Positions 1 to 64,000 of a DNA stretch of 64,000 nt are shown piece after piece. Location: the NCBI GenBank assembly GCA_017468465.1, contig JAFUIN010000019.1, forward strand, positions 1 through 64,000. Reading direction: 5' to 3'. Positions within the stretch are counted from its first letter, which is position 1. Every line of letters begins with the position of its first letter. The position numbers and the translations under genes were made by a program. Below the pieces are notes generated by a model that saw nothing but the letters and a program-made list of their open reading frames with translations, had not been told where the DNA came from and did not search any database. The stretch comes from Clostridia bacterium (GTDB lineage Bacteria; Bacillota; Clostridia; UMGS1840).

Positions 1-295
1 CAACATAAGAACTGGTGAAATGAGAAGACGATTTGGAATTGGCAACCTGAAGCTTCAGTTCTTCTATTTCCGACTCTTTTCTAGCTAATTCCGTTTTCAA
101 ATCCTGCACTTCTTGCTGTAATTCTACCAGATTATCACCGGCAAATGTCAACTGGTTCGCATGGATAATCACGTAAGCACTGGCTGCAAATGATGCAAAA
201 AAAATCGTGACTAACAGGAGAAGGTATACCCACCCTTTTACTTTTTTCTTTTTTTCTTTTCTTTTGCGGCGTGTAGAAATTTCTCTATATTCCAT
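1..295 (-). CDS. Single-TM coiled-coil protein, N-terminal part only
   Basis: Partial gene running off the left edge, so the C terminus is missing; about 98 codons are visible. The protein opens with a very basic stretch (RRKRKEKKKKVKG), then one hydrophobic segment at about residues 24-45, then a heptad-like charged region (about residues 55-82) that reads as a coiled coil. It starts at ATG 295 with a good ribosome-binding site (GGGGAG) just upstream. The topology (short basic cytoplasmic tail, one membrane segment, extracellular coil) resembles FtsB/DivIC-type division proteins or coiled-coil peptidase anchors, but nothing visible decides the family. It is divergent from htpG and has its own promoter. 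Confidence 0.7.
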   Translation of the reverse strand, partial: MEYREISTRRKRKEKKKKVKGWVYLLLLVTIFFASFAASAYVIIHANQLTFAGDNLVELQQEVQDLKTELARKESEIEELKLQVANSKSSSHFTSSYV

Positions 296-366
296 AAATA
301 TTCTCCCCAAAAAAGTTCCATAAGTAAAAGTTTGTATGATGTTTCATAAATATCAACATTTCATTT

Positions 367-395
367 ATTATAGCATGGTTTATCAAAAAAATCAA
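367..395 (-). promoter_or_regulatory. SigA-type promoter for the leftmost gene
   Basis: On the minus strand TTGATT (395-390) and TATAAT (372-367) are separated by exactly 17 bases. It lies about 72 bases upstream of the ATG at 295 and is divergent from the htpG promoter. Confidence 0.7.
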
Positions 396-447
396 TTCCT
401 TTTCTGTTCTTTTTTGTGATTTTTTTATGAATTTTACGGCAAGACTA

Positions 448-476
448 TTGACAAAAAAATAAGGATTTGTTATAAT
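448..476 (+). promoter_or_regulatory. Consensus SigA promoter of htpG
   Basis: A perfect TTGACA (448-453), a 17-base spacer and a perfect TATAAT (471-476). The CIRCE operator starts four bases downstream, so transcription would begin inside the operator. Confidence 0.9.
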
Positions 477-479
477 GGT

Positions 480-506
480 TTAGCACTCAATAAAGAAGAG
501 TGCTAA
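480..506 (+). promoter_or_regulatory. CIRCE operator (HrcA binding site)
   Basis: TTAGCACTC (480-488), nine bases, then GAGTGCTAA (498-506): the exact consensus inverted repeat of CIRCE, the DNA site of the heat-shock repressor HrcA. It covers the predicted transcription start of htpG, the usual arrangement for repression. The hrcA gene is not in the window. Confidence 0.95.
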
Positions 507-543
507 CAACAATAAAATATACTATATCAAATGAGGGATTAAC

Positions 544-2424
544 ATGGCAAAAAAACAGTTCAAAGCAGAATCTAAACGACTTTTGGATTTAATGATTAAC
601 TCTATTTACACGCATAAAGAAATTTTTCTTCGAGAGTTGATTTCCAATGCCAGCGATGCGATTGATAAAATTTATTATAAAACATTATCGGACGACACGC
701 TTACATTTAACAAAGAAGATTATTATATCCGTTTGGAAATCAACAAAAATGACCGCATCTTAAAAATCACTGATACCGGTATCGGTATGACCAAAGAAGA
801 GTTGGAATCCAACCTTGGCACCATTGCAAAATCCGGTTCTCTTGCGTTCAAAAATGAAAATGAAGCCAAAGATGGTGTAGATATCATCGGTCAGTTTGGT
901 GTTGGGTTCTATTCAGCATTTATGGTGGCTGAAAAAGTTGCCGTAAGAAGCAAAGCCTTCGGTGCTAACGAAGCATTTATGTGGGAATCAAACGGTACTG
1001 ACGGATATACGGTAGAACCTTGTGAAAAAACCGATACAGGAACAGAAATTACGCTCAAAATAAAAGCTGATGCTGATGATGTGAGCTACAGTGAATATTT
1101 AGATTCCTATGCACTTTCGCATCTGGTGAAAAAATATTCCGATTTCATTAAATATCCCATCAAAATGCTGATGGAGAAAAGAAAATTAAAAGACGGCAGC
1201 GATTCGGAATATGAAACATATTTTGAAGATGAAACCTTAAATAGCATGGTTCCCATTTGGAGAAAAAATAAAAACGAATTAACCAAAGAGGATTATGATA
1301 ATTTTTACACAGAAAAGCGCTATGGTTTTGAAAAACCCTTGAAAGCAATTCACGCATCTGTGGATGGGGTTGCAAGCTATAATACAATTTTGTACATCCC
1401 CAAACGTGCTCCTTACGATTTTTATACCAAAGAATTTGAAAAAGGATTAGAGCTTTACTCAAACGGCGTGTTAATTATGAATAAGTGCGCCGATTTGCTT
1501 CCTGATTATTTCAGCTTTGTGCAGGGTTTGGTGGATTCCCCCGACCTATCGTTAAACATTTCTCGTGAAATGTTGCAGCACGACAGACAGCTTCAGTTCA
1601 TTGCGAAAAAAATCCGTGATAAAATTAAATCTGAGCTGTTAAATCTTTTGAAAAACGACAGAGAGACCTATGTGGAGTTTTTCAATCAGTTTGGCAAAAC
1701 GCTAAAATTTGGTGTATATAGTGATTTTGGTGCTCATAAAGATATTTTGCAGGATTTATTGATGTTCTATTCTTCCAAAGAAGATAAATTGATTACCTTG
1801 GATGAATATGTTTCCAAAATGGCAGAGGATCAGAAATATATTTATTATGTTTGCGGAGAAAGTATTGACCGTGTATCTAAACTGCCGCAGACCGAACGTG
1901 TCAAAGACCGCGGATATGAAATCCTCTATTGTACCGATGAAGTGGATGAATTCGCCCTGCAAATGTTAATGCGTTACAAGGATAAGGAATTCAAATCTGT
2001 TTCTTCCGGTGATTTGGGGTTGGATGATGAAACAAACACCAAAGAAAATGAAGAACTTTTTGCAGAAAATAAAGAACTTTTCCAGGAAATTAAAAATATT
2101 TTAGGAGATGCTGTAAAAGAAGTAAAAGCATCCTTACGCCTGAAATCACATCCGGTTTGCCTGTCTTCCGGCGGCGGTCTCTCCATTGAAATGGAAAAGG
2201 TGTTACGACAGATGCCAAACAATGATGGAATGAAAGCAGAAAAAATCTTAGAAATCAATGCAAATCACGCAGTGTTTGATTCTTTGAAATCTGCATATGA
2301 AAATGATAAAGACACATTCTCATTGTATGTTAAGCTGTTGTATAATCAGGCAATGCTGATTGAAGGATTGCCCATTGACGATCCGGTTTCCTTCACCAAT
2401 GATATTTGTAAATTGATGAAATAG
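544..2424 (+). CDS. htpG: Molecular chaperone HtpG (bacterial Hsp90)
   Basis: ATP-dependent cytosolic chaperone of the Hsp90 family; 626 residues, the normal length for HtpG. The N-terminal GHKL ATPase domain shows its diagnostic motifs in order: the N-box [12 protein letters not shown] (about residue 31), DTGIGM (about 77) and [14 protein letters not shown] (about 117). The middle domain follows, with the conserved NISREMLQ segment near residue 340, then the C-terminal dimerisation domain. The start is ATG 544 behind GAGGGAT. It is a single-gene unit with its own consensus promoter, a CIRCE operator and a terminator right after the stop, so it is predicted to be heat-inducible through HrcA. 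Confidence 0.98.
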
Positions 2425-2433
2425 CAAACTGAA

Positions 2434-2477
2434 AAATATGCACTTTCATTTTACGATGGGAAGTGCATATTTTTTTT
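2434..2477 (+). terminator. Rho-independent terminator after htpG
   Basis: A 12-base stem (AAATATGCACTT 2434-2445 with AAGTGCATATTT 2461-2472), a 15-base loop and a run of T. It starts ten bases after the htpG stop codon. Confidence 0.85.
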
Positions 2478-2510
2478 GGAGATTTGCAACAATAAAAATG
2501 GTGATGACCT

Positions 2511-3347
2511 TTGAAACATTTCAAAAAATATGCAATTATTGCATTTGGAGCTTTTCTGTTTTCGTTATCGGTGAATCTATTTACATTACCCTCCAAAATA
2601 GTGTCCGGTGGCATCAGTGGGATTGCGATTATTGTGTATCATTTGTTTCGCATTTCAACCGGTTTTACGGTTGGTGTATTAAATATTATCATTTTGCTTG
2701 TTGCCTTAAAAACATTGGGAAAAGAATTTGTTGTTGATTCATTGGCAGCCATTATTATGATTCCCCTGTTTTTGCAATTAACCGAAAAACTATCTCCTGT
2801 GACAGAAAACATTTTACTTGCATCCATCTATGGCGGAGTTTTGCTGGGGATCGGAATCGGCATTGCTTTTTCGCAAGGTGGTACAACCGGCGGTACAGAT
2901 ATTGTTTCAAGAATTTCACAAAAAAAGTATCCCCATTTATCCATAGGGATACTTATGACCATTGTGGATTTAATGATAATTGGTGCTTCTGTTATTGCAT
3001 TTGGAAATATTGATTTGGCTTTATACGGAATTTTGTCTTTGGTAATTTCCACAGCAGTCATTGATATGATGCTCCGAAAACTTAATTGTGCAAAATTGAT
3101 TTTTATTATTACAGACACCGATATTTCAGTCGAATCTCATATTTTAACTGCTGTCAATCGTGGCGTTACTACAATTTCTGCAATTGGCGGATATTCCGGC
3201 AAAACCAAAAAAATTCTTCTTTGTGTTGCGAAACCAAAAGAGGTGGAGCACCTTAAAAATACCGTCAGAAAATATGATTCCAACGCTTTTATCATTGTAA
3301 ACGAATCAAAAGAAATTTTAGGGAACGGCTTTCAATATTACCGTTGA
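2511..3347 (+). CDS. YitT-family membrane protein with DUF2179 domain
   Basis: Integral membrane protein of 278 residues. The first two thirds hold about five hydrophobic segments, including the glycine-rich family signature (KIVSGGISGIAII and a second FSQGGTTGGTDI repeat). The last ~80 residues are the soluble DUF2179 domain, typical of Firmicute YitT/YpjC-like proteins. The biochemical role of the family is not established, so no substrate is proposed. The start is a TTG at 2511 behind GGTGATGA. It follows the htpG terminator with no clear promoter of its own in the 30-base gap. Its last ten bases overlap the 3' end of the convergent peptidoglycan-binding gene. Confidence 0.9.
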   Translation: MKHFKKYAIIAFGAFLFSLSVNLFTLPSKIVSGGISGIAIIVYHLFRISTGFTVGVLNIIILLVALKTLGKEFVVDSLAAIIMIPLFLQLTEKLSPVTENILLASIYGGVLLGIGIGIAFSQGGTTGGTDIVSRISQKKYPHLSIGILMTIVDLMIIGASVIAFGNIDLALYGILSLVISTAVIDMMLRKLNCAKLIFIITDTDISVESHILTAVNRGVTTISAIGGYSGKTKKILLCVAKPKEVEHLKNTVRKYDSNAFIIVNESKEILGNGFQYYR

Positions 3348-3883
3348 AATCGAGGGGATGAAACATGTGTTTCATACAACAAAACAATATCATTCCATAA
3401 CTCTTTGTCAATAATTCCTGTCTCTTCTTTTCCCAAAATATTTTGGATTAATTTCACGCTGTTTACCGAATTTTCGTCATGGACTCCTGTGATTTCCAAA
3501 TCTAAAACAGATTCCAGCGTATTGGCAAGATTTTTAATCATTGCTTGAATCGGATGTAGCTCTTTTTTATTGTCTTCGGCTTGGATTAAGGTAAAGTCTT
3601 TGGGTAAAATGTTTACACATACCGGAGGGGTCCTTTGATTTATTATGATAAAATATTCATTTACAACAGCATCCCAGGTTTTTTTATCTGTAATTCCTGT
3701 AGCAGGTAAAGCAGAAAATTCTTGAAACCAGCGGACAGATGCTTCGGTTTGCGGTCCGTAGATTCCGTCGGGAACCACAGTGGGCATTTCTTCATATTTT
3801 TGACCGATTTCACGCAAAAATGTTTGCAAGCTGCGGATTGGCTGTCCTAAAAACGGAGAAAAATCGTTGACAGTTGATGCCAT
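3338..3883 (-). CDS. Peptidoglycan-binding domain protein (two PGBD-like units)
   Basis: 181 residues with no signal peptide or membrane segment. A clear PG_binding_1 domain lies at about residues 15-75, with the family pattern DGIYGPQTEASVRWFQ...GITDKKTWDAV. A second, more diverged copy lies at about 110-175 (QAMIKNLANTLES...TGIIDKELWNDIV). It is the last gene of the minus-strand group starting with the deacetylase and sits 14 bases after the three-PGBD gene. The lack of an export signal fits the upstream gene and would be expected of proteins made inside a spore mother cell, but that is inference. It overlaps the yitT-like gene tail to tail by ten bases. Confidence 0.85.
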   Translation of the reverse strand: MASTVNDFSPFLGQPIRSLQTFLREIGQKYEEMPTVVPDGIYGPQTEASVRWFQEFSALPATGITDKKTWDAVVNEYFIIINQRTPPVCVNILPKDFTLIQAEDNKKELHPIQAMIKNLANTLESVLDLEITGVHDENSVNSVKLIQNILGKEETGIIDKELWNDIVLLYETHVSSPRFQR

Positions 3884-3897
3884 ATCAAAACTCCTTT

Positions 3898-5325
3898 CTA
3901 CAGTGTGTCTTTATCGTTTATTCTTAATTCTTTTCCCGGATATTGTGTGGGACGCGAGGTTAATGCAGATACTTCTGTTCGATAAATATTAGCAACTGCA
4001 TTCCAGGTTTCCATATCTACTCTGCCGGTTTGCGGAAGATTAAATTCTTTTTGAAAAGACAAAACGGCTTGCCTGGTCTGAGGGCCAAAATTACCGGTAG
4101 GTGTAACAGCATTGATCGTGTCATACGAAAGAGCGATAATATTTAAGTATTGCTGCAGCGTTAACACTGCTTCTCCTGTGGAGCCAAATTCCAAAACGGT
4201 TCCTCCAAAGGGTTTTGTTTTAATGCCAAACAATTCTTCGTCCAGAAAAACGGTATCTACCGTTCCCTTAAATACATCATACATCTTATCCCAGGTTTTT
4301 TCTCCCACAATTCCGTCCGGAGTTAAGTCGTATTTTTGTTGAAAAGCAATGACAGCATTTTTTGTTTGTGGACCGAAATCACCATCAATTTTTACAAACG
4401 GAATGGTAGAATCAAAGCTGGAAAATATAGATAGAAAATACTGTAAAATAGTAACCTTTTCTCCCCTGTTCCCCTCTGAAATTGCATCCGGATATTCTAA
4501 ATTCAGCCCGAACAGGCGCTGTCCTTCAGAATCCAGTTCATTCAGCCGTAAAATACCTGTATACAGGTAAATCAAACGATACCAGGTGGATTTTCCGACA
4601 ATTCCGTCAGGCGTTAAATTAAAGATTTCCTGAAACACACGAACTGCTTCCTCGGTGTTTTCTCCAAATACACCATCTACAGGATTGATTTTTGGAATTA
4701 AAGGGTAATTCTGAGAAATTAAATTTAATTCTCTTTGAATTACTTTTACATAAGCGCCGCTATCCCCTCGTCGAATCGGTGTTCCCGGATAGGACTCCCG
4801 GAATTCTCTAATAGGAGCATCATTGACCAATTCGATGTTATAACCGTAATAGTAATATAAAATATCCAGCGTACTATATCCTTGCTGTGCTAAATTTTCG
4901 CTGCCCCATTGAGATAGCCCTTCACATGTTACAGTTGTGCCGTTGCAGTATTTTGCAGCCAAAGGTTCGGCAACTCCGATTTCTCTGATATAGTCATTGA
5001 AAATTTCATCTACAATACGGTCAATATTATCAAATATATTTCTGCCTTTAATAAACTTCTGGTCGATTGCTGTAGAATTGGTAATATCAAAATCGTAACC
5101 GCGGCTGCGATAAAATTCTGTATATACACGGTTTAATGCAAAGGAAATCTGAGCATAAATATTTGCACGAATTGCGGATTCATCCCAGGTTGGATAGATT
5201 TCTGAGGATGCTACATTTTTTATGTAATCAGGAAAGGTTACTGTTACGTTTTCGGCATCAGAATCCGGCGGCCCTAAATGAACTGTGATATATTGAGGAA
5301 TAAACGGAGTAATGGTAATCGGCAT
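3898..5325 (-). CDS. SpoIID/LytB-like domain with three peptidoglycan-binding domains
   Basis: 475 residues, no signal peptide. Residues ~25-165 resemble the SpoIID/LytB domain: FPDYIKNVASSEIYPTWDESAIRANIYAQISFAL near the front, and GLSQWGSENLAQQGYSTLDILYYYYG at its end. Three PG_binding_1 domains follow at about 183-253, 284-350 and 380-450, each with a DGxFGxxT...AVxxFQ...GIVGxxTW pattern. SpoIID is the glycan-cleaving enzyme of engulfment in Bacillus. Proteins of this layout are often labelled spore cortex-lytic protein, but catalytic competence cannot be judged by eye. It is third in the four-gene minus-strand group, 18 bases after its neighbour. Confidence 0.85.
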   Translation of the reverse strand: MPITITPFIPQYITVHLGPPDSDAENVTVTFPDYIKNVASSEIYPTWDESAIRANIYAQISFALNRVYTEFYRSRGYDFDITNSTAIDQKFIKGRNIFDNIDRIVDEIFNDYIREIGVAEPLAAKYCNGTTVTCEGLSQWGSENLAQQGYSTLDILYYYYGYNIELVNDAPIREFRESYPGTPIRRGDSGAYVKVIQRELNLISQNYPLIPKINPVDGVFGENTEEAVRVFQEIFNLTPDGIVGKSTWYRLIYLYTGILRLNELDSEGQRLFGLNLEYPDAISEGNRGEKVTILQYFLSIFSSFDSTIPFVKIDGDFGPQTKNAVIAFQQKYDLTPDGIVGEKTWDKMYDVFKGTVDTVFLDEELFGIKTKPFGGTVLEFGSTGEAVLTLQQYLNIIALSYDTINAVTPTGNFGPQTRQAVLSFQKEFNLPQTGRVDMETWNAVANIYRTEVSALTSRPTQYPGKELRINDKDTL

Positions 5326-5343
5326 ATTAAAAATCCTCCCAAC

Positions 5344-5736
5344 TTATAGATTTTGAGGCGAAATTGGAAAAACTTCGGTTTGACTGCTTTCAGTCGGATA
5401 TTCTGAAAGTGGAATCAAATCTGCATTTTGAATAGATTCCCGGTTCGGGAAAATTTGCACATCTTCAATCAGGATGCTTTGATACATCGGATGGTCAACC
5501 TGCACATCTACCACGCGAAACGGTTTTTTTGTGCTTTCATTTTCTTGCGGAGATAATGATTCGTTGGTATCCGGTGTTTCAATCTCAAATACCTCGGTTT
5601 TTCCCTCCTCATTTGAACGGCGAAATCCCAAAAGATTTTTTGAGCCCGTTTCAAAAATGGAAACGCTTGCATTTTTTATGGGAATTGCCATTCTGGCTGT
5701 GGTGACAAATACAATTAGGGTACCTTTTTGAGCCAT
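5344..5736 (-). CDS. Small carboxypeptidase-regulatory-like (beta sandwich) protein
   Basis: 130 residues, no signal peptide or membrane segment. The first ~95 residues (GTLIVFVTTARMAIPIKNASVSIFE...EGKTEVFEI...VQVDHPMYQSILIEDVQIF) follow the pattern of a carboxypeptidase-regulatory-like domain: an opening beta strand, a variable loop, a 'G.T' turn and a late 'P.Y.....' strand. The rest is low-complexity and polar. Such small proteins commonly sit beside SpoIID/PGBD proteins in Clostridia as I recall, but no function is known to me. Good ribosome-binding site (AAAGGA) before ATG 5736; 13 bases after the deacetylase gene. Confidence 0.75.
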   Translation of the reverse strand: MAQKGTLIVFVTTARMAIPIKNASVSIFETGSKNLLGFRRSNEEGKTEVFEIETPDTNESLSPQENESTKKPFRVVDVQVDHPMYQSILIEDVQIFPNRESIQNADLIPLSEYPTESSQTEVFPISPQNL

Positions 5737-5749
5737 TGTATCATCCTTT

Positions 5750-6601
5750 CTAATGTGAAACTAATTTTTTCATAAACTTTTCTGTGGGAACATCATTGGG
5801 GCGATTAAATCTTCCCAAACAATAGAGTGAAGCAGGGTCTTTCGATATTTTACTGATCTTTTCATAGCAAGAAAGAGATGCCAAAATGCCGGAGCCTTCT
5901 AAAACAGATTGTGCTTCCTGACAAATAAAGCCAAACGGATAGGTAAACGTAAGCGGTGCGGGAATATCGGAATTTTGCTGTAATTCTGTTTGTAACAGCG
6001 TTAAATCTTCTTTGAAGATTTTTTGATATTCCTCCTTTTTTTCTCCTTTTTTTATGGAACAACCTTTCCGGCTACTGCTTTCGTGCATATTGTAGGTGTG
6101 ATTTGCTATTTCAATTCTTCCGGTTTGATGAAGCTGTTTCACATCTTCCCAGGTTAAATAAGAATAATTGGGGTTATGACTGTCTTTTTTAGAGAATTCG
6201 TCTGTATAACTGCCTACAACAGAAATGACAGCCTTCATTTCATATTTTTCTAAAAGTGGTAGTAAATACACCATATTATTATAATGTCCGTCGTCAAAGG
6301 TTAAAATGATTGGGTTTTCAGGTAGTGGAACCCCCTCATAAACATAAGCAATTAAATCGCTAACTGTTATACTGTTGTAATGGTTTTCTTTCAAATAAAG
6401 AAAGTCGTTTTCCAAAGTTTTTGGTGTTACAATATATTTCCCTGCCTTACTTTCATCTTTTAAGATGCTGTGATACATTAAAATTGGAATTGGAATTTCT
6501 TCCTCATTATTTCGTGCGAACACATAAAAACCTGTTGGAAACAAAATGACTGCCAACAAAATACACAACCACTTTTTCCCGTTTGTAATGCAAAGAAACG
6601 T
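5750..6601 (-). CDS. Membrane-anchored polysaccharide deacetylase (NodB domain)
   Basis: Carbohydrate esterase family 4 fold, predicted to remove acetyl groups from cell-wall glycan outside the membrane. The motifs are present: ILTFDDGH (catalytic Asp and metal Asp), NHTYNMH (metal histidines) and TYPFG. One hydrophobic segment (WLCILLAVILFPTGFYVFA) near the N terminus acts as signal anchor. The start is uncertain. The frame is open to 6679, but ATG 6664 and TTG 6679 have no ribosome-binding site and sit in or beside a terminator. A strong AGAGGTGA lies eight bases upstream of an in-frame ACG at 6601, used here, giving 283 residues. It heads the envelope cluster; the next gene is 13 bases away. 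Confidence 0.85.
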   Translation of the reverse strand, partial: TFLCITNGKKWLCILLAVILFPTGFYVFARNNEEEIPIPILMYHSILKDESKAGKYIVTPKTLENDFLYLKENHYNSITVSDLIAYVYEGVPLPENPIILTFDDGHYNNMVYLLPLLEKYEMKAVISVVGSYTDEFSKKDSHNPNYSYLTWEDVKQLHQTGRIEIANHTYNMHESSSRKGCSIKKGEKKEEYQKIFKEDLTLLQTELQQNSDIPAPLTFTYPFGFICQEAQSVLEGSGILASLSCYEKISKISKDPASLYCLGRFNRPNDVPTEKFMKKLVSH

Positions 6602-6667
6602 AAAAATCACCTCTTTCGTTTGTGCATTTCTATGAAAATTGTATGTTTGAATAACTGAATTCATAAC

Positions 6668-6705
6668 AAAAAACAGCAAGGAATTTTTTGTTCCTTGCTG
6701 TTTTT
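6668..6705 (-). terminator. Terminator of the hydGFE operon
   Basis: A 15-base near-perfect stem built on ACAGCAAGGAA/TTCCTTGCTGT with a six-base loop, followed on the minus strand by a T-rich tract. It sits ten bases after the stop of the 152-residue gene and separates the hydrogenase-maturation operon from the deacetylase cluster. Confidence 0.85.
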
Positions 6706-6714
6706 GGAATTATT

Positions 6715-7173
6715 TTATTTTTCAATAATGGATTTTTTCAAAATCTCTAACGTTTCAGAAATTTTTTGTTCATCTGAAAAATGTTGTGTATGCAGCTCGT
6801 TAAGCAGGTCATTTAGTTCTTTTGTCATATGTAACTCATTGATGGCATCTGTGCCGGGCGCCGGGTCCAACAAACCGACAATCACATTCAAACCGATGCT
6901 TTCCCGATACGATGTAGAGGCAAATAGCTGTGAAATGATATACCCTGCCTTGGTAACTTCTCCTTCATAATAAGAACGCTCCTCTTCTGACATATCCGGA
7001 TTTAAGGCAATGACCATTTGATTAAAGTTCAGTTGCGAAAAGTGCCAGGTGAAAATATGGTCAATGTTCTTTTGTAGCCATTGTTTTTCATGGTGAATAT
7101 GTGCTGTGTTGACAAAAAGGATGATGAGTACAATCGCAATCAATACAATGGCAATTTTTTTCTTGTTTTTCAT
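6715..7173 (-). CDS. Unknown single-TM protein, last gene of the hyd operon
   Basis: I do not recognise this 152-residue protein. It has a basic start (MKNKKK), one hydrophobic segment at about residues 8-22, then a soluble mostly helical part exposed outside the membrane. There is a run NTAHIHHEK just after the membrane segment, and a helix-rich C terminus (LNDLLNELHTQHFSDEQKISETLEILKKS). No cysteine cluster or enzyme motif is visible. It follows hydE by 15 bases and ends at the operon terminator, so it is very likely co-transcribed with hydG, hydF and hydE. Whether it matters for hydrogenase is unknown; it could be a passenger. Confidence 0.75.
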   Translation of the reverse strand: MKNKKKIAIVLIAIVLIILFVNTAHIHHEKQWLQKNIDHIFTWHFSQLNFNQMVIALNPDMSEEERSYYEGEVTKAGYIISQLFASTSYRESIGLNVIVGLLDPAPGTDAINELHMTKELNDLLNELHTQHFSDEQKISETLEILKKSIIEK

Positions 7174-7188
7174 ATACAGTATTCCTTT

Positions 7189-8229
7189 CTAAATTCGATA
7201 ATCGCCGCGGGATAAGTCCACTGTTAAGCCGATTGCTTCAATTTCCTCTTTCAAAAGTCGAAAGCTTTCTCCGGTTTCGGTTCCGGTTGAGATTTTGTTT
7301 TGATATAAAAGATAATTACCGCGTACAGGTAACGGTGTTAAATTCGGCATTACAACATTTGCTCCGGAAATGAGTGCCTGCTTTCTGCCGTCGCCGGATA
7401 AAGATGCCAATGCAGTGGTGGAAGGAATCAGTGCGTTGGGTAACAGCAATCTGGTTAATGCCACCATTTTAATTGTTTTTTCAATACTTCCATCTGCAAA
7501 ATTGTGAAAAGGAGTATCGTTATGATGAATAAACGGTCCGATTCCCACCATGTGCGGTTGAAAATTTTTCAAAAACAATAAATCTTCTGCCAAGTGTTCA
7601 TCGGTTTGGTAAGGAGAACCTACCATCATTCCTGCTCCTGTTTGAAATCCTAATTCTTTGAGTGCTTGTAAACACTGCACTCTGTTTTTTATGGAAAGTG
7701 TTGTGGGATGTAGCTTTTCATAATGCTCTGCAGTGATGGTTTCATGACGGAGTAAATATCGGTCCACACCGGCTTGTTTATATTTTTGGTAGCTTTCGTA
7801 TGACTTTTCACCAATCGACAAGGTAATTGCTTTTTTGGGATATTTGTGCTTTATGGCAGATATAATCTCTAATATTTTTTCGTCTGTAAAATAGGGGTCT
7901 TCCCCACCCTGCAGTACAAAGGTCTCAATCCCAAGGGCGTTTCCCTGTTCACAGGCTGTCAAAATATCGGAAAGACTCAATCGGTAGCGGATTGCTTTGT
8001 TGTTGGAACAGCGGATACCGCAATAGTAGCAATCATTTTTACAATAGTTTGTAAATTCGATTAGCCCACGGATATAAACCGATTTTCCGTAAATTTCCTC
8101 TTTTTTTTGATTGGCTTTTTCGCACAAATATTGTATTTCATCTTCTGTTGTTGTGCCAATGAGTAAGAGCAGCTCATCTTTCGAGAGCAGGCTCTCGTGG
8201 TATAGTTTATCAATTAGCTTTTTATTCAT
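7189..8229 (-). CDS. hydE: [FeFe] hydrogenase H-cluster radical SAM maturase HydE
   Basis: Radical S-adenosylmethionine enzyme needed to build the two-iron part of the [FeFe]-hydrogenase H-cluster. Cysteines C63, C67 and C70 (CKNDCYYC) form the radical SAM 4Fe-4S motif. The following GIR.S..N....YRLS segment and the QGGEDP motif are typical of HydE and its biotin-synthase-like relatives. I place the start at ATG 8229 (346 residues), which overlaps the hydF stop by eight bases and has GAGG nine bases upstream. A longer frame to 8265 would lie inside hydF. Third gene of hydG-hydF-hydE. Confidence 0.95.
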   Translation of the reverse strand: MNKKLIDKLYHESLLSKDELLLLIGTTTEDEIQYLCEKANQKKEEIYGKSVYIRGLIEFTNYCKNDCYYCGIRCSNNKAIRYRLSLSDILTACEQGNALGIETFVLQGGEDPYFTDEKILEIISAIKHKYPKKAITLSIGEKSYESYQKYKQAGVDRYLLRHETITAEHYEKLHPTTLSIKNRVQCLQALKELGFQTGAGMMVGSPYQTDEHLAEDLLFLKNFQPHMVGIGPFIHHNDTPFHNFADGSIEKTIKMVALTRLLLPNALIPSTTALASLSGDGRKQALISGANVVMPNLTPLPVRGNYLLYQNKISTGTETGESFRLLKEEIEAIGLTVDLSRGDYRI

Positions 8230-9421
8230 TTTGGAATACCTCGGCTGCACGGTTTGAAATTCCACTTAAATACGCTAAAATAACACCATAATTTGTAATC
8301 GGAAGTCCGGCATTTTTACATTTTTCAATTCGGGACAGAATCGTTTTTTTGGTAATCATACAGCCGCCGCAATGAATTGCTAATTTGTATTTTGACAAAT
8401 CTTTTGGAAAATCATAACCAACATAGTATTCAAATTCCAGAGTGGCACCGGTATTTTTTTGTAGCAACGTAGGAATCTTCGCCCGTCCGATATCTTCGTG
8501 AGTATGATTGTGGGTACATGCCTCCAACATTAAAATTTTATCCCCGTTTTTTAATTGAGGAATTGTATCGCAAGCTGAAAGCATGGCGGATAAATCCCCT
8601 TTTTGCCGTGCCAGAAGCATAGAAAACGAGGTTAACGAAATATTGTTTGGTACAATTTTTGAAACGGTCTTAAAAATTTGGGAATCTGTTACCACTAAAT
8701 TGACTGTTTCTAACGAAGACAACGTTTGTGATAAATGTTCTTCATTCGTTACTGTGCAAATTACGCCTTCATCCAGACAATTTCGAATGAAAGTAACCTG
8801 CGGTAAAATCAGTCTTCCTTTGGGCGCTGCAGAATCAATCGGAATTACCAACACCACATGGTCTCCCGGTTTTAACAAGCCGGAAATCATGCTTCCGTCA
8901 TCTTCACCCAGTTTTTTTAGTTCGTTTACAAGGTGTGCTTTTAAGCTGATAATGGCATTTTCATCATCCTGACTGATAAACTGTGCAGCAGGATATTTTT
9001 CTGAAAATCCGGCAATTTTTTCTTGGCCAGACACTAAATCTGTTTTCGTAAAAACCAAGCTGTACGGAGTGGTTTTGAAATATTGAATGGTAGCTTCGAT
9101 TTTAGTGATATCAGCCGTTGTAATATCAATTACATATAGAACATAATCGCACCGTTCCAGAATTTTTTCTGTTTTTTTTCGACGTTCCTCACCCAACACG
9201 GAAACATCTCCAAACCCTGCAGTATCAATCAGCGCAACGGGCCCGTATGGTATCAGCTCCATTCCTTTTATAACCGGGTCGGTTGTGGTGCCGTGCAGGT
9301 CGGATACAATGGATAAATCTTGATTTAATATTTGGTTAAAAAGAGTCGATTTTCCGGCGTTTGTGTCGCCGAAAATGCCAATATGTTTACGGTTTGCAAA
9401 AGGTGTTTCTAATTTGTTCAT
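8222..9421 (-). CDS. hydF: [FeFe] hydrogenase maturation GTPase HydF
   Basis: GTPase and scaffold that carries the H-cluster precursor and delivers it to the hydrogenase. The N-terminal G domain shows GDTNAGKST (P-loop, residues 18-26), DTAGFGD (G3) and TKTD (G4). The C-terminal iron-sulphur domain has the HydF signature CxH-x45-HCxxC (C302, H304, H350, C351, C354). Length 399 is normal. It is 17 bases after hydG and overlaps hydE by eight bases, which suggests translational coupling. Confidence 0.97.
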   Translation of the reverse strand: MNKLETPFANRKHIGIFGDTNAGKSTLFNQILNQDLSIVSDLHGTTTDPVIKGMELIPYGPVALIDTAGFGDVSVLGEERRKKTEKILERCDYVLYVIDITTADITKIEATIQYFKTTPYSLVFTKTDLVSGQEKIAGFSEKYPAAQFISQDDENAIISLKAHLVNELKKLGEDDGSMISGLLKPGDHVVLVIPIDSAAPKGRLILPQVTFIRNCLDEGVICTVTNEEHLSQTLSSLETVNLVVTDSQIFKTVSKIVPNNISLTSFSMLLARQKGDLSAMLSACDTIPQLKNGDKILMLEACTHNHTHEDIGRAKIPTLLQKNTGATLEFEYYVGYDFPKDLSKYKLAIHCGGCMITKKTILSRIEKCKNAGLPITNYGVILAYLSGISNRAAEVFQNE

Positions 9422-9438
9422 TGTAAAACCATCCTTTT

Positions 9439-10827
9439 TTATAAAAACAAATCACGTTGTCCTTGTTCTAATTTTTTCAGGTTTTCTGTTACCAATGCCC
9501 GTACTTTATCATTTTGGATGTTCGGAAGATGCTTTTCAATGACTTGATTAGCAAGATTTTGGAACTGTTCGTCTCCGTAATCCAAAGCATATTCTTTCAA
9601 TGTCATTAAGCCATTTGGCAAACATACATTTTTGATATTTCCGCTTTTTGCCAGCTCCATAAACCGGTCACCAGTTCTGCCTTTTCGGTAACATGCTGTG
9701 CAAAAGCTCGGCACCATGCCCTCCTCCATAATCCAACGGATAATGTCTTGTGCACTTCTGTCGTCAGAGGTTACGAATTGAGAACCGGTATTCCTTTCCC
9801 GTTTGCTATAGCCTCCTACATCAACAGAAGACCCTCCGCTCATCTGCGAAACGCCAAGTCGAATCAATTCTTTTCTCATTTCAGAGTTTTCTCTTGTGGA
9901 AATGATAATTCCTGTAAACGGAACAGCTAAACGGATGATAGACACGATGCGTAAAAAGGTTGCATCGTCAATGGGGTGAAAGCCAGATAAATCGTTGCCC
10001 TCTGCCGGACACATTCTGGGAACAGAAATGGTGTGGAATCCAACTCCAAAGGTATCCTCCAGGTGTTTGTTGTGGAGCATAAGCCCCAAAATTTCGTAAC
10101 GCCAGTCATCAGACAAGCCAAATAAAACACCACCGCCCACATCATCTATTCCTGCTTCCATAGCACGGTCAAAAGCGGTCAGGTGATACTCGTAATTCTT
10201 TTTCGGACCTGCAATATGTACTCGTTCATATGTTTCTTTATGATAAGTTTCCTGAAATAAAATATAGGTTCCGATGCCGATTTCTTTCAGCTTTTTGTAA
10301 TTTTCAACAGTTGTTGACGCAATGTTTACATTGACACGACGAATTTCTCCGTTCCCGGATTTCATATCATAGATGGTTTTCATACACTCTAAAATATAAT
10401 CAATGCTGCAATTTACCGGGTCTTCTCCTGCCTCCAGTGCTAAACGCTTATGCCCCATTGCCTCCAAGATTTTTACTTCTTCTCGAATTTCATCCATGGT
10501 CAGACGTGTTCTTTGAAATTTATTCTTACAGTTGAATCCGCAGTAAGAACAATGGTTGACGCAGTAATCACTGACATAAAGAGGAGCAAACATTACAATT
10601 CGATCCCCGTATATATGTTGTTTTATCTTATCTGCAATTTTGAAGATGCGTTGGATATGCTCTTTTTTATCTGTTGTAAGCAACGCTGCAACTTCTTCCG
10701 GAGTTAATCCGTCAAAGCGTTCTGCTTTATCTAAAATTGCACTGATTTTCTCATCAGAAGTTTCTTTGGAATGTTCCAATAAATCCAAAACATATTGATG
10801 GTCTATAAAATTTCCGTATTCTTTCAT
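9439..10827 (-). CDS. hydG: [FeFe] hydrogenase H-cluster radical SAM maturase HydG
   Basis: Tyrosine lyase that makes the CO and cyanide ligands of the H-cluster. The radical SAM cysteines are C89, C93 and C96 (CVNHCSYC). The C-terminal auxiliary cluster motif CX2CX22C is exact (C376, C379, C402), which separates HydG from ThiH. I choose ATG 10827 (462 residues), nine bases after AAGGAGG; upstream in-frame codons to 10896 cross the Shine-Dalgarno and a terminator hairpin. First gene of hydG-hydF-hydE-unknown. No hydrogenase subunit is present in the window. Confidence 0.97.
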   Translation of the reverse strand: MKEYGNFIDHQYVLDLLEHSKETSDEKISAILDKAERFDGLTPEEVAALLTTDKKEHIQRIFKIADKIKQHIYGDRIVMFAPLYVSDYCVNHCSYCGFNCKNKFQRTRLTMDEIREEVKILEAMGHKRLALEAGEDPVNCSIDYILECMKTIYDMKSGNGEIRRVNVNIASTTVENYKKLKEIGIGTYILFQETYHKETYERVHIAGPKKNYEYHLTAFDRAMEAGIDDVGGGVLFGLSDDWRYEILGLMLHNKHLEDTFGVGFHTISVPRMCPAEGNDLSGFHPIDDATFLRIVSIIRLAVPFTGIIISTRENSEMRKELIRLGVSQMSGGSSVDVGGYSKRERNTGSQFVTSDDRSAQDIIRWIMEEGMVPSFCTACYRKGRTGDRFMELAKSGNIKNVCLPNGLMTLKEYALDYGDEQFQNLANQVIEKHLPNIQNDKVRALVTENLKKLEQGQRDLFL

Positions 10828-10846
10828 ACGATTCATCCTCCTTATG

Positions 10847-10884
10847 AAAAAAAGCATCTGCTCCGATTTGGCAGATGCTTTTTT
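10847..10884 (-). terminator. Terminator-like hairpin directly before hydG
   Basis: Stem GCATCTGC/GCAGATGC (10854-10861 with 10871-10878), extended by A/T pairs, followed on the minus strand by seven T. The hydG Shine-Dalgarno begins only three bases later. It may end the transketolase transcript, act as an attenuator for hydG, or both. Confidence 0.75.
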
Positions 10885-10991
10885 ATCAATCAGCATACAC
10901 TTTCAAATCAGAGCGATCTTTTTTGTCAGTTTTTTCATCATTCGGTAAGATAAAAGGACTTTTCGTGCTGATATCAAACAGATATAAAATT

Positions 10992-11927
10992 TTATGATTT
11001 CATTAAGTTGCGAATTTTTGCAACAATATTTTCACAGGTTAACCCATATTCTTTCTGCAAGTCGGCACGGTTTCCGGATTGACCGAAACGGTCTTCCACC
11101 GCTACTTTGTCGCTGATTTTTCCGCCAAATTCTGCAACGACCTCAGAAACTGCCGAGTATAACCCGCCAAATACGTTGTGGTCTTCTGCAGTCATGATGT
11201 GTTTGGAGGTTTCCATTGCAGTTTGGATGGCATCCTTATCAATCGGTTTAATGGTGTGCATATTAATTACACCAACAGAAATTCCCTCTTTTGCAAGTTC
11301 TTCGGAGGCACAGAGTGCTTCATATACCATGTCTCCCATTGCAATGACAGTAACATCTGTTCCAACTTTTAATACATTGGCTTTTCCGAAGGTGAAGGAA
11401 TAGTTTTCATCTGTGTTAAATACCGGCACATCATATCTGCCAAATCTTAAATAAACTGGACCGGGTTCATTGATTGCAGCTTCAACTGCATATTTTGCTT
11501 CAATCGCATCAGCCGGTACAATGACCTTCATGTTGGGGATGGTGCGCATTAAAGACACATCTTCGATTGCTTGGTGTGAACCGCCATCTTCCCCGATTAA
11601 GATGCCACCGTGAGTTCCGACAATTTTGACATTCAGATTATTGTAGCACACACCGTTTCTGACCTGTTCAAAAGCACGACCGGCTGCAAACATTGCAAAA
11701 GTGCTTGCAAATACGGTTGCGCCGCAAGATGAAAGTCCAACGGCTGTACCAACCATGTCTGCTTCTGCAATTCCTATATCAAAAAAACGGTTGGGATATT
11801 TTTTTGAAAAATCAACAGTTTTGGTAGCTTCAGCCAAGTCTGCATCTAATACATAATAATCATATTTTTCTGCCAGCTCCACCAAAGCCTTACCATAGCC
11901 TGCTCTGGTTGATAATTTTTCTGCCAT
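10992..11927 (-). CDS. Transketolase, C-terminal subunit
   Basis: Second half of a split transketolase, 311 residues, with the pyrimidine-binding domain of the ThDP fold and the C-terminal domain. FFDIGIAEADMVGTAVGLSSCG holds the catalytic glutamate (the GIAE motif), and HGGILIGEDGGSHQAIEDVSLMR is typical of the family. It pairs with the N-terminal subunit just upstream to move two-carbon units between sugar phosphates. Its ATG at 11927 shares a base with the partner's TAA stop (TAATG), a classic translational coupling. Two-gene transketolases are common in Clostridia and archaea. Confidence 0.95.
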   Translation of the reverse strand: MAEKLSTRAGYGKALVELAEKYDYYVLDADLAEATKTVDFSKKYPNRFFDIGIAEADMVGTAVGLSSCGATVFASTFAMFAAGRAFEQVRNGVCYNNLNVKIVGTHGGILIGEDGGSHQAIEDVSLMRTIPNMKVIVPADAIEAKYAVEAAINEPGPVYLRFGRYDVPVFNTDENYSFTFGKANVLKVGTDVTVIAMGDMVYEALCASEELAKEGISVGVINMHTIKPIDKDAIQTAMETSKHIMTAEDHNVFGGLYSAVSEVVAEFGGKISDKVAVEDRFGQSGNRADLQKEYGLTCENIVAKIRNLMKS

Positions 11928-12751
11928 TATAAAGCACCTCCCGTTAATTCTTGAATTGCCTGCTCTGCTTGCTCACGGTTGGGAGCACTTCCATGCCATT
12001 TTGCTAAATTTTCCATAAAGGAAACGCCTTTTCCTTTGACGGTTTTTGCAATAATTGCAGTGGGCTTTCCTTTGATTGTTTTTGCTTCTGAAAATGCGTT
12101 TTTAATTTCTTCAAAATTATGGCCGTCAATGTTGATAACATGAAAGCCGAATGCTTTGAATTTTTCATCAATGGGATACGGAGACATTACTTCCGAAATT
12201 GTCCCGTCGATTTGTAAATTGTTGTTATCCACAATGGCAACCAAATTATCCAGTTTGTAGTGTGCAGCAGTCATAGCTGCTTCCCAAATCTGACCTTCCT
12301 GAATTTCGCCATCTCCAATTATGGTATAAACGCGGTACGAGTGATTGTTTGTTTTTGCATAGAGAGCCATGCCGTTTGCAATGGACAACCCTTGTCCCAA
12401 AGAGCCGGAAGACATATCAACACCGGGAATTTTTTTCATATCGGGATGTCCCTGAAGAATATGTCCTAATTTACGAAGATATGTAATTTCTTCTTCCGGA
12501 AAAAAGCCTCTTTCCGCTAACGTGGCATACAAGGCTGGTGCAGTGTGTCCTTTTGACAAAACAAAACGGTCTCTGTTTTCCATTTTCGGATTTTTGGGGT
12601 CGATATTCATTTCTTCAAAGTATAAAACAGTCATAATATCCGCAATGGATAATGAGCCGCCGGGATGACCGGATGCAGCGTGATAGGTTCCGCGAATGAT
12701 ATTTGCGCGAATATTGGCTGCATGTGATTTTAAGTCTGCATTTGGTAACAT
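11927..12751 (-). CDS. Transketolase, N-terminal subunit
   Basis: ThDP-binding half of a split transketolase, 274 residues. GHPGGSLSIADIMTVLYF and the ThDP motif GDGEIQEGQIWEAAMTAAHYKLDNLVAIVDNN (the GDG...NN pattern) are clear. KGKGVSFMEN near the end and the conserved HG pair of WHG are also present. It has its own promoter about 60 bases upstream and is followed without a gap by the C-terminal subunit. Confidence 0.95.
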   Translation of the reverse strand: MLPNADLKSHAANIRANIIRGTYHAASGHPGGSLSIADIMTVLYFEEMNIDPKNPKMENRDRFVLSKGHTAPALYATLAERGFFPEEEITYLRKLGHILQGHPDMKKIPGVDMSSGSLGQGLSIANGMALYAKTNNHSYRVYTIIGDGEIQEGQIWEAAMTAAHYKLDNLVAIVDNNNLQIDGTISEVMSPYPIDEKFKAFGFHVINIDGHNFEEIKNAFSEAKTIKGKPTAIIAKTVKGKGVSFMENLAKWHGSAPNREQAEQAIQELTGGAL

Positions 12752-12804
12752 TGCAATAAACCATGCCTTTCTTTGTAATTTTATGAAACAATCGTTCTTG
12801 CGAT

Positions 12805-12833
12805 ACTATATCATATTTCGACACTTGTGTCAA
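12805..12833 (-). promoter_or_regulatory. Transketolase promoter with overlapping inverted repeat
   Basis: On the minus strand TTGACA (12833-12828), 17 bases, TATAGT (12810-12805). An inverted repeat GACAC-TT-GTGTC (12820-12831) overlaps the -35 box and could be an operator. Confidence 0.8.
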
Positions 12834-12860
12834 GGGCTACAGCTTGATCCCCTTACCTTT

Positions 12861-14780
12861 TTACTGATTCAGATGAATGGAACGTGTTACATCGTCCCAC
12901 AATACCTCCAAGTTGAATTTTTCGGATAAAAAGCGAATGGGAACCATTGTTCTATTGTCAATAATTTGTGGTGCAACGTCGATGGCTTCTGTTTCACCAT
13001 TCACAGTGACAAAAGGATAATCTATTCCCAAAACGATATTTGTGCCATCTTTAGATACCGTAACCTCACGGGCTTCGGCATTCCAATCTACCTTTGCTTT
13101 TAGATTTTCTGAAATAATTCGTACTGGAACCAGCGTTCTGCCGTCTACGATAACAGGTGCAACATCGGAGTGCAGTTCATTTTCGTTCAAGTATAAGCGA
13201 ATGGGTTTTATCACATCCAGTTGATATTCCCTTTCGATGACACCGTCAATGACCAATTTTAATTGATGTTTTCCGGCAGTTTCATTGGAAACATCCAGTG
13301 TTGCTAAATAATGAGGCTCAACCAGAGAGGTGATGTAATATCCATCAAAATAAACATCAACTTTTGGCGAAGCGTTTTTATACACATGCGGATATACGCC
13401 AAAGGTAAAGGTGTTTTCTGTTACGGAAACAGAATCGGTGATTTTATGAAATGCAGTCGGGGCGTTTGATTGAGAGCCATGAATGAAATAAGAATGATGA
13501 ATTTCTTCCAGATATTCTTTTGCCAGTTCCGGATTGTCGGAAAGAGCGTAATCGTTTACCTCTTCGGGAATACGTTTATCAAAGTACATAATTGCCTTAA
13601 TTTGCGGATAAACCTTCGGTAAAAATTCGTACTGCTGATGCAAATGATTGATTGCCCATTTCGTTTCATCCCGATTCAGCGAGTGAATGTAATGCGCTAC
13701 GCCGGATTCGGATAACATAATGGGTTTTCTGTCACCATACGTGTTCACAATATCTTCCAATGCTAAAACTGCATCTGCGCTGTCACCTGCAAAAAACACA
13801 GTCTCGTTGAATGCTTCTTCGGGCTTCCAATCATCTCTGCCTAAGAAATACTTAGAAAGATAAGAACCAACACCAATCCAGTCAACATATTCATCCCCGG
13901 GATAGAAATCGTGCATATTGACATCCCAGCTGGACATCTGATTCACGCTCCACACCATCGCTACATTGGGTAGCTTGGCGTGAACTTTATTACCGATGAA
14001 CCGGAAGGCGTTGATATATTCCGAAGGCGTAGCCCGATTATCCCAGATATTCATTTCGGCTGCAAATCGCAGATAAACCGGAACTGTAGGATGCTTTGCT
14101 AATTCCGAAATCACCAGATCAACATATTCACCGGAAGACGGTACCATTCGGATGTCGCTTCCTTCGTTAGGCACATTCAGGGCAAATACAATACGAATCT
14201 TCTTTTGTTCTGCCTGTTGGAAGATGTGATGAAACCATGTAAAATCGGTGTCACCAAATTCGTGAAACAATAAAATTGCCGATTCGTCGCTTAACTGCTG
14301 GCGGATTTCTCCGTCAGCGGTTGCCCCGAAAAATACACCCATGTGCGGTTCATTTTTTGCATTGAAAAACACTTCTTCATGAGTGGTTTGCTGAAACATT
14401 TCCAAACGCGGTCGGTAGTGCAGGGTTTTTGCTCTTGCAATTTTTGCCGCATCATCCCAGTGCAGTGCATCTGCGTAATATACATATTGTTCATAATAGT
14501 CTGCGGCTGCCGGATAATTACCCAAGGCTTCATAAGTATCGGCAATCATTTCCATGCGGGAACCAATGATTTGCAATACCGTTTCATTTTCGGGTTCATT
14601 TTTCATCAGTTCAATTTCTTCCTTTGCCGTCTCAATTACAGCATAGGAATCATTGGCGCTGACAGCGGCTTGATATTGGTCATCTATAGACCAAAATTCA
14701 TGGGGAATATCATACGCAAAGACGTCGATACACCCGAACAGAAATAACATAACAAATGATAATGTAATGAGCTTTTTCAC
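12861..14780 (-). CDS. Secreted GH26-like glycosidase fold with copper-amine-oxidase-N domain
   Basis: 639 residues with a signal peptide (residues 1-22, cleavage after VFA). Residues ~40-115 look helical and TPR-like (YEALGNYPAAADYYEQYV). Residues ~145-430 resemble a clan-A TIM barrel close to GH26: E242 in RFAAEMN is the likely acid/base and E358 in MLSESG the likely nucleophile. A beta-rich linker follows, then a Cu_amine_oxidN1 domain at ~528-639 with two 'DGRTLVPVR'-type repeats, a module often used by Clostridia on exported proteins. Substrate unknown; mannan-like glycans are only a guess from the family. It starts at GTG 14780 behind AGGAGA. Confidence 0.8.
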   Translation of the reverse strand: MKKLITLSFVMLFLFGCIDVFAYDIPHEFWSIDDQYQAAVSANDSYAVIETAKEEIELMKNEPENETVLQIIGSRMEMIADTYEALGNYPAAADYYEQYVYYADALHWDDAAKIARAKTLHYRPRLEMFQQTTHEEVFFNAKNEPHMGVFFGATADGEIRQQLSDESAILLFHEFGDTDFTWFHHIFQQAEQKKIRIVFALNVPNEGSDIRMVPSSGEYVDLVISELAKHPTVPVYLRFAAEMNIWDNRATPSEYINAFRFIGNKVHAKLPNVAMVWSVNQMSSWDVNMHDFYPGDEYVDWIGVGSYLSKYFLGRDDWKPEEAFNETVFFAGDSADAVLALEDIVNTYGDRKPIMLSESGVAHYIHSLNRDETKWAINHLHQQYEFLPKVYPQIKAIMYFDKRIPEEVNDYALSDNPELAKEYLEEIHHSYFIHGSQSNAPTAFHKITDSVSVTENTFTFGVYPHVYKNASPKVDVYFDGYYITSLVEPHYLATLDVSNETAGKHQLKLVIDGVIEREYQLDVIKPIRLYLNENELHSDVAPVIVDGRTLVPVRIISENLKAKVDWNAEAREVTVSKDGTNIVLGIDYPFVTVNGETEAIDVAPQIIDNRTMVPIRFLSEKFNLEVLWDDVTRSIHLNQ

Positions 14781-14814
14781 ACTTTTAATCTCCTCAATTT
14801 GTTTTATTATCTAA

Positions 14815-14843
14815 ATTATATCATTCTAAAAATACAATGTCAA
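14815..14843 (-). promoter_or_regulatory. Promoter of the GH26-like gene
   Basis: TTGACA (14843-14838), 17 bases, TATAAT (14820-14815) on the minus strand, 35 bases upstream of the start codon. Confidence 0.85.
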
Positions 14844-14908
14844 CAATTTATTTTGATGTTTCCAAAGAATGTTAAATTTCAAAAAAAGCAAAAATATTAT
14901 AAAAAAAG

Positions 14909-14937
14909 TTGCAAAAAAGAGGAAAGTATTGTATAAT
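14909..14937 (+). promoter_or_regulatory. Promoter of hprK
   Basis: TTGCAA (14909-14914), 17 bases, TATAAT (14932-14937), about 40 bases before the hprK ATG. It is divergent from the GH26-like gene. Confidence 0.8.
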
Positions 14938-14978
14938 TAAGTCAGTTTATTCAAAAAAAGATAGCAAGGAGAATCAAT

Positions 14979-15920
14979 ATGACAGCTTTTACTGTTACAT
15001 TAAAGCAAATTATTGACGAATGCAACTTGGAAATTATATATACTGATAAAGATTTAGATCAGGTTTTGATTTCTACTACAGATGTCAGTCGCCCCGGATT
15101 ACAGTTTTATGATTTTTTCGATTATTTTGACAACAACCGGATTCAGATTTTCGGTAAGGTTGAACGGACTTTTTTAGAGCAAAAAACGTCTGAACAGCGC
15201 CTTCATTGCATTTCAGAGCTGTGCAAACGCCAAATTCCTGCAATTATCATTTCCCGAAATCAGGATGTTTTTGAAGAATTTATTGTTGCTGCCAAGGAAT
15301 ATCACATTCCAATTTTAAGAACGGCACAAACAACCTCCAAATTTATGGCACGACTGATTGCCTACTTAAATGTGGAACTGGCAGAACGCATTACCCTTCA
15401 CGGAGTTTTGTGTGAAGTTTACGGTGAAGGAGTTCTGATTACCGGTGAAAGCGGCGTGGGAAAAAGCGAAACAGCAATCGAGCTGGTAAAACGTGGCCAC
15501 CGTTTGGTTGCTGATGATGCAGTTGAGGTGAAAAAAGTTTCCGACAAATCACTGGTTGGAACAGCTCCCGAAAGCATCCGCCATTTTATTGAAATTCGTG
15601 GCATCGGTATTATAGATGTCAGACGGATTTTTGGTATGGGTTCCATTAAGGAAACCGAAAAAATTGACTTAATTATCAAATTAGAAGCGTGGGACCCGAA
15701 AAAGCAGTATGACCGGTTAGGGCTGGTAACAGAATATTCCGAGCTTTTAGGACATCAGATTCCGACCTTGAACATTCCCGTAAAACCTGGTAGAAACCTG
15801 GCGGTGGTTGTGGAAGTTGCGGCAATGAATAACCGTCAGAAAAAATTAGGTTATAATGCTGCAGAAGAACTGAATAACCGTTTAATTGCTCAAATGAGCA
15901 AAAATCTTGAAAATCAGTAA
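14979..15920 (+). CDS. hprK: HPr kinase/phosphorylase
   Basis: Bifunctional regulator that phosphorylates and dephosphorylates HPr at a serine to set carbon catabolite repression in Firmicutes. The catalytic domain has the P-loop GESGVGKSE (residues 156-164) and the HprK signature IEIRGIGIIDVRRIFG (about 205-220). The N-terminal domain (1-130) is the usual DRTGG-like half. 313 residues is the normal length. It opens a four-gene plus-strand run with pgsA, tmcAL and the dGTPase-like gene, rather than the hprK-lgt pairing of Bacillus. The HPr gene is not in the window. Confidence 0.96.
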   Translation: MTAFTVTLKQIIDECNLEIIYTDKDLDQVLISTTDVSRPGLQFYDFFDYFDNNRIQIFGKVERTFLEQKTSEQRLHCISELCKRQIPAIIISRNQDVFEEFIVAAKEYHIPILRTAQTTSKFMARLIAYLNVELAERITLHGVLCEVYGEGVLITGESGVGKSETAIELVKRGHRLVADDAVEVKKVSDKSLVGTAPESIRHFIEIRGIGIIDVRRIFGMGSIKETEKIDLIIKLEAWDPKKQYDRLGLVTEYSELLGHQIPTLNIPVKPGRNLAVVVEVAAMNNRQKKLGYNAAEELNNRLIAQMSKNLENQ

Positions 15921-15950
15921 TTTTTCTGTACTAAAGTTGGAGGTATTTTT

Positions 15951-16493
15951 ATGACAACAGCCAATATCATTACCATAGCCAGAATTCTTCTGGTTCCGTT
16001 CTATGTATATTTTGCAGCAGCCTTTCCCGGAGCAAACCGGGAGCTGATTGCAGCAATTATTTTCTTATTGATTTCTTTAACAGATTTTTTGGATGGCTAT
16101 ATTGCCAGAAAGTATAACCAGATTACAGATTTTGGTAAGTTTTTAGATCCTTTGGCAGATAAAATTCTGGTTATTTCTGCATTTGTTATTTTTGTGTCAC
16201 AGGGTACCTTAAGTCCCATTATTGCCATTGTTGTAATTGCCAGAGAATTTTTGGTGACTTCCATTCGGCTGGTTGCTGCAGGAAAAGGCACTGTGATTGC
16301 AGCCTCTATGAGCGGTAAATTAAAAACAGTAACACAAATTATTGCAGTTATGGCGATTTTACTGGAAGGATTTTTGGATATGATCTTTCCCCTTCCCTAT
16401 GGCGTGTTTTTTAGTTGGATCATGTTAATTTTCACCATATACTCCGGCTTAGAATATTTAATTTTGAACCGGAAGGTAATTTCGTTTAACTAA
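15951..16493 (+). CDS. pgsA: CDP-diacylglycerol-glycerol-3-phosphate phosphatidyltransferase
   Basis: Membrane enzyme making phosphatidylglycerol phosphate, the first committed step to phosphatidylglycerol. It has the CDP-alcohol phosphotransferase motif D48-G49-x2-A52-R53-x8-G62-x3-D66-x3-D70, and about five hydrophobic segments. 180 residues. TTAN.ITIARI.LVPF at the start is the standard PgsA opening. ATG 15951 lies eight bases after TTGGAGG. A second gene with the same motif starts at 19686, and this copy looks closer to textbook PgsA. Confidence 0.92.
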   Translation: MTTANIITIARILLVPFYVYFAAAFPGANRELIAAIIFLLISLTDFLDGYIARKYNQITDFGKFLDPLADKILVISAFVIFVSQGTLSPIIAIVVIAREFLVTSIRLVAAGKGTVIAASMSGKLKTVTQIIAVMAILLEGFLDMIFPLPYGVFFSWIMLIFTIYSGLEYLILNRKVISFN

Positions 16494-16507
16494 AAGGAGC
16501 ATTTTCT

Positions 16508-17587
16508 TTGAAAACAGTTGGTATCGTTTCGGAATATAATCCGTTTCATAACGGGCACCAATACCTCGTTGAAACTTCAAAACGTGAGCTGGATGCACAA
16601 GCCGTTGTGGCGGTTATGAGCGGCAATTTTACCCAACGGGGTGAAATTGCCTTCTTTGATATGTATTCCCGCGCACAAGTTGCATGTGAAAACGGGTTTG
16701 ACCTGGTGCTTGAAATACCACCTCAATTTGTTTTGACTTCGGCAGAATTTTATGCTTATTACAGTGTTTATATTCTGCATCAGCTTGGTATTGTTGATTA
16801 CCTTGCCTTTGGTTCGGAATGCGGGGATATTGATGAATTAAAACATGTCAAAAAAAAGGATGTCAACAGCATGAAAGCGCAGATGAAAAGTGGTGTCACC
16901 TACGCCAAAGCTGTTGGAGACAGCCCCCTTTTGCAGTCTGCCAACAATATTCTTGGCGCAGAATATTTGAATGCACTGCAAAAACTGCAATCTCCTATTA
17001 TTCCTTACACAATCAAACGAAAAGGCGTTTCTCACGACGAAATGACAACTTGTGAACAATTTGCTTCTGCTTCTTATATCCGAAAACAATTACGTGACGG
17101 AGCTGACGTGTTGAATTTTTTGCCTCGGCTACCCGACGCAAACCCTGTATGGGAGGATGCGCTGATTCCCATGTTGAATTACCGTTTGGCATTGGATTGC
17201 AGAAACGATTTGTCAGACATACAAAATATTTCAGAAGGTTTGCAAAATCGCATTTTATCCTCCAGAGGAAAAGAAACTTTTCGTGATATGATTGATGCCA
17301 TAAAATGCAAGCGATACCCTGAAACCAGAATCCGAAGAGCGCTGTATTCTATTTTGCTTGACTTGAAAAAAACAAATGAATTGCCTCAATATACCAGAGT
17401 TCTGGCGTTTAATGAAACCGGACAAAAATTACTGAAAAAAATGAAAAAAACGGCAGAGATTAAAATTTACAGTCGAATTACCAAAACAGATATTGCAACG
17501 AACATTCAGCTGCAAAAAGAGCTTTTCTGCAATGAAATTTATCGATTGGCACAGCAGCATTGCAACGGAGGTCAAAACAATGGATAA
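16508..17587 (+). CDS. tmcAL: tRNA(Met) cytidine acetate ligase TmcAL
   Basis: Member of the YlbM/TmcAL family, which activates acetate with ATP to acetylate the wobble cytidine of elongator tRNA-Met. The N terminus (GIVSEYNPFHNGHQYLVE) has the nucleotidyltransferase HxGH-like motif, here HNGH at residues 13-16, followed by VMSGNFTQRGE. 359 residues, somewhat shorter than the ~400 of Bacillus. The start is TTG 16508 behind AAAAGGAGC. The stop overlaps the next gene's ATG by eight bases. Confidence 0.92.
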   Translation: MKTVGIVSEYNPFHNGHQYLVETSKRELDAQAVVAVMSGNFTQRGEIAFFDMYSRAQVACENGFDLVLEIPPQFVLTSAEFYAYYSVYILHQLGIVDYLAFGSECGDIDELKHVKKKDVNSMKAQMKSGVTYAKAVGDSPLLQSANNILGAEYLNALQKLQSPIIPYTIKRKGVSHDEMTTCEQFASASYIRKQLRDGADVLNFLPRLPDANPVWEDALIPMLNYRLALDCRNDLSDIQNISEGLQNRILSSRGKETFRDMIDAIKCKRYPETRIRRALYSILLDLKKTNELPQYTRVLAFNETGQKLLKKMKKTAEIKIYSRITKTDIATNIQLQKELFCNEIYRLAQQHCNGGQNNG

Positions 17588-18548
17588 ACACTTAAATATC
17601 CGGCAATTAACTGAAGAAAATGAAAAAAAGATGATGAGTCCTTTTGCTTGCCTGAGTGCAAATTCCAAAGGCCGTTTCACCCCCTTGGAAGAAGATTCCA
17701 TACGGACCTGTTTTCAACGGGACAGAGACAGAATTATTCACAGTAAGGAATTCCGTCGGTTAAAGCATAAAACGCAAGTGTTTTCCAGCTTTGAATATAA
17801 TGACCATATCAGAACCAGATTGACCCATACCCTTGAGGTTAGCCAGGTTGCAAGAACGATAGCCAAGGCGTTGCGCCTGAACGAAGATTTAACCGAAGCA
17901 ATCTCGTTGGGGCATGATATTGGCCATTGCACCTTTTCTCATGCAGGTGAAACGGTGTTAAATGAAATTTTCAAAGGCTTTTCTCACAACAAACACAGCG
18001 CACACCTCGCACAAAAAATGAATCTTTCCCGTGAAGTTGTAGACGGTATCTTAAAACACAGCAACATTGAAACCGGCGAAGAAGCAATCACATTAGAAGG
18101 AAGAATTGTGAAATATGCAGATAAATTTGCCTATTTGAATTCTGATTTAGATGATGGCATCCGCTTGGGGCTGATTACAGAAGAAGATATTCCCCACTCT
18201 ATCCGAAAAGTTCTTGGAAAAACTTCAAATGACCGCTTGGATACCATGATTCGGGATATGATTTTAACCAGTCGTGAAAAAAATGAAATTATGATGTCAG
18301 AAGAAGTGGATTACAACTTCAAACAACTACGTAATTTTATGTTTGAACGATTATATTTTAATGACAAACTGACAAAAAAAGATGAAACTGTTAAGAAAAT
18401 TTTCTACCATATATATGAAACTGAACGAGAGTCCAAAAAAACCGACGAGGAAATCCTGGAATTTATGGCGGGGATGACCGATTCCTATGCAGTAAAATAT
18501 TTTTTGAATTCCTATAACATCAATGTACAGTTTCTTGAGGTTTTATAA
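17580..18548 (+). CDS. dGTPase-like HD-domain triphosphohydrolase
   Basis: HD-superfamily phosphohydrolase of the Dgt type-2 group, predicted to split dNTPs into nucleoside and triphosphate. The metal-binding residues are visible: HTLEVSQVART (first His), then LGHDIGHCTFSHAGE (the HD pair), and a late D in KYADKFAYLN. The N terminus SIRTCFQRDRDRIIHSKEFRRLKHKTQVF is the usual nucleotide-handling region of the family. I choose ATG 17580 (322 residues) with GGAGG seven to eight bases upstream; an earlier start at 17493 would lie deep inside tmcAL. Confidence 0.9.
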   Translation: MDKHLNIRQLTEENEKKMMSPFACLSANSKGRFTPLEEDSIRTCFQRDRDRIIHSKEFRRLKHKTQVFSSFEYNDHIRTRLTHTLEVSQVARTIAKALRLNEDLTEAISLGHDIGHCTFSHAGETVLNEIFKGFSHNKHSAHLAQKMNLSREVVDGILKHSNIETGEEAITLEGRIVKYADKFAYLNSDLDDGIRLGLITEEDIPHSIRKVLGKTSNDRLDTMIRDMILTSREKNEIMMSEEVDYNFKQLRNFMFERLYFNDKLTKKDETVKKIFYHIYETERESKKTDEEILEFMAGMTDSYAVKYFLNSYNINVQFLEVL

Positions 18549-18603
18549 CCTTGTTTATTCACTTAAAAATTGACATTTTTTCAAAAAAAATATCAAAAAA
18601 TGG

Positions 18604-18632
18604 TTGATTTTTTGAGAAATATTGTTTATAAT
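18604..18632 (+). promoter_or_regulatory. Promoter of pfkA
   Basis: TTGATT (18604-18609), 17 bases, TATAAT (18627-18632), about 57 bases upstream of the pfkA ATG. Confidence 0.8.
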
Positions 18633-18689
18633 AGTTAGGTGATGTTTTTTAGCATCGTAATTTGTTCCCAATAGAATGGAGAGAGAAAA

Positions 18690-19661
18690 ATGGCAAAAGA
18701 AATACAAACAATCGGTGTGTTGACCAGTGGCGGAGATGCTCCGGGGATGAATGCAGCGCTCAGAGCGGTTGTAAGAGCGGGCTTACATTACGGCAAAAAA
18801 ATGATTGGAATTTATAATGGATATAAAGGCCTTTTAGAAAAGGATATGAAGGAGCTTACATACCGTGACGTGTCAGGCATTATCAATCGTGGCGGTACTG
18901 TGCTGAAAACTGCAAGATGTAAAGAATTTTTAACTTCTGAAGGCATTCAAAAAGCTGCAGAAAATGCAAAAGAAGCCGGCATTGATGCTTTGGTTGTTCT
19001 GGGCGGCGACGGTAGTTTCCGCGGTGCGCTGGCTTTATCTCAGTATGGGTTCCCTGTCATCGGTATTCCCTGCACCATTGACAACGATATCAGCTGCTCC
19101 GATTATACCATCGGTTATGATACTGCATTGAATACTGCCTGCGATGCCATTGATAAAATCAGAGACTCCTGTTCTTCTCATGACCGTTGCAGCGTGGTGG
19201 AAGTTATGGGCAGAAATGCTGGTTATTTAGCAATCAATGTGGCTGTAGCTGCCGGTGCTGAAGTTTGTCTGATTCCGGAAAAGAAATTTGATTTAAGCGA
19301 TATTATGGACAAAATTAAAGAAACAACAGCAAAAGGAAAGACTCATTTCATTGTCGTTGTTGCTGAAGGCGTTGGCGGAGTTGATTTCATCGCCAAAAAT
19401 GTTGAAAAGCAAACCGGTATTGAAGCCAGACCGTCTACTCTGGGTTATATTCAGAGAGGCGGATGCCCCACTGTTAAAGACAGAGTAGTTGCTTCCAAAA
19501 TGGGGCTTAAGGCCATTGATTTGTTACTGGAAGGTGTTGCAAATCGCGTTGTGGTGTATAAAGACACCAAAATTGTTGATTTTGACATTACAGAAGCATT
19601 ATCAATGAAAAAAGATTTTGATAACAACTTAGTAGAACTGGCTGAGATTTTAACATACTAA
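18690..19661 (+). CDS. pfkA: ATP-dependent 6-phosphofructokinase
   Basis: Phosphorylates fructose 6-phosphate to fructose 1,6-bisphosphate in glycolysis. GVLTSGGDAPGMNAALRAVVR opens the protein. GGDGSFRGA has glycine in the position expected for an ATP- rather than PPi-using enzyme, and PCTIDNDI carries the catalytic aspartate region. MGRNAGYLA and LGYIQRGG are also conserved. 323 residues, standard for the short bacterial form. ATG 18690 lies behind GGAGAGA. Confidence 0.97.
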   Translation: MAKEIQTIGVLTSGGDAPGMNAALRAVVRAGLHYGKKMIGIYNGYKGLLEKDMKELTYRDVSGIINRGGTVLKTARCKEFLTSEGIQKAAENAKEAGIDALVVLGGDGSFRGALALSQYGFPVIGIPCTIDNDISCSDYTIGYDTALNTACDAIDKIRDSCSSHDRCSVVEVMGRNAGYLAINVAVAAGAEVCLIPEKKFDLSDIMDKIKETTAKGKTHFIVVVAEGVGGVDFIAKNVEKQTGIEARPSTLGYIQRGGCPTVKDRVVASKMGLKAIDLLLEGVANRVVVYKDTKIVDFDITEALSMKKDFDNNLVELAEILTY

Positions 19662-19685
19662 AAAATAATTGAGCTGGTGGATAAT

Positions 19686-20231
19686 ATGATACGGATTTTA
19701 CCGAATATTCTCACTTTCATGCGGCTGCTGATGGCGTTTGCTTTTGTGCCCTTGTTTTTTTACGAACAGAATCATAATCCTGATGGAAATTTGCCGTTGC
19801 TTTTATACACTGTAGCATCTGTTACAGATATCATTGACGGATACATAGCGAGAAGGTATTCCGCTGTTTCTAACTTCGGGAAAATTTTTGACCCGCTGGC
19901 AGATAAACTGCTTCAGTTTTTAGTTTCTGTTTCCATTGCCTGTGTAGAGCCGATGTTTGCCATCATTCCCATTTTCCTTTTTGTGAGGGAAATTATGATG
20001 ATGATTGGTGCAATTTTACTCTATAAGAAAAATGTGGTATTAAGTTCCAATCTTTACGGAAAACTTGCCTCGGTGGTATACTTTTTATTATTTTTCACGA
20101 TGCTTGGATTTCGAAAATACATACCGACAGGAGTTAAAATTGCTTTTATTGTTATTTTTCTTTCTGTGTCTTTGGTTGCATTTATACGATACATCCAAAT
20201 ATATTCAGCAACAAGTAAAGCTGCAAAATAA
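19686..20231 (+). CDS. Second CDP-alcohol phosphatidyltransferase (PgsA-like)
   Basis: Membrane enzyme of the same family as the gene at 15951, with the full motif D51-G52-x2-A55-R56-x8-G65-x3-D69-x3-D73 and about five hydrophobic segments. 181 residues from ATG 19686, which has GGTGG five bases upstream; a GTG at 19677 overlaps that site and is less likely. Product uncertain: it may be a second phosphatidylglycerol-phosphate synthase, or it may use another alcohol acceptor such as in cardiolipin or phosphatidylserine synthesis. It follows pfkA by 24 bases and shares its terminator. Confidence 0.85.
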   Translation: MIRILPNILTFMRLLMAFAFVPLFFYEQNHNPDGNLPLLLYTVASVTDIIDGYIARRYSAVSNFGKIFDPLADKLLQFLVSVSIACVEPMFAIIPIFLFVREIMMMIGAILLYKKNVVLSSNLYGKLASVVYFLLFFTMLGFRKYIPTGVKIAFIVIFLSVSLVAFIRYIQIYSATSKAAK

Positions 20232-20269
20232 AAAAATCCCGTTACCTAAAAACAGTAACGGGATTTTTT
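20231..20269. terminator. Bidirectional terminator between pgsA-like gene and galM
   Basis: AAAAAATCCCGTTAC (20231-20245) pairs with GTAACGGGATTTTTT (20255-20269). A- and T-runs on both sides let it serve both converging genes. Confidence 0.9.
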
Positions 20270-20275
20270 ATTTGA

Positions 20276-21319
20276 TTACAGGATGCTGAAACGGTATTCA
20301 GTTTTGGAATAGAAGTCTTCCCCTGCTTTTAATAGGCAGGAGGGGAAATTTTCATGATGCGGTGTATCGGGATAATACTGTGTTTCCAGGCACATTCCGG
20401 TACGTTTTACAATCGGTTTATCATCTTTGCCTGTATAAGTACCATCCAAAAAGTTTCCGATATAGAGCTGAACTGCCGGCATATCGGTGGATAACTGCAT
20501 TACAATTCCGCTTTTTTCATCGGTTACTGTGCAGCAGTTTTCTTTATATACATTAGGTTCTCCGAGTACCATATTATGGTCATACCCGTTTCCTCTTTTC
20601 ATGTCGGCATCATCACTTGCCAAATCGGTTGCGATTGCCTTACCGGTTCTGAAATCAAACGGGGTTCCGGTAACCGACTTGATTTCTCCGGTGGGAATTA
20701 AATCATCATCGGTGGGGGTGTAGAAATCTGCATTCATCTGTAAAATATGATCGGTAATCACACCGCCCTGATAGCCGGATAAATTAAAATATGAATGGTT
20801 CGTGGGATTAAAATAGGTGTCTGCATCTGACTTTGCACGATATTCCAACACTAAAGCGTTATCATCAGTCAGCGTGTAAGTAACAGTCAGTGCAATCGTG
20901 CCGGGATATTCTTCTTCTCCGTCCTTATCAAGTAACGATAAGGTGATGGAATTTTCGCTGACAGCATCAATATTCCAAAATCTTCTGTTATATCCAATGT
21001 TGCCACCATGTAAATGATTGATTCCGTCGTTATTTAATGCTAATTGATATGTTTTTTGGTTTATGGTTATCTTACCTTCGGCAATACGGTTTCCGTAGCG
21101 TCCAATCAATGCACCGTGGTAAGCACCGTCGATAAAATATGTCTGGGCATCATTGTGTCCGATGACAATATCTAAAAATTTTCCGTTTTTATCCGGCACC
21201 TTCAAAGAGTGAAGAATCCCTCCAAAGTTCAGGATTTCTGCCGTACATCCGTTTTTGTTGGTAAGGGTTGTTGCAACAACCTCTTTGCCTTGAAACTCAT
21301 CAAATTTTCTCTGGCTCAT
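20276..21319 (-). CDS. galM: Aldose 1-epimerase (galactose mutarotase)
   Basis: Interconverts alpha and beta anomers of sugars such as galactose or glucose. GRYGNRIAEGKI (substrate-binding arginine), NHLHGG (histidine), NPTNHSYFNLSG (catalytic His region) and LETQYYPDTPHH (catalytic Glu region) match the family. I choose ATG 21319 (347 residues) with AAGGAG nine bases upstream; the frame is open to 21346, inside the upstream gene. Last gene of the group starting at 23021. Confidence 0.95.
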   Translation of the reverse strand: MSQRKFDEFQGKEVVATTLTNKNGCTAEILNFGGILHSLKVPDKNGKFLDIVIGHNDAQTYFIDGAYHGALIGRYGNRIAEGKITINQKTYQLALNNDGINHLHGGNIGYNRRFWNIDAVSENSITLSLLDKDGEEEYPGTIALTVTYTLTDDNALVLEYRAKSDADTYFNPTNHSYFNLSGYQGGVITDHILQMNADFYTPTDDDLIPTGEIKSVTGTPFDFRTGKAIATDLASDDADMKRGNGYDHNMVLGEPNVYKENCCTVTDEKSGIVMQLSTDMPAVQLYIGNFLDGTYTGKDDKPIVKRTGMCLETQYYPDTPHHENFPSCLLKAGEDFYSKTEYRFSIL

Positions 21320-21335
21320 TTTTAATTTCTCCTTT

Positions 21336-22169
21336 TTATTTTTCATCTTGTTCTAATTTTAACTGCTGTTTTTCAGCAGGAATTAACATATGTTTTTCCA
21401 GCGTTGGATAAACGGAAAAAACAACTAAAAATCCACTGAATGAATACAAAAACAACGCTGTTAACAGTAACCCCGTTACAATATAGTGAAACAAAAAATA
21501 TGATATTGCGGCAATTAATATCAAAATGAAGAGATTAAGCGGCAATTTTGCCAATGCAAAAATAAATGAATTTTTCAGGATATCAAAAAATTTCATTTGG
21601 AACATTACCATAATTGAAAATGCGTAATAGCTGACAAATATAAACAGAATATTGACGATTAAAAGCGGAATCTGCATAGAAGACATGGTAGAGCTTCCGC
21701 CCACAACCAACTGTGATGAGCTGTGAATCAGCGTAAAGGAAAAAGAAAGCAACAATAAGCCATGTATGAAGGTAAAAAGGGTTGCTTGCTTAAAATTTTT
21801 CTTAAACTGTTCAAAAAAATCGGCAAATTGAAAGACGGGAGTTTCAGTTGCATATGATTTGAAAACATATGTCATTCCCGCTGTTGCAGGTCCGATAACC
21901 GGTGAAAAAACAATGAATATCAGCGCCAATACATAAAGAAAATCGCCAACATAGGCAAGCGAAAAATTATTTTCCATGGTATCGCTGAATAAAAACATGG
22001 TCAACGCAATCCAGATGGGCAACGTAAGCCCCACATATAACAGATTCATTTGCATTAATTTCCAGAATTTCCGGAAAAATAGTTCAAAAAAGTATAACGG
22101 ACGGATTGGACGCATTGCGCTTTTTTCAACGCCCTTCCCTTCTCTTTGATAAGACTGAAATAAGCCCAT
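21336..22169 (-). CDS. YesL/DUF624-family membrane protein
   Basis: 277 residues with about five to six hydrophobic segments. RKFWKLMQMNLLYVGLTLPIW near the N terminus, and FSPVIGPATAGMTYVFKSYA about residue 95, resemble DUF624 (YesL-like) proteins. These are often found with carbohydrate transport or degradation genes in Firmicutes, and their function is unknown. Here the neighbour is galM (17 bases downstream), consistent with a sugar-related role, but this is only context. ATG 22169 has AAAAGGGGA upstream. Confidence 0.8.
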   Translation of the reverse strand: MGLFQSYQREGKGVEKSAMRPIRPLYFFELFFRKFWKLMQMNLLYVGLTLPIWIALTMFLFSDTMENNFSLAYVGDFLYVLALIFIVFSPVIGPATAGMTYVFKSYATETPVFQFADFFEQFKKNFKQATLFTFIHGLLLLSFSFTLIHSSSQLVVGGSSTMSSMQIPLLIVNILFIFVSYYAFSIMVMFQMKFFDILKNSFIFALAKLPLNLFILILIAAISYFLFHYIVTGLLLTALFLYSFSGFLVVFSVYPTLEKHMLIPAEKQQLKLEQDEK

Positions 22170-22212
22170 TTGATAGTTCCCCTTTTCCTGCTATATGTTG
22201 AGCATGATATTC

Positions 22213-22596
22213 TTAAAATTCTGCGAATGCTTCATCGTAGTTCACATATTTGAATTCTACCAGAAAATTATCTTCTAAAGGAATAAATTTCGCACCTGCC
22301 TGTGCGGTTTCGCCATTGATATATAAAATCCAGCCGTCTGTTTGTGTGGAAGCGATGCCACCAAAATTGTCAAACATATTCTCTGTAAGTGTATAAGGGA
22401 TTTTTCCTTTTTGGCAGGTTTCAACCAGCACTTCCTCTACGTTAGTTGCATGCGTCACCACTTCCTGCGATAAAACAACTGTTTCCGGCGCAATAATTGC
22501 AACTCTTCCGGACAATTCCGGTGTAGATTCATTGTTCTGACAGGCACTCAAACAAACCAGAATTGATAACAGTACCAGACAAATTATTTTTTTCAT
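22213..22596 (-). CDS. Small lipoprotein with DUF4430-like domain
   Basis: 127 residues. Lipoprotein signal with lipobox LSAC (Cys about residue 19). The rest has a beta-rich pattern with GGIASTQTDGWILYINGETAQAGAKFIPLEDNFLVEFKY, which matches the DUF4430 (cobalamin-transporter C-terminal-like) domain seen on many clostridial surface proteins. Function unknown; a ligand-binding role is a guess. It overlaps the thioesterase stop by four bases (ATGA), so the two are translationally coupled. Confidence 0.8.
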   Translation of the reverse strand: MKKIICLVLLSILVCLSACQNNESTPELSGRVAIIAPETVVLSQEVVTHATNVEEVLVETCQKGKIPYTLTENMFDNFGGIASTQTDGWILYINGETAQAGAKFIPLEDNFLVEFKYVNYDEAFAEF

Positions 22597-23021
22597 TTGA
22601 AAATCTCCTCGTTTTCTATTGTTTTTTCCAGCATCAGGTAAACTTTCGGAAACTGCTTTTTTAAGTTTAAGGGCTTAAAATGGGTTGCATCGACCCATAC
22701 ATGAACGGTTTCCCCGGTGTGTATCAATGCACCATCTTTATAGATACGGTAGCAAAATTCTACACGGTAAGGTGTCAAATTTTTTAAGCAAGTTTCCACC
22801 GATAAAATATCATCATAACGTGCGGGCATTTTATATTTTGCATGAACTTCATAAATCGGAGTCATAATACCCATTTTTTCCATTTCGGAATAGGGCAACC
22901 CCATTTTTTTGCAAAAATCTGTCCTTGCAACCTCATACCATATAGGGTACACTGAATGATGCACAATGCCCATCTGGTCGGTTTCCTGATATCGCACGGT
23001 AATCTGAGATATTGAAATCAC
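22593..23021 (-). CDS. Acyl-CoA thioesterase, YbgC/4HBT family
   Basis: Hot-dog fold thioesterase of 142 residues. The YbgC/FadM signature RYQETDQMGIVHHSVYPIWYEVAR holds the catalytic aspartate (TDQMG), and the family's later TPYRVEFCYRIY and VWVD segments are present. It probably hydrolyses short or medium acyl-CoA; the substrate cannot be read from sequence. I choose GTG 23021, eight bases after AAGAGG; GTG 23030 overlaps that site. First gene of a four-gene minus-strand group with its own promoter. Confidence 0.88.
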   Translation of the reverse strand: MISISQITVRYQETDQMGIVHHSVYPIWYEVARTDFCKKMGLPYSEMEKMGIMTPIYEVHAKYKMPARYDDILSVETCLKNLTPYRVEFCYRIYKDGALIHTGETVHVWVDATHFKPLNLKKQFPKVYLMLEKTIENEEIFK

Positions 23022-23050
23022 AGCTATCACCTCTTTGTTTTTCTCGTCAC

Positions 23051-23079
23051 ATTATAGCATTTTATTAGAAATTTGTCTA
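23051..23079 (-). promoter_or_regulatory. Promoter of the thioesterase operon
   Basis: TAGACA (23079-23074), 17 bases, TATAAT (23056-23051) on the minus strand, 30 bases before the GTG start. Confidence 0.75.
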
Positions 23080-23126
23080 CCTTTCTCTGAAAAAAATAAA
23101 AAAATTTAATTTTTTTCAAAAAATAC

Positions 23127-23155
23127 TTGATTTTTTATATATATAATGTTATAAT
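23127..23155 (+). promoter_or_regulatory. Promoter of the rimP-nusA-infB operon
   Basis: TTGATT (23127-23132), 17 bases, TATAAT (23150-23155), about 95 bases before the rimP start. The leader includes the hairpin at 23183-23205. Confidence 0.8.
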
Positions 23156-23182
23156 AAGTATGCGAATGTAATACTGGTAGTT

Positions 23183-23210
23183 AAAGAGTGGGTTCCCCAC
23201 TCTTTTGTTT
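23183..23210 (+). promoter_or_regulatory. Leader hairpin upstream of rimP
   Basis: A perfect ten-base stem AAAGAGTGGG/CCCACTCTTT (23183-23192 with 23196-23205), a three-base loop and a T-rich tail, starting about 20 bases after the predicted transcript start. A similar hairpin before rimP recurs in Firmicutes as I recall. It looks like a terminator/attenuator for the long operon, perhaps responding to NusA, but that is inference. Confidence 0.7.
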
Positions 23211-23250
23211 TTAATTGAACGTCTATTATTGTTCCGAAAGGAGAGCTTTT

Positions 23251-23730
23251 ATGGCAAAAAATATAATTACAGCAGTAGAAGAACTGGCAACTGATGTTTG
23301 TGTAAAAAACGGAGCCTATCTGTACGACGCGGAGTATCAGAAGGAAGGAAAAAATCAGGTGTTAAGAGTGTATGTGGAAAAAGACGGCGGCATTGGAATT
23401 GACGAATGCGAAACTATTTCCCGTATGCTTTCCGAAGAATTAGATCGTTTGAATTTAATTCAAACAGCATACAATTTAGAGGTTTCTTCCCCCGGGGTTG
23501 AACGTAAGCTTACAAAAGACTGGCATTTTGAAAAAGTGATAGGAAAACAGATTGAGCTGTCTTTGTACGCCCCTCTAAACGGTGTAAAAACTCTGTTAGG
23601 TGTCCTGGAAGCACTGGAGAATCAAATCATTCACATTACTGTCGGTAATGAATTGCTTAAAATCCCGTCAGATAAAGTTGCAAGTGCAAAGCTTTATTTT
23701 GACATTGCCGAAGCCTTAAAAGGCAAATAA
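23251..23730 (+). CDS. rimP: Ribosome maturation factor RimP
   Basis: Assembly factor for the 30S subunit, 159 residues. VYVEKDGGIGIDECETISRMLSEELD and YNLEVSSPGVERKLTKDWHFEKVIGKQIEL match the N-terminal RimP domain and its junction with the SH3-like C-terminal domain. I choose ATG 23251 behind AAAGGAGAGC; upstream codons to 23215 have no ribosome-binding site. First gene of the long plus-strand run. Confidence 0.95.
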   Translation: MAKNIITAVEELATDVCVKNGAYLYDAEYQKEGKNQVLRVYVEKDGGIGIDECETISRMLSEELDRLNLIQTAYNLEVSSPGVERKLTKDWHFEKVIGKQIELSLYAPLNGVKTLLGVLEALENQIIHITVGNELLKIPSDKVASAKLYFDIAEALKGK

Positions 23731-23782
23731 ACAGTTGTATTAAAATTTTATCTATATCAATTTGGAGGTACCAAAAAAAATC

Positions 23783-24805
23783 ATGAACAAAGAATTTTTA
23801 TTAGCATTGGATTTGCTGGAAAAAGAAAAAGGAATTGACAAAGAAATTCTGATTGAAGCAATGGAAAACGCCTTGGTGACTGCGTATAAAAAAGATTATA
23901 ACCCCATTGCAGAGGTCATTGCCAACGTATCCCGTGAAACCGGTGATGCAGCAGTTTACCTTAGAAAAACAGTAGTTGAAGAAGTGACCAATCCGGAAAC
24001 TGAAATTGATTTTAAGGCTGCGAAAAAAATTTCAAAGGCGGTTGCCATCGGTGATGAAGTAAATGTGAATGTAACACCCAAAACCTTTGGCAGAATTGCA
24101 GCACAAAATGCAAAAGGCATTGTTGTGCAAAAAATCAGAGAAGTAGAACGCGGAATGATGGTTTCCGAATTTACCGAAAAAACCGGCAGCCTTGTGAACG
24201 GAACCGTGGAACGTATTGAAAAAGGAAATGTTATGGTTTCCATTGGAAGAACAGAAGCAGTTTTATCTCCGCAAGAACAGATTCCCACAGAAACTTATAA
24301 GCACGGTGATAAAATTAAGATTTATGTGGTGCAGGTGAAAATCGTGGGAAAAGCGCCGCAGATTATCATATCCCGTTCTCATCCCATGCTTGTAAAATGT
24401 TTATTTGAACAGGAAGTTCCGGAAATTGCAAGCGGTGTGGTTCAAATTAAATCCATTGCCAGAGAAGCGGGTGCAAGAACAAAAATTGCAGTATTTTCCA
24501 ACGATGAAAATGTTGATTGCATCGGTTCTTGCATCGGTCCGAAAGGAATGCGTGTAGAAAACATTTTAGCAGAGCTTAAGGGCGAAAAAATAGACATTGT
24601 AAAATACAGCGAAGACCCGGAAGAGTTTGTAAAAGAAGCACTTTCCCCTGCTGAAATTGTTAGCTGTGTTGTAAATACGGAAGAAAGAATTTGCAATGTA
24701 ACCGTTAATAAAGACCAGCTTTCCCTCGCTATCGGCAAGGAAGGTCAAAACGCAAGACTGGCAGCAAAATTAACCGGATATAAAGTAGACATTAAAGCAA
24801 TTTAA
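23783..24805 (+). CDS. nusA: Transcription termination/antitermination factor NusA
   Basis: RNA-polymerase-binding factor controlling pausing, termination and antitermination. The N-terminal domain (1-~125) is followed by S1 (GSLVNGTVERIEKGNVMVSIGRTEAVL, about 130-200) and two KH domains (VDCIGSCIGPKGMRVENIL and LSLAIGKEGQNARLAAKLTGYKVDI). 340 residues, without the acidic repeats of E. coli NusA, as usual in Firmicutes. I choose ATG 23783; TTG 23762 overlaps the GGAGGT ribosome-binding site. Confidence 0.97.
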   Translation: MNKEFLLALDLLEKEKGIDKEILIEAMENALVTAYKKDYNPIAEVIANVSRETGDAAVYLRKTVVEEVTNPETEIDFKAAKKISKAVAIGDEVNVNVTPKTFGRIAAQNAKGIVVQKIREVERGMMVSEFTEKTGSLVNGTVERIEKGNVMVSIGRTEAVLSPQEQIPTETYKHGDKIKIYVVQVKIVGKAPQIIISRSHPMLVKCLFEQEVPEIASGVVQIKSIAREAGARTKIAVFSNDENVDCIGSCIGPKGMRVENILAELKGEKIDIVKYSEDPEEFVKEALSPAEIVSCVVNTEERICNVTVNKDQLSLAIGKEGQNARLAAKLTGYKVDIKAI

Positions 24806-24817
24806 GGGGTATTTAAT

Positions 24818-25078
24818 ATGAAGTACATCCCCTATAGAAGATGTGTTGCTTGTCACAGCAGCCATCCAAAAAATGAAATGATTCGTTTGGCAAAGCTTGC
24901 AGACGGCAGCTTCTGTTTTGACGAAACCAAAAAATCCGGCGGACGCGGTGCATATGTATGCAATAATAAAAACTGCATTGCAACTGCTGTGAAGAAAAAT
25001 GCGTTTCACCGTTCTATGAAAACAAAGGTTCCGTCACAATATTATGAAATGCTTTCGGCATTACAAGAGGATATTTAA
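24818..25078 (+). CDS. rnpM: RNase P modulator RnpM (YlxR, DUF448)
   Basis: 86 residues, opening YIPYRRCVACHSSHPKNEMIR with the conserved CxxC and continuing to GGRGAYVCNNKNC, a cysteine pair in the usual place. The YlxR family binds RNA and was shown in Bacillus to interact with RNase P RNA. It lies between nusA and the L7Ae-like gene, the standard Firmicute order. Confidence 0.92.
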   Translation: MKYIPYRRCVACHSSHPKNEMIRLAKLADGSFCFDETKKSGGRGAYVCNNKNCIATAVKKNAFHRSMKTKVPSQYYEMLSALQEDI

Positions 25079-25079
25079 T

Positions 25080-25397
25080 ATGCAGGATAAAATTTTACGT
25101 TTTATTGGTCTGGCAAGGAAAGCAGGAGAACTTACTTACGGTCAGACAGCAGTTGCAACAGAAATCAAAAAACGGCATTCCAAACTGATTTTGTTTGCAT
25201 CTGACCTAAACGAAAAAACCAAACAAAACATTTTGAAAGATTGTAAATCCTTAAAAACGTTAACACTTCCCTACACTATGGAGGAGATAGGATATGCAAT
25301 CGGGACAAAACCTACCGGCGTTTTGTCGGTGAATCATGAAAATTTTAGAAAAGGAATATTAGAGGTGAGTTCGTTTGAAGAAAAAGAAGATATCTGA
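25080..25397 (+). CDS. L7Ae-family ribosomal protein (YlxQ-like)
   Basis: 105 residues with the L7Ae/L30e fold pattern: [25 protein letters not shown]...[16 protein letters not shown]...[11 protein letters not shown]. The family binds kink-turn RNA; this operon position (between rnpM and infB) is typical of YlxQ. I choose ATG 25080, two bases after the rnpM stop. The 3' end overlaps infB by 23 bases. Confidence 0.9.
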
Positions 25398-27645
25398 ATT
25401 AGCAAAAGAATTCAATTTACAAAACAAACAAGTCATGGAAATGATTAAAAACTTGGGAATCGAAGGAAAAAGCAGTGCCAGCAGCGCGTTAGATGAAAAA
25501 GAGTTAGATATGGTGCTGGATGCCGTTATGTTCTCGTTCCAGGTTGAAGATTTTTCTATGTATGCAGCACCCAAAAAAGAAGAAACTAAACCTAAAAAGC
25601 AGGTTGACTCCAAAGAAGCAGAAAAACAGGAAGAACAAGACATCATTGAAGTGATTGAAAAACCCATCGAGAAAAAGGTTCGTTATGTTGATACACGTCA
25701 AAACACCATTGACGAATCTCGTCTGGATGATACCAAAATCGAAAAAATGATGGAAGGTACCGACATTTATGCTACCGGAAGCACTTCCAAGCAGAAAATT
25801 AAAAAAGGCGGTAAAAACCAGAAGTTTGAACGCCAAAACAATAAATTCAACAAAAACAATCACGAAAAGAAACAGCCTGTTGTCATTAAACCCGAAATTC
25901 TGAAGGTAAAAATCCCCGACGAAATATCTGTTGGCGAATTAGCAGAACGTCTGAAGAAAACCGGCACTGAAGTTATTAAAAAACTGATGGGCTTTGGTGT
26001 AATGGCATCCTTGTCACAAATTATTGATTACGACACTGCTTATTTAATTGCAGAAGAATTTGGTGCGCAGGTTGAAAAAATTGTTACCGTTACTTTAGAA
26101 GAAGAATTATTCCACGAAGAAGAAGACCGTCCGGAAGATTTGAAGGCAAGACCTCCTGTTGTTGTTGTTATGGGTCATGTTGACCACGGTAAAACTTCCC
26201 TTCTGGATACCATCAGAAATACTGATGTTACTGCAACCGAAGCTGGTGGTATTACACAGCATATCGGTGCATATCGTGTAAAGGTTGGCGATAACGATTT
26301 AACATTCTTAGACACTCCCGGTCACGAAGCTTTCACAGCAATGCGTGCCAGAGGTGCCAAAGCAACCGATATTGCCATCTTGGTGGTTGCAGCAGATGAC
26401 GGTATTATGCCCCAGACTGTTGAAGCAATCAACCATGCGAAAGCAGCGGATATTTCCATTGTAGTTGCAATCAATAAAATGGATAAAGAAACCGCAAATC
26501 CGGATAAAATCCGTCAGGAATTGACCGAATACGGTTTGGTTCCGGAAGAATGGGGCGGTGACACTATTTGTGTTCCCGTTTCTGCAAAAACCAAAATGAA
26601 CATTGATAAGCTTTTGGAAACTGTTCTTTTAATTGCTGAATTAAAAGAGTTAAAAGCAAATCCTGATAAAGCTGCAAGCGGTATTGTTATCGAAGCGAAG
26701 CTGGATAAAGGCAGAGGTCCTGTTGCAACTGTATTGGTACAAAACGGTACATTGCATGCAGGTGACATTGTAGTTGCAGGTACCAGCGTTGGTAAAGTCA
26801 GAGCAATGAACGACTATCAGGGCAAAGCGATTCGTGTTGCAGGTCCTTCTGTTCCGGTTGAAATTCTCGGTTTAAGCGAAGCACCTACTGCAGGTGACAT
26901 TTTCAAAGTTGTAAATGATGAGAAAAAAGCAAGACAGCTGGTTGAAGACAGAAAATTCAATGAAAAAGAAGCAATTTTCAACGCAAGAAAAACCATCACT
27001 CTGGATAACCTGTTCTCTCAGATTGCAGAAGGCGAAATTAAGGACCTGAACCTGATTGTAAAAGCAGACGTTCAGGGTTCTGTGGAAGCAGTAACCGCAT
27101 CCTTAGAAAAGCTGTCTAATGACGAAGTAAGAGTCAAAGTAATTCACGGTGGCGTGGGTACTGTAACCGAATCGGATATTTTGCTTGCTTCTGCATCCAA
27201 TGCTTTGATTGTCGGCTTTAATGTCCGCCCGGATAACAAAACCATGGAATCTGCAAAAGCAAATGATGTAGACATTCGTTTATATCGTGTTATTTATCAG
27301 GCAATCGAAGAAGTGGAAGCTGCGATGAAAGGGTTGCTTGCACCCAAATTCAAAGAAAACATTCTGGGCCATGCTGAAATCAGAAATACTTTCAAGGTCA
27401 GCGGCGTTGGCACCATTGCCGGATGCTATGTATTAGACGGCAAAATTGTAAGAAATTCCGAAGTTCGCATTGTGCGTGACGGTGTTGTTATTTACGAAGG
27501 TGCGCTGAACTCCTTGAAACGTTTCAAAGACGATGCCAAAGAAGTTGCCAGCGGATATGAATGCGGTATGGGCTTTGATCGATACAACGACTTAAAAGAA
27601 GGCGATGTAATCGAATGCTTCGTAATGGAGGAAATTAAACAATAA
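25375..27645 (+). CDS. infB: Translation initiation factor IF-2
   Basis: GTPase that places initiator tRNA on the 30S subunit, 756 residues. The N-terminal IF2_N repeats ([25 protein letters not shown], and a second at ~180) flank a basic, low-complexity linker. The G domain has [25 protein letters not shown] and the SAK motif. Domains II, III and the fMet-tRNA-binding C-terminal domain follow. The start is TTG 25375 behind AGAGGTGA, inside the end of the L7Ae gene. Confidence 0.98.
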
Positions 27646-27661
27646 TCCAAGGAGGTATCTC

Positions 27662-28012
27662 ATGGCTGGACATAGAGAACAACGTATCAACGAAGAAATT
27701 AAACGTGAACTGACTGCGATTTTACGTCAATTAAAAGACCCCAGAATCAGCGGTATGGTCAGCGTGTTGAAAACATCGGCTACAAAAGATTTGAAATTTT
27801 GTAAAGTATATATCAGCGTTTTTGGAAATGACGATAATAAAAAAGATGTCTTAAAAGGCTTAAACAGCGCAAAAGGATTTATCCGCAAGGAAATTGCAAA
27901 TGCTCTTTCTTTGCGGGTGACTCCCGAATTTATTTTTGAAATTGACAATTCGCTGGAAGAAGGCAACAGAATTCTAAAAATGATAGAAAGTATGGAATAT
28001 CATGAAGAATAG
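27662..28012 (+). CDS. rbfA: Ribosome-binding factor A
   Basis: Small KH-like factor for 16S rRNA 5'-end maturation and cold adaptation, 116 residues. RINEEIKRELTAILRQLKDPRI is the family opening and TPEFIFEIDNSLEEGNRI the closing motif. It lies 16 bases after infB behind CAAGGAGG and overlaps nrnA by 11 bases. Confidence 0.95.
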   Translation: MAGHREQRINEEIKRELTAILRQLKDPRISGMVSVLKTSATKDLKFCKVYISVFGNDDNKKDVLKGLNSAKGFIRKEIANALSLRVTPEFIFEIDNSLEEGNRILKMIESMEYHEE

Positions 28013-28949
28013 TTTTTCTTTATTAAAACAAACAGTTTTGAATAGCAACAGTATTCTGCTTTTAACACACACTTCTCCCGATGGAGATGCACTGGGCTCA
28101 ACGGCAGCGTTAAAATTATTGTTGGAAAAACTCGGAAAAACGGTGGACTGTTTTTTGGATGACACCTTCCCCGCTGTTTTTCCTCATTTGCAACAGTATT
28201 TTTCAATCAAAAAAGAAACAACCACTGCATATGATTTAATAATTCTGGTGGACTGTGCTGACCGTTCCAGAACTGGAGTGTCTTACCCGACCCCAAAAAC
28301 TATTGCTTGCATTGATCATCATATTTCCAATCCGAAAAACTGTGATATCAATATTGTGGATGCAGCTGCAGCCGCAACTGCAGAAATTATCTACCGTTTG
28401 ATGTTAGATTGGGAGATCGGATGCGACAAAGAAATCGCTGGAGCAATCTTTACTGGCATTCTGACTGATACCGGCGGATTTCTGTTTCAAAACACCACGA
28501 AGCAGACACACGAAATTGTCGCTCATTTAATGGAATATCCTTTTGAACATAGTCGGATTGTCAGAGTTTCTATGTTGGAAAAAACCTTGACATATAGCAA
28601 GCTGTATGCACATTTATTTGAAAATCTTGTGCATTTTGAAGCGTTAAAAGCTGTAGTTGGCCACATTGACTATGACACCTATCAAAAATTCAGCGCAACC
28701 CCTGACGATACAGAGGGACTGTCTGCCGTACTGCGTAATATTACAGGAATTGAATGTGGTGTGTTGTTAACTGAACGGGAAAAAGGAACCATCAAAGGCA
28801 GCATCCGGACCAATGAAACTTACGATGCCAACGAGCTTGCAAGTTTGTTTGGTGGCGGTGGTCATATGCGTGCTGCAGGCTTCCGTTCGACGCTCACCTA
28901 TCAGGAAATTAAGGAAAAAATTCATGAATGGTTATCTGCTCATCAATAA
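28002..28949 (+). CDS. nrnA: DHH-family oligoribonuclease/PAP phosphatase NrnA-like
   Basis: Phosphoesterase of the DHH/DHHA1 family, 315 residues. In Bacillus NrnA degrades short RNA and dephosphorylates pAp. The motifs are HTSPDGDALGS (metal aspartates), DCADRSRTG, IDHHISN (the DHH triad) and the DHHA1 domain motif FGGGGHMRAAGF near the C terminus. It sits between rbfA and truB in the usual Firmicute order and overlaps both. Confidence 0.93.
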   Translation: MKNSFSLLKQTVLNSNSILLLTHTSPDGDALGSTAALKLLLEKLGKTVDCFLDDTFPAVFPHLQQYFSIKKETTTAYDLIILVDCADRSRTGVSYPTPKTIACIDHHISNPKNCDINIVDAAAAATAEIIYRLMLDWEIGCDKEIAGAIFTGILTDTGGFLFQNTTKQTHEIVAHLMEYPFEHSRIVRVSMLEKTLTYSKLYAHLFENLVHFEALKAVVGHIDYDTYQKFSATPDDTEGLSAVLRNITGIECGVLLTEREKGTIKGSIRTNETYDANELASLFGGGGHMRAAGFRSTLTYQEIKEKIHEWLSAHQ

Positions 28950-29832
28950 ACCCAAAGGACCCACTTCACACGATATTGTATATCGGGTTCGTAAAATTGC
29001 AAACACGAAAAAAGTCGGTCATACCGGGACATTAGACCCGATGGCAACCGGCTTAATGGTTGTGTGTATCGGCACTGCTACAAAAGCCGCTGATTACATT
29101 ACAAATGGCACAAAAGCTTATATCGCTACGATGCAGTTAGGGCTGGTTTCCGATACATTAGATATTACCGGGGACGTTCAAAAGCTTCCTCATAAGGATG
29201 TTTCCGAAGATACCATCCGTGAGGCTTTTTGTTCCTTTTTGGGAGAGCAAATGCAACTGCCACCAATGTACTCTGCAAAAAAAGTGGATGGAAAGAAACT
29301 TTATGAACTTGCCAGAAAAGGTCAGGAAGTTGAGCGAAAACCAAATTCCATTACGATTTTCCGATTGGAGATTCTTTCTATAATCGGTGAAACCATTCAG
29401 TTTTATGTGGAATGCTCAAAAGGCACCTATATTCGTTCGTTAATTGATGATATTGGTAAAAAGTTGGAATACGGAGCTGTTATGACTGCGCTCCAACGTG
29501 TAAAGTCAGGACAGTTTTCCTTAAAACAAGAACATTGTCATACATTGGAAGAGCTGGAAAAAATGTCGGATATCTCTTCCCTGCTTTACCCCACCGACAC
29601 AGCGTTTCTGGATTATTCTAAGCTAACGGTATCCAAGCATTATGAGCGCTTGATTAAAAATGGTATTGTTGTCGATTTGAAACGGCTGGGCTTATCCAAC
29701 GAAACAGAAAACGGAAAACTGTTTCGTGTGTACGATTCAGAAGATAACTTTTTTGCAATAATGCAAATCTGGGAAAATGAATTTTTGAAGTTGAAAACTA
29801 CATTTTTTTCAAACGGAGAAACATTAAAATGA
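28924..29832 (+). CDS. truB: tRNA pseudouridine-55 synthase TruB
   Basis: Makes pseudouridine 55 in the T-loop of tRNAs. GYLLINKPKGPTSHDIV opens the protein, and GHTGTLDPMATGLM holds the catalytic aspartate (D38). The C-terminal region carries the PUA-like tail, 302 residues in all. I choose ATG 28924 behind AAGGAAAAA; a frame extension to 28813 lies inside nrnA. The stop overlaps the ribF ATG (ATGA). Confidence 0.96.
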   Translation: MNGYLLINKPKGPTSHDIVYRVRKIANTKKVGHTGTLDPMATGLMVVCIGTATKAADYITNGTKAYIATMQLGLVSDTLDITGDVQKLPHKDVSEDTIREAFCSFLGEQMQLPPMYSAKKVDGKKLYELARKGQEVERKPNSITIFRLEILSIIGETIQFYVECSKGTYIRSLIDDIGKKLEYGAVMTALQRVKSGQFSLKQEHCHTLEELEKMSDISSLLYPTDTAFLDYSKLTVSKHYERLIKNGIVVDLKRLGLSNETENGKLFRVYDSEDNFFAIMQIWENEFLKLKTTFFSNGETLK

Positions 29833-30710
29833 AACAAATTCACTGCAGTACGGTTCCAACGGTTGTTACCATCGGGAACTTTGACGGCTTACATCAGGGG
29901 CACTTAAAACTGATTGATAAAACGAAACATCTGGCAAAAAAATATGGATTAAAAAGTTTGGTGTGCGGTTTTAATGCAAATACAAAAGGTGCCAGACTGT
30001 TGTTTTCCAAATCACAGATGAAAACTTATTTGCAGGAATTGCAAGTCGATTATTATGCAACACTTGATTTTTATAAAGAAATAAAAAACTTAAGCTGTGA
30101 AGAATTTGTTTCGAACTATTTATGCAAGCGATTTCAGGCGCAATATGTTGTGGTTGGAGAAAATTTTCGTTTTGGAAAAGAACAGTCGGGTGATGTCAAT
30201 ACCTTAATTGCTTTAGGAAAAGAATTCGGATTTACGGTGTATCCCGTAAAAATGAAACAAATCGGAAAGCAAATTTTGTCTTCCACTTACATCAGACAAT
30301 TATTAAACAACGGCAAAATCAAACAGGCAAACCGATATCTGTATAAAGAGCTTTCTGTAATCGGAACAGTTACAAAAGGCTACTCTTTGGGGAGTCCTCT
30401 TTTACAAACGCCAACTGCCAATGTAGCACTGCCAAAACAGTTTGTTCATATTCCGTTTGGTGTTTACTATTCCAAAACAATAATTGATAAGACCGAATAT
30501 AAAAGTATTACCAATGTTGGTTATGCTCCTACTTACCAAAAAGCTACACCCGTAACTGAAACCTATGTTTTTGATTTCCACGGAAATCTTTATGGGAAAA
30601 AAATACAGATTTGTTTTTTGCAATTTCTCCGAAAAGAGCGAAAATTTTCCTCTTTGGAGGCTTTGAAAAAGCAAATCGAAAAAGATATTGATGTATGTAA
30701 ACTTTTATAA
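29829..30710 (+). CDS. ribF: Bifunctional riboflavin kinase/FAD synthetase
   Basis: Makes FMN and FAD from riboflavin. The N-terminal FAD synthetase half has TIGNFDGLHQGHLKLI (nucleotidyltransferase motif) and STYIRQLL. The C-terminal riboflavin kinase half has LLQTPTANV, FGVYYSKT, SITNVGYAPTY and the family's C-terminal FLRKERKF. 293 residues, slightly short of the usual ~310. Translationally coupled to truB by a four-base overlap. Confidence 0.95.
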   Translation: MKQIHCSTVPTVVTIGNFDGLHQGHLKLIDKTKHLAKKYGLKSLVCGFNANTKGARLLFSKSQMKTYLQELQVDYYATLDFYKEIKNLSCEEFVSNYLCKRFQAQYVVVGENFRFGKEQSGDVNTLIALGKEFGFTVYPVKMKQIGKQILSSTYIRQLLNNGKIKQANRYLYKELSVIGTVTKGYSLGSPLLQTPTANVALPKQFVHIPFGVYYSKTIIDKTEYKSITNVGYAPTYQKATPVTETYVFDFHGNLYGKKIQICFLQFLRKERKFSSLEALKKQIEKDIDVCKLL

Positions 30711-30726
30711 AAGAAAGGGTTTTTCT

Positions 30727-31524
30727 ATGCATTTTATCAAAGAAGAAAAAAATCAAATTGTATACTATACCGTTCCTGAAATATCGGAAGCGGGATTTTA
30801 TAATATTTTTACCACAAAATTTCACGGACACAGCTTTGAAGATGGACAATTAAATTTTGGCACCAACTGTAACGATTCAGAGTCAGCTATTTTAGAAAAT
30901 TATAAAGATGTTCTGTCTTTAATGAAGCTCACACCAAAGGATGCGGTAAAATCTAAACAAACACACAGTGATATTACCATTTTTGCAGATTCTTCTTACG
31001 GTGGTGAAGGGATTCTCAAAGAACAGCGTTTTCAAGAAGCAGACGGACTCATTACGAATGAGAAGAATCTTGCAATCTTGATTTTCTTTGCCGACTGTGT
31101 TCCGGTTTTGATTGCTGATAAAAAGAAAAAAATAATTGCTGCAATTCATTCCGGTTGGAAAGGAACCTATAAAAACATTGTAGGAAAAGCTGTCTGTCAG
31201 TTAATTACAGATTTTCACTGCAATCCCGAGGATTTACTTTGTGCAATCGGTCCCTGCATCAGCGTGTGCCATTTTGAAGTCAGCGAAGAGCTGTTTTCCG
31301 ATATGACAGCACTTTATGGTGAAGATATTGGAAAAATAGAAGATGGCAAATATTATTTAGATTTGAAAAAAACTGTTAAAAAACAGTTACTGCAACATAA
31401 TATCCAATCTTCTCAAATTGTAATATCAGATCAATGCACTGTTTGCAACAGTGATTTATATTCCTATCGCCGTGAAGGCGAAAAAGCAGGCAGAATGGCA
31501 GCCTTTATCGCCATAAAAGAATAA
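30727..31524 (+). CDS. Laccase-domain protein (YfiH/YlmD, purine nucleoside phosphorylase-like)
   Basis: 265 residues of the multi-copper-polyphenol-oxidase-named family, whose better-supported activity is purine nucleoside phosphorylase/adenosine deaminase. The metal-binding residues are visible: KQTHSD, FADCVPVLI (Cys) and IHSGWKGTYKNIVGKA (His), plus IGPCISVCHFEV. I choose ATG 30727 behind AAAGGG; the earlier ATG 30688 lies inside ribF. It sits within the long operon. Confidence 0.9.
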   Translation: MHFIKEEKNQIVYYTVPEISEAGFYNIFTTKFHGHSFEDGQLNFGTNCNDSESAILENYKDVLSLMKLTPKDAVKSKQTHSDITIFADSSYGGEGILKEQRFQEADGLITNEKNLAILIFFADCVPVLIADKKKKIIAAIHSGWKGTYKNIVGKAVCQLITDFHCNPEDLLCAIGPCISVCHFEVSEELFSDMTALYGEDIGKIEDGKYYLDLKKTVKKQLLQHNIQSSQIVISDQCTVCNSDLYSYRREGEKAGRMAAFIAIKE

Positions 31525-31541
31525 AAAAAGAATGTGAATAT

Positions 31542-33101
31542 ATGAAAAATATCAATCAATTTCTAAAAATTGGAATGGTGTTTGTTTTCATGTTTACCGT
31601 ACTGTGCGGATGTAATCAATCTGCTGTTGAGAATCCGAACAATCCGGATACCGTAACGGAAACAGATAACAACCCCAATAAAATTTCCATCGGGGCTTAT
31701 AGCACTGAAAATCCGAATCCTCTATTGGTAAAATCCGGTTATAACGAACAGATAAATTTTCTGATTTATGACGGACTGTATCAAATCAGTCCCAATTATG
31801 AAGCAGTTGAAAATTTAGCCGCCGGATACGAAATTCAAAATGGCGGTTATTCGGTACAAATTTTTTTGAAACCGAATGTTCATTTCCACGATGGCTCAAA
31901 ATTAACAGCTCAGGATGTTAAGGCAACTGTAAATTTTTTGCTTGAAAACCCGGGCTATTACAGTCATCAGGTAAGGAATATTCAGTCAGTTAGTGTTATA
32001 GATGATTACACAGTGACCTTAACACTTGCCGAATTGACACCTAATTTGAAGCTACAGCTCACCTTCCCTATTGTTTGTAAAAAAGAATTGTTAAATGCTT
32101 CAAATTTTCGATTTAATGGAACAGGCGCATACAAAGTTTCGTCACAAACACAAGGAAAACAAATTATCTTGGAACAAAATAAGGACTATCACAGACCCTT
32201 CTCATCTGACATCAAACAAATTGAAGTTTCTTTGATTCCGGACAAAGAAACCATTCGCTCCTTATCAGGCAGTGGTATTTTAGACGTGTTTTATGCAGCA
32301 TTTTTTGATGAGGGCTTAAAAACCGTCACGAAATATGAATCCACAAAATTTGATTACTTAACCGATGAGTACACTTTTCTGGCATTGAATTACAACACAA
32401 CGTATATGCAGGAAAAAAAATTCCGGAAGGCACTCTATAAAGCAATCGACAGAGAAGCAATTCAAAACGATATCTTTATGACCCACGCAGAAAGTGCTTA
32501 TCTTCCCTTGCCTCCTAACAGTTGGGCTTATAACGATTCCAAAGAAAATGAAAAAAACACAGAAATGGCAAAACAGTTGCTCAGCGAATTGGGATATCTT
32601 GATGAAGACAACAACGGAGTTCTGGAATTTCGTATCAATGAAGAAGAAAAAGAGCTTGTATTAGATATTTTAACTATTGATGATTCTATCAAAAATGATA
32701 TCTGTAAAACTTTGGTATCCAATCTGAAGGATATTGGTGTTTCATTAAAAATTCACACCGTATCCAAAGAGGAATTTGAGTCGGTATATGCAGAGCAAAA
32801 GCACGACTTGTATCTAATTACTACCAACATTGGCTACGATTTAGACTTAAAACCGTTTTTTGACGGAGTGTTTGCGGCACCGCTCGGCATTGATTATAAC
32901 AGCTATTTAACAAAGCTGGCAAATGCCGACAAATTAGAATTGAAGCAACCGGAATACATGCGCTTATGCGACGAGTTTTATGAACAAATTCCGCATATTC
33001 CGTTGGTGTTCTTAAAAAACACCTTACTCACTACTGCAAAATTGGGAGAGGTTACAAAAGTTTCCCCTTCTCATTTGTATTACAGTGTTTTAGAAAAATA
33101 A
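31542..33101 (+). CDS. Extracellular solute-binding lipoprotein (family 5, peptide-type)
   Basis: 519 residues. Lipoprotein signal peptide with lipobox LCGC (Cys about residue 24). The mature part is an SBP_bac_5 fold: the YDGLYQISPNYEAVENLAAGYEI opening, NVHFHDGSKLTAQDV (the family signature HDG..LTA.DV), and a late FRKALYKAIDREAI. The family usually feeds oligopeptides or nickel to an ABC transporter. No permease or ATPase gene is next to it, so its partner must be elsewhere or its role differs. The ribosome-binding site is weak. It lies between the laccase-domain gene and ddl. Confidence 0.88.
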   Translation: MKNINQFLKIGMVFVFMFTVLCGCNQSAVENPNNPDTVTETDNNPNKISIGAYSTENPNPLLVKSGYNEQINFLIYDGLYQISPNYEAVENLAAGYEIQNGGYSVQIFLKPNVHFHDGSKLTAQDVKATVNFLLENPGYYSHQVRNIQSVSVIDDYTVTLTLAELTPNLKLQLTFPIVCKKELLNASNFRFNGTGAYKVSSQTQGKQIILEQNKDYHRPFSSDIKQIEVSLIPDKETIRSLSGSGILDVFYAAFFDEGLKTVTKYESTKFDYLTDEYTFLALNYNTTYMQEKKFRKALYKAIDREAIQNDIFMTHAESAYLPLPPNSWAYNDSKENEKNTEMAKQLLSELGYLDEDNNGVLEFRINEEEKELVLDILTIDDSIKNDICKTLVSNLKDIGVSLKIHTVSKEEFESVYAEQKHDLYLITTNIGYDLDLKPFFDGVFAAPLGIDYNSYLTKLANADKLELKQPEYMRLCDEFYEQIPHIPLVFLKNTLLTTAKLGEVTKVSPSHLYYSVLEK

Positions 33102-33120
33102 TTAAGGGAGGAACTTCTTT

Positions 33121-34158
33121 ATGATCAATTTATTGATATTATTTGGTGGTGAATCGCCGGAACATGATGTTTCCAATATCTCTGCAGCGAATATTTTAGC
33201 TGAAATTGACCAATCCAAATATACGATTACCAAAATCGGAATTACAAAAGATGGAAAATGGTATCTTCTTTCGGAAGACTGCTCCAATGAAGAAATCAAA
33301 AATGGACAATGGCTTCAAAAAACAGTTTGTCCCGCAATTATTTCACCATCGAAGGAAACAAAGGGCGTTCTGGCGTTAAAAGATACTGCTGTAGAACAGA
33401 TTCCGATAGATATATGCTTCCCGGTATTACATGGAAGCAACGGTGAAGACGGAATGATCCAGGCGCTGCTACAGCTTGCAGGCATTCGCAGAGTGGGAGC
33501 AAATTGTTTATCCTCTGCCATGGCTATGGATAAAGCTGTTTCCAAGACAATGTTTGAAAAAGCCGGAATCCCGGTGGTACCTGCCGTTTATTTGAATAAA
33601 ATGGAAGAATGTGATGAAATTTTTTCCAAACTTTCTCTTCCTGTGTTTGTCAAACCTGCAAATGCCGGTTCTTCGGTTGGGTGTTCCAAAGTTTTTCGGA
33701 AAGAAGAACTACAGCCGGCTTTGGAAGCTGCCTTTCAAATTGATTCAAAAGTTTTGGTAGAAAAATACATAGATTGCCGTGAAATAGAATGTGCTGTTTT
33801 AGGAAACGACGATGTATTTGTTTCTACTCCCGGTGAAATTTCCACCGAAAGTGAATTTTATGATTTTGATTCCAAATACATCAATACTACTGCGAACCAT
33901 TTGGATATCCCTGCAAATTTGCCGGAAGAAACCATTACGAAAATTAAAGCTTATGCAAAAAAAGCATTTTGTGCATTAGGATTAAGCGGTTTTTCCAGAG
34001 TAGATTTCTTTTTAGATAAACAGTCTAATGAAATCTATTTGAATGAAATCAACACAATCCCGGGATTTACCGCACAAAGTATGTATCCCCTTTTAATGAA
34101 GAATGAAGGCGTTTCCTATCGGGAATTATTGGACCGATTGATTGAACTCGCTCAATAA
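33121..34158 (+). CDS. ddl: D-alanine-D-alanine ligase
   Basis: ATP-grasp enzyme forming the D-Ala-D-Ala dipeptide of peptidoglycan. FGGESPEHDVSNISA opens the protein, VLHGSNGEDGMIQ is conserved, KPANAGSSVGCSKV is the nucleotide-binding loop, and FLNEINT-type NEINTIPGFT sits near the end (metal-binding residues). Length 345 is standard. ATG 33121 lies behind AGGGAGGAAC. Confidence 0.96.
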   Translation: MINLLILFGGESPEHDVSNISAANILAEIDQSKYTITKIGITKDGKWYLLSEDCSNEEIKNGQWLQKTVCPAIISPSKETKGVLALKDTAVEQIPIDICFPVLHGSNGEDGMIQALLQLAGIRRVGANCLSSAMAMDKAVSKTMFEKAGIPVVPAVYLNKMEECDEIFSKLSLPVFVKPANAGSSVGCSKVFRKEELQPALEAAFQIDSKVLVEKYIDCREIECAVLGNDDVFVSTPGEISTESEFYDFDSKYINTTANHLDIPANLPEETITKIKAYAKKAFCALGLSGFSRVDFFLDKQSNEIYLNEINTIPGFTAQSMYPLLMKNEGVSYRELLDRLIELAQ

Positions 34159-34177
34159 GGAAGGACGTGAATGCGTT

Positions 34178-35005
34178 TTGAATACAATTCAATCCTATGA
34201 TAACCGTCCCATCGGTGTATTCGATTCCGGACTCGGCGGTTTAACCGCTGTGAAAGAGCTGACTCGTATTTTTCCAAATGAAAATATCATCTACTTTGGT
34301 GATACCGGTCGGGTTCCTTATGGAACACGCTCGGAGGAAACCATTATCAAATATGTTCGACAGGATATTCGTTTTTTAATGTCACATAATGTAAAGGCTG
34401 TTGTCGCTGCTTGCGGAACTGCAAGTTCGGTTGCACTAAACCACTTAAAAAATGAATTCCCGGTGGAATTGATTGGCGTTTTGGAACCGGTTTGTACGGC
34501 TGCACTTAAAAAAACGAAGAATCATAAAATTGGTGTTTTAGGCACACCGGGAACAATCAACAGCGGTGCTTACAGTGCAGGAATTCAAAAATTAAATTCT
34601 GCTGTAACCGTGATTGAACAAGCTTGCCCTATGTTTGTGCCGTTGGTAGAAAACGGTTATCTCACACATCCGGCAACCTATTTGTTTGCAGAAGAATATC
34701 TGAAACCGCTGATGGAGAAACAAGTGGATACTGTAATTTTAGGCTGCACACATTATCCCCTTTTGGAAACGGTTATTACTGAAATTCTGGGGGATTCGGT
34801 TACTGTAATCAATGCCGGATACGAAACCGCATTGCATACAAAACAAATACTCAAAGAAAAAAACATGCTTTCCAGCCAGACAGAATGCGGAAATCATACC
34901 TACTATGTCAGTGACGATGTTGCAAAATTCTCCTGTCTTGGAGGGATGTTCTTAGGGAAAAAAATTAAAGCGGCTGTTTCTAAAATTGATATTGATACCT
35001 ATTAA
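34178..35005 (+). CDS. murI: Glutamate racemase
   Basis: Makes D-glutamate for peptidoglycan. GVFDSGLGGLTAVKEL (N-terminal Asp/Ser region), AACGTASS (first catalytic cysteine; written N-A-C-N-T in many relatives) and LGCTHYPLL (second catalytic cysteine) are all present. I choose TTG 34178 (275 residues), with AAGGA about 10-12 bases upstream; another TTG at 34142 overlaps ddl. It sits next to ddl, which fits a cell-wall precursor pair. Confidence 0.93.
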   Translation: MNTIQSYDNRPIGVFDSGLGGLTAVKELTRIFPNENIIYFGDTGRVPYGTRSEETIIKYVRQDIRFLMSHNVKAVVAACGTASSVALNHLKNEFPVELIGVLEPVCTAALKKTKNHKIGVLGTPGTINSGAYSAGIQKLNSAVTVIEQACPMFVPLVENGYLTHPATYLFAEEYLKPLMEKQVDTVILGCTHYPLLETVITEILGDSVTVINAGYETALHTKQILKEKNMLSSQTECGNHTYYVSDDVAKFSCLGGMFLGKKIKAAVSKIDIDTY

Positions 35006-35041
35006 ATAAAAACCATTTTTCTAAAAAAGGAGGGTTAAAAA

Positions 35042-35482
35042 ATGACGAAAGCTGTTAAAAAAAATATGCTTCTCACCTTTCGCAGCAATATGACAGGTCC
35101 TGAAGAAGAAAAAGATAAAATTGAGTTTATTACCCGTGCTGAATTTGTAAAACAAAATAATAAATATTATGTCACCTTTTGTGATACGGAAGCTTTGGGG
35201 AACGAATCACAATCAAAAACAACATTAAAAATTGAAAAAGAAAAGGTCACCATGCTTCGTTACGGTGCCAGCAACACCCAATTTATTTTTGAGCAAGGAA
35301 AAAAACATACCGGACAATACGAAACCCCTTATGGTGCGTTTTCGGTTGGTGTGTTTGCAGATAATCTGAATGTAAACATCAACGAAAATGGCGGCAATTT
35401 AGATGTTTCATACGGTATTTACTTAAACGATTTAATTTCACAATATAACGAACTTTCTATCGATTTGAAAGAGCAAGGTTAA
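35042..35482 (+). CDS. DUF1934 beta-barrel protein (YwiB-like)
   Basis: 146 residues, no signal peptide. KNMLLTFRSNMTG...YVTFCDTE...TTLKIEKEKVTMLRYG...GQYETPYGAFSVGVF follows the DUF1934 lipocalin-like pattern. In Bacillus the family member YwiB is encoded directly before argS, and the same order is kept here (18 bases to argS). The function is unknown. Confidence 0.88.
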   Translation: MTKAVKKNMLLTFRSNMTGPEEEKDKIEFITRAEFVKQNNKYYVTFCDTEALGNESQSKTTLKIEKEKVTMLRYGASNTQFIFEQGKKHTGQYETPYGAFSVGVFADNLNVNINENGGNLDVSYGIYLNDLISQYNELSIDLKEQG

Positions 35483-35500
35483 AGAAAGGAACAAAGAACC

Positions 35501-37189
35501 ATGAGAAATTTTATCAAAGAAATGAAAGAAACCATCAACCAAATGGTGTATGACGCATATAAGCAGGCATTTATGGATGGAGACCTTCCGAAGCTCACAG
35601 AATATATTTCGGACATAGAAATTCCCAAGGATAAAAATCACGGCGATTTTTCTGTTAATTTTGCAATGCGAAATGCAAAAGTATTGCAAAACAATCCCAG
35701 AAAAATTGCAGAAATTATTGTCAATAAATTAGATTATCAGGAAACTGACATTGAAAAATGCGAAGTAGCAGGCCCCGGCTTTATCAACTTTTACTTAAAA
35801 GACAGCTTCTATGCTAACAGTGCAAAAAAAGCATTGGAATTAGGCGATGATTTTGGGAAAACCAATGTTGGCAACGGAAAAAAAGCAAACGTGGAATATA
35901 TTTCTGCAAATCCCACCGGCCCCATGCATGTGGGCAATGCCAGAGGCGGTGCCATCGGTGATTGCATGGCAAATATTTTGTCCTGGGCAAACTATGATGT
36001 TACTAAAGAGTTTTATGTAAACGATGCCGGTAATCAAATTGAAAAATTTGGTATTTCTTTGGAAGCGCGATTCATTCAGCTGGTAAAAGGTGAAGATGCA
36101 ATCGAATTTCCGGAAGACGCATATCACGGAGAAGACATCATTGAATCTATGAAAGCGTTTATCGATGAATTCGGTGCCGATGAATACATCGAAATGGATT
36201 CTTCTGAGCGGAAACAAAAATTTGTTGCATTCGCATTGGAACGAAACTTAAACGCTTTGGTAGAAGACACCGGCAAATATGGAATAAACTATGATGTTTG
36301 GTATCGTGAAAGCAAACTTCATGCGGAAAACAAAGTGATTGAAACCATCAACAAATTAAAAGAAAAAGGGCTTGCTTACGATAAGGATAATGCAACCTGG
36401 TTTTTTTCTACAAAATTTGGTTCCGAAAAAGATGATGTTTTGATTCGTACCAATGGAATTCCTACTTATTTTGCAGCAGATATTGCATACCATGCCGATA
36501 AATTTGAACGCGGAAACGAACTGCTCATCAATGTTTGGGGTGCTGACCATCACGGACATATTGAACGGTTAAAGGGTGCCCTCTCGGCACTTGGATATGA
36601 TGGAGACAAGCTCCATATCATCTTGATGCAGTTGGTTCGCTTAATCAAAGATAACGAACCTTATCGTGTTTCCAAGCGAAGCGGAAAAGCCATTTCCTTA
36701 ACTGATTTAATTGAAGAAATCGGAAAAGATGCTGCACGTTTCTTCTTCAATCTTCGTCAGCCCTCCAGCCATTTTGATTTTGACTTGGATTTGGCAGTAT
36801 CTCAGAGTAATGAAAACCCCGTATTCTACTGTCAGTATGCTCATGCGAGAATTTCCAGTATTCTAAGAGTGTTAAAAGAAGAAAACATTGAATATAACAA
36901 CAATGCAGACTTTCATTTGTTAACCGAAAAGGAAGAACGGGTTCTGATTGAAAAGCTGATTCAACTGCCGGAAGAAATTGAAGCAGCTGTGTTAAGCTAC
37001 GATCCCTCTAAAATTACAAAATTTGTGCTGGATGTTTCAGCTTACTTCCATTCTTTCTACAATGCCTGTCGTGTTAAAATTGATGATGAAGCATTGATGC
37101 AAGCGAGAATCGGATTGATTACTTTAACAAAAAATGTTATCAAAAACACCTTAACCATTCTTGGAGTTGAAGCACCTGACACAATGTAG
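35501..37189 (+). CDS. argS: Arginine-tRNA ligase
   Basis: Class I aminoacyl-tRNA synthetase, 562 residues. The ArgS N-terminal additional domain (~1-115) is followed by ISANPTGPMHVGNARGG, which contains the HIGH-equivalent HVGN. The KMSKS region is replaced by VSKRSGKAIS, a known ArgS variation. The C-terminal anticodon-binding DALR domain ends with the family's KNTLTILGVEAPD.M. ATG 35501 lies behind AAAGGAACAAAG. Confidence 0.97.
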   Translation: MRNFIKEMKETINQMVYDAYKQAFMDGDLPKLTEYISDIEIPKDKNHGDFSVNFAMRNAKVLQNNPRKIAEIIVNKLDYQETDIEKCEVAGPGFINFYLKDSFYANSAKKALELGDDFGKTNVGNGKKANVEYISANPTGPMHVGNARGGAIGDCMANILSWANYDVTKEFYVNDAGNQIEKFGISLEARFIQLVKGEDAIEFPEDAYHGEDIIESMKAFIDEFGADEYIEMDSSERKQKFVAFALERNLNALVEDTGKYGINYDVWYRESKLHAENKVIETINKLKEKGLAYDKDNATWFFSTKFGSEKDDVLIRTNGIPTYFAADIAYHADKFERGNELLINVWGADHHGHIERLKGALSALGYDGDKLHIILMQLVRLIKDNEPYRVSKRSGKAISLTDLIEEIGKDAARFFFNLRQPSSHFDFDLDLAVSQSNENPVFYCQYAHARISSILRVLKEENIEYNNNADFHLLTEKEERVLIEKLIQLPEEIEAAVLSYDPSKITKFVLDVSAYFHSFYNACRVKIDDEALMQARIGLITLTKNVIKNTLTILGVEAPDTM

Positions 37190-37222
37190 ATTTCAGCGCA
37201 CTGGTGAAAGGAGAATTTTTAG

Positions 37223-38641
37223 ATGAAAAATAAAATTATTACACTGCTCTTATTGTTGACGTTACTGTTTTCATTTACTGTCCATGCAGGTGATGTCAGT
37301 GATAATAACAAACGAGAATTACTTCGTTATATTCTAATCAATGCTTCCAATAATTCAAAGCATGAAATTGACAGTGAAGAATTATTTTTAGATACTTTGA
37401 TGAAAATTGCAGGCGATTCTGACGAAGATTACGAACAAATCCTGAAATATTTTACCCAGTCTATTGATGAATACGGCGATTATATGTCGCCGGAGGAATC
37501 ATTTGAAATGGAAGCAGATTTAACTGGTCAGTCAGGTGGAATTGGCTCCGGTGTGGAAATGCGAAACGGAAAAATCTATGTGGTAAATGTAATTCCAGGT
37601 TCTCCGTCTGAAAAAGCCGGTGTGCAGGTTGGGCATGCAATCGTAAAAGCAAACGGCGTTGATTTAAGCGGAATGTCTTTGAACGAAGCATTAACCTACA
37701 TTCGTGGTGAAGCCGGAACAGAGGTGGTAATCACGTTTGAAGATCCTTTTGGAAAATTATACGACATGCTTTTGGTTCGTGATGTGATTGAAGTAGCTTC
37801 GGTTAATTATTCTGTTGCAGTTGATTTTCCTCATATCGGTTACATTGAAATTACAAATTTTTCAATGACAACCGGAGAAGAATTACGTCAAGCAATCACA
37901 ACCCTGACAGAAGAAGGTGTTACAGAGTTAATTCTTGATTTGCGTGACAATGGTGGCGGCGTTTTAGAGGGTGCATTGCAGGTTGCAGGCATTTTCTTAA
38001 AAGAAGGTCAAAAAATCCTTACAGTTGAACCCCGGGATGTGAAAGACAAAGAGGTTTACAAGGCGTCCGGAAAGATGTTTGATGGTGAAGTTGTTATTTT
38101 AGTCAATGAATACACAGCAAGCGCTTCTGAAGTTGTTGTTGGTGCATTAAAAGACCATAAAAGAGCAACCATTATCGGAGAAACCACTTTTGGAAAAGGA
38201 ACAGTGCAGCACTTATTCCCTCTTCCAATCTATGGAGGATATTTCAAGTTTACTACCGCTGAATATCTTACACCTAACGATGTTTCCATCAATAAAAAAG
38301 GTATTTCTCCGCATTTGACTGTTAATAATGAAAATTATAAATTATCAGTTGATGAAATTCCGGCTTTTTCTTTCGAAAGAGTTATGCGAATCGGAGATAC
38401 CGGTGAAGATATAAAAAACATTAAGGAATCCTTGAGAATTTTGAATTATTCAGTGGATGACACCAATCTGTATGACCAGGATACATTTAACGCTATAAAA
38501 ACATTTCAACAAAAAGCTCAGCTGTACCCTTATGGTGTGTGCGATTTCACAACTCAACAGCATTTGAAACAGGCATTATTAAACACCGTCTTTTATGAAG
38601 ATACTCAGCTGGAAAAAGCAATCGAATATCTGAATGAATGA
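37223..38641 (+). CDS. S41 C-terminal processing protease with PDZ and peptidoglycan-binding domain
   Basis: 472 residues. A signal peptide (1-22, AxA-type VHA) leads to a PDZ domain (~95-175, GIGSGVEMRNGKIYVVNVIPGSPSEKAGV). The S41 protease domain has LILDLRDNGGG, NEYTASASEV (nucleophile serine) and GKGTVQ (lysine). A PG_binding_1-like domain closes the protein at ~390-455 (MRIGDTGEDIKNIKESLRILNYSV...TFNAIKTFQQKAQL). The PGBD suggests it works bound to the wall. It is the last gene of the long run, 33 bases after argS, and is followed by a terminator. A second S41 protease lies at 61532. Confidence 0.92.
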   Translation: MKNKIITLLLLLTLLFSFTVHAGDVSDNNKRELLRYILINASNNSKHEIDSEELFLDTLMKIAGDSDEDYEQILKYFTQSIDEYGDYMSPEESFEMEADLTGQSGGIGSGVEMRNGKIYVVNVIPGSPSEKAGVQVGHAIVKANGVDLSGMSLNEALTYIRGEAGTEVVITFEDPFGKLYDMLLVRDVIEVASVNYSVAVDFPHIGYIEITNFSMTTGEELRQAITTLTEEGVTELILDLRDNGGGVLEGALQVAGIFLKEGQKILTVEPRDVKDKEVYKASGKMFDGEVVILVNEYTASASEVVVGALKDHKRATIIGETTFGKGTVQHLFPLPIYGGYFKFTTAEYLTPNDVSINKKGISPHLTVNNENYKLSVDEIPAFSFERVMRIGDTGEDIKNIKESLRILNYSVDDTNLYDQDTFNAIKTFQQKAQLYPYGVCDFTTQQHLKQALLNTVFYEDTQLEKAIEYLNE

Positions 38642-38656
38642 TGATAATTTGACAAC

Positions 38657-38692
38657 AAAAAAACCGTTTCCATTTTGGAAACGGTTTTTTTT
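38657..38692. terminator. Bidirectional terminator after the rimP-to-S41 run
   Basis: AAAAAAACCGTTTCC (38657-38671) pairs with GGAAACGGTTTTTTT (38677-38691), with A- and T-runs on both sides. It lies between the converging S41 protease gene and gapA. Confidence 0.92.
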
Positions 38693-38708
38693 ATAACAAG
38701 TTTTTTAA

Positions 38709-39725
<1,017 letters not shown>

Positions 39726-39731
39726 TTACCT

Positions 39732-39745
39732 GTGCCTTATGGCAC
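39732..39745 (-). promoter_or_regulatory. Hairpin beside the gapA ribosome-binding site
   Basis: GTGCC-ATAA-GGCAC on the minus strand, directly before AGGTAATTCATT-ATG. It may shield or space the ribosome-binding site, or stabilise the 5' end of the gapA mRNA. Confidence 0.5.
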
Positions 39746-39804
39746 TTTCCTTTCTAAGATACTTGGCAGATTGCCATATATAAATTTTTTTAACAAATGG
39801 AAAT

Positions 39805-39823
39805 GTTTGCCTGTTTTGCAAAC
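39805..39823 (-). promoter_or_regulatory. Inverted repeat at the gapA transcription start
   Basis: GTTTGC-7 bases-GCAAAC, beginning just downstream of the -10 box, where a repressor operator would sit. The binding protein is unknown. Confidence 0.5.
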
Positions 39824-39830
39824 CTTAAAT

Positions 39831-39859
39831 ATTATACTACATTGACAAAAAAATATCAA
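39831..39859 (-). promoter_or_regulatory. Promoter of gapA
   Basis: TTGATA (39859-39854), 17 bases, TATAAT (39836-39831) on the minus strand. Confidence 0.85.
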
Positions 39860-39924
39860 GCTTTTTTTTGATTTTTTTCGTCAAATATATAAATTTGTGA
39901 ATTTTATACAAGTTTTCGCAATGC

Positions 39925-40719
39925 TTAGAACTTTGCATTCATATATTGCTTATATTTTACTAAAATTTCCGTTGCATCTGAAAGCTCAGGATGCCATCTT
40001 TTCACCCATTCCAAAGAATAATAGCCTTTATAACCAATTTCTTTCAATGCCTTAACACAAGCACGAATAGGAAGATTTCCTTCCCCAATGGGTTTATAAA
40101 CTACCCGATGATTTTCTACAACAGAGTCTTTAATATGAACAAATTTGATGTATTCTTTCAAATTGGAAACAGTGTATGCGCCATCTTCGCGATAATAAAG
40201 ATATGGATGCTGAATATCCCATAACACGCCGCAGTTTTTCAAACTGCATTCGGTAAACAAGTTTTTGACCAACAGCGAATTTGCATAAATTCCATTGGTT
40301 TCCAATAGAGGAGTTACTTTGCTTCCGGATGCGTATTCGTCCAACTTTTTCAAGAACTCCTTGGCGATGTCTGCATCCACACGTTCACCCGGTTCTGGGT
40401 TTCTGTCGCCAAGCAAACGAACAAAGGGAACATTCATTTCGTGTGCCAAATCAATGTATTCTTTTGCTTCCTCTAAATATTGTGGACCTTCGTGAAGATA
40501 GCAATGAGAAGAAAGACATGCAATCGGTAAACGAATGCTTCTTAAATAGCGCCTGGTCTCTTGAATTTTTTCTTTATCATACTGCCAAATGGAAGGAGCA
40601 TACATCTCCCCTCCTAATCCGCTGATTTCAATGGCTGAGAAACCAAGCTCCTTAGCTGTGGATACAATTTTCATAAAATCCCAATCGGGGCATGCCAGAG
40701 TTGAAAAGCATAACTTCAT
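39925..40719 (-). CDS. Xylose-isomerase-like TIM-barrel protein (sugar isomerase/epimerase)
   Basis: 264 residues of the AP_endonuc_2/sugar phosphate isomerase-epimerase family. LGFSAIEISG, PLLETNG (metal Glu), GVLWDIQHP (metal Asp/His), FVHIKDSV (His) and GYYSLEWVKRW (Glu) are the expected metal-binding positions of a TIM-barrel isomerase. The substrate is unknown. I choose ATG 40719 with GAGG eight bases upstream. It lies 24 bases after guaB and is probably co-transcribed with it, without an obvious functional link. Confidence 0.82.
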   Translation of the reverse strand: MKLCFSTLACPDWDFMKIVSTAKELGFSAIEISGLGGEMYAPSIWQYDKEKIQETRRYLRSIRLPIACLSSHCYLHEGPQYLEEAKEYIDLAHEMNVPFVRLLGDRNPEPGERVDADIAKEFLKKLDEYASGSKVTPLLETNGIYANSLLVKNLFTECSLKNCGVLWDIQHPYLYYREDGAYTVSNLKEYIKFVHIKDSVVENHRVVYKPIGEGNLPIRACVKALKEIGYKGYYSLEWVKRWHPELSDATEILVKYKQYMNAKF

Positions 40720-40743
40720 CTGCAATTCCTCATGCGATGGAAC

Positions 40744-42249
40744 TTATTTACCAATCGCTTTATCTTTTAAGATAACGTCGTGGGCACCACCTTCTACAAT
40801 ACTGGTGGAAGAAACTCTTGTGAGTTTTGCTTTGTCTTGTAATTCTTCGATGGTAAGCGCACCGCAGTTACACATAGTAGATTTTACTTTTTTCAATGTA
40901 ACACTTAAATTATCCCGTAAGGAACCTGCATAGGGCACATAAGAATCGACACCTTCTTCAAAAGAAAGCTTTGCCTGTCCCCCGCTATCATATCTTTGCC
41001 AGTTTCTTGCACGGTTAGACCCTTCACCCCAGTATTCTTTGAAGTAGTTGCCGTTGATGTTAACTTTTTGTGTCGGACTTTCGTCAAATCTGGAGAAATA
41101 TCTTCCAAGCATTACAAAATCAGAACCCATTGCAAGTGCTAATGTAATGTGATAATCATGTACAATACCGCCATCAGAACAAATGGGAACATAGATCCCT
41201 GTTTCTTTGAAATATTCATCTCTTGCTTTTGCAACGTCGATAACACTGGTTGCCTGACCGCGACCAATTCCTTTGGTTTCACGGGTAATACAGATGGAGC
41301 CACCACCGATGCCGACTTTAATAAAATCTGCACCTGCTTCTGCTAAAAAGCGGAATCCTTCAGCATCTACAACGTTTCCTGCACCGATTTTAATTTTATC
41401 ACCGTATTTTGCTCTTGCAAACTCCAGTGTGCGTTTTTGCCATTCGGTATAACCTTCGGAGGAATCAATGCAAAGAACATCTGCTCCGGCTTCCACCAAA
41501 GCAGGGATTCTTTCTTCATAGTCTCTGGTATTGATCCCAGCACCCACGATGTAACGTTTATCAGAATCTAACAGCTCCAAAGGATTATCTTTATGAGAAG
41601 CATAGTCTTTACGGAACACAAAGTACATTAAGTTGCCATTATCATCAACAATCGGAAGAGAATTTAATTTGTTGTCCCAAATGATGTCATTTGCTTCTTT
41701 TAAGGAAGTCTGTGAATTTCCGGTAATGAGCTTATCCAGCGGAGTCATCAGCTCGGATACTTTCACATCCGGAGAAAGTCTGGAAACACGGTAGTCTCTG
41801 GAGGTGATTACACCCAAAAGCTTTCCGTTGGGCTTTCCGTCATCGGTAACGGCAACGGTAGAATGCCCTGTTTTTTCTAAAAGTTCGAGAATATCTGCTA
41901 ATGTCTGATCTGGCTTAATGTTGGAATCACTGGTTACAAAGCCAGCCTTATGTGCTTTTACACGGCGTACCATGTCAGCTTCTTCTTCAATGGTCTGAGA
42001 ACCGTAGATGAAGGAAACACCGCCTTCCATTGCCAGTGCAACCGCCAGCTTTTCGCCGGAAACAGATTGCATAATTGCAGACACCATGGGTATATTCAAA
42101 CTGATCGGACACTCTTCCTGTCCTTTTCTGTATCTCACCAACGGGGTTTTTAAGCTTACACGGTCCGGAATACATTCACAAGAGGAATAACCGGGAACCA
42201 ATAAGTATTCACTAAAAGTATGAGACTCTTTTTCAAAAAAATAAGCCAT
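40744..42249 (-). CDS. guaB: IMP dehydrogenase (divergent long form)
   Basis: Makes XMP from IMP, the committed step to guanine nucleotides. The catalytic cysteine sits in [12 protein letters not shown], and [35 protein letters not shown] holds the phosphate-binding loop. Two CBS domains lie at ~100-225 ([25 protein letters not shown]). 501 residues. GSxCITRE and the '[11 protein letters not shown]' flap region differ from the usual GSICTTR...GTEESPGE pattern, so this belongs to a separate IMPDH branch. It has its own promoter. Confidence 0.9.
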
Positions 42250-42282
42250 GGTTTTTCTCCTTCTTTCTCAATTAAATTATCC

Positions 42283-42315
42283 GGGATTTGAGAGATATAA
42301 AAATGCTCAAACCCA
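42283..42315 (-). promoter_or_regulatory. Hairpin in the guaB leader
   Basis: GGGTTTGAG (minus strand 42315-42307) pairs with CTCAAATCCC (42292-42283) apart from one bulge. No T-run follows, and I could not match it to a purine or PRPP riboswitch. Confidence 0.45.
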
Positions 42316-42334
42316 TTTTTGCTTATTGAATCTA

Positions 42335-42363
42335 TTTTACAACATTTATCGCATATTGTCAAT
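42335..42363 (-). promoter_or_regulatory. Promoter of guaB
   Basis: TTGACA (42363-42358), 17 bases, TAAAAT (42340-42335) on the minus strand, in the 129-base gap after obg. Confidence 0.8.
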
Positions 42364-42378
42364 ATATTTTGACGATAT

Positions 42379-44924
<2,546 letters not shown>

Positions 44925-44925
44925 T

Positions 44926-45717
44926 TTATTCACTCCTTTTTCCATGCACCATTGTGCCAACTGCTTCCCCGTCTACAATCTGATAGATAATTTCCGGATT
45001 GTCTCCTTGTGCGATGACGGTTGTAATTTCATCTTTTTGTGCGATTTCTGCCGCAATCAGCTTTGTAATCATGCCGCCGGTTCCAAGTTTAGAACCAGCT
45101 CCGCCTGCTTTTTCTTTTAATTCATCTGTTATTTCATAAATGTCGTAAATCAGCTTGGCATCCGGATTCACTTTGGGATTGTCATTATAATAGCCATCAA
45201 TATCCGTCAGAATAATCAGTAAATCCGCTTTTACCAGACGGGCAACGTAAGCAGATAAGGTGTCATTATCGCCAAATTCAATTTCTTCAGTTGAAATAAC
45301 GTCGTTTTCATTTACAATGGGGATTACACCCATTTGGAGTAAAGTAGAAAAAGTATTTACTGCATTGCTTCTTGAATGTTCATTATCAATAATGTATTTG
45401 GTAATTAAAATTTGTGCAACATCCTGTCCATACTGAGCAAAGAATTTGTCGTAGATTGCCATCAGCTGACATTGACCAACTGCAGCAGTTGCCTGCTTTT
45501 CTTTGACTTCGGTTGGTTTTTTGGGTAAATTTAATTTGGCAACACCAACACCAATGGCGCCGGACGAAACCAGAACCACATTTTTACCCTGGTTTTTTAA
45601 GTCCGATAAAACCATAACCAATTTTTCAATCCGACGGTAATTCATTTTTCCGTTGGCATAGGTTAATGAGCTGGTGCCGATTTTCACAACTACAGTATTG
45701 GATTTTAATGTTCTCAT
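44926..45717 (-). CDS. proB: Glutamate 5-kinase (short form without PUA)
   Basis: First step of proline synthesis. [17 protein letters not shown] (amino-acid kinase P-loop), [12 protein letters not shown] and [13 protein letters not shown] are conserved. 263 residues: only the kinase domain, without the C-terminal PUA domain of the E. coli enzyme; short forms are common in Clostridia. Feedback by proline would act on the kinase domain. Followed directly by proA. Confidence 0.96.
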
Positions 45718-45731
45718 AATATCTTCCTCTT

Positions 45732-46733
45732 TTACTGCTCAATTTTCAAAGAAAGCTGGTAGGCTTTTCTTAATGGGTCGGGGCAAACTTTTACATCACA
45801 AAATGAAAATTCTTTATTTAGTCGTAAAATATTTTTTCGTTTGTGTCCTGCAACTTTAGAAACCTCTTTTTCCCCGCAATATATGTACAGTTTCTTTCCA
45901 ATGGTTTTTTTATTGTTTAGTTGTTCTTTTATAATTTGATAATATATTTCATTTTGAACCAATTCGCCAAAGGCTTCATGATAGGCTCCGATAATATTTT
46001 GGGAATTGATTTCTTCGCTTGCCATCAACCCTACACGAATGACCGGAATTTTGGCATTTAGAAATTTACGGTAAATTTCTGCAGTCAGGCAGACGGTTTG
46101 CTCCAGCGATTTTATTTGATACTCCCCTGCCTGATATAATTCATATAATTTTGTGTTTTCCAGCACAACGGTTGGATATATCCTCACAAAATCCGGCTTC
46201 AAAGCGATAATTTCATCTGCTGTTCGGATGTCATCGTCATCGGATGCCCCATACATGGAAACCATCATTTGAAGTCCCAAAGAAAATGGATATTTCCGAA
46301 TCAGTTCCACGGCATTAACGGTATCCTGATGCGTCATTTTGCGCAGATTTTTTTCCAGCACAGCATCCACCGTCGACTGAACGCCAAGCTCAATCGTTGT
46401 GACACCGTGTTCTAAAAGCATATCCAATATGGAAGGGGTAATATAATCCGGCCTTGTGGATAATCGAACTCCATAGAAATACTGACGAAACTGTTCAGCA
46501 AGCTTCAAATATTTTTTCTGCATTTCCAAAGGGATTCCGGTAAAGCTACCACCAAAAAAAGCAATTTCTGTTTCTTCCGGCGGATAATTATATTTAACAG
46601 CCTGATTCAACAGCAATTCGCATTCAGCCAAATCGACAGCATGGTTGACACCGCTGATTTTCTTCTGATTACAAAAAACACATTGATTCGGGCAGCCATA
46701 ATGGGTTACAAAAATCGGGATATTCTTTTTCAT
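45732..46733 (-). CDS. Radical SAM protein, Elp3-like
   Basis: 333 residues. The radical SAM cysteines are in YGCPNQCVFCNQ. AFFGGSFTGIPLEMQKKYL, STRPDYI and TTIELGVQST are the Elp3/YtqA-type core. There is no acetyltransferase domain at the C terminus, unlike Elp3 itself; the tail holds an HKRKNI.RL patch. In many Clostridia a protein of this type lies near rnc and smc, and this gene sits in the smc-ftsY operon. Substrate unknown; a tRNA-related role is only suggested by family. Confidence 0.88.
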   Translation of the reverse strand: MKKNIPIFVTHYGCPNQCVFCNQKKISGVNHAVDLAECELLLNQAVKYNYPPEETEIAFFGGSFTGIPLEMQKKYLKLAEQFRQYFYGVRLSTRPDYITPSILDMLLEHGVTTIELGVQSTVDAVLEKNLRKMTHQDTVNAVELIRKYPFSLGLQMMVSMYGASDDDDIRTADEIIALKPDFVRIYPTVVLENTKLYELYQAGEYQIKSLEQTVCLTAEIYRKFLNAKIPVIRVGLMASEEINSQNIIGAYHEAFGELVQNEIYYQIIKEQLNNKKTIGKKLYIYCGEKEVSKVAGHKRKNILRLNKEFSFCDVKVCPDPLRKAYQLSLKIEQ

Positions 46734-46734
46734 A

Positions 46735-49464
46735 TTAACTTTCAGAATTCAGTTGATTGATAATACTTTCCAATTCTTTCATTGCACTTCCGAATGCTTC
46801 CCAATCATTGGATTTTGATGCTTCCTGAACCTTATTGAAGGCATCGGTAATTTGAGAAAGTCCGTCTCCAGCCGGTAACGAATCTGTCGCATCATCTGTT
46901 TCTGGAACAGACGTTTCGTCTTCAATAGGCAACATAATGGAAGGCGTTCCTTTGAATAAGGTATCCAGTGCTTCTGATAACGTCGGTTCAATGGAAATCT
47001 TATTATCATATGCTGCAATGACCATTTTTAGTTCCGGAAACGTATTTTTGCCGGACGTGATATAAATGGGCTCCACATAAATTAAAGAACCCTTAACCGG
47101 TATTGTTAACATATTTCCACGGATAACAGAGGAACCACCGGAACCCCATAATGTCATTAGCTGAGAGATTTCTGTATTGGAATCAATTCTCTTTTCAATT
47201 TGCATCGGGCCATATACATTTTTCCCTTTTGGAAATTTATAAAGAGTCAGCTCTCCGTAGCTGTCACCGTCAGAGCCGGCAGCCAGCCAGGAAACCATAT
47301 TATCTTTTTCTGTAATTGTAAACGGCAGCATTAAAACCAAATCTACATTGTCATTGACTTTCATCATATTGTAGTAAGGTTCTACCCTCTTTTTATTCTG
47401 ACTTTCATCAGCATTCGAAACAGCTGCATCGGAATACATTTCATAGGCAACATCCCATACATCTGAACGGTTATAAAAAGTTGTCGTATCCGTTGTATGA
47501 TATCGCTTCAACATCTCTGCCTGAATTTTGAAATAGGATTCGGGATATCGAATGCTGAATTGTAAATCTTCCGGAATGGGTGTATCCATAAATATTTCCG
47601 GATAAATATTACGATACACAGAAATTAAAACGTCAGACGGGTCTGTAATGTAAAGTTCTACTGTACCGTCATAGGCATCCACAATGGCCTTTACAGAATT
47701 ACGAATATAGTTGTAATCATTTGTGTACGGTTGAGCATAAGGATATTCGGAGGTTGTGGTATAGGCGTCAACAACCCATTTTAACCGACCGTTTCCATCA
47801 ATCAGCAAATAGGGTTTTTCATCAAATGTCAAAAATGGCGCTGCAATTTTCACACGATCCAACACATTTTTGTTCAAAAGCAGCTTGCTTTCAGAGGTAA
47901 TGAACTTGGACACCATCATCTGATAATCGCCATAATGCAGTGCAAACAATGACCGATTCCAGAAGTTTAGCGGGATCCCGGCTTTTCCCTGATATACAGT
48001 TTCTACATTGTTTTCGTCATCCAGATAGTCAAATTCCTTGATGGTTGTATTCACGATAGAATATTCGTCTTTATATTCTCCAAAATAAATTCTGGGTTCT
48101 GTGATGGTAAGCTCCGGCAGTTCTGACGTAACCGGAATATCCTTTACATACATTACAGGATGCCCCTCAGGAGTTACTTCATTAACCGGTGACACAACCA
48201 CCCCGTATCCATGGGTAAACCGCATTTTATCATTACTGTAATTCTGAGTTGTAGGAGAATTTTTATCTTTTTTCAGCTCTCGTGCAGACAGCATAATTGG
48301 CGTTTTTTTGCCGTCAATTTCATATGCTGCAATATCTAAATCCTTAAATTCGTAATAATTTCTCAAGCTTTGAAGCTGTCCGAAAATGGTTTTTGTAGAT
48401 TGATAATCAATAATGCGAACATTTTCCAAGGTTTCTTTTTCGGTTTCTAAATCTTGCTGTGTTAATGAGTTATCAGCAGGAAATTCACGATCCATGATCT
48501 TGTCCAATCCGTATGCGCTGCGGGTTGCATCAATATGATGCTGAATATACGGAGCTTCTACCTGTACTTCTGCCGGTTGCACGTGAAAATACTGTGTTAC
48601 AATCGCACTTGCCGCAACTGCTATTAAAACCACTGGATAAACAGCTGCAGCATATAACGCAAATTTAACTTTTCCGCGTTGCAGGAAAATCAACACAGCC
48701 ACAACAACTGCTACAATCACATAAGGTGCTGCCTTAAAGTATTTTAACCAGATATTGATATCGGTAAATCCGGCACCAAATAAACCTCCGAAGTCGGAAT
48801 ATAACACATCTTCCCCGCGAAACTTATAAGAAAGCACACGAATCAAAATAATCATAAGAAGATTCAAAACAACATGACGGGTAATTTTCTTATTCTTGAA
48901 AATTTCTTTCAAATTGGTAATTCCAAGCTTGCTGTACAGCAAAAAATAAATTGCACTGATTAATACTGTCAGGAAAATGAAAACGCCAATTAAGCTATCA
49001 AATACCGAAATCGCAAAGGGGCGAATAAATACATAATAAGAAATGTCCTGATGGAAAATCGGGTCTGTAGTTCCCCACTCCACAGAATTTGCAAATAATA
49101 AAAATCTTGAATATACCGCATCTTTAATGTAGCTGCTCGCAAAAAAAGCAAACACAAACGATAAAATAAAAATGGGAAGAAGCTTTTTCAAGAAGGAGAA
49201 GCTGATATCCGTTTTCAGCATATTTTTACGAATTTGCAAAAAATTCATAAAAATCAACAGAAATACAATCAAAAAACTGATGCTCTGCACGGCAATTTTT
49301 GTGATCAGATTTTTCGAAAAAACAGTAACGAAATTTTGTCCGATTTCACGGATTTGAATATATTCCATATAAAAGTTATAGCCGGTAATTAACACAACGA
49401 TTCCAAGCAGAATCAACACACCGGTGATCACACCGGACAATGCTTTTTTTAAGCCTTCATTCAT
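46735..49464 (-). CDS. UPF0182-family large membrane protein
   Basis: 909 residues. The first third has about seven hydrophobic segments. The rest is a long extracellular part with the UPF0182 (COG1615) features VQVEAPYIQHHIDATRSAYGLD and YGVVVSPVNEVTPEGHPVMYVKDIP, then SLFALHYGDYQMMVS. An acidic, low-complexity tail (DETSVPETDDATDSLPAGD) precedes a last helix. Function unknown. I choose ATG 49464 with AAGGAGG about 11 bases upstream; TTG 49488 overlaps that site. It lies between ftsY and the radical SAM gene in one run, and I know of no functional reason for this. Confidence 0.9.
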   Translation of the reverse strand: MNEGLKKALSGVITGVLILLGIVVLITGYNFYMEYIQIREIGQNFVTVFSKNLITKIAVQSISFLIVFLLIFMNFLQIRKNMLKTDISFSFLKKLLPIFILSFVFAFFASSYIKDAVYSRFLLFANSVEWGTTDPIFHQDISYYVFIRPFAISVFDSLIGVFIFLTVLISAIYFLLYSKLGITNLKEIFKNKKITRHVVLNLLMIILIRVLSYKFRGEDVLYSDFGGLFGAGFTDINIWLKYFKAAPYVIVAVVVAVLIFLQRGKVKFALYAAAVYPVVLIAVAASAIVTQYFHVQPAEVQVEAPYIQHHIDATRSAYGLDKIMDREFPADNSLTQQDLETEKETLENVRIIDYQSTKTIFGQLQSLRNYYEFKDLDIAAYEIDGKKTPIMLSARELKKDKNSPTTQNYSNDKMRFTHGYGVVVSPVNEVTPEGHPVMYVKDIPVTSELPELTITEPRIYFGEYKDEYSIVNTTIKEFDYLDDENNVETVYQGKAGIPLNFWNRSLFALHYGDYQMMVSKFITSESKLLLNKNVLDRVKIAAPFLTFDEKPYLLIDGNGRLKWVVDAYTTTSEYPYAQPYTNDYNYIRNSVKAIVDAYDGTVELYITDPSDVLISVYRNIYPEIFMDTPIPEDLQFSIRYPESYFKIQAEMLKRYHTTDTTTFYNRSDVWDVAYEMYSDAAVSNADESQNKKRVEPYYNMMKVNDNVDLVLMLPFTITEKDNMVSWLAAGSDGDSYGELTLYKFPKGKNVYGPMQIEKRIDSNTEISQLMTLWGSGGSSVIRGNMLTIPVKGSLIYVEPIYITSGKNTFPELKMVIAAYDNKISIEPTLSEALDTLFKGTPSIMLPIEDETSVPETDDATDSLPAGDGLSQITDAFNKVQEASKSNDWEAFGSAMKELESIINQLNSES

Positions 49465-49507
49465 ACAGAAACATTCCTCCTTCTTCAAAAATTGTAAACT
49501 TCTTTAC

Positions 49508-50413
49508 TTAATCAAACAGCTCTTCTGCATATGATGCAGGATCAAAATCCATCAAGTCTTCCAGTTGTTCACCAACACCCACCATTTTTACCGGTAGCCC
49601 TGTTTTTTGAACCAAAGGAATAATGACACCACCCTTTGCTGTTCCGTCTAATTTGGTTAAAATGAGCCCTGTTAAATCAGCTGCCTCAGAAAAGCTTTGC
49701 GCTTGCAGCAACGCATTCTGACCGGTAGCTGCTTCCACTACCAATAACGATTCAATAAATTCTGCACCGGTCTGCTGTTTTAAGATTCGGTGCATTTTAG
49801 AAAGCTCATCCATCAAACCTTTTTTCGTTTGCAATCTGCCGGCAGTGTCGCATATTAAAACATCTTTTCCGGTTTTCTTCAAATGTTCAGCTGCCTGATA
49901 CACAACAGATGCAGGGTCTTGCTCAGGTGTGCCGCAAAAGAAATCTGCTCCACTTCTTTGTGCCCAAACCTCCAGTTGCTCTGTAGCTGCAGCACGGAAT
50001 GTATCTGCAGCGGCTAAAATAACCGATTTTCCTTCTTTGGAAAACTGATGCGCCAATTTTCCTGCAGTTGTGGTTTTTCCGGCACCGTTGACACCAACCA
50101 AAATCATAATGTAAGGCTTGTTTTCTTTTTTTAAGGTATGGTCAGGAGACAAAATTTCTGCAATAATTGCTTTGATTTCCTGCTTCACCTCATCTGCTTC
50201 GGTCAGACGCTTTTCTTTTACTCTTTTGCGAAGCTCTTCAATAATAAAAGCAGAGCTTTCGGCACTGATATCAGACAAAATTAAAATTTCTTCCAATTCT
50301 TCATATAATTCTTCGTCAATTTTTTTGAAAATCTTAAACGCGTTGTTGATTCCTTCTGACATCGCTTGCTTGGTTTTCTGGATGCCTTTTTTGAATTTGT
50401 CGATAAAAAACAT
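49508..50413 (-). CDS. ftsY: Signal recognition particle receptor FtsY
   Basis: SRP receptor that docks ribosomes making membrane proteins. The NG domain has the P-loop GVNGAGKTT (107-115), DTAGRLQTKKGLM and TKLDGTAKGG, and the family's late GVGEQLEDLMDFD. The N-terminal acidic A domain is very short (~20 residues before the NG domain), as in Gram-positives. I choose ATG 50413 with GGGGGAA upstream; 16 bases after smc. Confidence 0.97.
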   Translation of the reverse strand: MFFIDKFKKGIQKTKQAMSEGINNAFKIFKKIDEELYEELEEILILSDISAESSAFIIEELRKRVKEKRLTEADEVKQEIKAIIAEILSPDHTLKKENKPYIMILVGVNGAGKTTTAGKLAHQFSKEGKSVILAAADTFRAAATEQLEVWAQRSGADFFCGTPEQDPASVVYQAAEHLKKTGKDVLICDTAGRLQTKKGLMDELSKMHRILKQQTGAEFIESLLVVEAATGQNALLQAQSFSEAADLTGLILTKLDGTAKGGVIIPLVQKTGLPVKMVGVGEQLEDLMDFDPASYAEELFD

Positions 50414-50429
50414 CAGGATTCCCCCTTTA

Positions 50430-53400
50430 CTAATCTGTAATGACATCTTTCATTTTTAGTGCAACCAATTTGGAAACACCCTTTTCCTGCATGGTTACAC
50501 CATATAAGGTGTCAGCGTTCTCCATCGTGCCTCGACGATGAGAAACTAAAATAAACTGTGTTTTATGCTTGTAGCTTTTAATGTATTCGGCAAAACGGTA
50601 AACATTTACTTCGTCAAGCGCCGCTTCAATCTCGTCAAACACACAAAACGGTAATGGCTTCAGGCTTAACACAGAAAATAATAATGCTATCGCAGTAAAT
50701 GCTTTTTCTCCACCGGAGAGCAGTGATATACTCTCTAATTTTTTTCCCGGTGGCTGCACAATAATTTCAATTCCGCTTTCTAAAACATTATCCGGCTCTA
50801 ACAGCTTCAGCGACGCGTTTCCACCATTGAATAATGCCCGGAACGTCTCCTTGAAATTCTCGTGAATTAAGTCGAACTGTGTCACAAAATTATGTTTCAT
50901 AACAGAAAGCATGTCGGTAATTAAAGTCTCTAATTCATTTTTAGCGTTAATTAAATCTTCTTCTTGTTTTTTCATAAAAGTATAACGTTCGTTGACTTCG
51001 TTATATTCTTCCACTGAAGCAAGATTAACATCGCCCAAGCCTTTGATTTTGGATTTTAACTCTGCAATCAGCTTGCGGTCTGTGCTTTCATCCGATTCTT
51101 CTATGGATACCAGTTCTAATCCCGAAGAATAGGTTAACTCATAGGCATCCCATAAATTTTGTGTATAGGTTTCAATATCATCATTAATATTTTCAGTTTT
51201 TGCAGAAAACTTTGCAAGCTCCTGCTCCTGGGCAAGCAAAAGGTCTCTGGCTTCTTTGTGAGAAGCTTGCTGCATGGAAAACTCCTCTTCCATGGTTTCC
51301 TTTTGCATGCGGATATTTTCAATTTCTTCCGTAGTTTCGGATAAACTGATACGCTCTTGCTTGATCTGTTCTTTCTTAAATTCAATGTCGTCAGCGATTG
51401 CTTCATTTTTTTGATAAAAGGCAGTTATTTGCTGCTCTTTCTTATGAAAACTTTCTACATATTCATCTTTTTCCGAAAGAACTCTTTTTTGTGTTTCAAT
51501 TTCTTCATAAATTCCCTGTTCAAGAAAAGATAAATGTGCTTTTTTCTGATTCAATTCAGAAAGTCCGGCAGAAAGCGTTTCAACTTTTAATTTTTTCGAT
51601 TCGGCACTATGAGAAAGCTTGGTTTCGTCTTCTACCATCAAAACAAGCGTTTTATCGATTTCTTTGATTTCCTGTTTCAATTCTGCAATGGTCGCACTTT
51701 TAGATAAAAAGCCGGTAGATTTTAAGATGTGACCACCCACAATGGAACCACCGGCGTTAAACACTTCACCGGTTAAGGTTACCAAGCGGAAACTGTTATG
51801 ATATTTTCGGGATAACTCGCCTGCTGTTCGATATGTATCCACCACAAGAGTTTTGCCAAGTAAACTGGAAATAATTCCGCCAAATTTACGGTCATAGGAA
51901 AGCAAATCAACAGCCTTTCCAATCACCCCGGGTTCTAAAAGGGCTTCTCCAAAATCAAATTCCCGCTCTTTAATTTTTTCAACGGGAAGAAATGTTACTC
52001 TCCCCAATTCGTGCTGTTTCAAAAAATCAATGGCGATTTTGGCATCCTGTTCGTTCTCTACAACAATATTTTGCAGCGAATTTCCAAGCACCGCATCAAA
52101 AGCTAAGGCAGTTTTTTTCTCTGCTTTGATAATATCGGCTAATGTTCCATATAACTTTGCTTCCGACAATTTTCCATTTTTGGATGCAGAAAAAATTTCT
52201 TTTACACTTTTTTGATAGCCTTCGTAATTTTTTTCCATATCGGAAAGATATAAAACCTTTCCTTGTTTTGTATTTCGCTCTACAGTAAGCTCGGAACGCT
52301 CCCGACGGCTTTTTTCTATTGTATGTAAAATTCCGTCAATTTCTTTTTGAATGTTCGCAATTTCCTCTTGCAAAGAATCAAACGTTTCCATTTCTCTTAA
52401 AATGGTTATTTTGTTTTCTTCCAACCGTTTGATTTTTTCTTCACGGTCAGCAATCAGTACATCATAACGTGTAAGTTTGGTTTGGTCTGATTCCTTTTCG
52501 TTTTTTAAGCGCTCAATATCTTGGAGATTTCTTTCGATTTCTACTTCATACAATGAAATTTGATTTTCAAAAGTTGCGATATTATACTCAAAATCTTTCT
52601 CTTTCTTGTGGAGAACCTCCATTAACAGATCTGCTTCCCGCCGTTTTCCGGAAAGCTGTTCCGCATTGCTGTCAAGCTCGCTGATTTTTTTGGTGGATTC
52701 TTCAATTTCTTTGTTGAGCTTTTCTGCTTTTTTTTCAAATTCATTCAGCATTGCTCTGCTTTTTTGAATATACCGGCACCAGTATCGGATTTCCAGTAAC
52801 CGAAGTTCTTCTTTTAAGCCTAAAAAGATTACAGCTTTTTTTGAAGATTTTTCCAATCCTGGAAGTCTTTGTCCCAATTCCGACAAAATATCGTTTAAGC
52901 GCACCAAATTATCATTGGTTTGTGCCAATTTTCGTTCTGCATCATCTTTTTTATGCCGATATTTTGATATCCCTGCAGCTTCCTCAAAAAAATTTCTTCT
53001 GTCTTGCGGTTTGCCGGAAATAATTTCATCAATTTTTCCCTGCCCAACAATAGAATAGCCGTCTCTTCCCAAGCCGGTATCCATAAATAATTCATTGATG
53101 TCTTTCATGCGACAAGGAGCTTTGTTGATAAAATATTCACCCTCACCGGATCGGTACACACGACGGGTTACCATCACTTCGTCAAAATCGATTTGCAAAG
53201 CATGGTCAGAATTGTCTATGGTAACCGATACTTCTGCATAGTTCAATGGTTTTCGTTTTGCAGTGCCTGAAAAAATAACATCCTGCATATTTCCACCACG
53301 AAGAGACTTTGCCCTGGATTCCCCCAAAACCCAACGAATTGCATCGGAAATATTGCTTTTTCCGCTGCCGTTGGGACCAACAATGGTGGTAACTCCGCCG

Positions 53401-53468
53401 GTAAAGTCTAAAACGGTTTTATCAGGAAAAGATTTGAAGCCGTTCAGCTCAATGGTTTTCAAATACAT
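50430..53468 (-). CDS. smc: Chromosome segregation protein SMC with short arms
   Basis: ATPase of the bacterial condensin. The N-terminal head has Walker A GPNGSGKSN (31-39) and the conserved GQGKIDEII. A coiled-coil arm runs ~170-410, a hinge with its GG-rich end (FNAGGSIVGGHI) ~412-590, and a second arm ~590-840. The C-terminal head has SLLSGGEKAFTAIALLF (signature) and FCVFDEIEAALDE (Walker B). 1012 residues, well below the ~1180 typical of Firmicutes; both arms are shorter by a similar amount, with no sign of a frameshift. First gene of the smc-to-obg run with its own promoter; rnc is not next to it here. Confidence 0.96.
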   Translation of the reverse strand: MYLKTIELNGFKSFPDKTVLDFTGGVTTIVGPNGSGKSNISDAIRWVLGESRAKSLRGGNMQDVIFSGTAKRKPLNYAEVSVTIDNSDHALQIDFDEVMVTRRVYRSGEGEYFINKAPCRMKDINELFMDTGLGRDGYSIVGQGKIDEIISGKPQDRRNFFEEAAGISKYRHKKDDAERKLAQTNDNLVRLNDILSELGQRLPGLEKSSKKAVIFLGLKEELRLLEIRYWCRYIQKSRAMLNEFEKKAEKLNKEIEESTKKISELDSNAEQLSGKRREADLLMEVLHKKEKDFEYNIATFENQISLYEVEIERNLQDIERLKNEKESDQTKLTRYDVLIADREEKIKRLEENKITILREMETFDSLQEEIANIQKEIDGILHTIEKSRRERSELTVERNTKQGKVLYLSDMEKNYEGYQKSVKEIFSASKNGKLSEAKLYGTLADIIKAEKKTALAFDAVLGNSLQNIVVENEQDAKIAIDFLKQHELGRVTFLPVEKIKEREFDFGEALLEPGVIGKAVDLLSYDRKFGGIISSLLGKTLVVDTYRTAGELSRKYHNSFRLVTLTGEVFNAGGSIVGGHILKSTGFLSKSATIAELKQEIKEIDKTLVLMVEDETKLSHSAESKKLKVETLSAGLSELNQKKAHLSFLEQGIYEEIETQKRVLSEKDEYVESFHKKEQQITAFYQKNEAIADDIEFKKEQIKQERISLSETTEEIENIRMQKETMEEEFSMQQASHKEARDLLLAQEQELAKFSAKTENINDDIETYTQNLWDAYELTYSSGLELVSIEESDESTDRKLIAELKSKIKGLGDVNLASVEEYNEVNERYTFMKKQEEDLINAKNELETLITDMLSVMKHNFVTQFDLIHENFKETFRALFNGGNASLKLLEPDNVLESGIEIIVQPPGKKLESISLLSGGEKAFTAIALLFSVLSLKPLPFCVFDEIEAALDEVNVYRFAEYIKSYKHKTQFILVSHRRGTMENADTLYGVTMQEKGVSKLVALKMKDVITD

Positions 53469-53521
53469 ACTTTGGATGTTCCTTAATTTTCGACAAAAAA
53501 TATCGGATATTTTATCATTTA

Positions 53522-53550
53522 ATTATAGCAAATTTTTATGTATTTTGCAA
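53522..53550 (-). promoter_or_regulatory. Promoter of smc-ftsY operon
   Basis: TTGCAA (53550-53545), 17 bases, TATAAT (53527-53522) on the minus strand, in the gap after folC. No terminator for folC is visible, so folC transcripts may read through. Confidence 0.75.
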
Positions 53551-53573
53551 GTGTTTTTCAAAATAATCTGAAT

Positions 53574-54830
53574 TTATTGGGAATGGCCTGATAAAATTTC
53601 AAAAAGGTCCTGATACAAATACAAGGAACCGCATACTACAATCAGCTTCTTTTGTTTTGTTGCGTATGCGATCGCTTCTTTCAAGGTGTCAAAAGCCTTT
53701 GCTTTTACTCCGGCTTCTTTGCCGATGCTGCACAGGTTTTCCGGCAATTCTGCCCGTTCGTTATGTTGTACAGTTGTAAAACAGAATTCTTCTCCCGAAA
53801 ACACTTCCAAACTGCTTTTGATATCTTTATCCTTCATAAATGCAGATACAAAAATTTTATCGCAATCGGGATAATATCGTTCCAGACTTTTTTTCAAAGC
53901 AAGCATGCCGTTTAAGTTATGTGCTCCGTCAAAAAGAATCGTATCGCCAATATGCTCCAGCCGACCAATGTGTCTGGCTTCTTTCAGCCCTTTTCTGATA
54001 AATTCTTCCGATATTCCCAACAACAAGGAAGTTTCCACTGCCAGACAAGCGTTTTCTACCTGATGATAACCGGAAATGCCGCAAACAAGATTTGTTAAGT
54101 TTTTGTAAGAAAACACTTCAAAACATTTTTTTGGAGTATGAATTTTTGGTTTTTGAGTCACCAAAACAGGAGCATTTTTTTCCTTTGCCACTTCGTTTAA
54201 CACGTCTAAAGCTTCTTTTTCTTGCTCTAACGTTACAAGCGGAACTCCTTGCTTTATAATGCCTGCTTTTTCAAAAGCTATTTTTGAAATGGTATCGCCC
54301 AAATATGCAACATGGTCCACTGCAATTCTGGTAATCACAGCACAAAGCGGTTTAGAAACCACATTGGTGGCATCAAATCGTCCGCCAAGACCGGTTTCCA
54401 AAACCACAATATCACAATTTTGTTCCAGAAAATAACAAAATGCAACCGCTGTCCAGACTTCAAATTGAGATGGAATTTCGCCGGTTGCCTCCTTCACCGT
54501 TGGCAAATATGCTTCAATTTTTGAAAGCAGGCGTTCTAAATCAGCATCGGAAATTTCTGTTCCGTCAACCGAAATTCTTTCATTCACCCGAAGCATATTT
54601 GGAGAAATGAATTTGCCTGTTTTTTTTCCTGATGCCGTGAGAATAGATTGCAAAAAGGAACAAACAGAACCTTTTCCGTTTGTCCCTGCAACATGAATCA
54701 CTTGTAATTGATTTTGCGGATTGCAAACGCAATCCAGTAATTTCAAAATACGTTCCAGCCCTAAATTGATAACTGTTTGAAAGCTGTTGGCATAACGAAT
54801 AAATTCTTTTGATGAATCCAAAATTAACAC
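53574..54830 (-). CDS. folC: Folylpolyglutamate synthase (FolC)
   Basis: Mur-ligase-fold enzyme adding glutamate residues to folate, and in many bacteria also making dihydrofolate from dihydropteroate. VAGTNGKGSVCSFLQSIL (P-loop), FISPNMLRVNERI, VVLETGLGGRFDATNV and LFDGAHNLNGM are the family motifs. 418 residues. It follows folT by nine bases under a THF riboswitch, so polyglutamylation here is likely coupled to folate uptake. No other folate gene is next to it. Confidence 0.96.
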   Translation of the reverse strand: MLILDSSKEFIRYANSFQTVINLGLERILKLLDCVCNPQNQLQVIHVAGTNGKGSVCSFLQSILTASGKKTGKFISPNMLRVNERISVDGTEISDADLERLLSKIEAYLPTVKEATGEIPSQFEVWTAVAFCYFLEQNCDIVVLETGLGGRFDATNVVSKPLCAVITRIAVDHVAYLGDTISKIAFEKAGIIKQGVPLVTLEQEKEALDVLNEVAKEKNAPVLVTQKPKIHTPKKCFEVFSYKNLTNLVCGISGYHQVENACLAVETSLLLGISEEFIRKGLKEARHIGRLEHIGDTILFDGAHNLNGMLALKKSLERYYPDCDKIFVSAFMKDKDIKSSLEVFSGEEFCFTTVQHNERAELPENLCSIGKEAGVKAKAFDTLKEAIAYATKQKKLIVVCGSLYLYQDLFEILSGHSQ

Positions 54831-54839
54831 GTTCCTTTT

Positions 54840-55355
54840 CTATAATTCTTGAATATGTGGCTTGAGAATACGAAATATAATCGTAAGCACAAAATACTGA
54901 ATCGGCATTTTAATTAAAATCATCACAAAGCGCTCCACAAAAACTGCCCAATATAAATGCAGTCCGCTGCGATAAATTGCGCCCCACAAAGAACCAAGCA
55001 ATAAATCAACAACCACGCCCTGAACAACAACCAAACACAATATTCTGCCCCAATGTTTTTCCTTTTTACAGAGAAAACAACCATACAAAACGCCGTGCAG
55101 CACAGCATTCAGAGTCCATGGGAAAAAATATGCCATGCCTTTACTGTTGATAAGCATTCCCAAAATATCAGCTGCACCAGCTGTCAAGCCACCCCAGACA
55201 GGACCAAATATTGCCCCGGAAACAGCCAGTGGAATAAAACCAAAATCCAGCCTGGTAACCGGTGTTTGAAACGACAATAACCGCACAAACACAATGTTCA
55301 TAGCAATGAGTAATGCAAGATAACAAATCCTGCGAATGTTTTTTTGTTGTGACAT
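54840..55355 (-). CDS. folT: Folate ECF transporter S component FolT
   Basis: Small membrane protein of 171 residues with five to six hydrophobic segments. The opening (RRICYLALLIAMNIVFVRLLSF), the substrate-binding part (RLDFGFIPLAVSGAIFGPVWGGLTAGAADILGMLI) and FPWTLNAVLHGVLYG match folate-type energy-coupling-factor S components. A THF riboswitch upstream and folC downstream support folate over other vitamins. The shared ECF ATPase/T genes are not in the window. ATG 55355 follows AAAGGA, which lies inside the riboswitch's expression hairpin. Confidence 0.93.
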   Translation of the reverse strand: MSQQKNIRRICYLALLIAMNIVFVRLLSFQTPVTRLDFGFIPLAVSGAIFGPVWGGLTAGAADILGMLINSKGMAYFFPWTLNAVLHGVLYGCFLCKKEKHWGRILCLVVVQGVVVDLLLGSLWGAIYRSGLHLYWAVFVERFVMILIKMPIQYFVLTIIFRILKPHIQEL

Positions 55356-55391
55356 AAAAAAATCCTTTCTTGTACCACACTACAAAAAGGA
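55356..55391 (-). promoter_or_regulatory. Expression hairpin of the THF riboswitch: terminator and SD sequester
   Basis: On the minus strand TCCTTTTTGTA (55391-55381) pairs with TACAAGAAAGGA (55374-55363) around a six-base loop, followed by seven T and then the folT ATG. The 3' arm contains the Shine-Dalgarno AAAGGA, so the same hairpin could block translation and, with its U-run, terminate transcription. Confidence 0.8.
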
Positions 55392-55439
55392 CAGCAAAAC
55401 ACCGCAATCAACACGGCAAATGTATTCTTTTGTAGCAAC

Positions 55440-55545
55440 GGAATGCGGAAATAACATCGCAGATTTTATTTCAAATAATCTTTCGTAAAAGAGACAACTT
55501 CCCGTTCTCTTTTCACTTGACGCATTATTTCCTACTCTGCTTTAT
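55440..55545 (-). ncRNA. Tetrahydrofolate (THF) riboswitch
   Basis: Read on the minus strand from 55540, the leader matches the THF riboswitch consensus in order: GAGTAGG, then GCGTCAAGTG, then GAACGGGAAGTTGTC, then ACGAAAG. Helix P2 is GGAAATAA (55538 side)/TTATTTCC (55454-55447). Helix P3 is AAAAGAGA/TCTCTTTT around the conserved loop. Further helix AGATT/AATCT. P1 is poorly resolved. The class senses THF and related folates, usually turning folate uptake off. It lies between its promoter and folT. The 3' GAATGCGG can also pair with TAATGCG of the core, a possible switching element. Confidence 0.92.
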
Positions 55546-55572
55546 AGGAACATCAATTTATCCTATGGAATA

Positions 55573-55601
55573 ATCATACACCTTATGTAGAAATTTGTCA
55601 A
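55573..55601 (-). promoter_or_regulatory. Promoter of the folT-folC operon
   Basis: TTGACA (55601-55596), 17 bases, TATGAT (55578-55573) on the minus strand, placing the transcript start about 25 bases before the THF riboswitch core. Confidence 0.85.
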
Positions 55602-55636
55602 TAGAAATCCGTCTATTTTCAAGACTTTTTAATGTA

Positions 55637-55676
55637 AAAAAAGATTGTGCAAATTTTTTTGTGCACAATCTTTTTT
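55637..55676 (-). terminator. Terminator after the M20 amidohydrolase gene
   Basis: AAAAAAGATTGTGCA (55637-55651) pairs with TGCACAATCTTTTTT (55662-55676), followed on the minus strand by T. It separates the amidohydrolase from folT. Confidence 0.88.
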
Positions 55677-55682
55677 CTCATC

Positions 55683-56981
55683 TTAAATATTTCCTTTTTT
55701 CAAGTAAGAAATATATTCATCCTGTGTAAATAAAGGTTTGAAGTTTTTAATTACCTGTTTTGCTTTTTTTGCATCATCAAAAAGTAATTCAGAAGCTGTT
55801 GCGGCTAAAATTTTTGCAGCACCAAGATATGCCACATCGGGATTAGAAACCAAAAAATCTTTGGAATGAATCGTTCCAAAAAAACCACCGATGGATGGTT
55901 GAACCGTAGGAATGACACAGCTTACATCACCAATATCAGAAGAACCAACTGCCGGAACCCCATGTATCACCGCATTTTCTCCTAACACATCGGTTGCAAT
56001 TACATCCATTACATCATTGATATCTTCACTTTCCTGTAACGGCAAAAAGCCAAGCATATCATCAATGGTAACAGTAGTGCCAATCATTTGTGATGCACCT
56101 TCTACAGCACGATTCACCGCTTCACTTCCCTTACGGATTGCATCAAAGGCTGCACCTCGTACATAGGTTTCAATGCAAACTTCATCGGGAACAGAATTTA
56201 CCACATCGCCACCTTTTGTAATAATGGGATGAATCCGGATATGCTCTTCTTCGGTAAAGGTATCGCGGTTAGAGTGAATCCCTAAAATTGCAAGAGCGGC
56301 AGCGTTTAGTGCATTCACTCCCTCATCGGGGCGGCTGCCGTGTGCCGCTTTTCCGTGGAAGGTAATCGTTTTTGCCATAAATCCTAAATTAGAGGTTCTG
56401 GAGTAGAATTTTGCATCAGGTGCTTGGGTTTGTGCATGAATCATCATCACAATATCCACGTCACGAAAAGCACCTTCGTAAAGTAACTGCTGTTTTCCAC
56501 CAAAATATTCAATTTTACCCTTTGTTTTTAATTCTTTACGGGAAGATAAATCAATAAACTCTTCTGCCGGTACAGCAAATAGCGTAATTTTACCACAAAG
56601 CTCATCCAAAATTCCACTTTTTTGCAAGCCGATTGCAGCTCCTAACATGGCTGTAATCTGCGCATGATGACCACAAGCGTGCGCTTCACCATTCTCTCCT
56701 TCAAACGGATGACCCTTACAAATCAAAGCATCCATTTCACCGATAATACAAACATTTGGACCTTCTTTTTTGCTGTTAAGTGTCGCTTTCACTCCGGTAA
56801 GCGCATAGGGATACTCATAGGATATTTCCAAATCATCAAAGGTTTTGCGAACCAACTGAGATGTTTTTTCTTCAAAATATCCAAGCTCCGGATTTTTGAG
56901 CAGTTCATCTGCAATTTGCGTGATTTTTTCCTTGTGCGCATCTATGGTGTTATATAATTTTTGTTTCAGCATTTCCAGCAT
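55683..56981 (-). CDS. M20-family amidohydrolase/peptidase
   Basis: Metal-dependent amidohydrolase related to AbgB and N-acyl-amino-acid amidohydrolases, 432 residues. GEMDALICKGHPF and ACGHHAQITAMLGAA hold metal ligands, VPAEEFIDL the catalytic glutamate pair, and GKAAHGSRPDEGVNAL the dimerisation-domain region. The substrate is unknown; the family includes p-aminobenzoyl-glutamate hydrolase, and folT-folC lies next door, but it has its own promoter and terminator. ATG 56981 lies behind AGGAGAATG. Confidence 0.9.
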   Translation of the reverse strand: MLEMLKQKLYNTIDAHKEKITQIADELLKNPELGYFEEKTSQLVRKTFDDLEISYEYPYALTGVKATLNSKKEGPNVCIIGEMDALICKGHPFEGENGEAHACGHHAQITAMLGAAIGLQKSGILDELCGKITLFAVPAEEFIDLSSRKELKTKGKIEYFGGKQQLLYEGAFRDVDIVMMIHAQTQAPDAKFYSRTSNLGFMAKTITFHGKAAHGSRPDEGVNALNAAALAILGIHSNRDTFTEEEHIRIHPIITKGGDVVNSVPDEVCIETYVRGAAFDAIRKGSEAVNRAVEGASQMIGTTVTIDDMLGFLPLQESEDINDVMDVIATDVLGENAVIHGVPAVGSSDIGDVSCVIPTVQPSIGGFFGTIHSKDFLVSNPDVAYLGAAKILAATASELLFDDAKKAKQVIKNFKPLFTQDEYISYLKKGNI

Positions 56982-57013
56982 GTTACATTCTCCTATTGTA
57001 TGTGATGGACTTA

Positions 57014-57042
57014 ATTATATCATTATCCAGATTTAATGTCAA
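57014..57042 (-). promoter_or_regulatory. Promoter of the M20 amidohydrolase gene
   Basis: TTGACA (57042-57037), 17 bases, TATAAT (57019-57014) on the minus strand. Confidence 0.88.
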
Positions 57043-57051
57043 ATTATTTAT

Positions 57052-57087
57052 AAAAAATAGCTGTGAACATTCATTCACAGCTATTTT
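57052..57087 (-). terminator. Terminator of ppdK
   Basis: AAAATAGCTGTGAA (57054-57067) pairs with TTCACAGCTATTTT (57074-57087), followed on the minus strand by T. It lies 31 bases after the ppdK stop. Confidence 0.9.
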
Positions 57088-57118
57088 CCTTATGCTATAT
57101 TACAACTAAAATTGCATC

Positions 57119-59743
57119 TTAGCCTTTGATTGCAGCCTGAGCAGCAGCCAGTCTTGCAATCGGTACACGGAAGGGAGAACAAGAAACATAGTCCAATCCG
57201 ATTTTGTGGCAGAATTCAACGGAAACAGGGTCACCGCCGTGTTCACCACAGATACCGCAATGAATTTCAGGACGAGCTTTTTTACCTAAGGTAACAGCTA
57301 ATTCCATCAATTTACCAACACCGTTCTGGTCCAATTTAGCAAAGGGATCGTTTTCAAAGATTTTTGCATCATAGTATGCATCTAAGAATTTGCCGGCATC
57401 GTCACGGGAGAAGCCGTAAGTCATCTGAGTTAAGTCATTGGTACCGAAGCAGAAGAATTCAGCTTCTTTTGCAATATCGTCTGCAGTTAAAGCAGCTCTG
57501 GGAATTTCAATCATAGTACCAACTTCATATTTCAAGTCGGTGCCGGAAGCAGCAACTTCTGCATCAGCAGTTGCAACAACAGCAGCTTTTACATATTTTA
57601 ATTCTTTGATATCGCCAACTAAAGGAATCATAATTTCGGGAACGATGTTCCAATCCGGATGAGCTTTTTTCACATTGATAGCTGCACGGATAACTGCTTT
57701 GGTCTGCATTTTTGCAATTTCCGGATAGGCAACTGCCAGACGGCATCCTCTGTGACCCATCATGGGGTTGAATTCGTGTAAGGAAGCGATAATAGCTTTG
57801 ATATCTTCCACAGTTTTGCCCTGAGCTTTTGCTAAAGCAGCAATGTCAGCTTCTTCGGTGGGAACAAACTCATGCAGCGGAGGATCTAAGAAACGGATAC
57901 AAACCGGATTTCCTTCCAGCGCTTCATACAGTTTTTCAAAGTCACCCTGCTGATAGGGCAGGATTTTTTCCAGTGCAACTTCTCTTTCTTCAACAGTATC
58001 GGAGCAAATCATTTCACGGAATGCAGCGATTCTGTCTGCTTCAAAGAACATATGCTCGGTACGGCACAGACCAATACCTTCAGCACCCAGTTCAACAGCT
58101 TTTTTCGCATCAGCAGGAGTATCAGCATTGGTTCTAACTTTCAGAGTTCTGAATTCGTCAGCCCAATCCATAATTCTGCCGAATTCACCAGCGATTTCAG
58201 CATCAACGGTGGGGATAATACCATCATAGATGTTACCGGTTGAACCGTCGATGGAGATTTCATCGCCTTCTACAAAGGTTTTACCAGCCAAAGTGAATTT
58301 CTTGTTTTCTTCGTCCATATTGATGTCGCCACAACCGGATACGCAGCAAGTACCCATACCACGAGCAACTACTGCAGCGTGAGAGGTCATACCGCCACGA
58401 ACGGTTAAGATACCCTGGGATGCTTTCATACCGGTGATATCTTCAGGAGAAGTTTCTAATCTAACCAAGATAACTTTTTTGCCCTGAGCGTTCCAGGTTT
58501 CAGCATCTTCAGCAGTAAATACGATCTGACCGCAAGCAGCTCCGGGAGATGCACCTAAACCTCTGCCCATGGGAGTAGCAGCTTTCAGTGCTTTTGCATC
58601 AAACTGGGGATGTAACAGAGTATCTAAGTTTCTGGGGTCGATCATAGCAACAGCCTGTTTCTTATCGATCATGCCTTCGTCAACTAAGTCGCAAGCGATT
58701 TTCAAAGCAGCTTTTGCAGTTCTCTTACCATTTCTGGTCTGGAGCATATAGAGTTTTTTGTTTTCAATGGTGAACTCCATGTCCTGCATATCTCTGTAAT
58801 GATCTTCTAAAATTGCACAAACTTTATTAAATTCTGCAAATGCTTCAGGGAAGGTTTCAGCCATCTGTGCAATCGGCATCGGAGTACGAACGCCGGCAAC
58901 AACGTCTTCACCCTGAGCGTTTACCAAGAATTCACCCATCAAGCCTTTTTCGCCGGTTGCAGGGTCACGGGTAAATGCAACACCGGTACCACAGTTATCA
59001 CCCATGTTACCGAATGCCATCATCTGTACGTTAACAGCGGTACCCCAGGAATAAGGAATATCGTTGTCTCTTCTGTATACATTTGCACGGGGGTTGTCCC
59101 AAGAACGGAATACAGCTTCAACAGCACCCATCAGCTGTTCTTTGGGATCAGCCGGGAAATCTTTACCAATTTTTGCTTTGTATTCAGCTTTGAACTGGCC
59201 TGCTAATTCTTTCAAATCGTCTGCAGTCAGCTCAACGTCCTGAGTAACACCTTTTTTCTCTTTCATTTCGTCGATAAGTTCTTCAAAGTATTTCTTACCA
59301 ACTTCCATTACTACGTCAGAATACATCTGAATGAATCTTCTGTAGCAGTCCCAAGCCCATCTTGCATTACCGGTTTTTGCTGCCATGGTTTCAACAACAT
59401 CTTCGTTCAAACCTAAGTTCAGGATGGTATCCATCATACCGGGCATAGATGCTCTCGCACCGGAACGTACAGAAACCAGCAACGGATTTTCTTTATCACC
59501 AAATTTTTTGCCGCAAATAGCTTCCATTTTGGTAATGTTTTCCATAATTTCAGCCTGAATTTCAGCATTGATGGTTCTGCCATCTTCATAATACTGAGTA
59601 CAAGCCTCTGTAGATACAGTGAAGCCCTGGGGAACAGGAAGACCGATTTTGGTCATTTCAGCAAGGTTTGCGCCTTTACCGCCCAGCAGTTCACGCATTG
59701 TTGCGTCACCTTCGGAAAAAAGGTATACAAATTTTTTACCCAT
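57119..59743 (-). CDS. ppdK: Pyruvate, phosphate dikinase
   Basis: Interconverts pyruvate, ATP and phosphate with phosphoenolpyruvate, AMP and pyrophosphate; in fermenting Clostridia it often replaces or supplements pyruvate kinase. 874 residues, the same size as the well-studied Clostridium symbiosum enzyme. The swivelling domain has GGMTSHAAVVARG with the phosphorylated His455. The PEP-binding barrel ends with IHCGICGEHGGDP. KGANLAEM.KIGLPVP.GF is the ATP-grasp opening. It is monocistronic, with its own promoter and terminator. Confidence 0.98.
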   Translation of the reverse strand: MGKKFVYLFSEGDATMRELLGGKGANLAEMTKIGLPVPQGFTVSTEACTQYYEDGRTINAEIQAEIMENITKMEAICGKKFGDKENPLLVSVRSGARASMPGMMDTILNLGLNEDVVETMAAKTGNARWAWDCYRRFIQMYSDVVMEVGKKYFEELIDEMKEKKGVTQDVELTADDLKELAGQFKAEYKAKIGKDFPADPKEQLMGAVEAVFRSWDNPRANVYRRDNDIPYSWGTAVNVQMMAFGNMGDNCGTGVAFTRDPATGEKGLMGEFLVNAQGEDVVAGVRTPMPIAQMAETFPEAFAEFNKVCAILEDHYRDMQDMEFTIENKKLYMLQTRNGKRTAKAALKIACDLVDEGMIDKKQAVAMIDPRNLDTLLHPQFDAKALKAATPMGRGLGASPGAACGQIVFTAEDAETWNAQGKKVILVRLETSPEDITGMKASQGILTVRGGMTSHAAVVARGMGTCCVSGCGDINMDEENKKFTLAGKTFVEGDEISIDGSTGNIYDGIIPTVDAEIAGEFGRIMDWADEFRTLKVRTNADTPADAKKAVELGAEGIGLCRTEHMFFEADRIAAFREMICSDTVEEREVALEKILPYQQGDFEKLYEALEGNPVCIRFLDPPLHEFVPTEEADIAALAKAQGKTVEDIKAIIASLHEFNPMMGHRGCRLAVAYPEIAKMQTKAVIRAAINVKKAHPDWNIVPEIMIPLVGDIKELKYVKAAVVATADAEVAASGTDLKYEVGTMIEIPRAALTADDIAKEAEFFCFGTNDLTQMTYGFSRDDAGKFLDAYYDAKIFENDPFAKLDQNGVGKLMELAVTLGKKARPEIHCGICGEHGGDPVSVEFCHKIGLDYVSCSPFRVPIARLAAAQAAIKG

Positions 59744-59861
59744 TAGTAAAATCCTCCATAAGTATATAATGTTATTTTTTACAAAATAATATAGAAAACC
59801 ATATTTCGTTCAAAAAATATTCTTTTGAAACCCTAACAAAATATGACAATCCATCTGTAGT

Positions 59862-59889
59862 ATTATATCACAAATCTCAAATTTGTAAA
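59862..59889 (-). promoter_or_regulatory. Promoter of ppdK
   Basis: TTTACA (59889-59884), 16 bases, TATAAT (59867-59862) on the minus strand, leaving a leader of about 110 bases in which I see no clear structure. Confidence 0.7.
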
Positions 59890-59953
59890 GGGTTTTTGCA
59901 GAACTTTTCCGAATTTTTTCTTATTTTTTTCTTTTTCAACTAAAATTTTTTAT

Positions 59954-59990
59954 AAAAAAATCAGATTGAACCAAAAAATGATGCAATCTG
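59954..59990 (-). terminator. Terminator of spoIIR
   Basis: CAGATTG/CAATCTG (59962-59968 with 59984-59990) around a 15-base loop, followed on the minus strand by seven T. It begins 21 bases after the spoIIR stop. Confidence 0.8.
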
Positions 59991-60011
59991 ACCGTAATTT
60001 TAACCAAAATC

Positions 60012-60623
60012 TTAAAAAATAGACTCAAAAAATTCCAATATTTTGAATTTACAAACCAACTGTTTTTTGTTGCCGGTAATAAAAGCTGCTTCTTTTTCTG
60101 ACAACACATGATGGAGAATCTCTTGCTGGGCGTTTGTTTGCTCTGTAACGCCTTCCAAGGCGCAAAGAGACGGATACATTACACAAAAGAAATTTTCTCC
60201 ATTTCCCTCCCCTAAAGTTACCGAAATTGCATCATATATCCCAGCGGGCAATACAAACCCAGTATACTCGCGAACCGGAAATGCTTTTTTTCCGACTGTA
60301 ACCATGCAGCGATATGGCATATTATTTGCTGCCAAAATCTCATTGGCTATTTCTTCTATTTCAGTTTGATGTTCATTGAAATAAACCAAAGCCATTTCTT
60401 TGGATGTAATGCCTGATAAATCAAGCTGAGAAAATATCTCGTTTCTGATTTCCCATTTTACTGTCTGGTCGTTTTCGTCGTTACTGTTTGCGATGATATG
60501 AAACCTGACAAATTCATTTTTGATTTCTCCTGCATTTGCCATTGTTCCGATGAAATTACCGAGAAACAATGCAACAAGTAGACTGCAAATGACGGTTTTT
60601 TTATACACAAAAAACTTTCTCAT
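60012..60623 (-). CDS. spoIIR: Stage II sporulation protein R (SpoIIR)
   Basis: Forespore-made signalling protein that triggers processing of pro-SigE in the mother cell. 203 residues with a signal sequence (~8-32). RFHIIANSNDENDQTVKWEIR is the SpoIIR core; FPVREYTGFVLPAGIYDAISVTLGEGNGENFFCVMYPSLCALE matches the conserved second half, with its W/F-rich 'GEGxGxNFFCVMYPxLC' motif. ATG 60623 lies behind GGAGG. Its presence is strong evidence that the organism sporulates. Just upstream lies a terminator overlapping a SigF-like promoter. Confidence 0.95.
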   Translation of the reverse strand: MRKFFVYKKTVICSLLVALFLGNFIGTMANAGEIKNEFVRFHIIANSNDENDQTVKWEIRNEIFSQLDLSGITSKEMALVYFNEHQTEIEEIANEILAANNMPYRCMVTVGKKAFPVREYTGFVLPAGIYDAISVTLGEGNGENFFCVMYPSLCALEGVTEQTNAQQEILHHVLSEKEAAFITGNKKQLVCKFKILEFFESIF

Positions 60624-60635
60624 AAAAATTCCTCC

Positions 60636-60669
60636 AAAAAAAGAATCGTATCTTGCAACACGATTCTTT
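60636..60669 (-). terminator. Terminator between ispE and spoIIR
   Basis: AAAGAATCGT/ACGATTCTTT (60640-60649 with 60660-60669), a ten-base loop, and a seven-T run on the minus strand. It ends the ispE transcript one base before the spoIIR Shine-Dalgarno (60635-60631). Confidence 0.85.
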
Positions 60670-60690
60670 CCAAATGTGAAAATTTTATTC
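60663..60690 (-). promoter_or_regulatory. Possible SigF-type promoter of spoIIR
   Basis: On the minus strand GAATA (60690-60686), 14 bases, then GGAAAGAAT (60671-60663). The -10 fits the GGNNANANT pattern of SigF promoters exactly; the -35 is one base off GYATA and the spacing slightly short. In Bacillus spoIIR is SigF-dependent. No SigA promoter is visible here. Confidence 0.5.
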
Positions 60691-61542
60691 AGGAATTTCC
60701 ATCAAAAATACTTGCTTATCCATCAGAAGCAGTTTTTCTTCTGCTTGTTTTGCCTGCTCGTAAGAATCAAAAATTCCAAACACAGAAGGACCGCTTCCGC
60801 TCATAATACTGCCCAAGGCATTATACTCCAGCATAATACTTTTGTACTCTGCAATGATTGGATGCTTTTTTACTGTCACATCTTCCAACACGTTATACAT
60901 GCGTCTGCAAAGACCGTTCAAATCACGCTGTTTTAAGGCTGAAATCGCACCATTTGTGTCCGGATGGAGCTCTATGCGGGAAGCATTTAACGCCAAAAAA
61001 ACTTCCTTTGTAGAAACGTTCAAATATTTTGGTTTAATCAGCACCAGCCAACAAGGAGGAAGCTTCGGAAGAGGCTGAAGCTGCTCCCCTGTCCCTTCTG
61101 CCAACGCAATTCCTCCTTGCAAACAAAAAGGAACATCCTTTCCGATTTTATTGCCGATTGCTTGTAATTGTTCCAGGGAAAGCCCTGCGTCAAACAGTTG
61201 ATTTAAGCCCTTTAATACAGCTGCCGCATCTGTGCTTCCGCCTGCAAGACCAGCGCTGACCGGAATATTTTTTTGGATTTCAATGTGTACTCCGGCAGAG
61301 ATATTTGTTTCCAAAAAGAACTGTTTGGCAGCCTGATAGGCAATATTTTTCTGATTATTCGGTAAAAAGCTTAAATTAGTGCTGACCGAAATGTCATCGC
61401 TCTTTGTAAGAAACACTTTATCCGAAAGCGGAATTTCCATCATAATCATTCTTAAATCATGATATCCATCTTCTCGTTTCCTGAGTACATCCAGCGTCAA
61501 ATTGATTTTAGCGTTTGCATTCAAAATAATGTTATTCATCAT
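60685..61542 (-). CDS. ispE: 4-diphosphocytidyl-2-C-methyl-D-erythritol kinase
   Basis: GHMP kinase of the non-mevalonate isoprenoid route. NANAKINLTLDVLRKREDGYHDL is the family opening, PVSAGLAGGSTDAAAVLKGLN the ATP-binding loop, and MSGSGPSVFGIF the third GHMP motif. 285 residues. ATG 61542 overlaps the S41 gene stop by 11 bases and has GAGG nine bases upstream. Confidence 0.97.
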   Translation of the reverse strand: MMNNIILNANAKINLTLDVLRKREDGYHDLRMIMMEIPLSDKVFLTKSDDISVSTNLSFLPNNQKNIAYQAAKQFFLETNISAGVHIEIQKNIPVSAGLAGGSTDAAAVLKGLNQLFDAGLSLEQLQAIGNKIGKDVPFCLQGGIALAEGTGEQLQPLPKLPPCWLVLIKPKYLNVSTKEVFLALNASRIELHPDTNGAISALKQRDLNGLCRRMYNVLEDVTVKKHPIIAEYKSIMLEYNALGSIMSGSGPSVFGIFDSYEQAKQAEEKLLLMDKQVFLMEIPE

Positions 61543-62719
61543 TTTTTATAACCTCAATGGCTTTTTGAAGTTGTGTATCTTGTTCTTCCGGCATCAAAAA
61601 CACACTGATATTGCGATTCTCAACATCTATTTCGATATCCGGAGCCAATCCGATTTTATGGATATTATCGCCGTTTGGTAAGAAATATTCTGCTACAGTT
61701 AACAACACGGCACTGTCGGAATCTATTGTAAAGGTTTGCCCTACAACGCCTTTTCCAAATGAATTTTTACCAACCAGTTTTGCATTGTTGTTATCACGCA
61801 ATCCACCTGCCAGAAGCTCTGCAGCACTTGCTGTTCCCTCGTTAATCAATACACAAATGGGGATGCTTACCGCATGTTCATCATCCGAAGTTTCTTTGAT
61901 TTCGGATCCGTCGGTATACTTGATGGAAACAATGGTCCCCTTCGGCATAAAATAATCAGCAATAGAAACAACACTGTCCAATGTGCCGCCCGAATTAGAA
62001 CGCAAATCTACAATTAACCCTTTTAATGAATTCAAGTCCAGCTCTTTCATTTTATTTTTGAATTCTGTATCGGTAGCAACATCAAAGCTGGAAATTCGTA
62101 CATAACCGATGTGGTCCTTCAGTTGTTTTACCTTAACGGTTTCAACTGATACCGCACTTCTTGTCAAGGTCAGTGGACGAACCTCTCCCAATGGCGTCAG
62201 AACTTCCAACTCTACAGTTTCTCCCGGCAAGCCGCGGATTTTATCAACCACCTCATCTAATTGATCACCGCTTACAGTTTCTCCATATACTTTGATAATT
62301 TTATCACCGGTTTGAATTCCTGCTTTTTGGGCGGCAGACCCGTCAAATGAGTTAATTACAGTGATAAATCCATTTTCGTCAACAGTGATTTCAACACCAA
62401 TGCCAACATAATTTCCTTCCACTTCTTCTGTAAAAGAAGTTAAATTATCACCAGAAATATAACTGGAAAATGGGTCATTTAACTGATAAACATAACCTTC
62501 CATTGCTCGTTCAAAAGCAGCATCGCTGTCAATGCTGTCTCTGAAATAATAATGCTCTTCAATAATATCATTCAGTTTTTTTATTTTCAGCGCCTCGTCT
62601 ACATAGCTTCCGGCATTCATCCCGCTTCTTTCATTCAGAATACCGGCAAAATATCCGATAAATCCAATCAGAATTGCAAGCACAAAGTAGATAATTTTTT
62701 TCCAAATGTTTGATTTCAT
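61532..62719 (-). CDS. S41 C-terminal processing protease (CtpB-like)
   Basis: 395 residues. One N-terminal membrane segment (IIYFVLAILIGFIGYFAGIL) anchors it outside the membrane. The PDZ domain (~85-165) has EGNYVGIGVEITVDENGFITVINSFDGSAAQKAGI. The protease core has LIVDLRSNSGG, NEGTASAAELL (nucleophile serine) and GKGVVGQ (lysine). No peptidoglycan-binding domain, unlike the S41 gene at 37223. In Bacillus, CtpB acts in the SpoIVFB pathway of sporulation; here it sits between an M23 peptidase and ispE-spoIIR. I choose ATG 62719 with GAGG seven bases upstream. Confidence 0.93.
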   Translation of the reverse strand: MKSNIWKKIIYFVLAILIGFIGYFAGILNERSGMNAGSYVDEALKIKKLNDIIEEHYYFRDSIDSDAAFERAMEGYVYQLNDPFSSYISGDNLTSFTEEVEGNYVGIGVEITVDENGFITVINSFDGSAAQKAGIQTGDKIIKVYGETVSGDQLDEVVDKIRGLPGETVELEVLTPLGEVRPLTLTRSAVSVETVKVKQLKDHIGYVRISSFDVATDTEFKNKMKELDLNSLKGLIVDLRSNSGGTLDSVVSIADYFMPKGTIVSIKYTDGSEIKETSDDEHAVSIPICVLINEGTASAAELLAGGLRDNNNAKLVGKNSFGKGVVGQTFTIDSDSAVLLTVAEYFLPNGDNIHKIGLAPDIEIDVENRNISVFLMPEEQDTQLQKAIEVIKNDE

Positions 62720-62746
62720 TTCAAAGCCTCGTTCTTTTTCAAATTG

Positions 62747-62773
62747 AAGGGCACCGTGATTCACGGTACCCTT
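62747..62773 (-). promoter_or_regulatory. Strong hairpin between the M23 and S41 genes
   Basis: AAGGGCACCGTGA/TCACGGTACCCTT (62747-62759 with 62761-62773) with almost no loop. A T-run follows only on the plus strand, where no gene ends, so on the minus strand it is a hairpin without a terminator tail, about 28 bases before the S41 start. Confidence 0.55.
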
Positions 62774-62812
62774 TTTTAACGATATATGTAATTATAACCG
62801 TTTTTATTTCAA

Positions 62813-63961
62813 TTATTGCAAATAATTCATCGGATTCTTCACTGTTCCGTTTACCGAAACCTCAAAATGCAGATGGGGACCGGTAGACCAACCGGTACTA
62901 CCGACTTTCGCAATTTTTTGTCCTTTTTTTACAACTGCACCCTTGGAAACCAAATTAGAGGAATGGTGTCCGTACAGGGTTGTTGTTCCACCGCCATGGT
63001 CAATTACAATATAATTACCATAAGCACCGGAATAACCGGAAACAATAACAGTTCCATCGGCTGCAGCGACAACCGAAGCACCGCTGGGAGCAGCGATATC
63101 AATTCCTGTGTGCAATTTATAAACTTTCAATACGGGATGCAAACGATTGCCAAAAGGTGAAGTAATTGTATGATAGCCGGGTGCCGGCCAGGTCATAACA
63201 CCACCGGTATACTTCGCTGCGGTTGCTCCATTTTTTTGATTCGATGCAGTAAGGCTTCTGATTTGTGCCTGAATGTTAGCACTTTCCTGCTCAAATTTTT
63301 TATACTCTTGCGTATAGGCACTGATATCTTTTTCCAGCTGTACCATAACCTTGGAGTTCTCATTGATTAACGAGGTAAGCTTTTTCTTTTCAGCGTCTTC
63401 TTTTTCCTTTGCCGATTTGATTTCAGCCTGCTTTTCCTTCAGGACAGCGGTTGCTTCTTCCACCATTTGTTTTTGATTGACAATATCGGCAATCACCTTT
63501 TGGTCATAATCTGCAACCTGGCGAATCATATCAACACGGTAAAAGAAATCTGCTAAGCTCCCGCTGGAAAGAAGAATATCCAGATAGGAAGAATTGTTAT
63601 CCTCGTAAAGTGCCCGCATTCTTAATTTGAACAGCGTTTTATTTTCTTCTTCTTTTTCGGTCAGACGTTCAATTTCTTCTTCCTGTTTGTTAATGTCAGC
63701 CTGAAGTGCAGAAATCTCGTTGCCCAATTTTTTCACACGTTCTGCAACCTCTGCCATCTGTGCATCCAGCTCTTTTTTTCTGGCATCGTACGTTTTTTTC
63801 TCTTGTTTTGCCTGATCAATTTTTTTCTGCGCATCTTGTGCTTTTTGTTGTGCTTGTTGGCTTTTTGCTTCCAAATCAGACTTTGTATCAGCAAATACTG
63901 CACAATTCACACCAAATAGAAAGATGACACAAATCAATATAGAAATCAGTTTTTTGTTCAT
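62813..63961 (-). CDS. Exported M23 peptidase with long coiled coil (EnvC-like)
   Basis: 382 residues. A signal peptide (1-24, VFA) leads to a long coiled coil (~28-115 and ~165-245) of the murein-hydrolase-activator type, then an M23/LytM domain (~260-380). [29 protein letters not shown] and [12 protein letters not shown] hold the zinc ligands, so this copy looks catalytically competent, unlike E. coli EnvC. In Firmicutes such proteins are commonly encoded after ftsE-ftsX and before an S41 protease; the S41 gene follows here, and ftsX may lie just past the right edge. ATG 63961 lies behind GAGGTAA. Confidence 0.93.
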
Positions 63962-64000
63962 AAAGTTACCTCAATTATATCAAACCGCATCCTTAAGAAA

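Follow-up and report, generated by a model that had tools for sequence, protein, structure and literature searches.

Known targets of the THF-I class of riboswitches (RF01831) include folT, folC and folE genes (PMC9881143), and in this class the binding of THF controls the stability of the P1 helix of the aptamer (PMC11477058). In the THF-II (folE motif) riboswitch of the Rhizobiales, the RBS is located inside P1 of the aptamer (PMC6800512). Dual transcription/translation expression platforms are a published riboswitch category, in which a terminator-like hairpin carries the RBS on its 3′ side and lies no more than 10 nt from the start codon (Barrick and Breaker, 2007; PMC2258182); that survey is older than the THF-I class.

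Here we describe a THF-I switch in 64,000 nt of a Clostridia bacterium genome (contig JAFUIN010000019.1, positions 1 to 64,000; hereafter "the window", in whose numbering the coordinates of this locus are given). The riboswitch is complete and of the THF-I class, and its platform is of the dual type. Its aptamer is the same as that of the class, being full with P1 and the conserved core and showing no difference, and its platform is the combined Shine-Dalgarno (SD) and U-run form. The THF-II riboswitch shares with it the ligand and the occlusion of the RBS, but has an unrelated fold. The RBS is placed as in the dual platforms of Barrick and Breaker (2007; PMC2258182), with a hairpin that contains it in the 3′ arm and is separated by 7 nt from the AUG. 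Taken by itself, this is a textbook folate riboswitch, and we consider the comparative result to be more useful; the points that a specialist may not expect are the comparative enrichment of its layout and a fusion of FolT with FolC.

The riboswitch locus

The elements of the locus follow one another on the minus strand in the order (5′ to 3′) promoter, short 5′ hairpin, THF aptamer, linker with a variable hairpin, off-hairpin, U7 and the AUG of folT. An earlier note on this DNA, made from its letters alone, had reported a consensus promoter, a leader with a THF riboswitch core, and a hairpin with the folT SD in its 3′ arm followed by seven U before the AUG, and all three were borne out. The promoter is of the sigma-70 type and near consensus (TTGACA-17-TATGAT, 55601–55573, 11/12 matches), and its spacing would place the transcript start near 55566. 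The short 5′ hairpin (AUAGGA...UCCUAU, 55544–55566), identified by computed folding, adjoins the 5′ side of the aptamer. The fold z-score of the whole leader was uninformative (−1.07).

Upstream, on the same strand, a terminator-like element (55670–55636; stem of −10.0 kcal/mol, then U7) presumably serves as the intrinsic terminator of an M20 peptidase-family gene and sets the riboswitch transcript apart from that gene. Upstream of the M20 gene is a further sigma-70 promoter (57014–57042), a perfect 12/12 match with an extended TG.

A covariance search with RF01831 gave a full-length match to the aptamer (55434–55541, minus strand; model positions 1–99 of 99) at 87.2 bits, relative to a gathering cut-off of 36 (E = 6.6e-19), and no non-canonical pairs are marked in the alignment. 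P1 consists of AGCA (55538–55541) paired with UGCU (55434–55437). No other Rfam match was found in the window and no other THF switch in the assembly (1.51 Mb). The aptamer stands upstream of the folate transport and synthesis genes folT and folC as identified with NCBIfam.

The off-hairpin (55362–55392, minus strand; GUCCUUUUUGUA-gugugg-UACAAGAAAGGAU) is predicted to be a terminator and SD-sequestering stem in one. It has one bulged G and an energy of −9.9 kcal/mol; when the local region was shuffled, 2.1% of the sequences reached as stable a fold. The folT SD, AAAGGA (55363–55368), is fully paired in its 3′ arm, at a distance of 7 nt from the AUG. The U7 tract (55356–55362), the predicted termination zone, lies between the SD and the AUG (55353–55355) and abuts the latter without a gap. 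At −8.5 to −9.9 kcal/mol, this A-U rich stem is weak as terminators go. On trimmed stems, a terminator index of standard form, of which only relative values count, was 3.9 for the off-hairpin and U-tract vs. 6.1 for the terminator of the upstream gene. The off-hairpin was missing from the output of a pattern-based terminator scan, probably because of the bulge.

The proposed switch helix

Between the aptamer and the off-hairpin is a linker of 41 nt that holds a small variable hairpin. The 3′ strand of P1 together with the next 7 nt forms UGCUACAAAAG (55427–55437, minus strand), which is invariant in the four genus members that have the switch. Its partner by pairing and fold, UUUUUGUAGUG (55378–55388, minus strand), consists mostly of the 5′ arm of the off-hairpin. 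The UGCUACAAAAG/UUUUUGUAGUG helix draws on bases of P1 as well as of the off-hairpin, and neither of these can form alongside it. The loop between the two switching strands contains the variable intermediate hairpin UGCCGUGUUGAUUGCGGUG (55400–55418, minus strand), recognized by genus comparison.

We examined the equivalent pairing throughout the class, where it proved to be strongly non-random across 38 Clostridia families. Over 86 loci the duplex of the P1 3′ region with the downstream leader had a mean energy of −12.9 kcal/mol for cognate combinations vs. −8.7 kcal/mol (sd 0.28) for permuted ones. When each family was represented by one locus, the cognate mean was −13.4 kcal/mol, vs. −8.9 (sd 0.45) for permuted combinations and −7.9 (sd 0.36) for dinucleotide-preserving shuffles of the same leaders. 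As the shuffles reach only −7.9 kcal/mol, base composition does not explain the class-wide pairing. Within the window taken alone the UGCUACAAAAG/UUUUUGUAGUG duplex was not significant, with 17.6% of shuffles as good, and consequently the support for the switch helix is comparative, from conservation.

A different switching strand had been suggested in the earlier note, namely GAATGCGG, at the 3′ side and pairing with the core. This was a strand error. The motif, found at 55441–55448 on the plus strand only, is the reverse complement of the aptamer's conserved core and is absent from the RNA, which reads CCGCAUUC there, a conserved part of the aptamer; as a pairing partner the motif is not conserved. 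The nearest motif in the RNA, GAUUGCGG, can make five contiguous pairs with the core in the window (UGCGG with CCGCA), but it lies inside a hairpin that varies between genus members, and the segment that matches it is missing in two of the four. It is thus very improbable that GAATGCGG, or GAUUGCGG in the RNA, acts as the switching strand by pairing with the aptamer core, and on sequence comparison UGCUACAAAAG with UUUUUGUAGUG appears to be the better-supported switch helix.

Proposed mechanism

We consider it probable that the locus is a THF-I OFF switch on the folT-folC operon in which one hairpin serves as both terminator and SD sequestor. When reduced folate is low, P1 would be weak and its 3′ strand (UGCU with ACAAAAG) would pair with UUUUUGUAGUG as the latter emerges from RNA polymerase. 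With the 5′ arm of the off-hairpin occupied by this antiterminator, the polymerase would pass the U-tract, the SD would be free, and the importer and FolC would be made. When THF is bound, P1 would be held shut and block the antiterminator step, so that UUUUUGUA could pair with UACAAGAAAGGA, the strand that contains the SD. The resulting off-hairpin would cause termination within the U7 tract, ahead of the AUG, or else hide the folT SD in the transcripts that escape. We infer the response to the ligand, the direction of the switch and actual termination.

Folding of the growing transcript, calculated at equilibrium and with no ligand energy, produced P1 first, then the antiterminator, which outcompeted P1 as soon as the 5′ arm of the off-hairpin had emerged (at 192 nt, mean pair probability 0.69), and then the off-hairpin, which took over once its 3′ arm was complete (0.82–0.85). 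For the full-length RNA without ligand, the energies were −47.8 and −45.5 kcal/mol for the constrained OFF and ON states, respectively, and −50.2 kcal/mol for the free minimum. These values favor the off-hairpin even without ligand, implying either that switching is kinetic, through trapping of the antiterminator, or that the computed values err by a few kcal/mol.

Conservation in the genus and the class

Three further species of the genus carry the switch, and their FolT proteins are 59–64% identical to that of the window. In the leaders of the genus members with the switch, CCGUUGCUACAAAAGAAUAC and UCCUUUUUGUAGUGUGGUACAAGAAAGGAUUUUUU are almost unchanged, and all four members show hardly any difference in the two switching strands or in the hairpin-U7-AUG block. 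The variable loop of the aptamer and the intermediate hairpin in the linker vary in sequence, the latter retaining short complementary arms despite the change. Neither the THF switch nor folT was detected in another genus member, G003 (92% complete). A degenerate or non-responsive riboswitch that is kept by chance is extremely improbable, as the covariance score is high with no broken pair marked, the promoter and operon are intact, and the block is conserved in four species whose FolT proteins have diverged to the extent given above.

In related genomes the THF switch was found in 88 of 148. Our survey of expression platforms covered about 90 oriented THF loci, with the weak matches in G110, G083 and G048 left out, and a first gene was called in 90. 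Of these first genes 85 were FolT-like, the others being FolC, FolE or a more distant S component.

T-runs of at least six before the start codon were present at 35 of 89 THF-riboswitch genes vs. 7 of 308 ordinary starts (p = 3e-19), the latter drawn from the window and from 20 stretches of related genomes; three of those seven are themselves THF-regulated first genes, including folT of the window. There was no A-run counterpart to this enrichment at the THF starts. Among the 49 called starts in the window, folT alone has a T-run of at least six within 12 nt, and among 95 starts in the window and genus samples there was one such case.

These counts bear on whether the hairpin acts on translation, on transcription, or on both. 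If the switch were a translation-only OFF switch, the hairpin would hide the SD, the U7 would be a mere unstructured spacer and the polymerase would read through. The A-U rich stem is in keeping with this, as are the many loci of the class that have a T-run shorter than five and still pair the SD in a hairpin, and U-rich spacers would have the merit of not pairing with the pyrimidine-rich 5′ arm. However, T-runs of at least six are ~17-fold commoner at the THF genes than at ordinary starts (39% vs. 2.3%), and in 18 of the 38 families the T-run directly abuts the SD-containing hairpin, which ends at the U-run. Ordinary starts, moreover, prefer A-rich spacers, and A-runs of at least five are absent from the THF set. 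The terminator index, in relative values only, was above zero at 24 of 35 loci with a T-run of at least six vs. 2 of 38 with a T-run shorter than five. We regard translational control alone as rather unlikely.

The opposite view, that the terminator does everything and the overlap with the SD results just from the compact leader, is consistent with the position of U7 directly after the stem, as a terminator this close to the AUG could not avoid the SD. Many THF loci of the class nevertheless keep an SD-pairing stem without any U-run, from which it is evident that SD pairing is kept in its own right, and we regard purely transcriptional switching as improbable. As to the OFF switch with a hairpin of both functions, the earlier note had already proposed that one hairpin could act on transcription and translation; the layout behind this proposal is kept in the genus and recurs in the class, and termination itself stays at the level of prediction.

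The SD-hairpin-U-run-AUG layout greatly exceeds its background frequency and is present in many families, and dual control may thus be frequent in the THF-I class and not a one-off. We judge the odds to be even that THF-I riboswitches of Clostridia commonly rely on a single hairpin for both termination and SD sequestration (18 of the 38 families sampled), related clades differing mainly in whether they have the U-run. If so, the class would constitute a natural series for measuring moves between transcriptional, dual and translational control.

Several loci of the survey were unusual in other respects. At L018 and L020 (in G036 and G068, respectively) the aptamer is 211 nt from the called start, an unusually long leader that contains a separate strong hairpin; either these two have a platform of another kind or their starts were miscalled. 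Two genomes have two or three THF switches each, G144 (L061, L064, L028) and G095 (L070, L083), and these precede different genes, encoding FolT-like or other S components and FolE. The aptamer of L032 (G001:C17:9990-10142) has one variable loop ~45 nt larger than that of the window.

Coupling of folT and folC

The NCBIfam assignments confirm the folT-folC operon behind the switch that the earlier note had described. FolT (54840–55355, minus strand; 171 aa) is a folate-family ECF S component (TIGR04518, 109.7 bits, cut-off 60) that matches the members of this family (TIGR04518; PDB 4z7f, 4huq, 5d3m) over nearly its whole length with no difference noted; its nearest solved chain is 4z7f_A (E = 3.5e-24), and a FolT search of genome contigs returned one relative only. 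The folylpolyglutamate/dihydrofolate synthase gene folC (53574–54830, minus strand; TIGR01499, 351 bits) is the sole folC of the genome above the family cut-off. Its listed start is GTG 54830, and an alternative, TTG 54821, has better SD spacing. Either start is in the frame of folT after a single TAG (54821–54842). An SD-like AAAAGGA is located between the two genes. The arrangement of the junction suggests translational coupling.

Folate physiology was considered for the whole genome, a 96% complete draft, in which DHPS, FolE, DHFR_1 and ThyA were not detected, although absence from a draft is no proof. ThyX, one FolC over the cut-off and two EcfT/CbiQ family matches are present. The occurrence of ThyX without detected DHFR_1 or ThyA is consistent with the use of imported reduced folates only. 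Given the four enzymes not detected, the folT-folC operon appears to be the main folate acquisition route found, and the gene content fits a scavenger of reduced folates that would import them via FolT and trap them by FolC. If so, one signal would set both the uptake and the retention of an essential cofactor.

The coupling of folT with folC, from which the earlier note inferred joint control of uptake and polyglutamate trapping, is real but is not general, as a same-strand folC was found within the fetched downstream stretch at 18 of the 90 THF loci (2 with folC first, 1 fusion); at 22 of the 72 loci without folC, this stretch extended to about 0.9 kb at most. Three species of genus g78 encode FolT and FolC as a fusion, in a single open frame, and in all three a THF switch lies upstream: L116 (G119:C4:10406-12148), L117 (G151) and L118 (G150). 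Among the matches listed from 290 genomes of the class there was no other uninterrupted full-length fusion match, and a limited literature search found no published report of such a fusion, although an earlier one is possible. The G119 fusion has 581 aa, with the S component at residues 9–164 and FolC at 195–580, and the other two show 57–66% identity. The fusion is the extreme form of the link between uptake and trapping that the earlier note had inferred.
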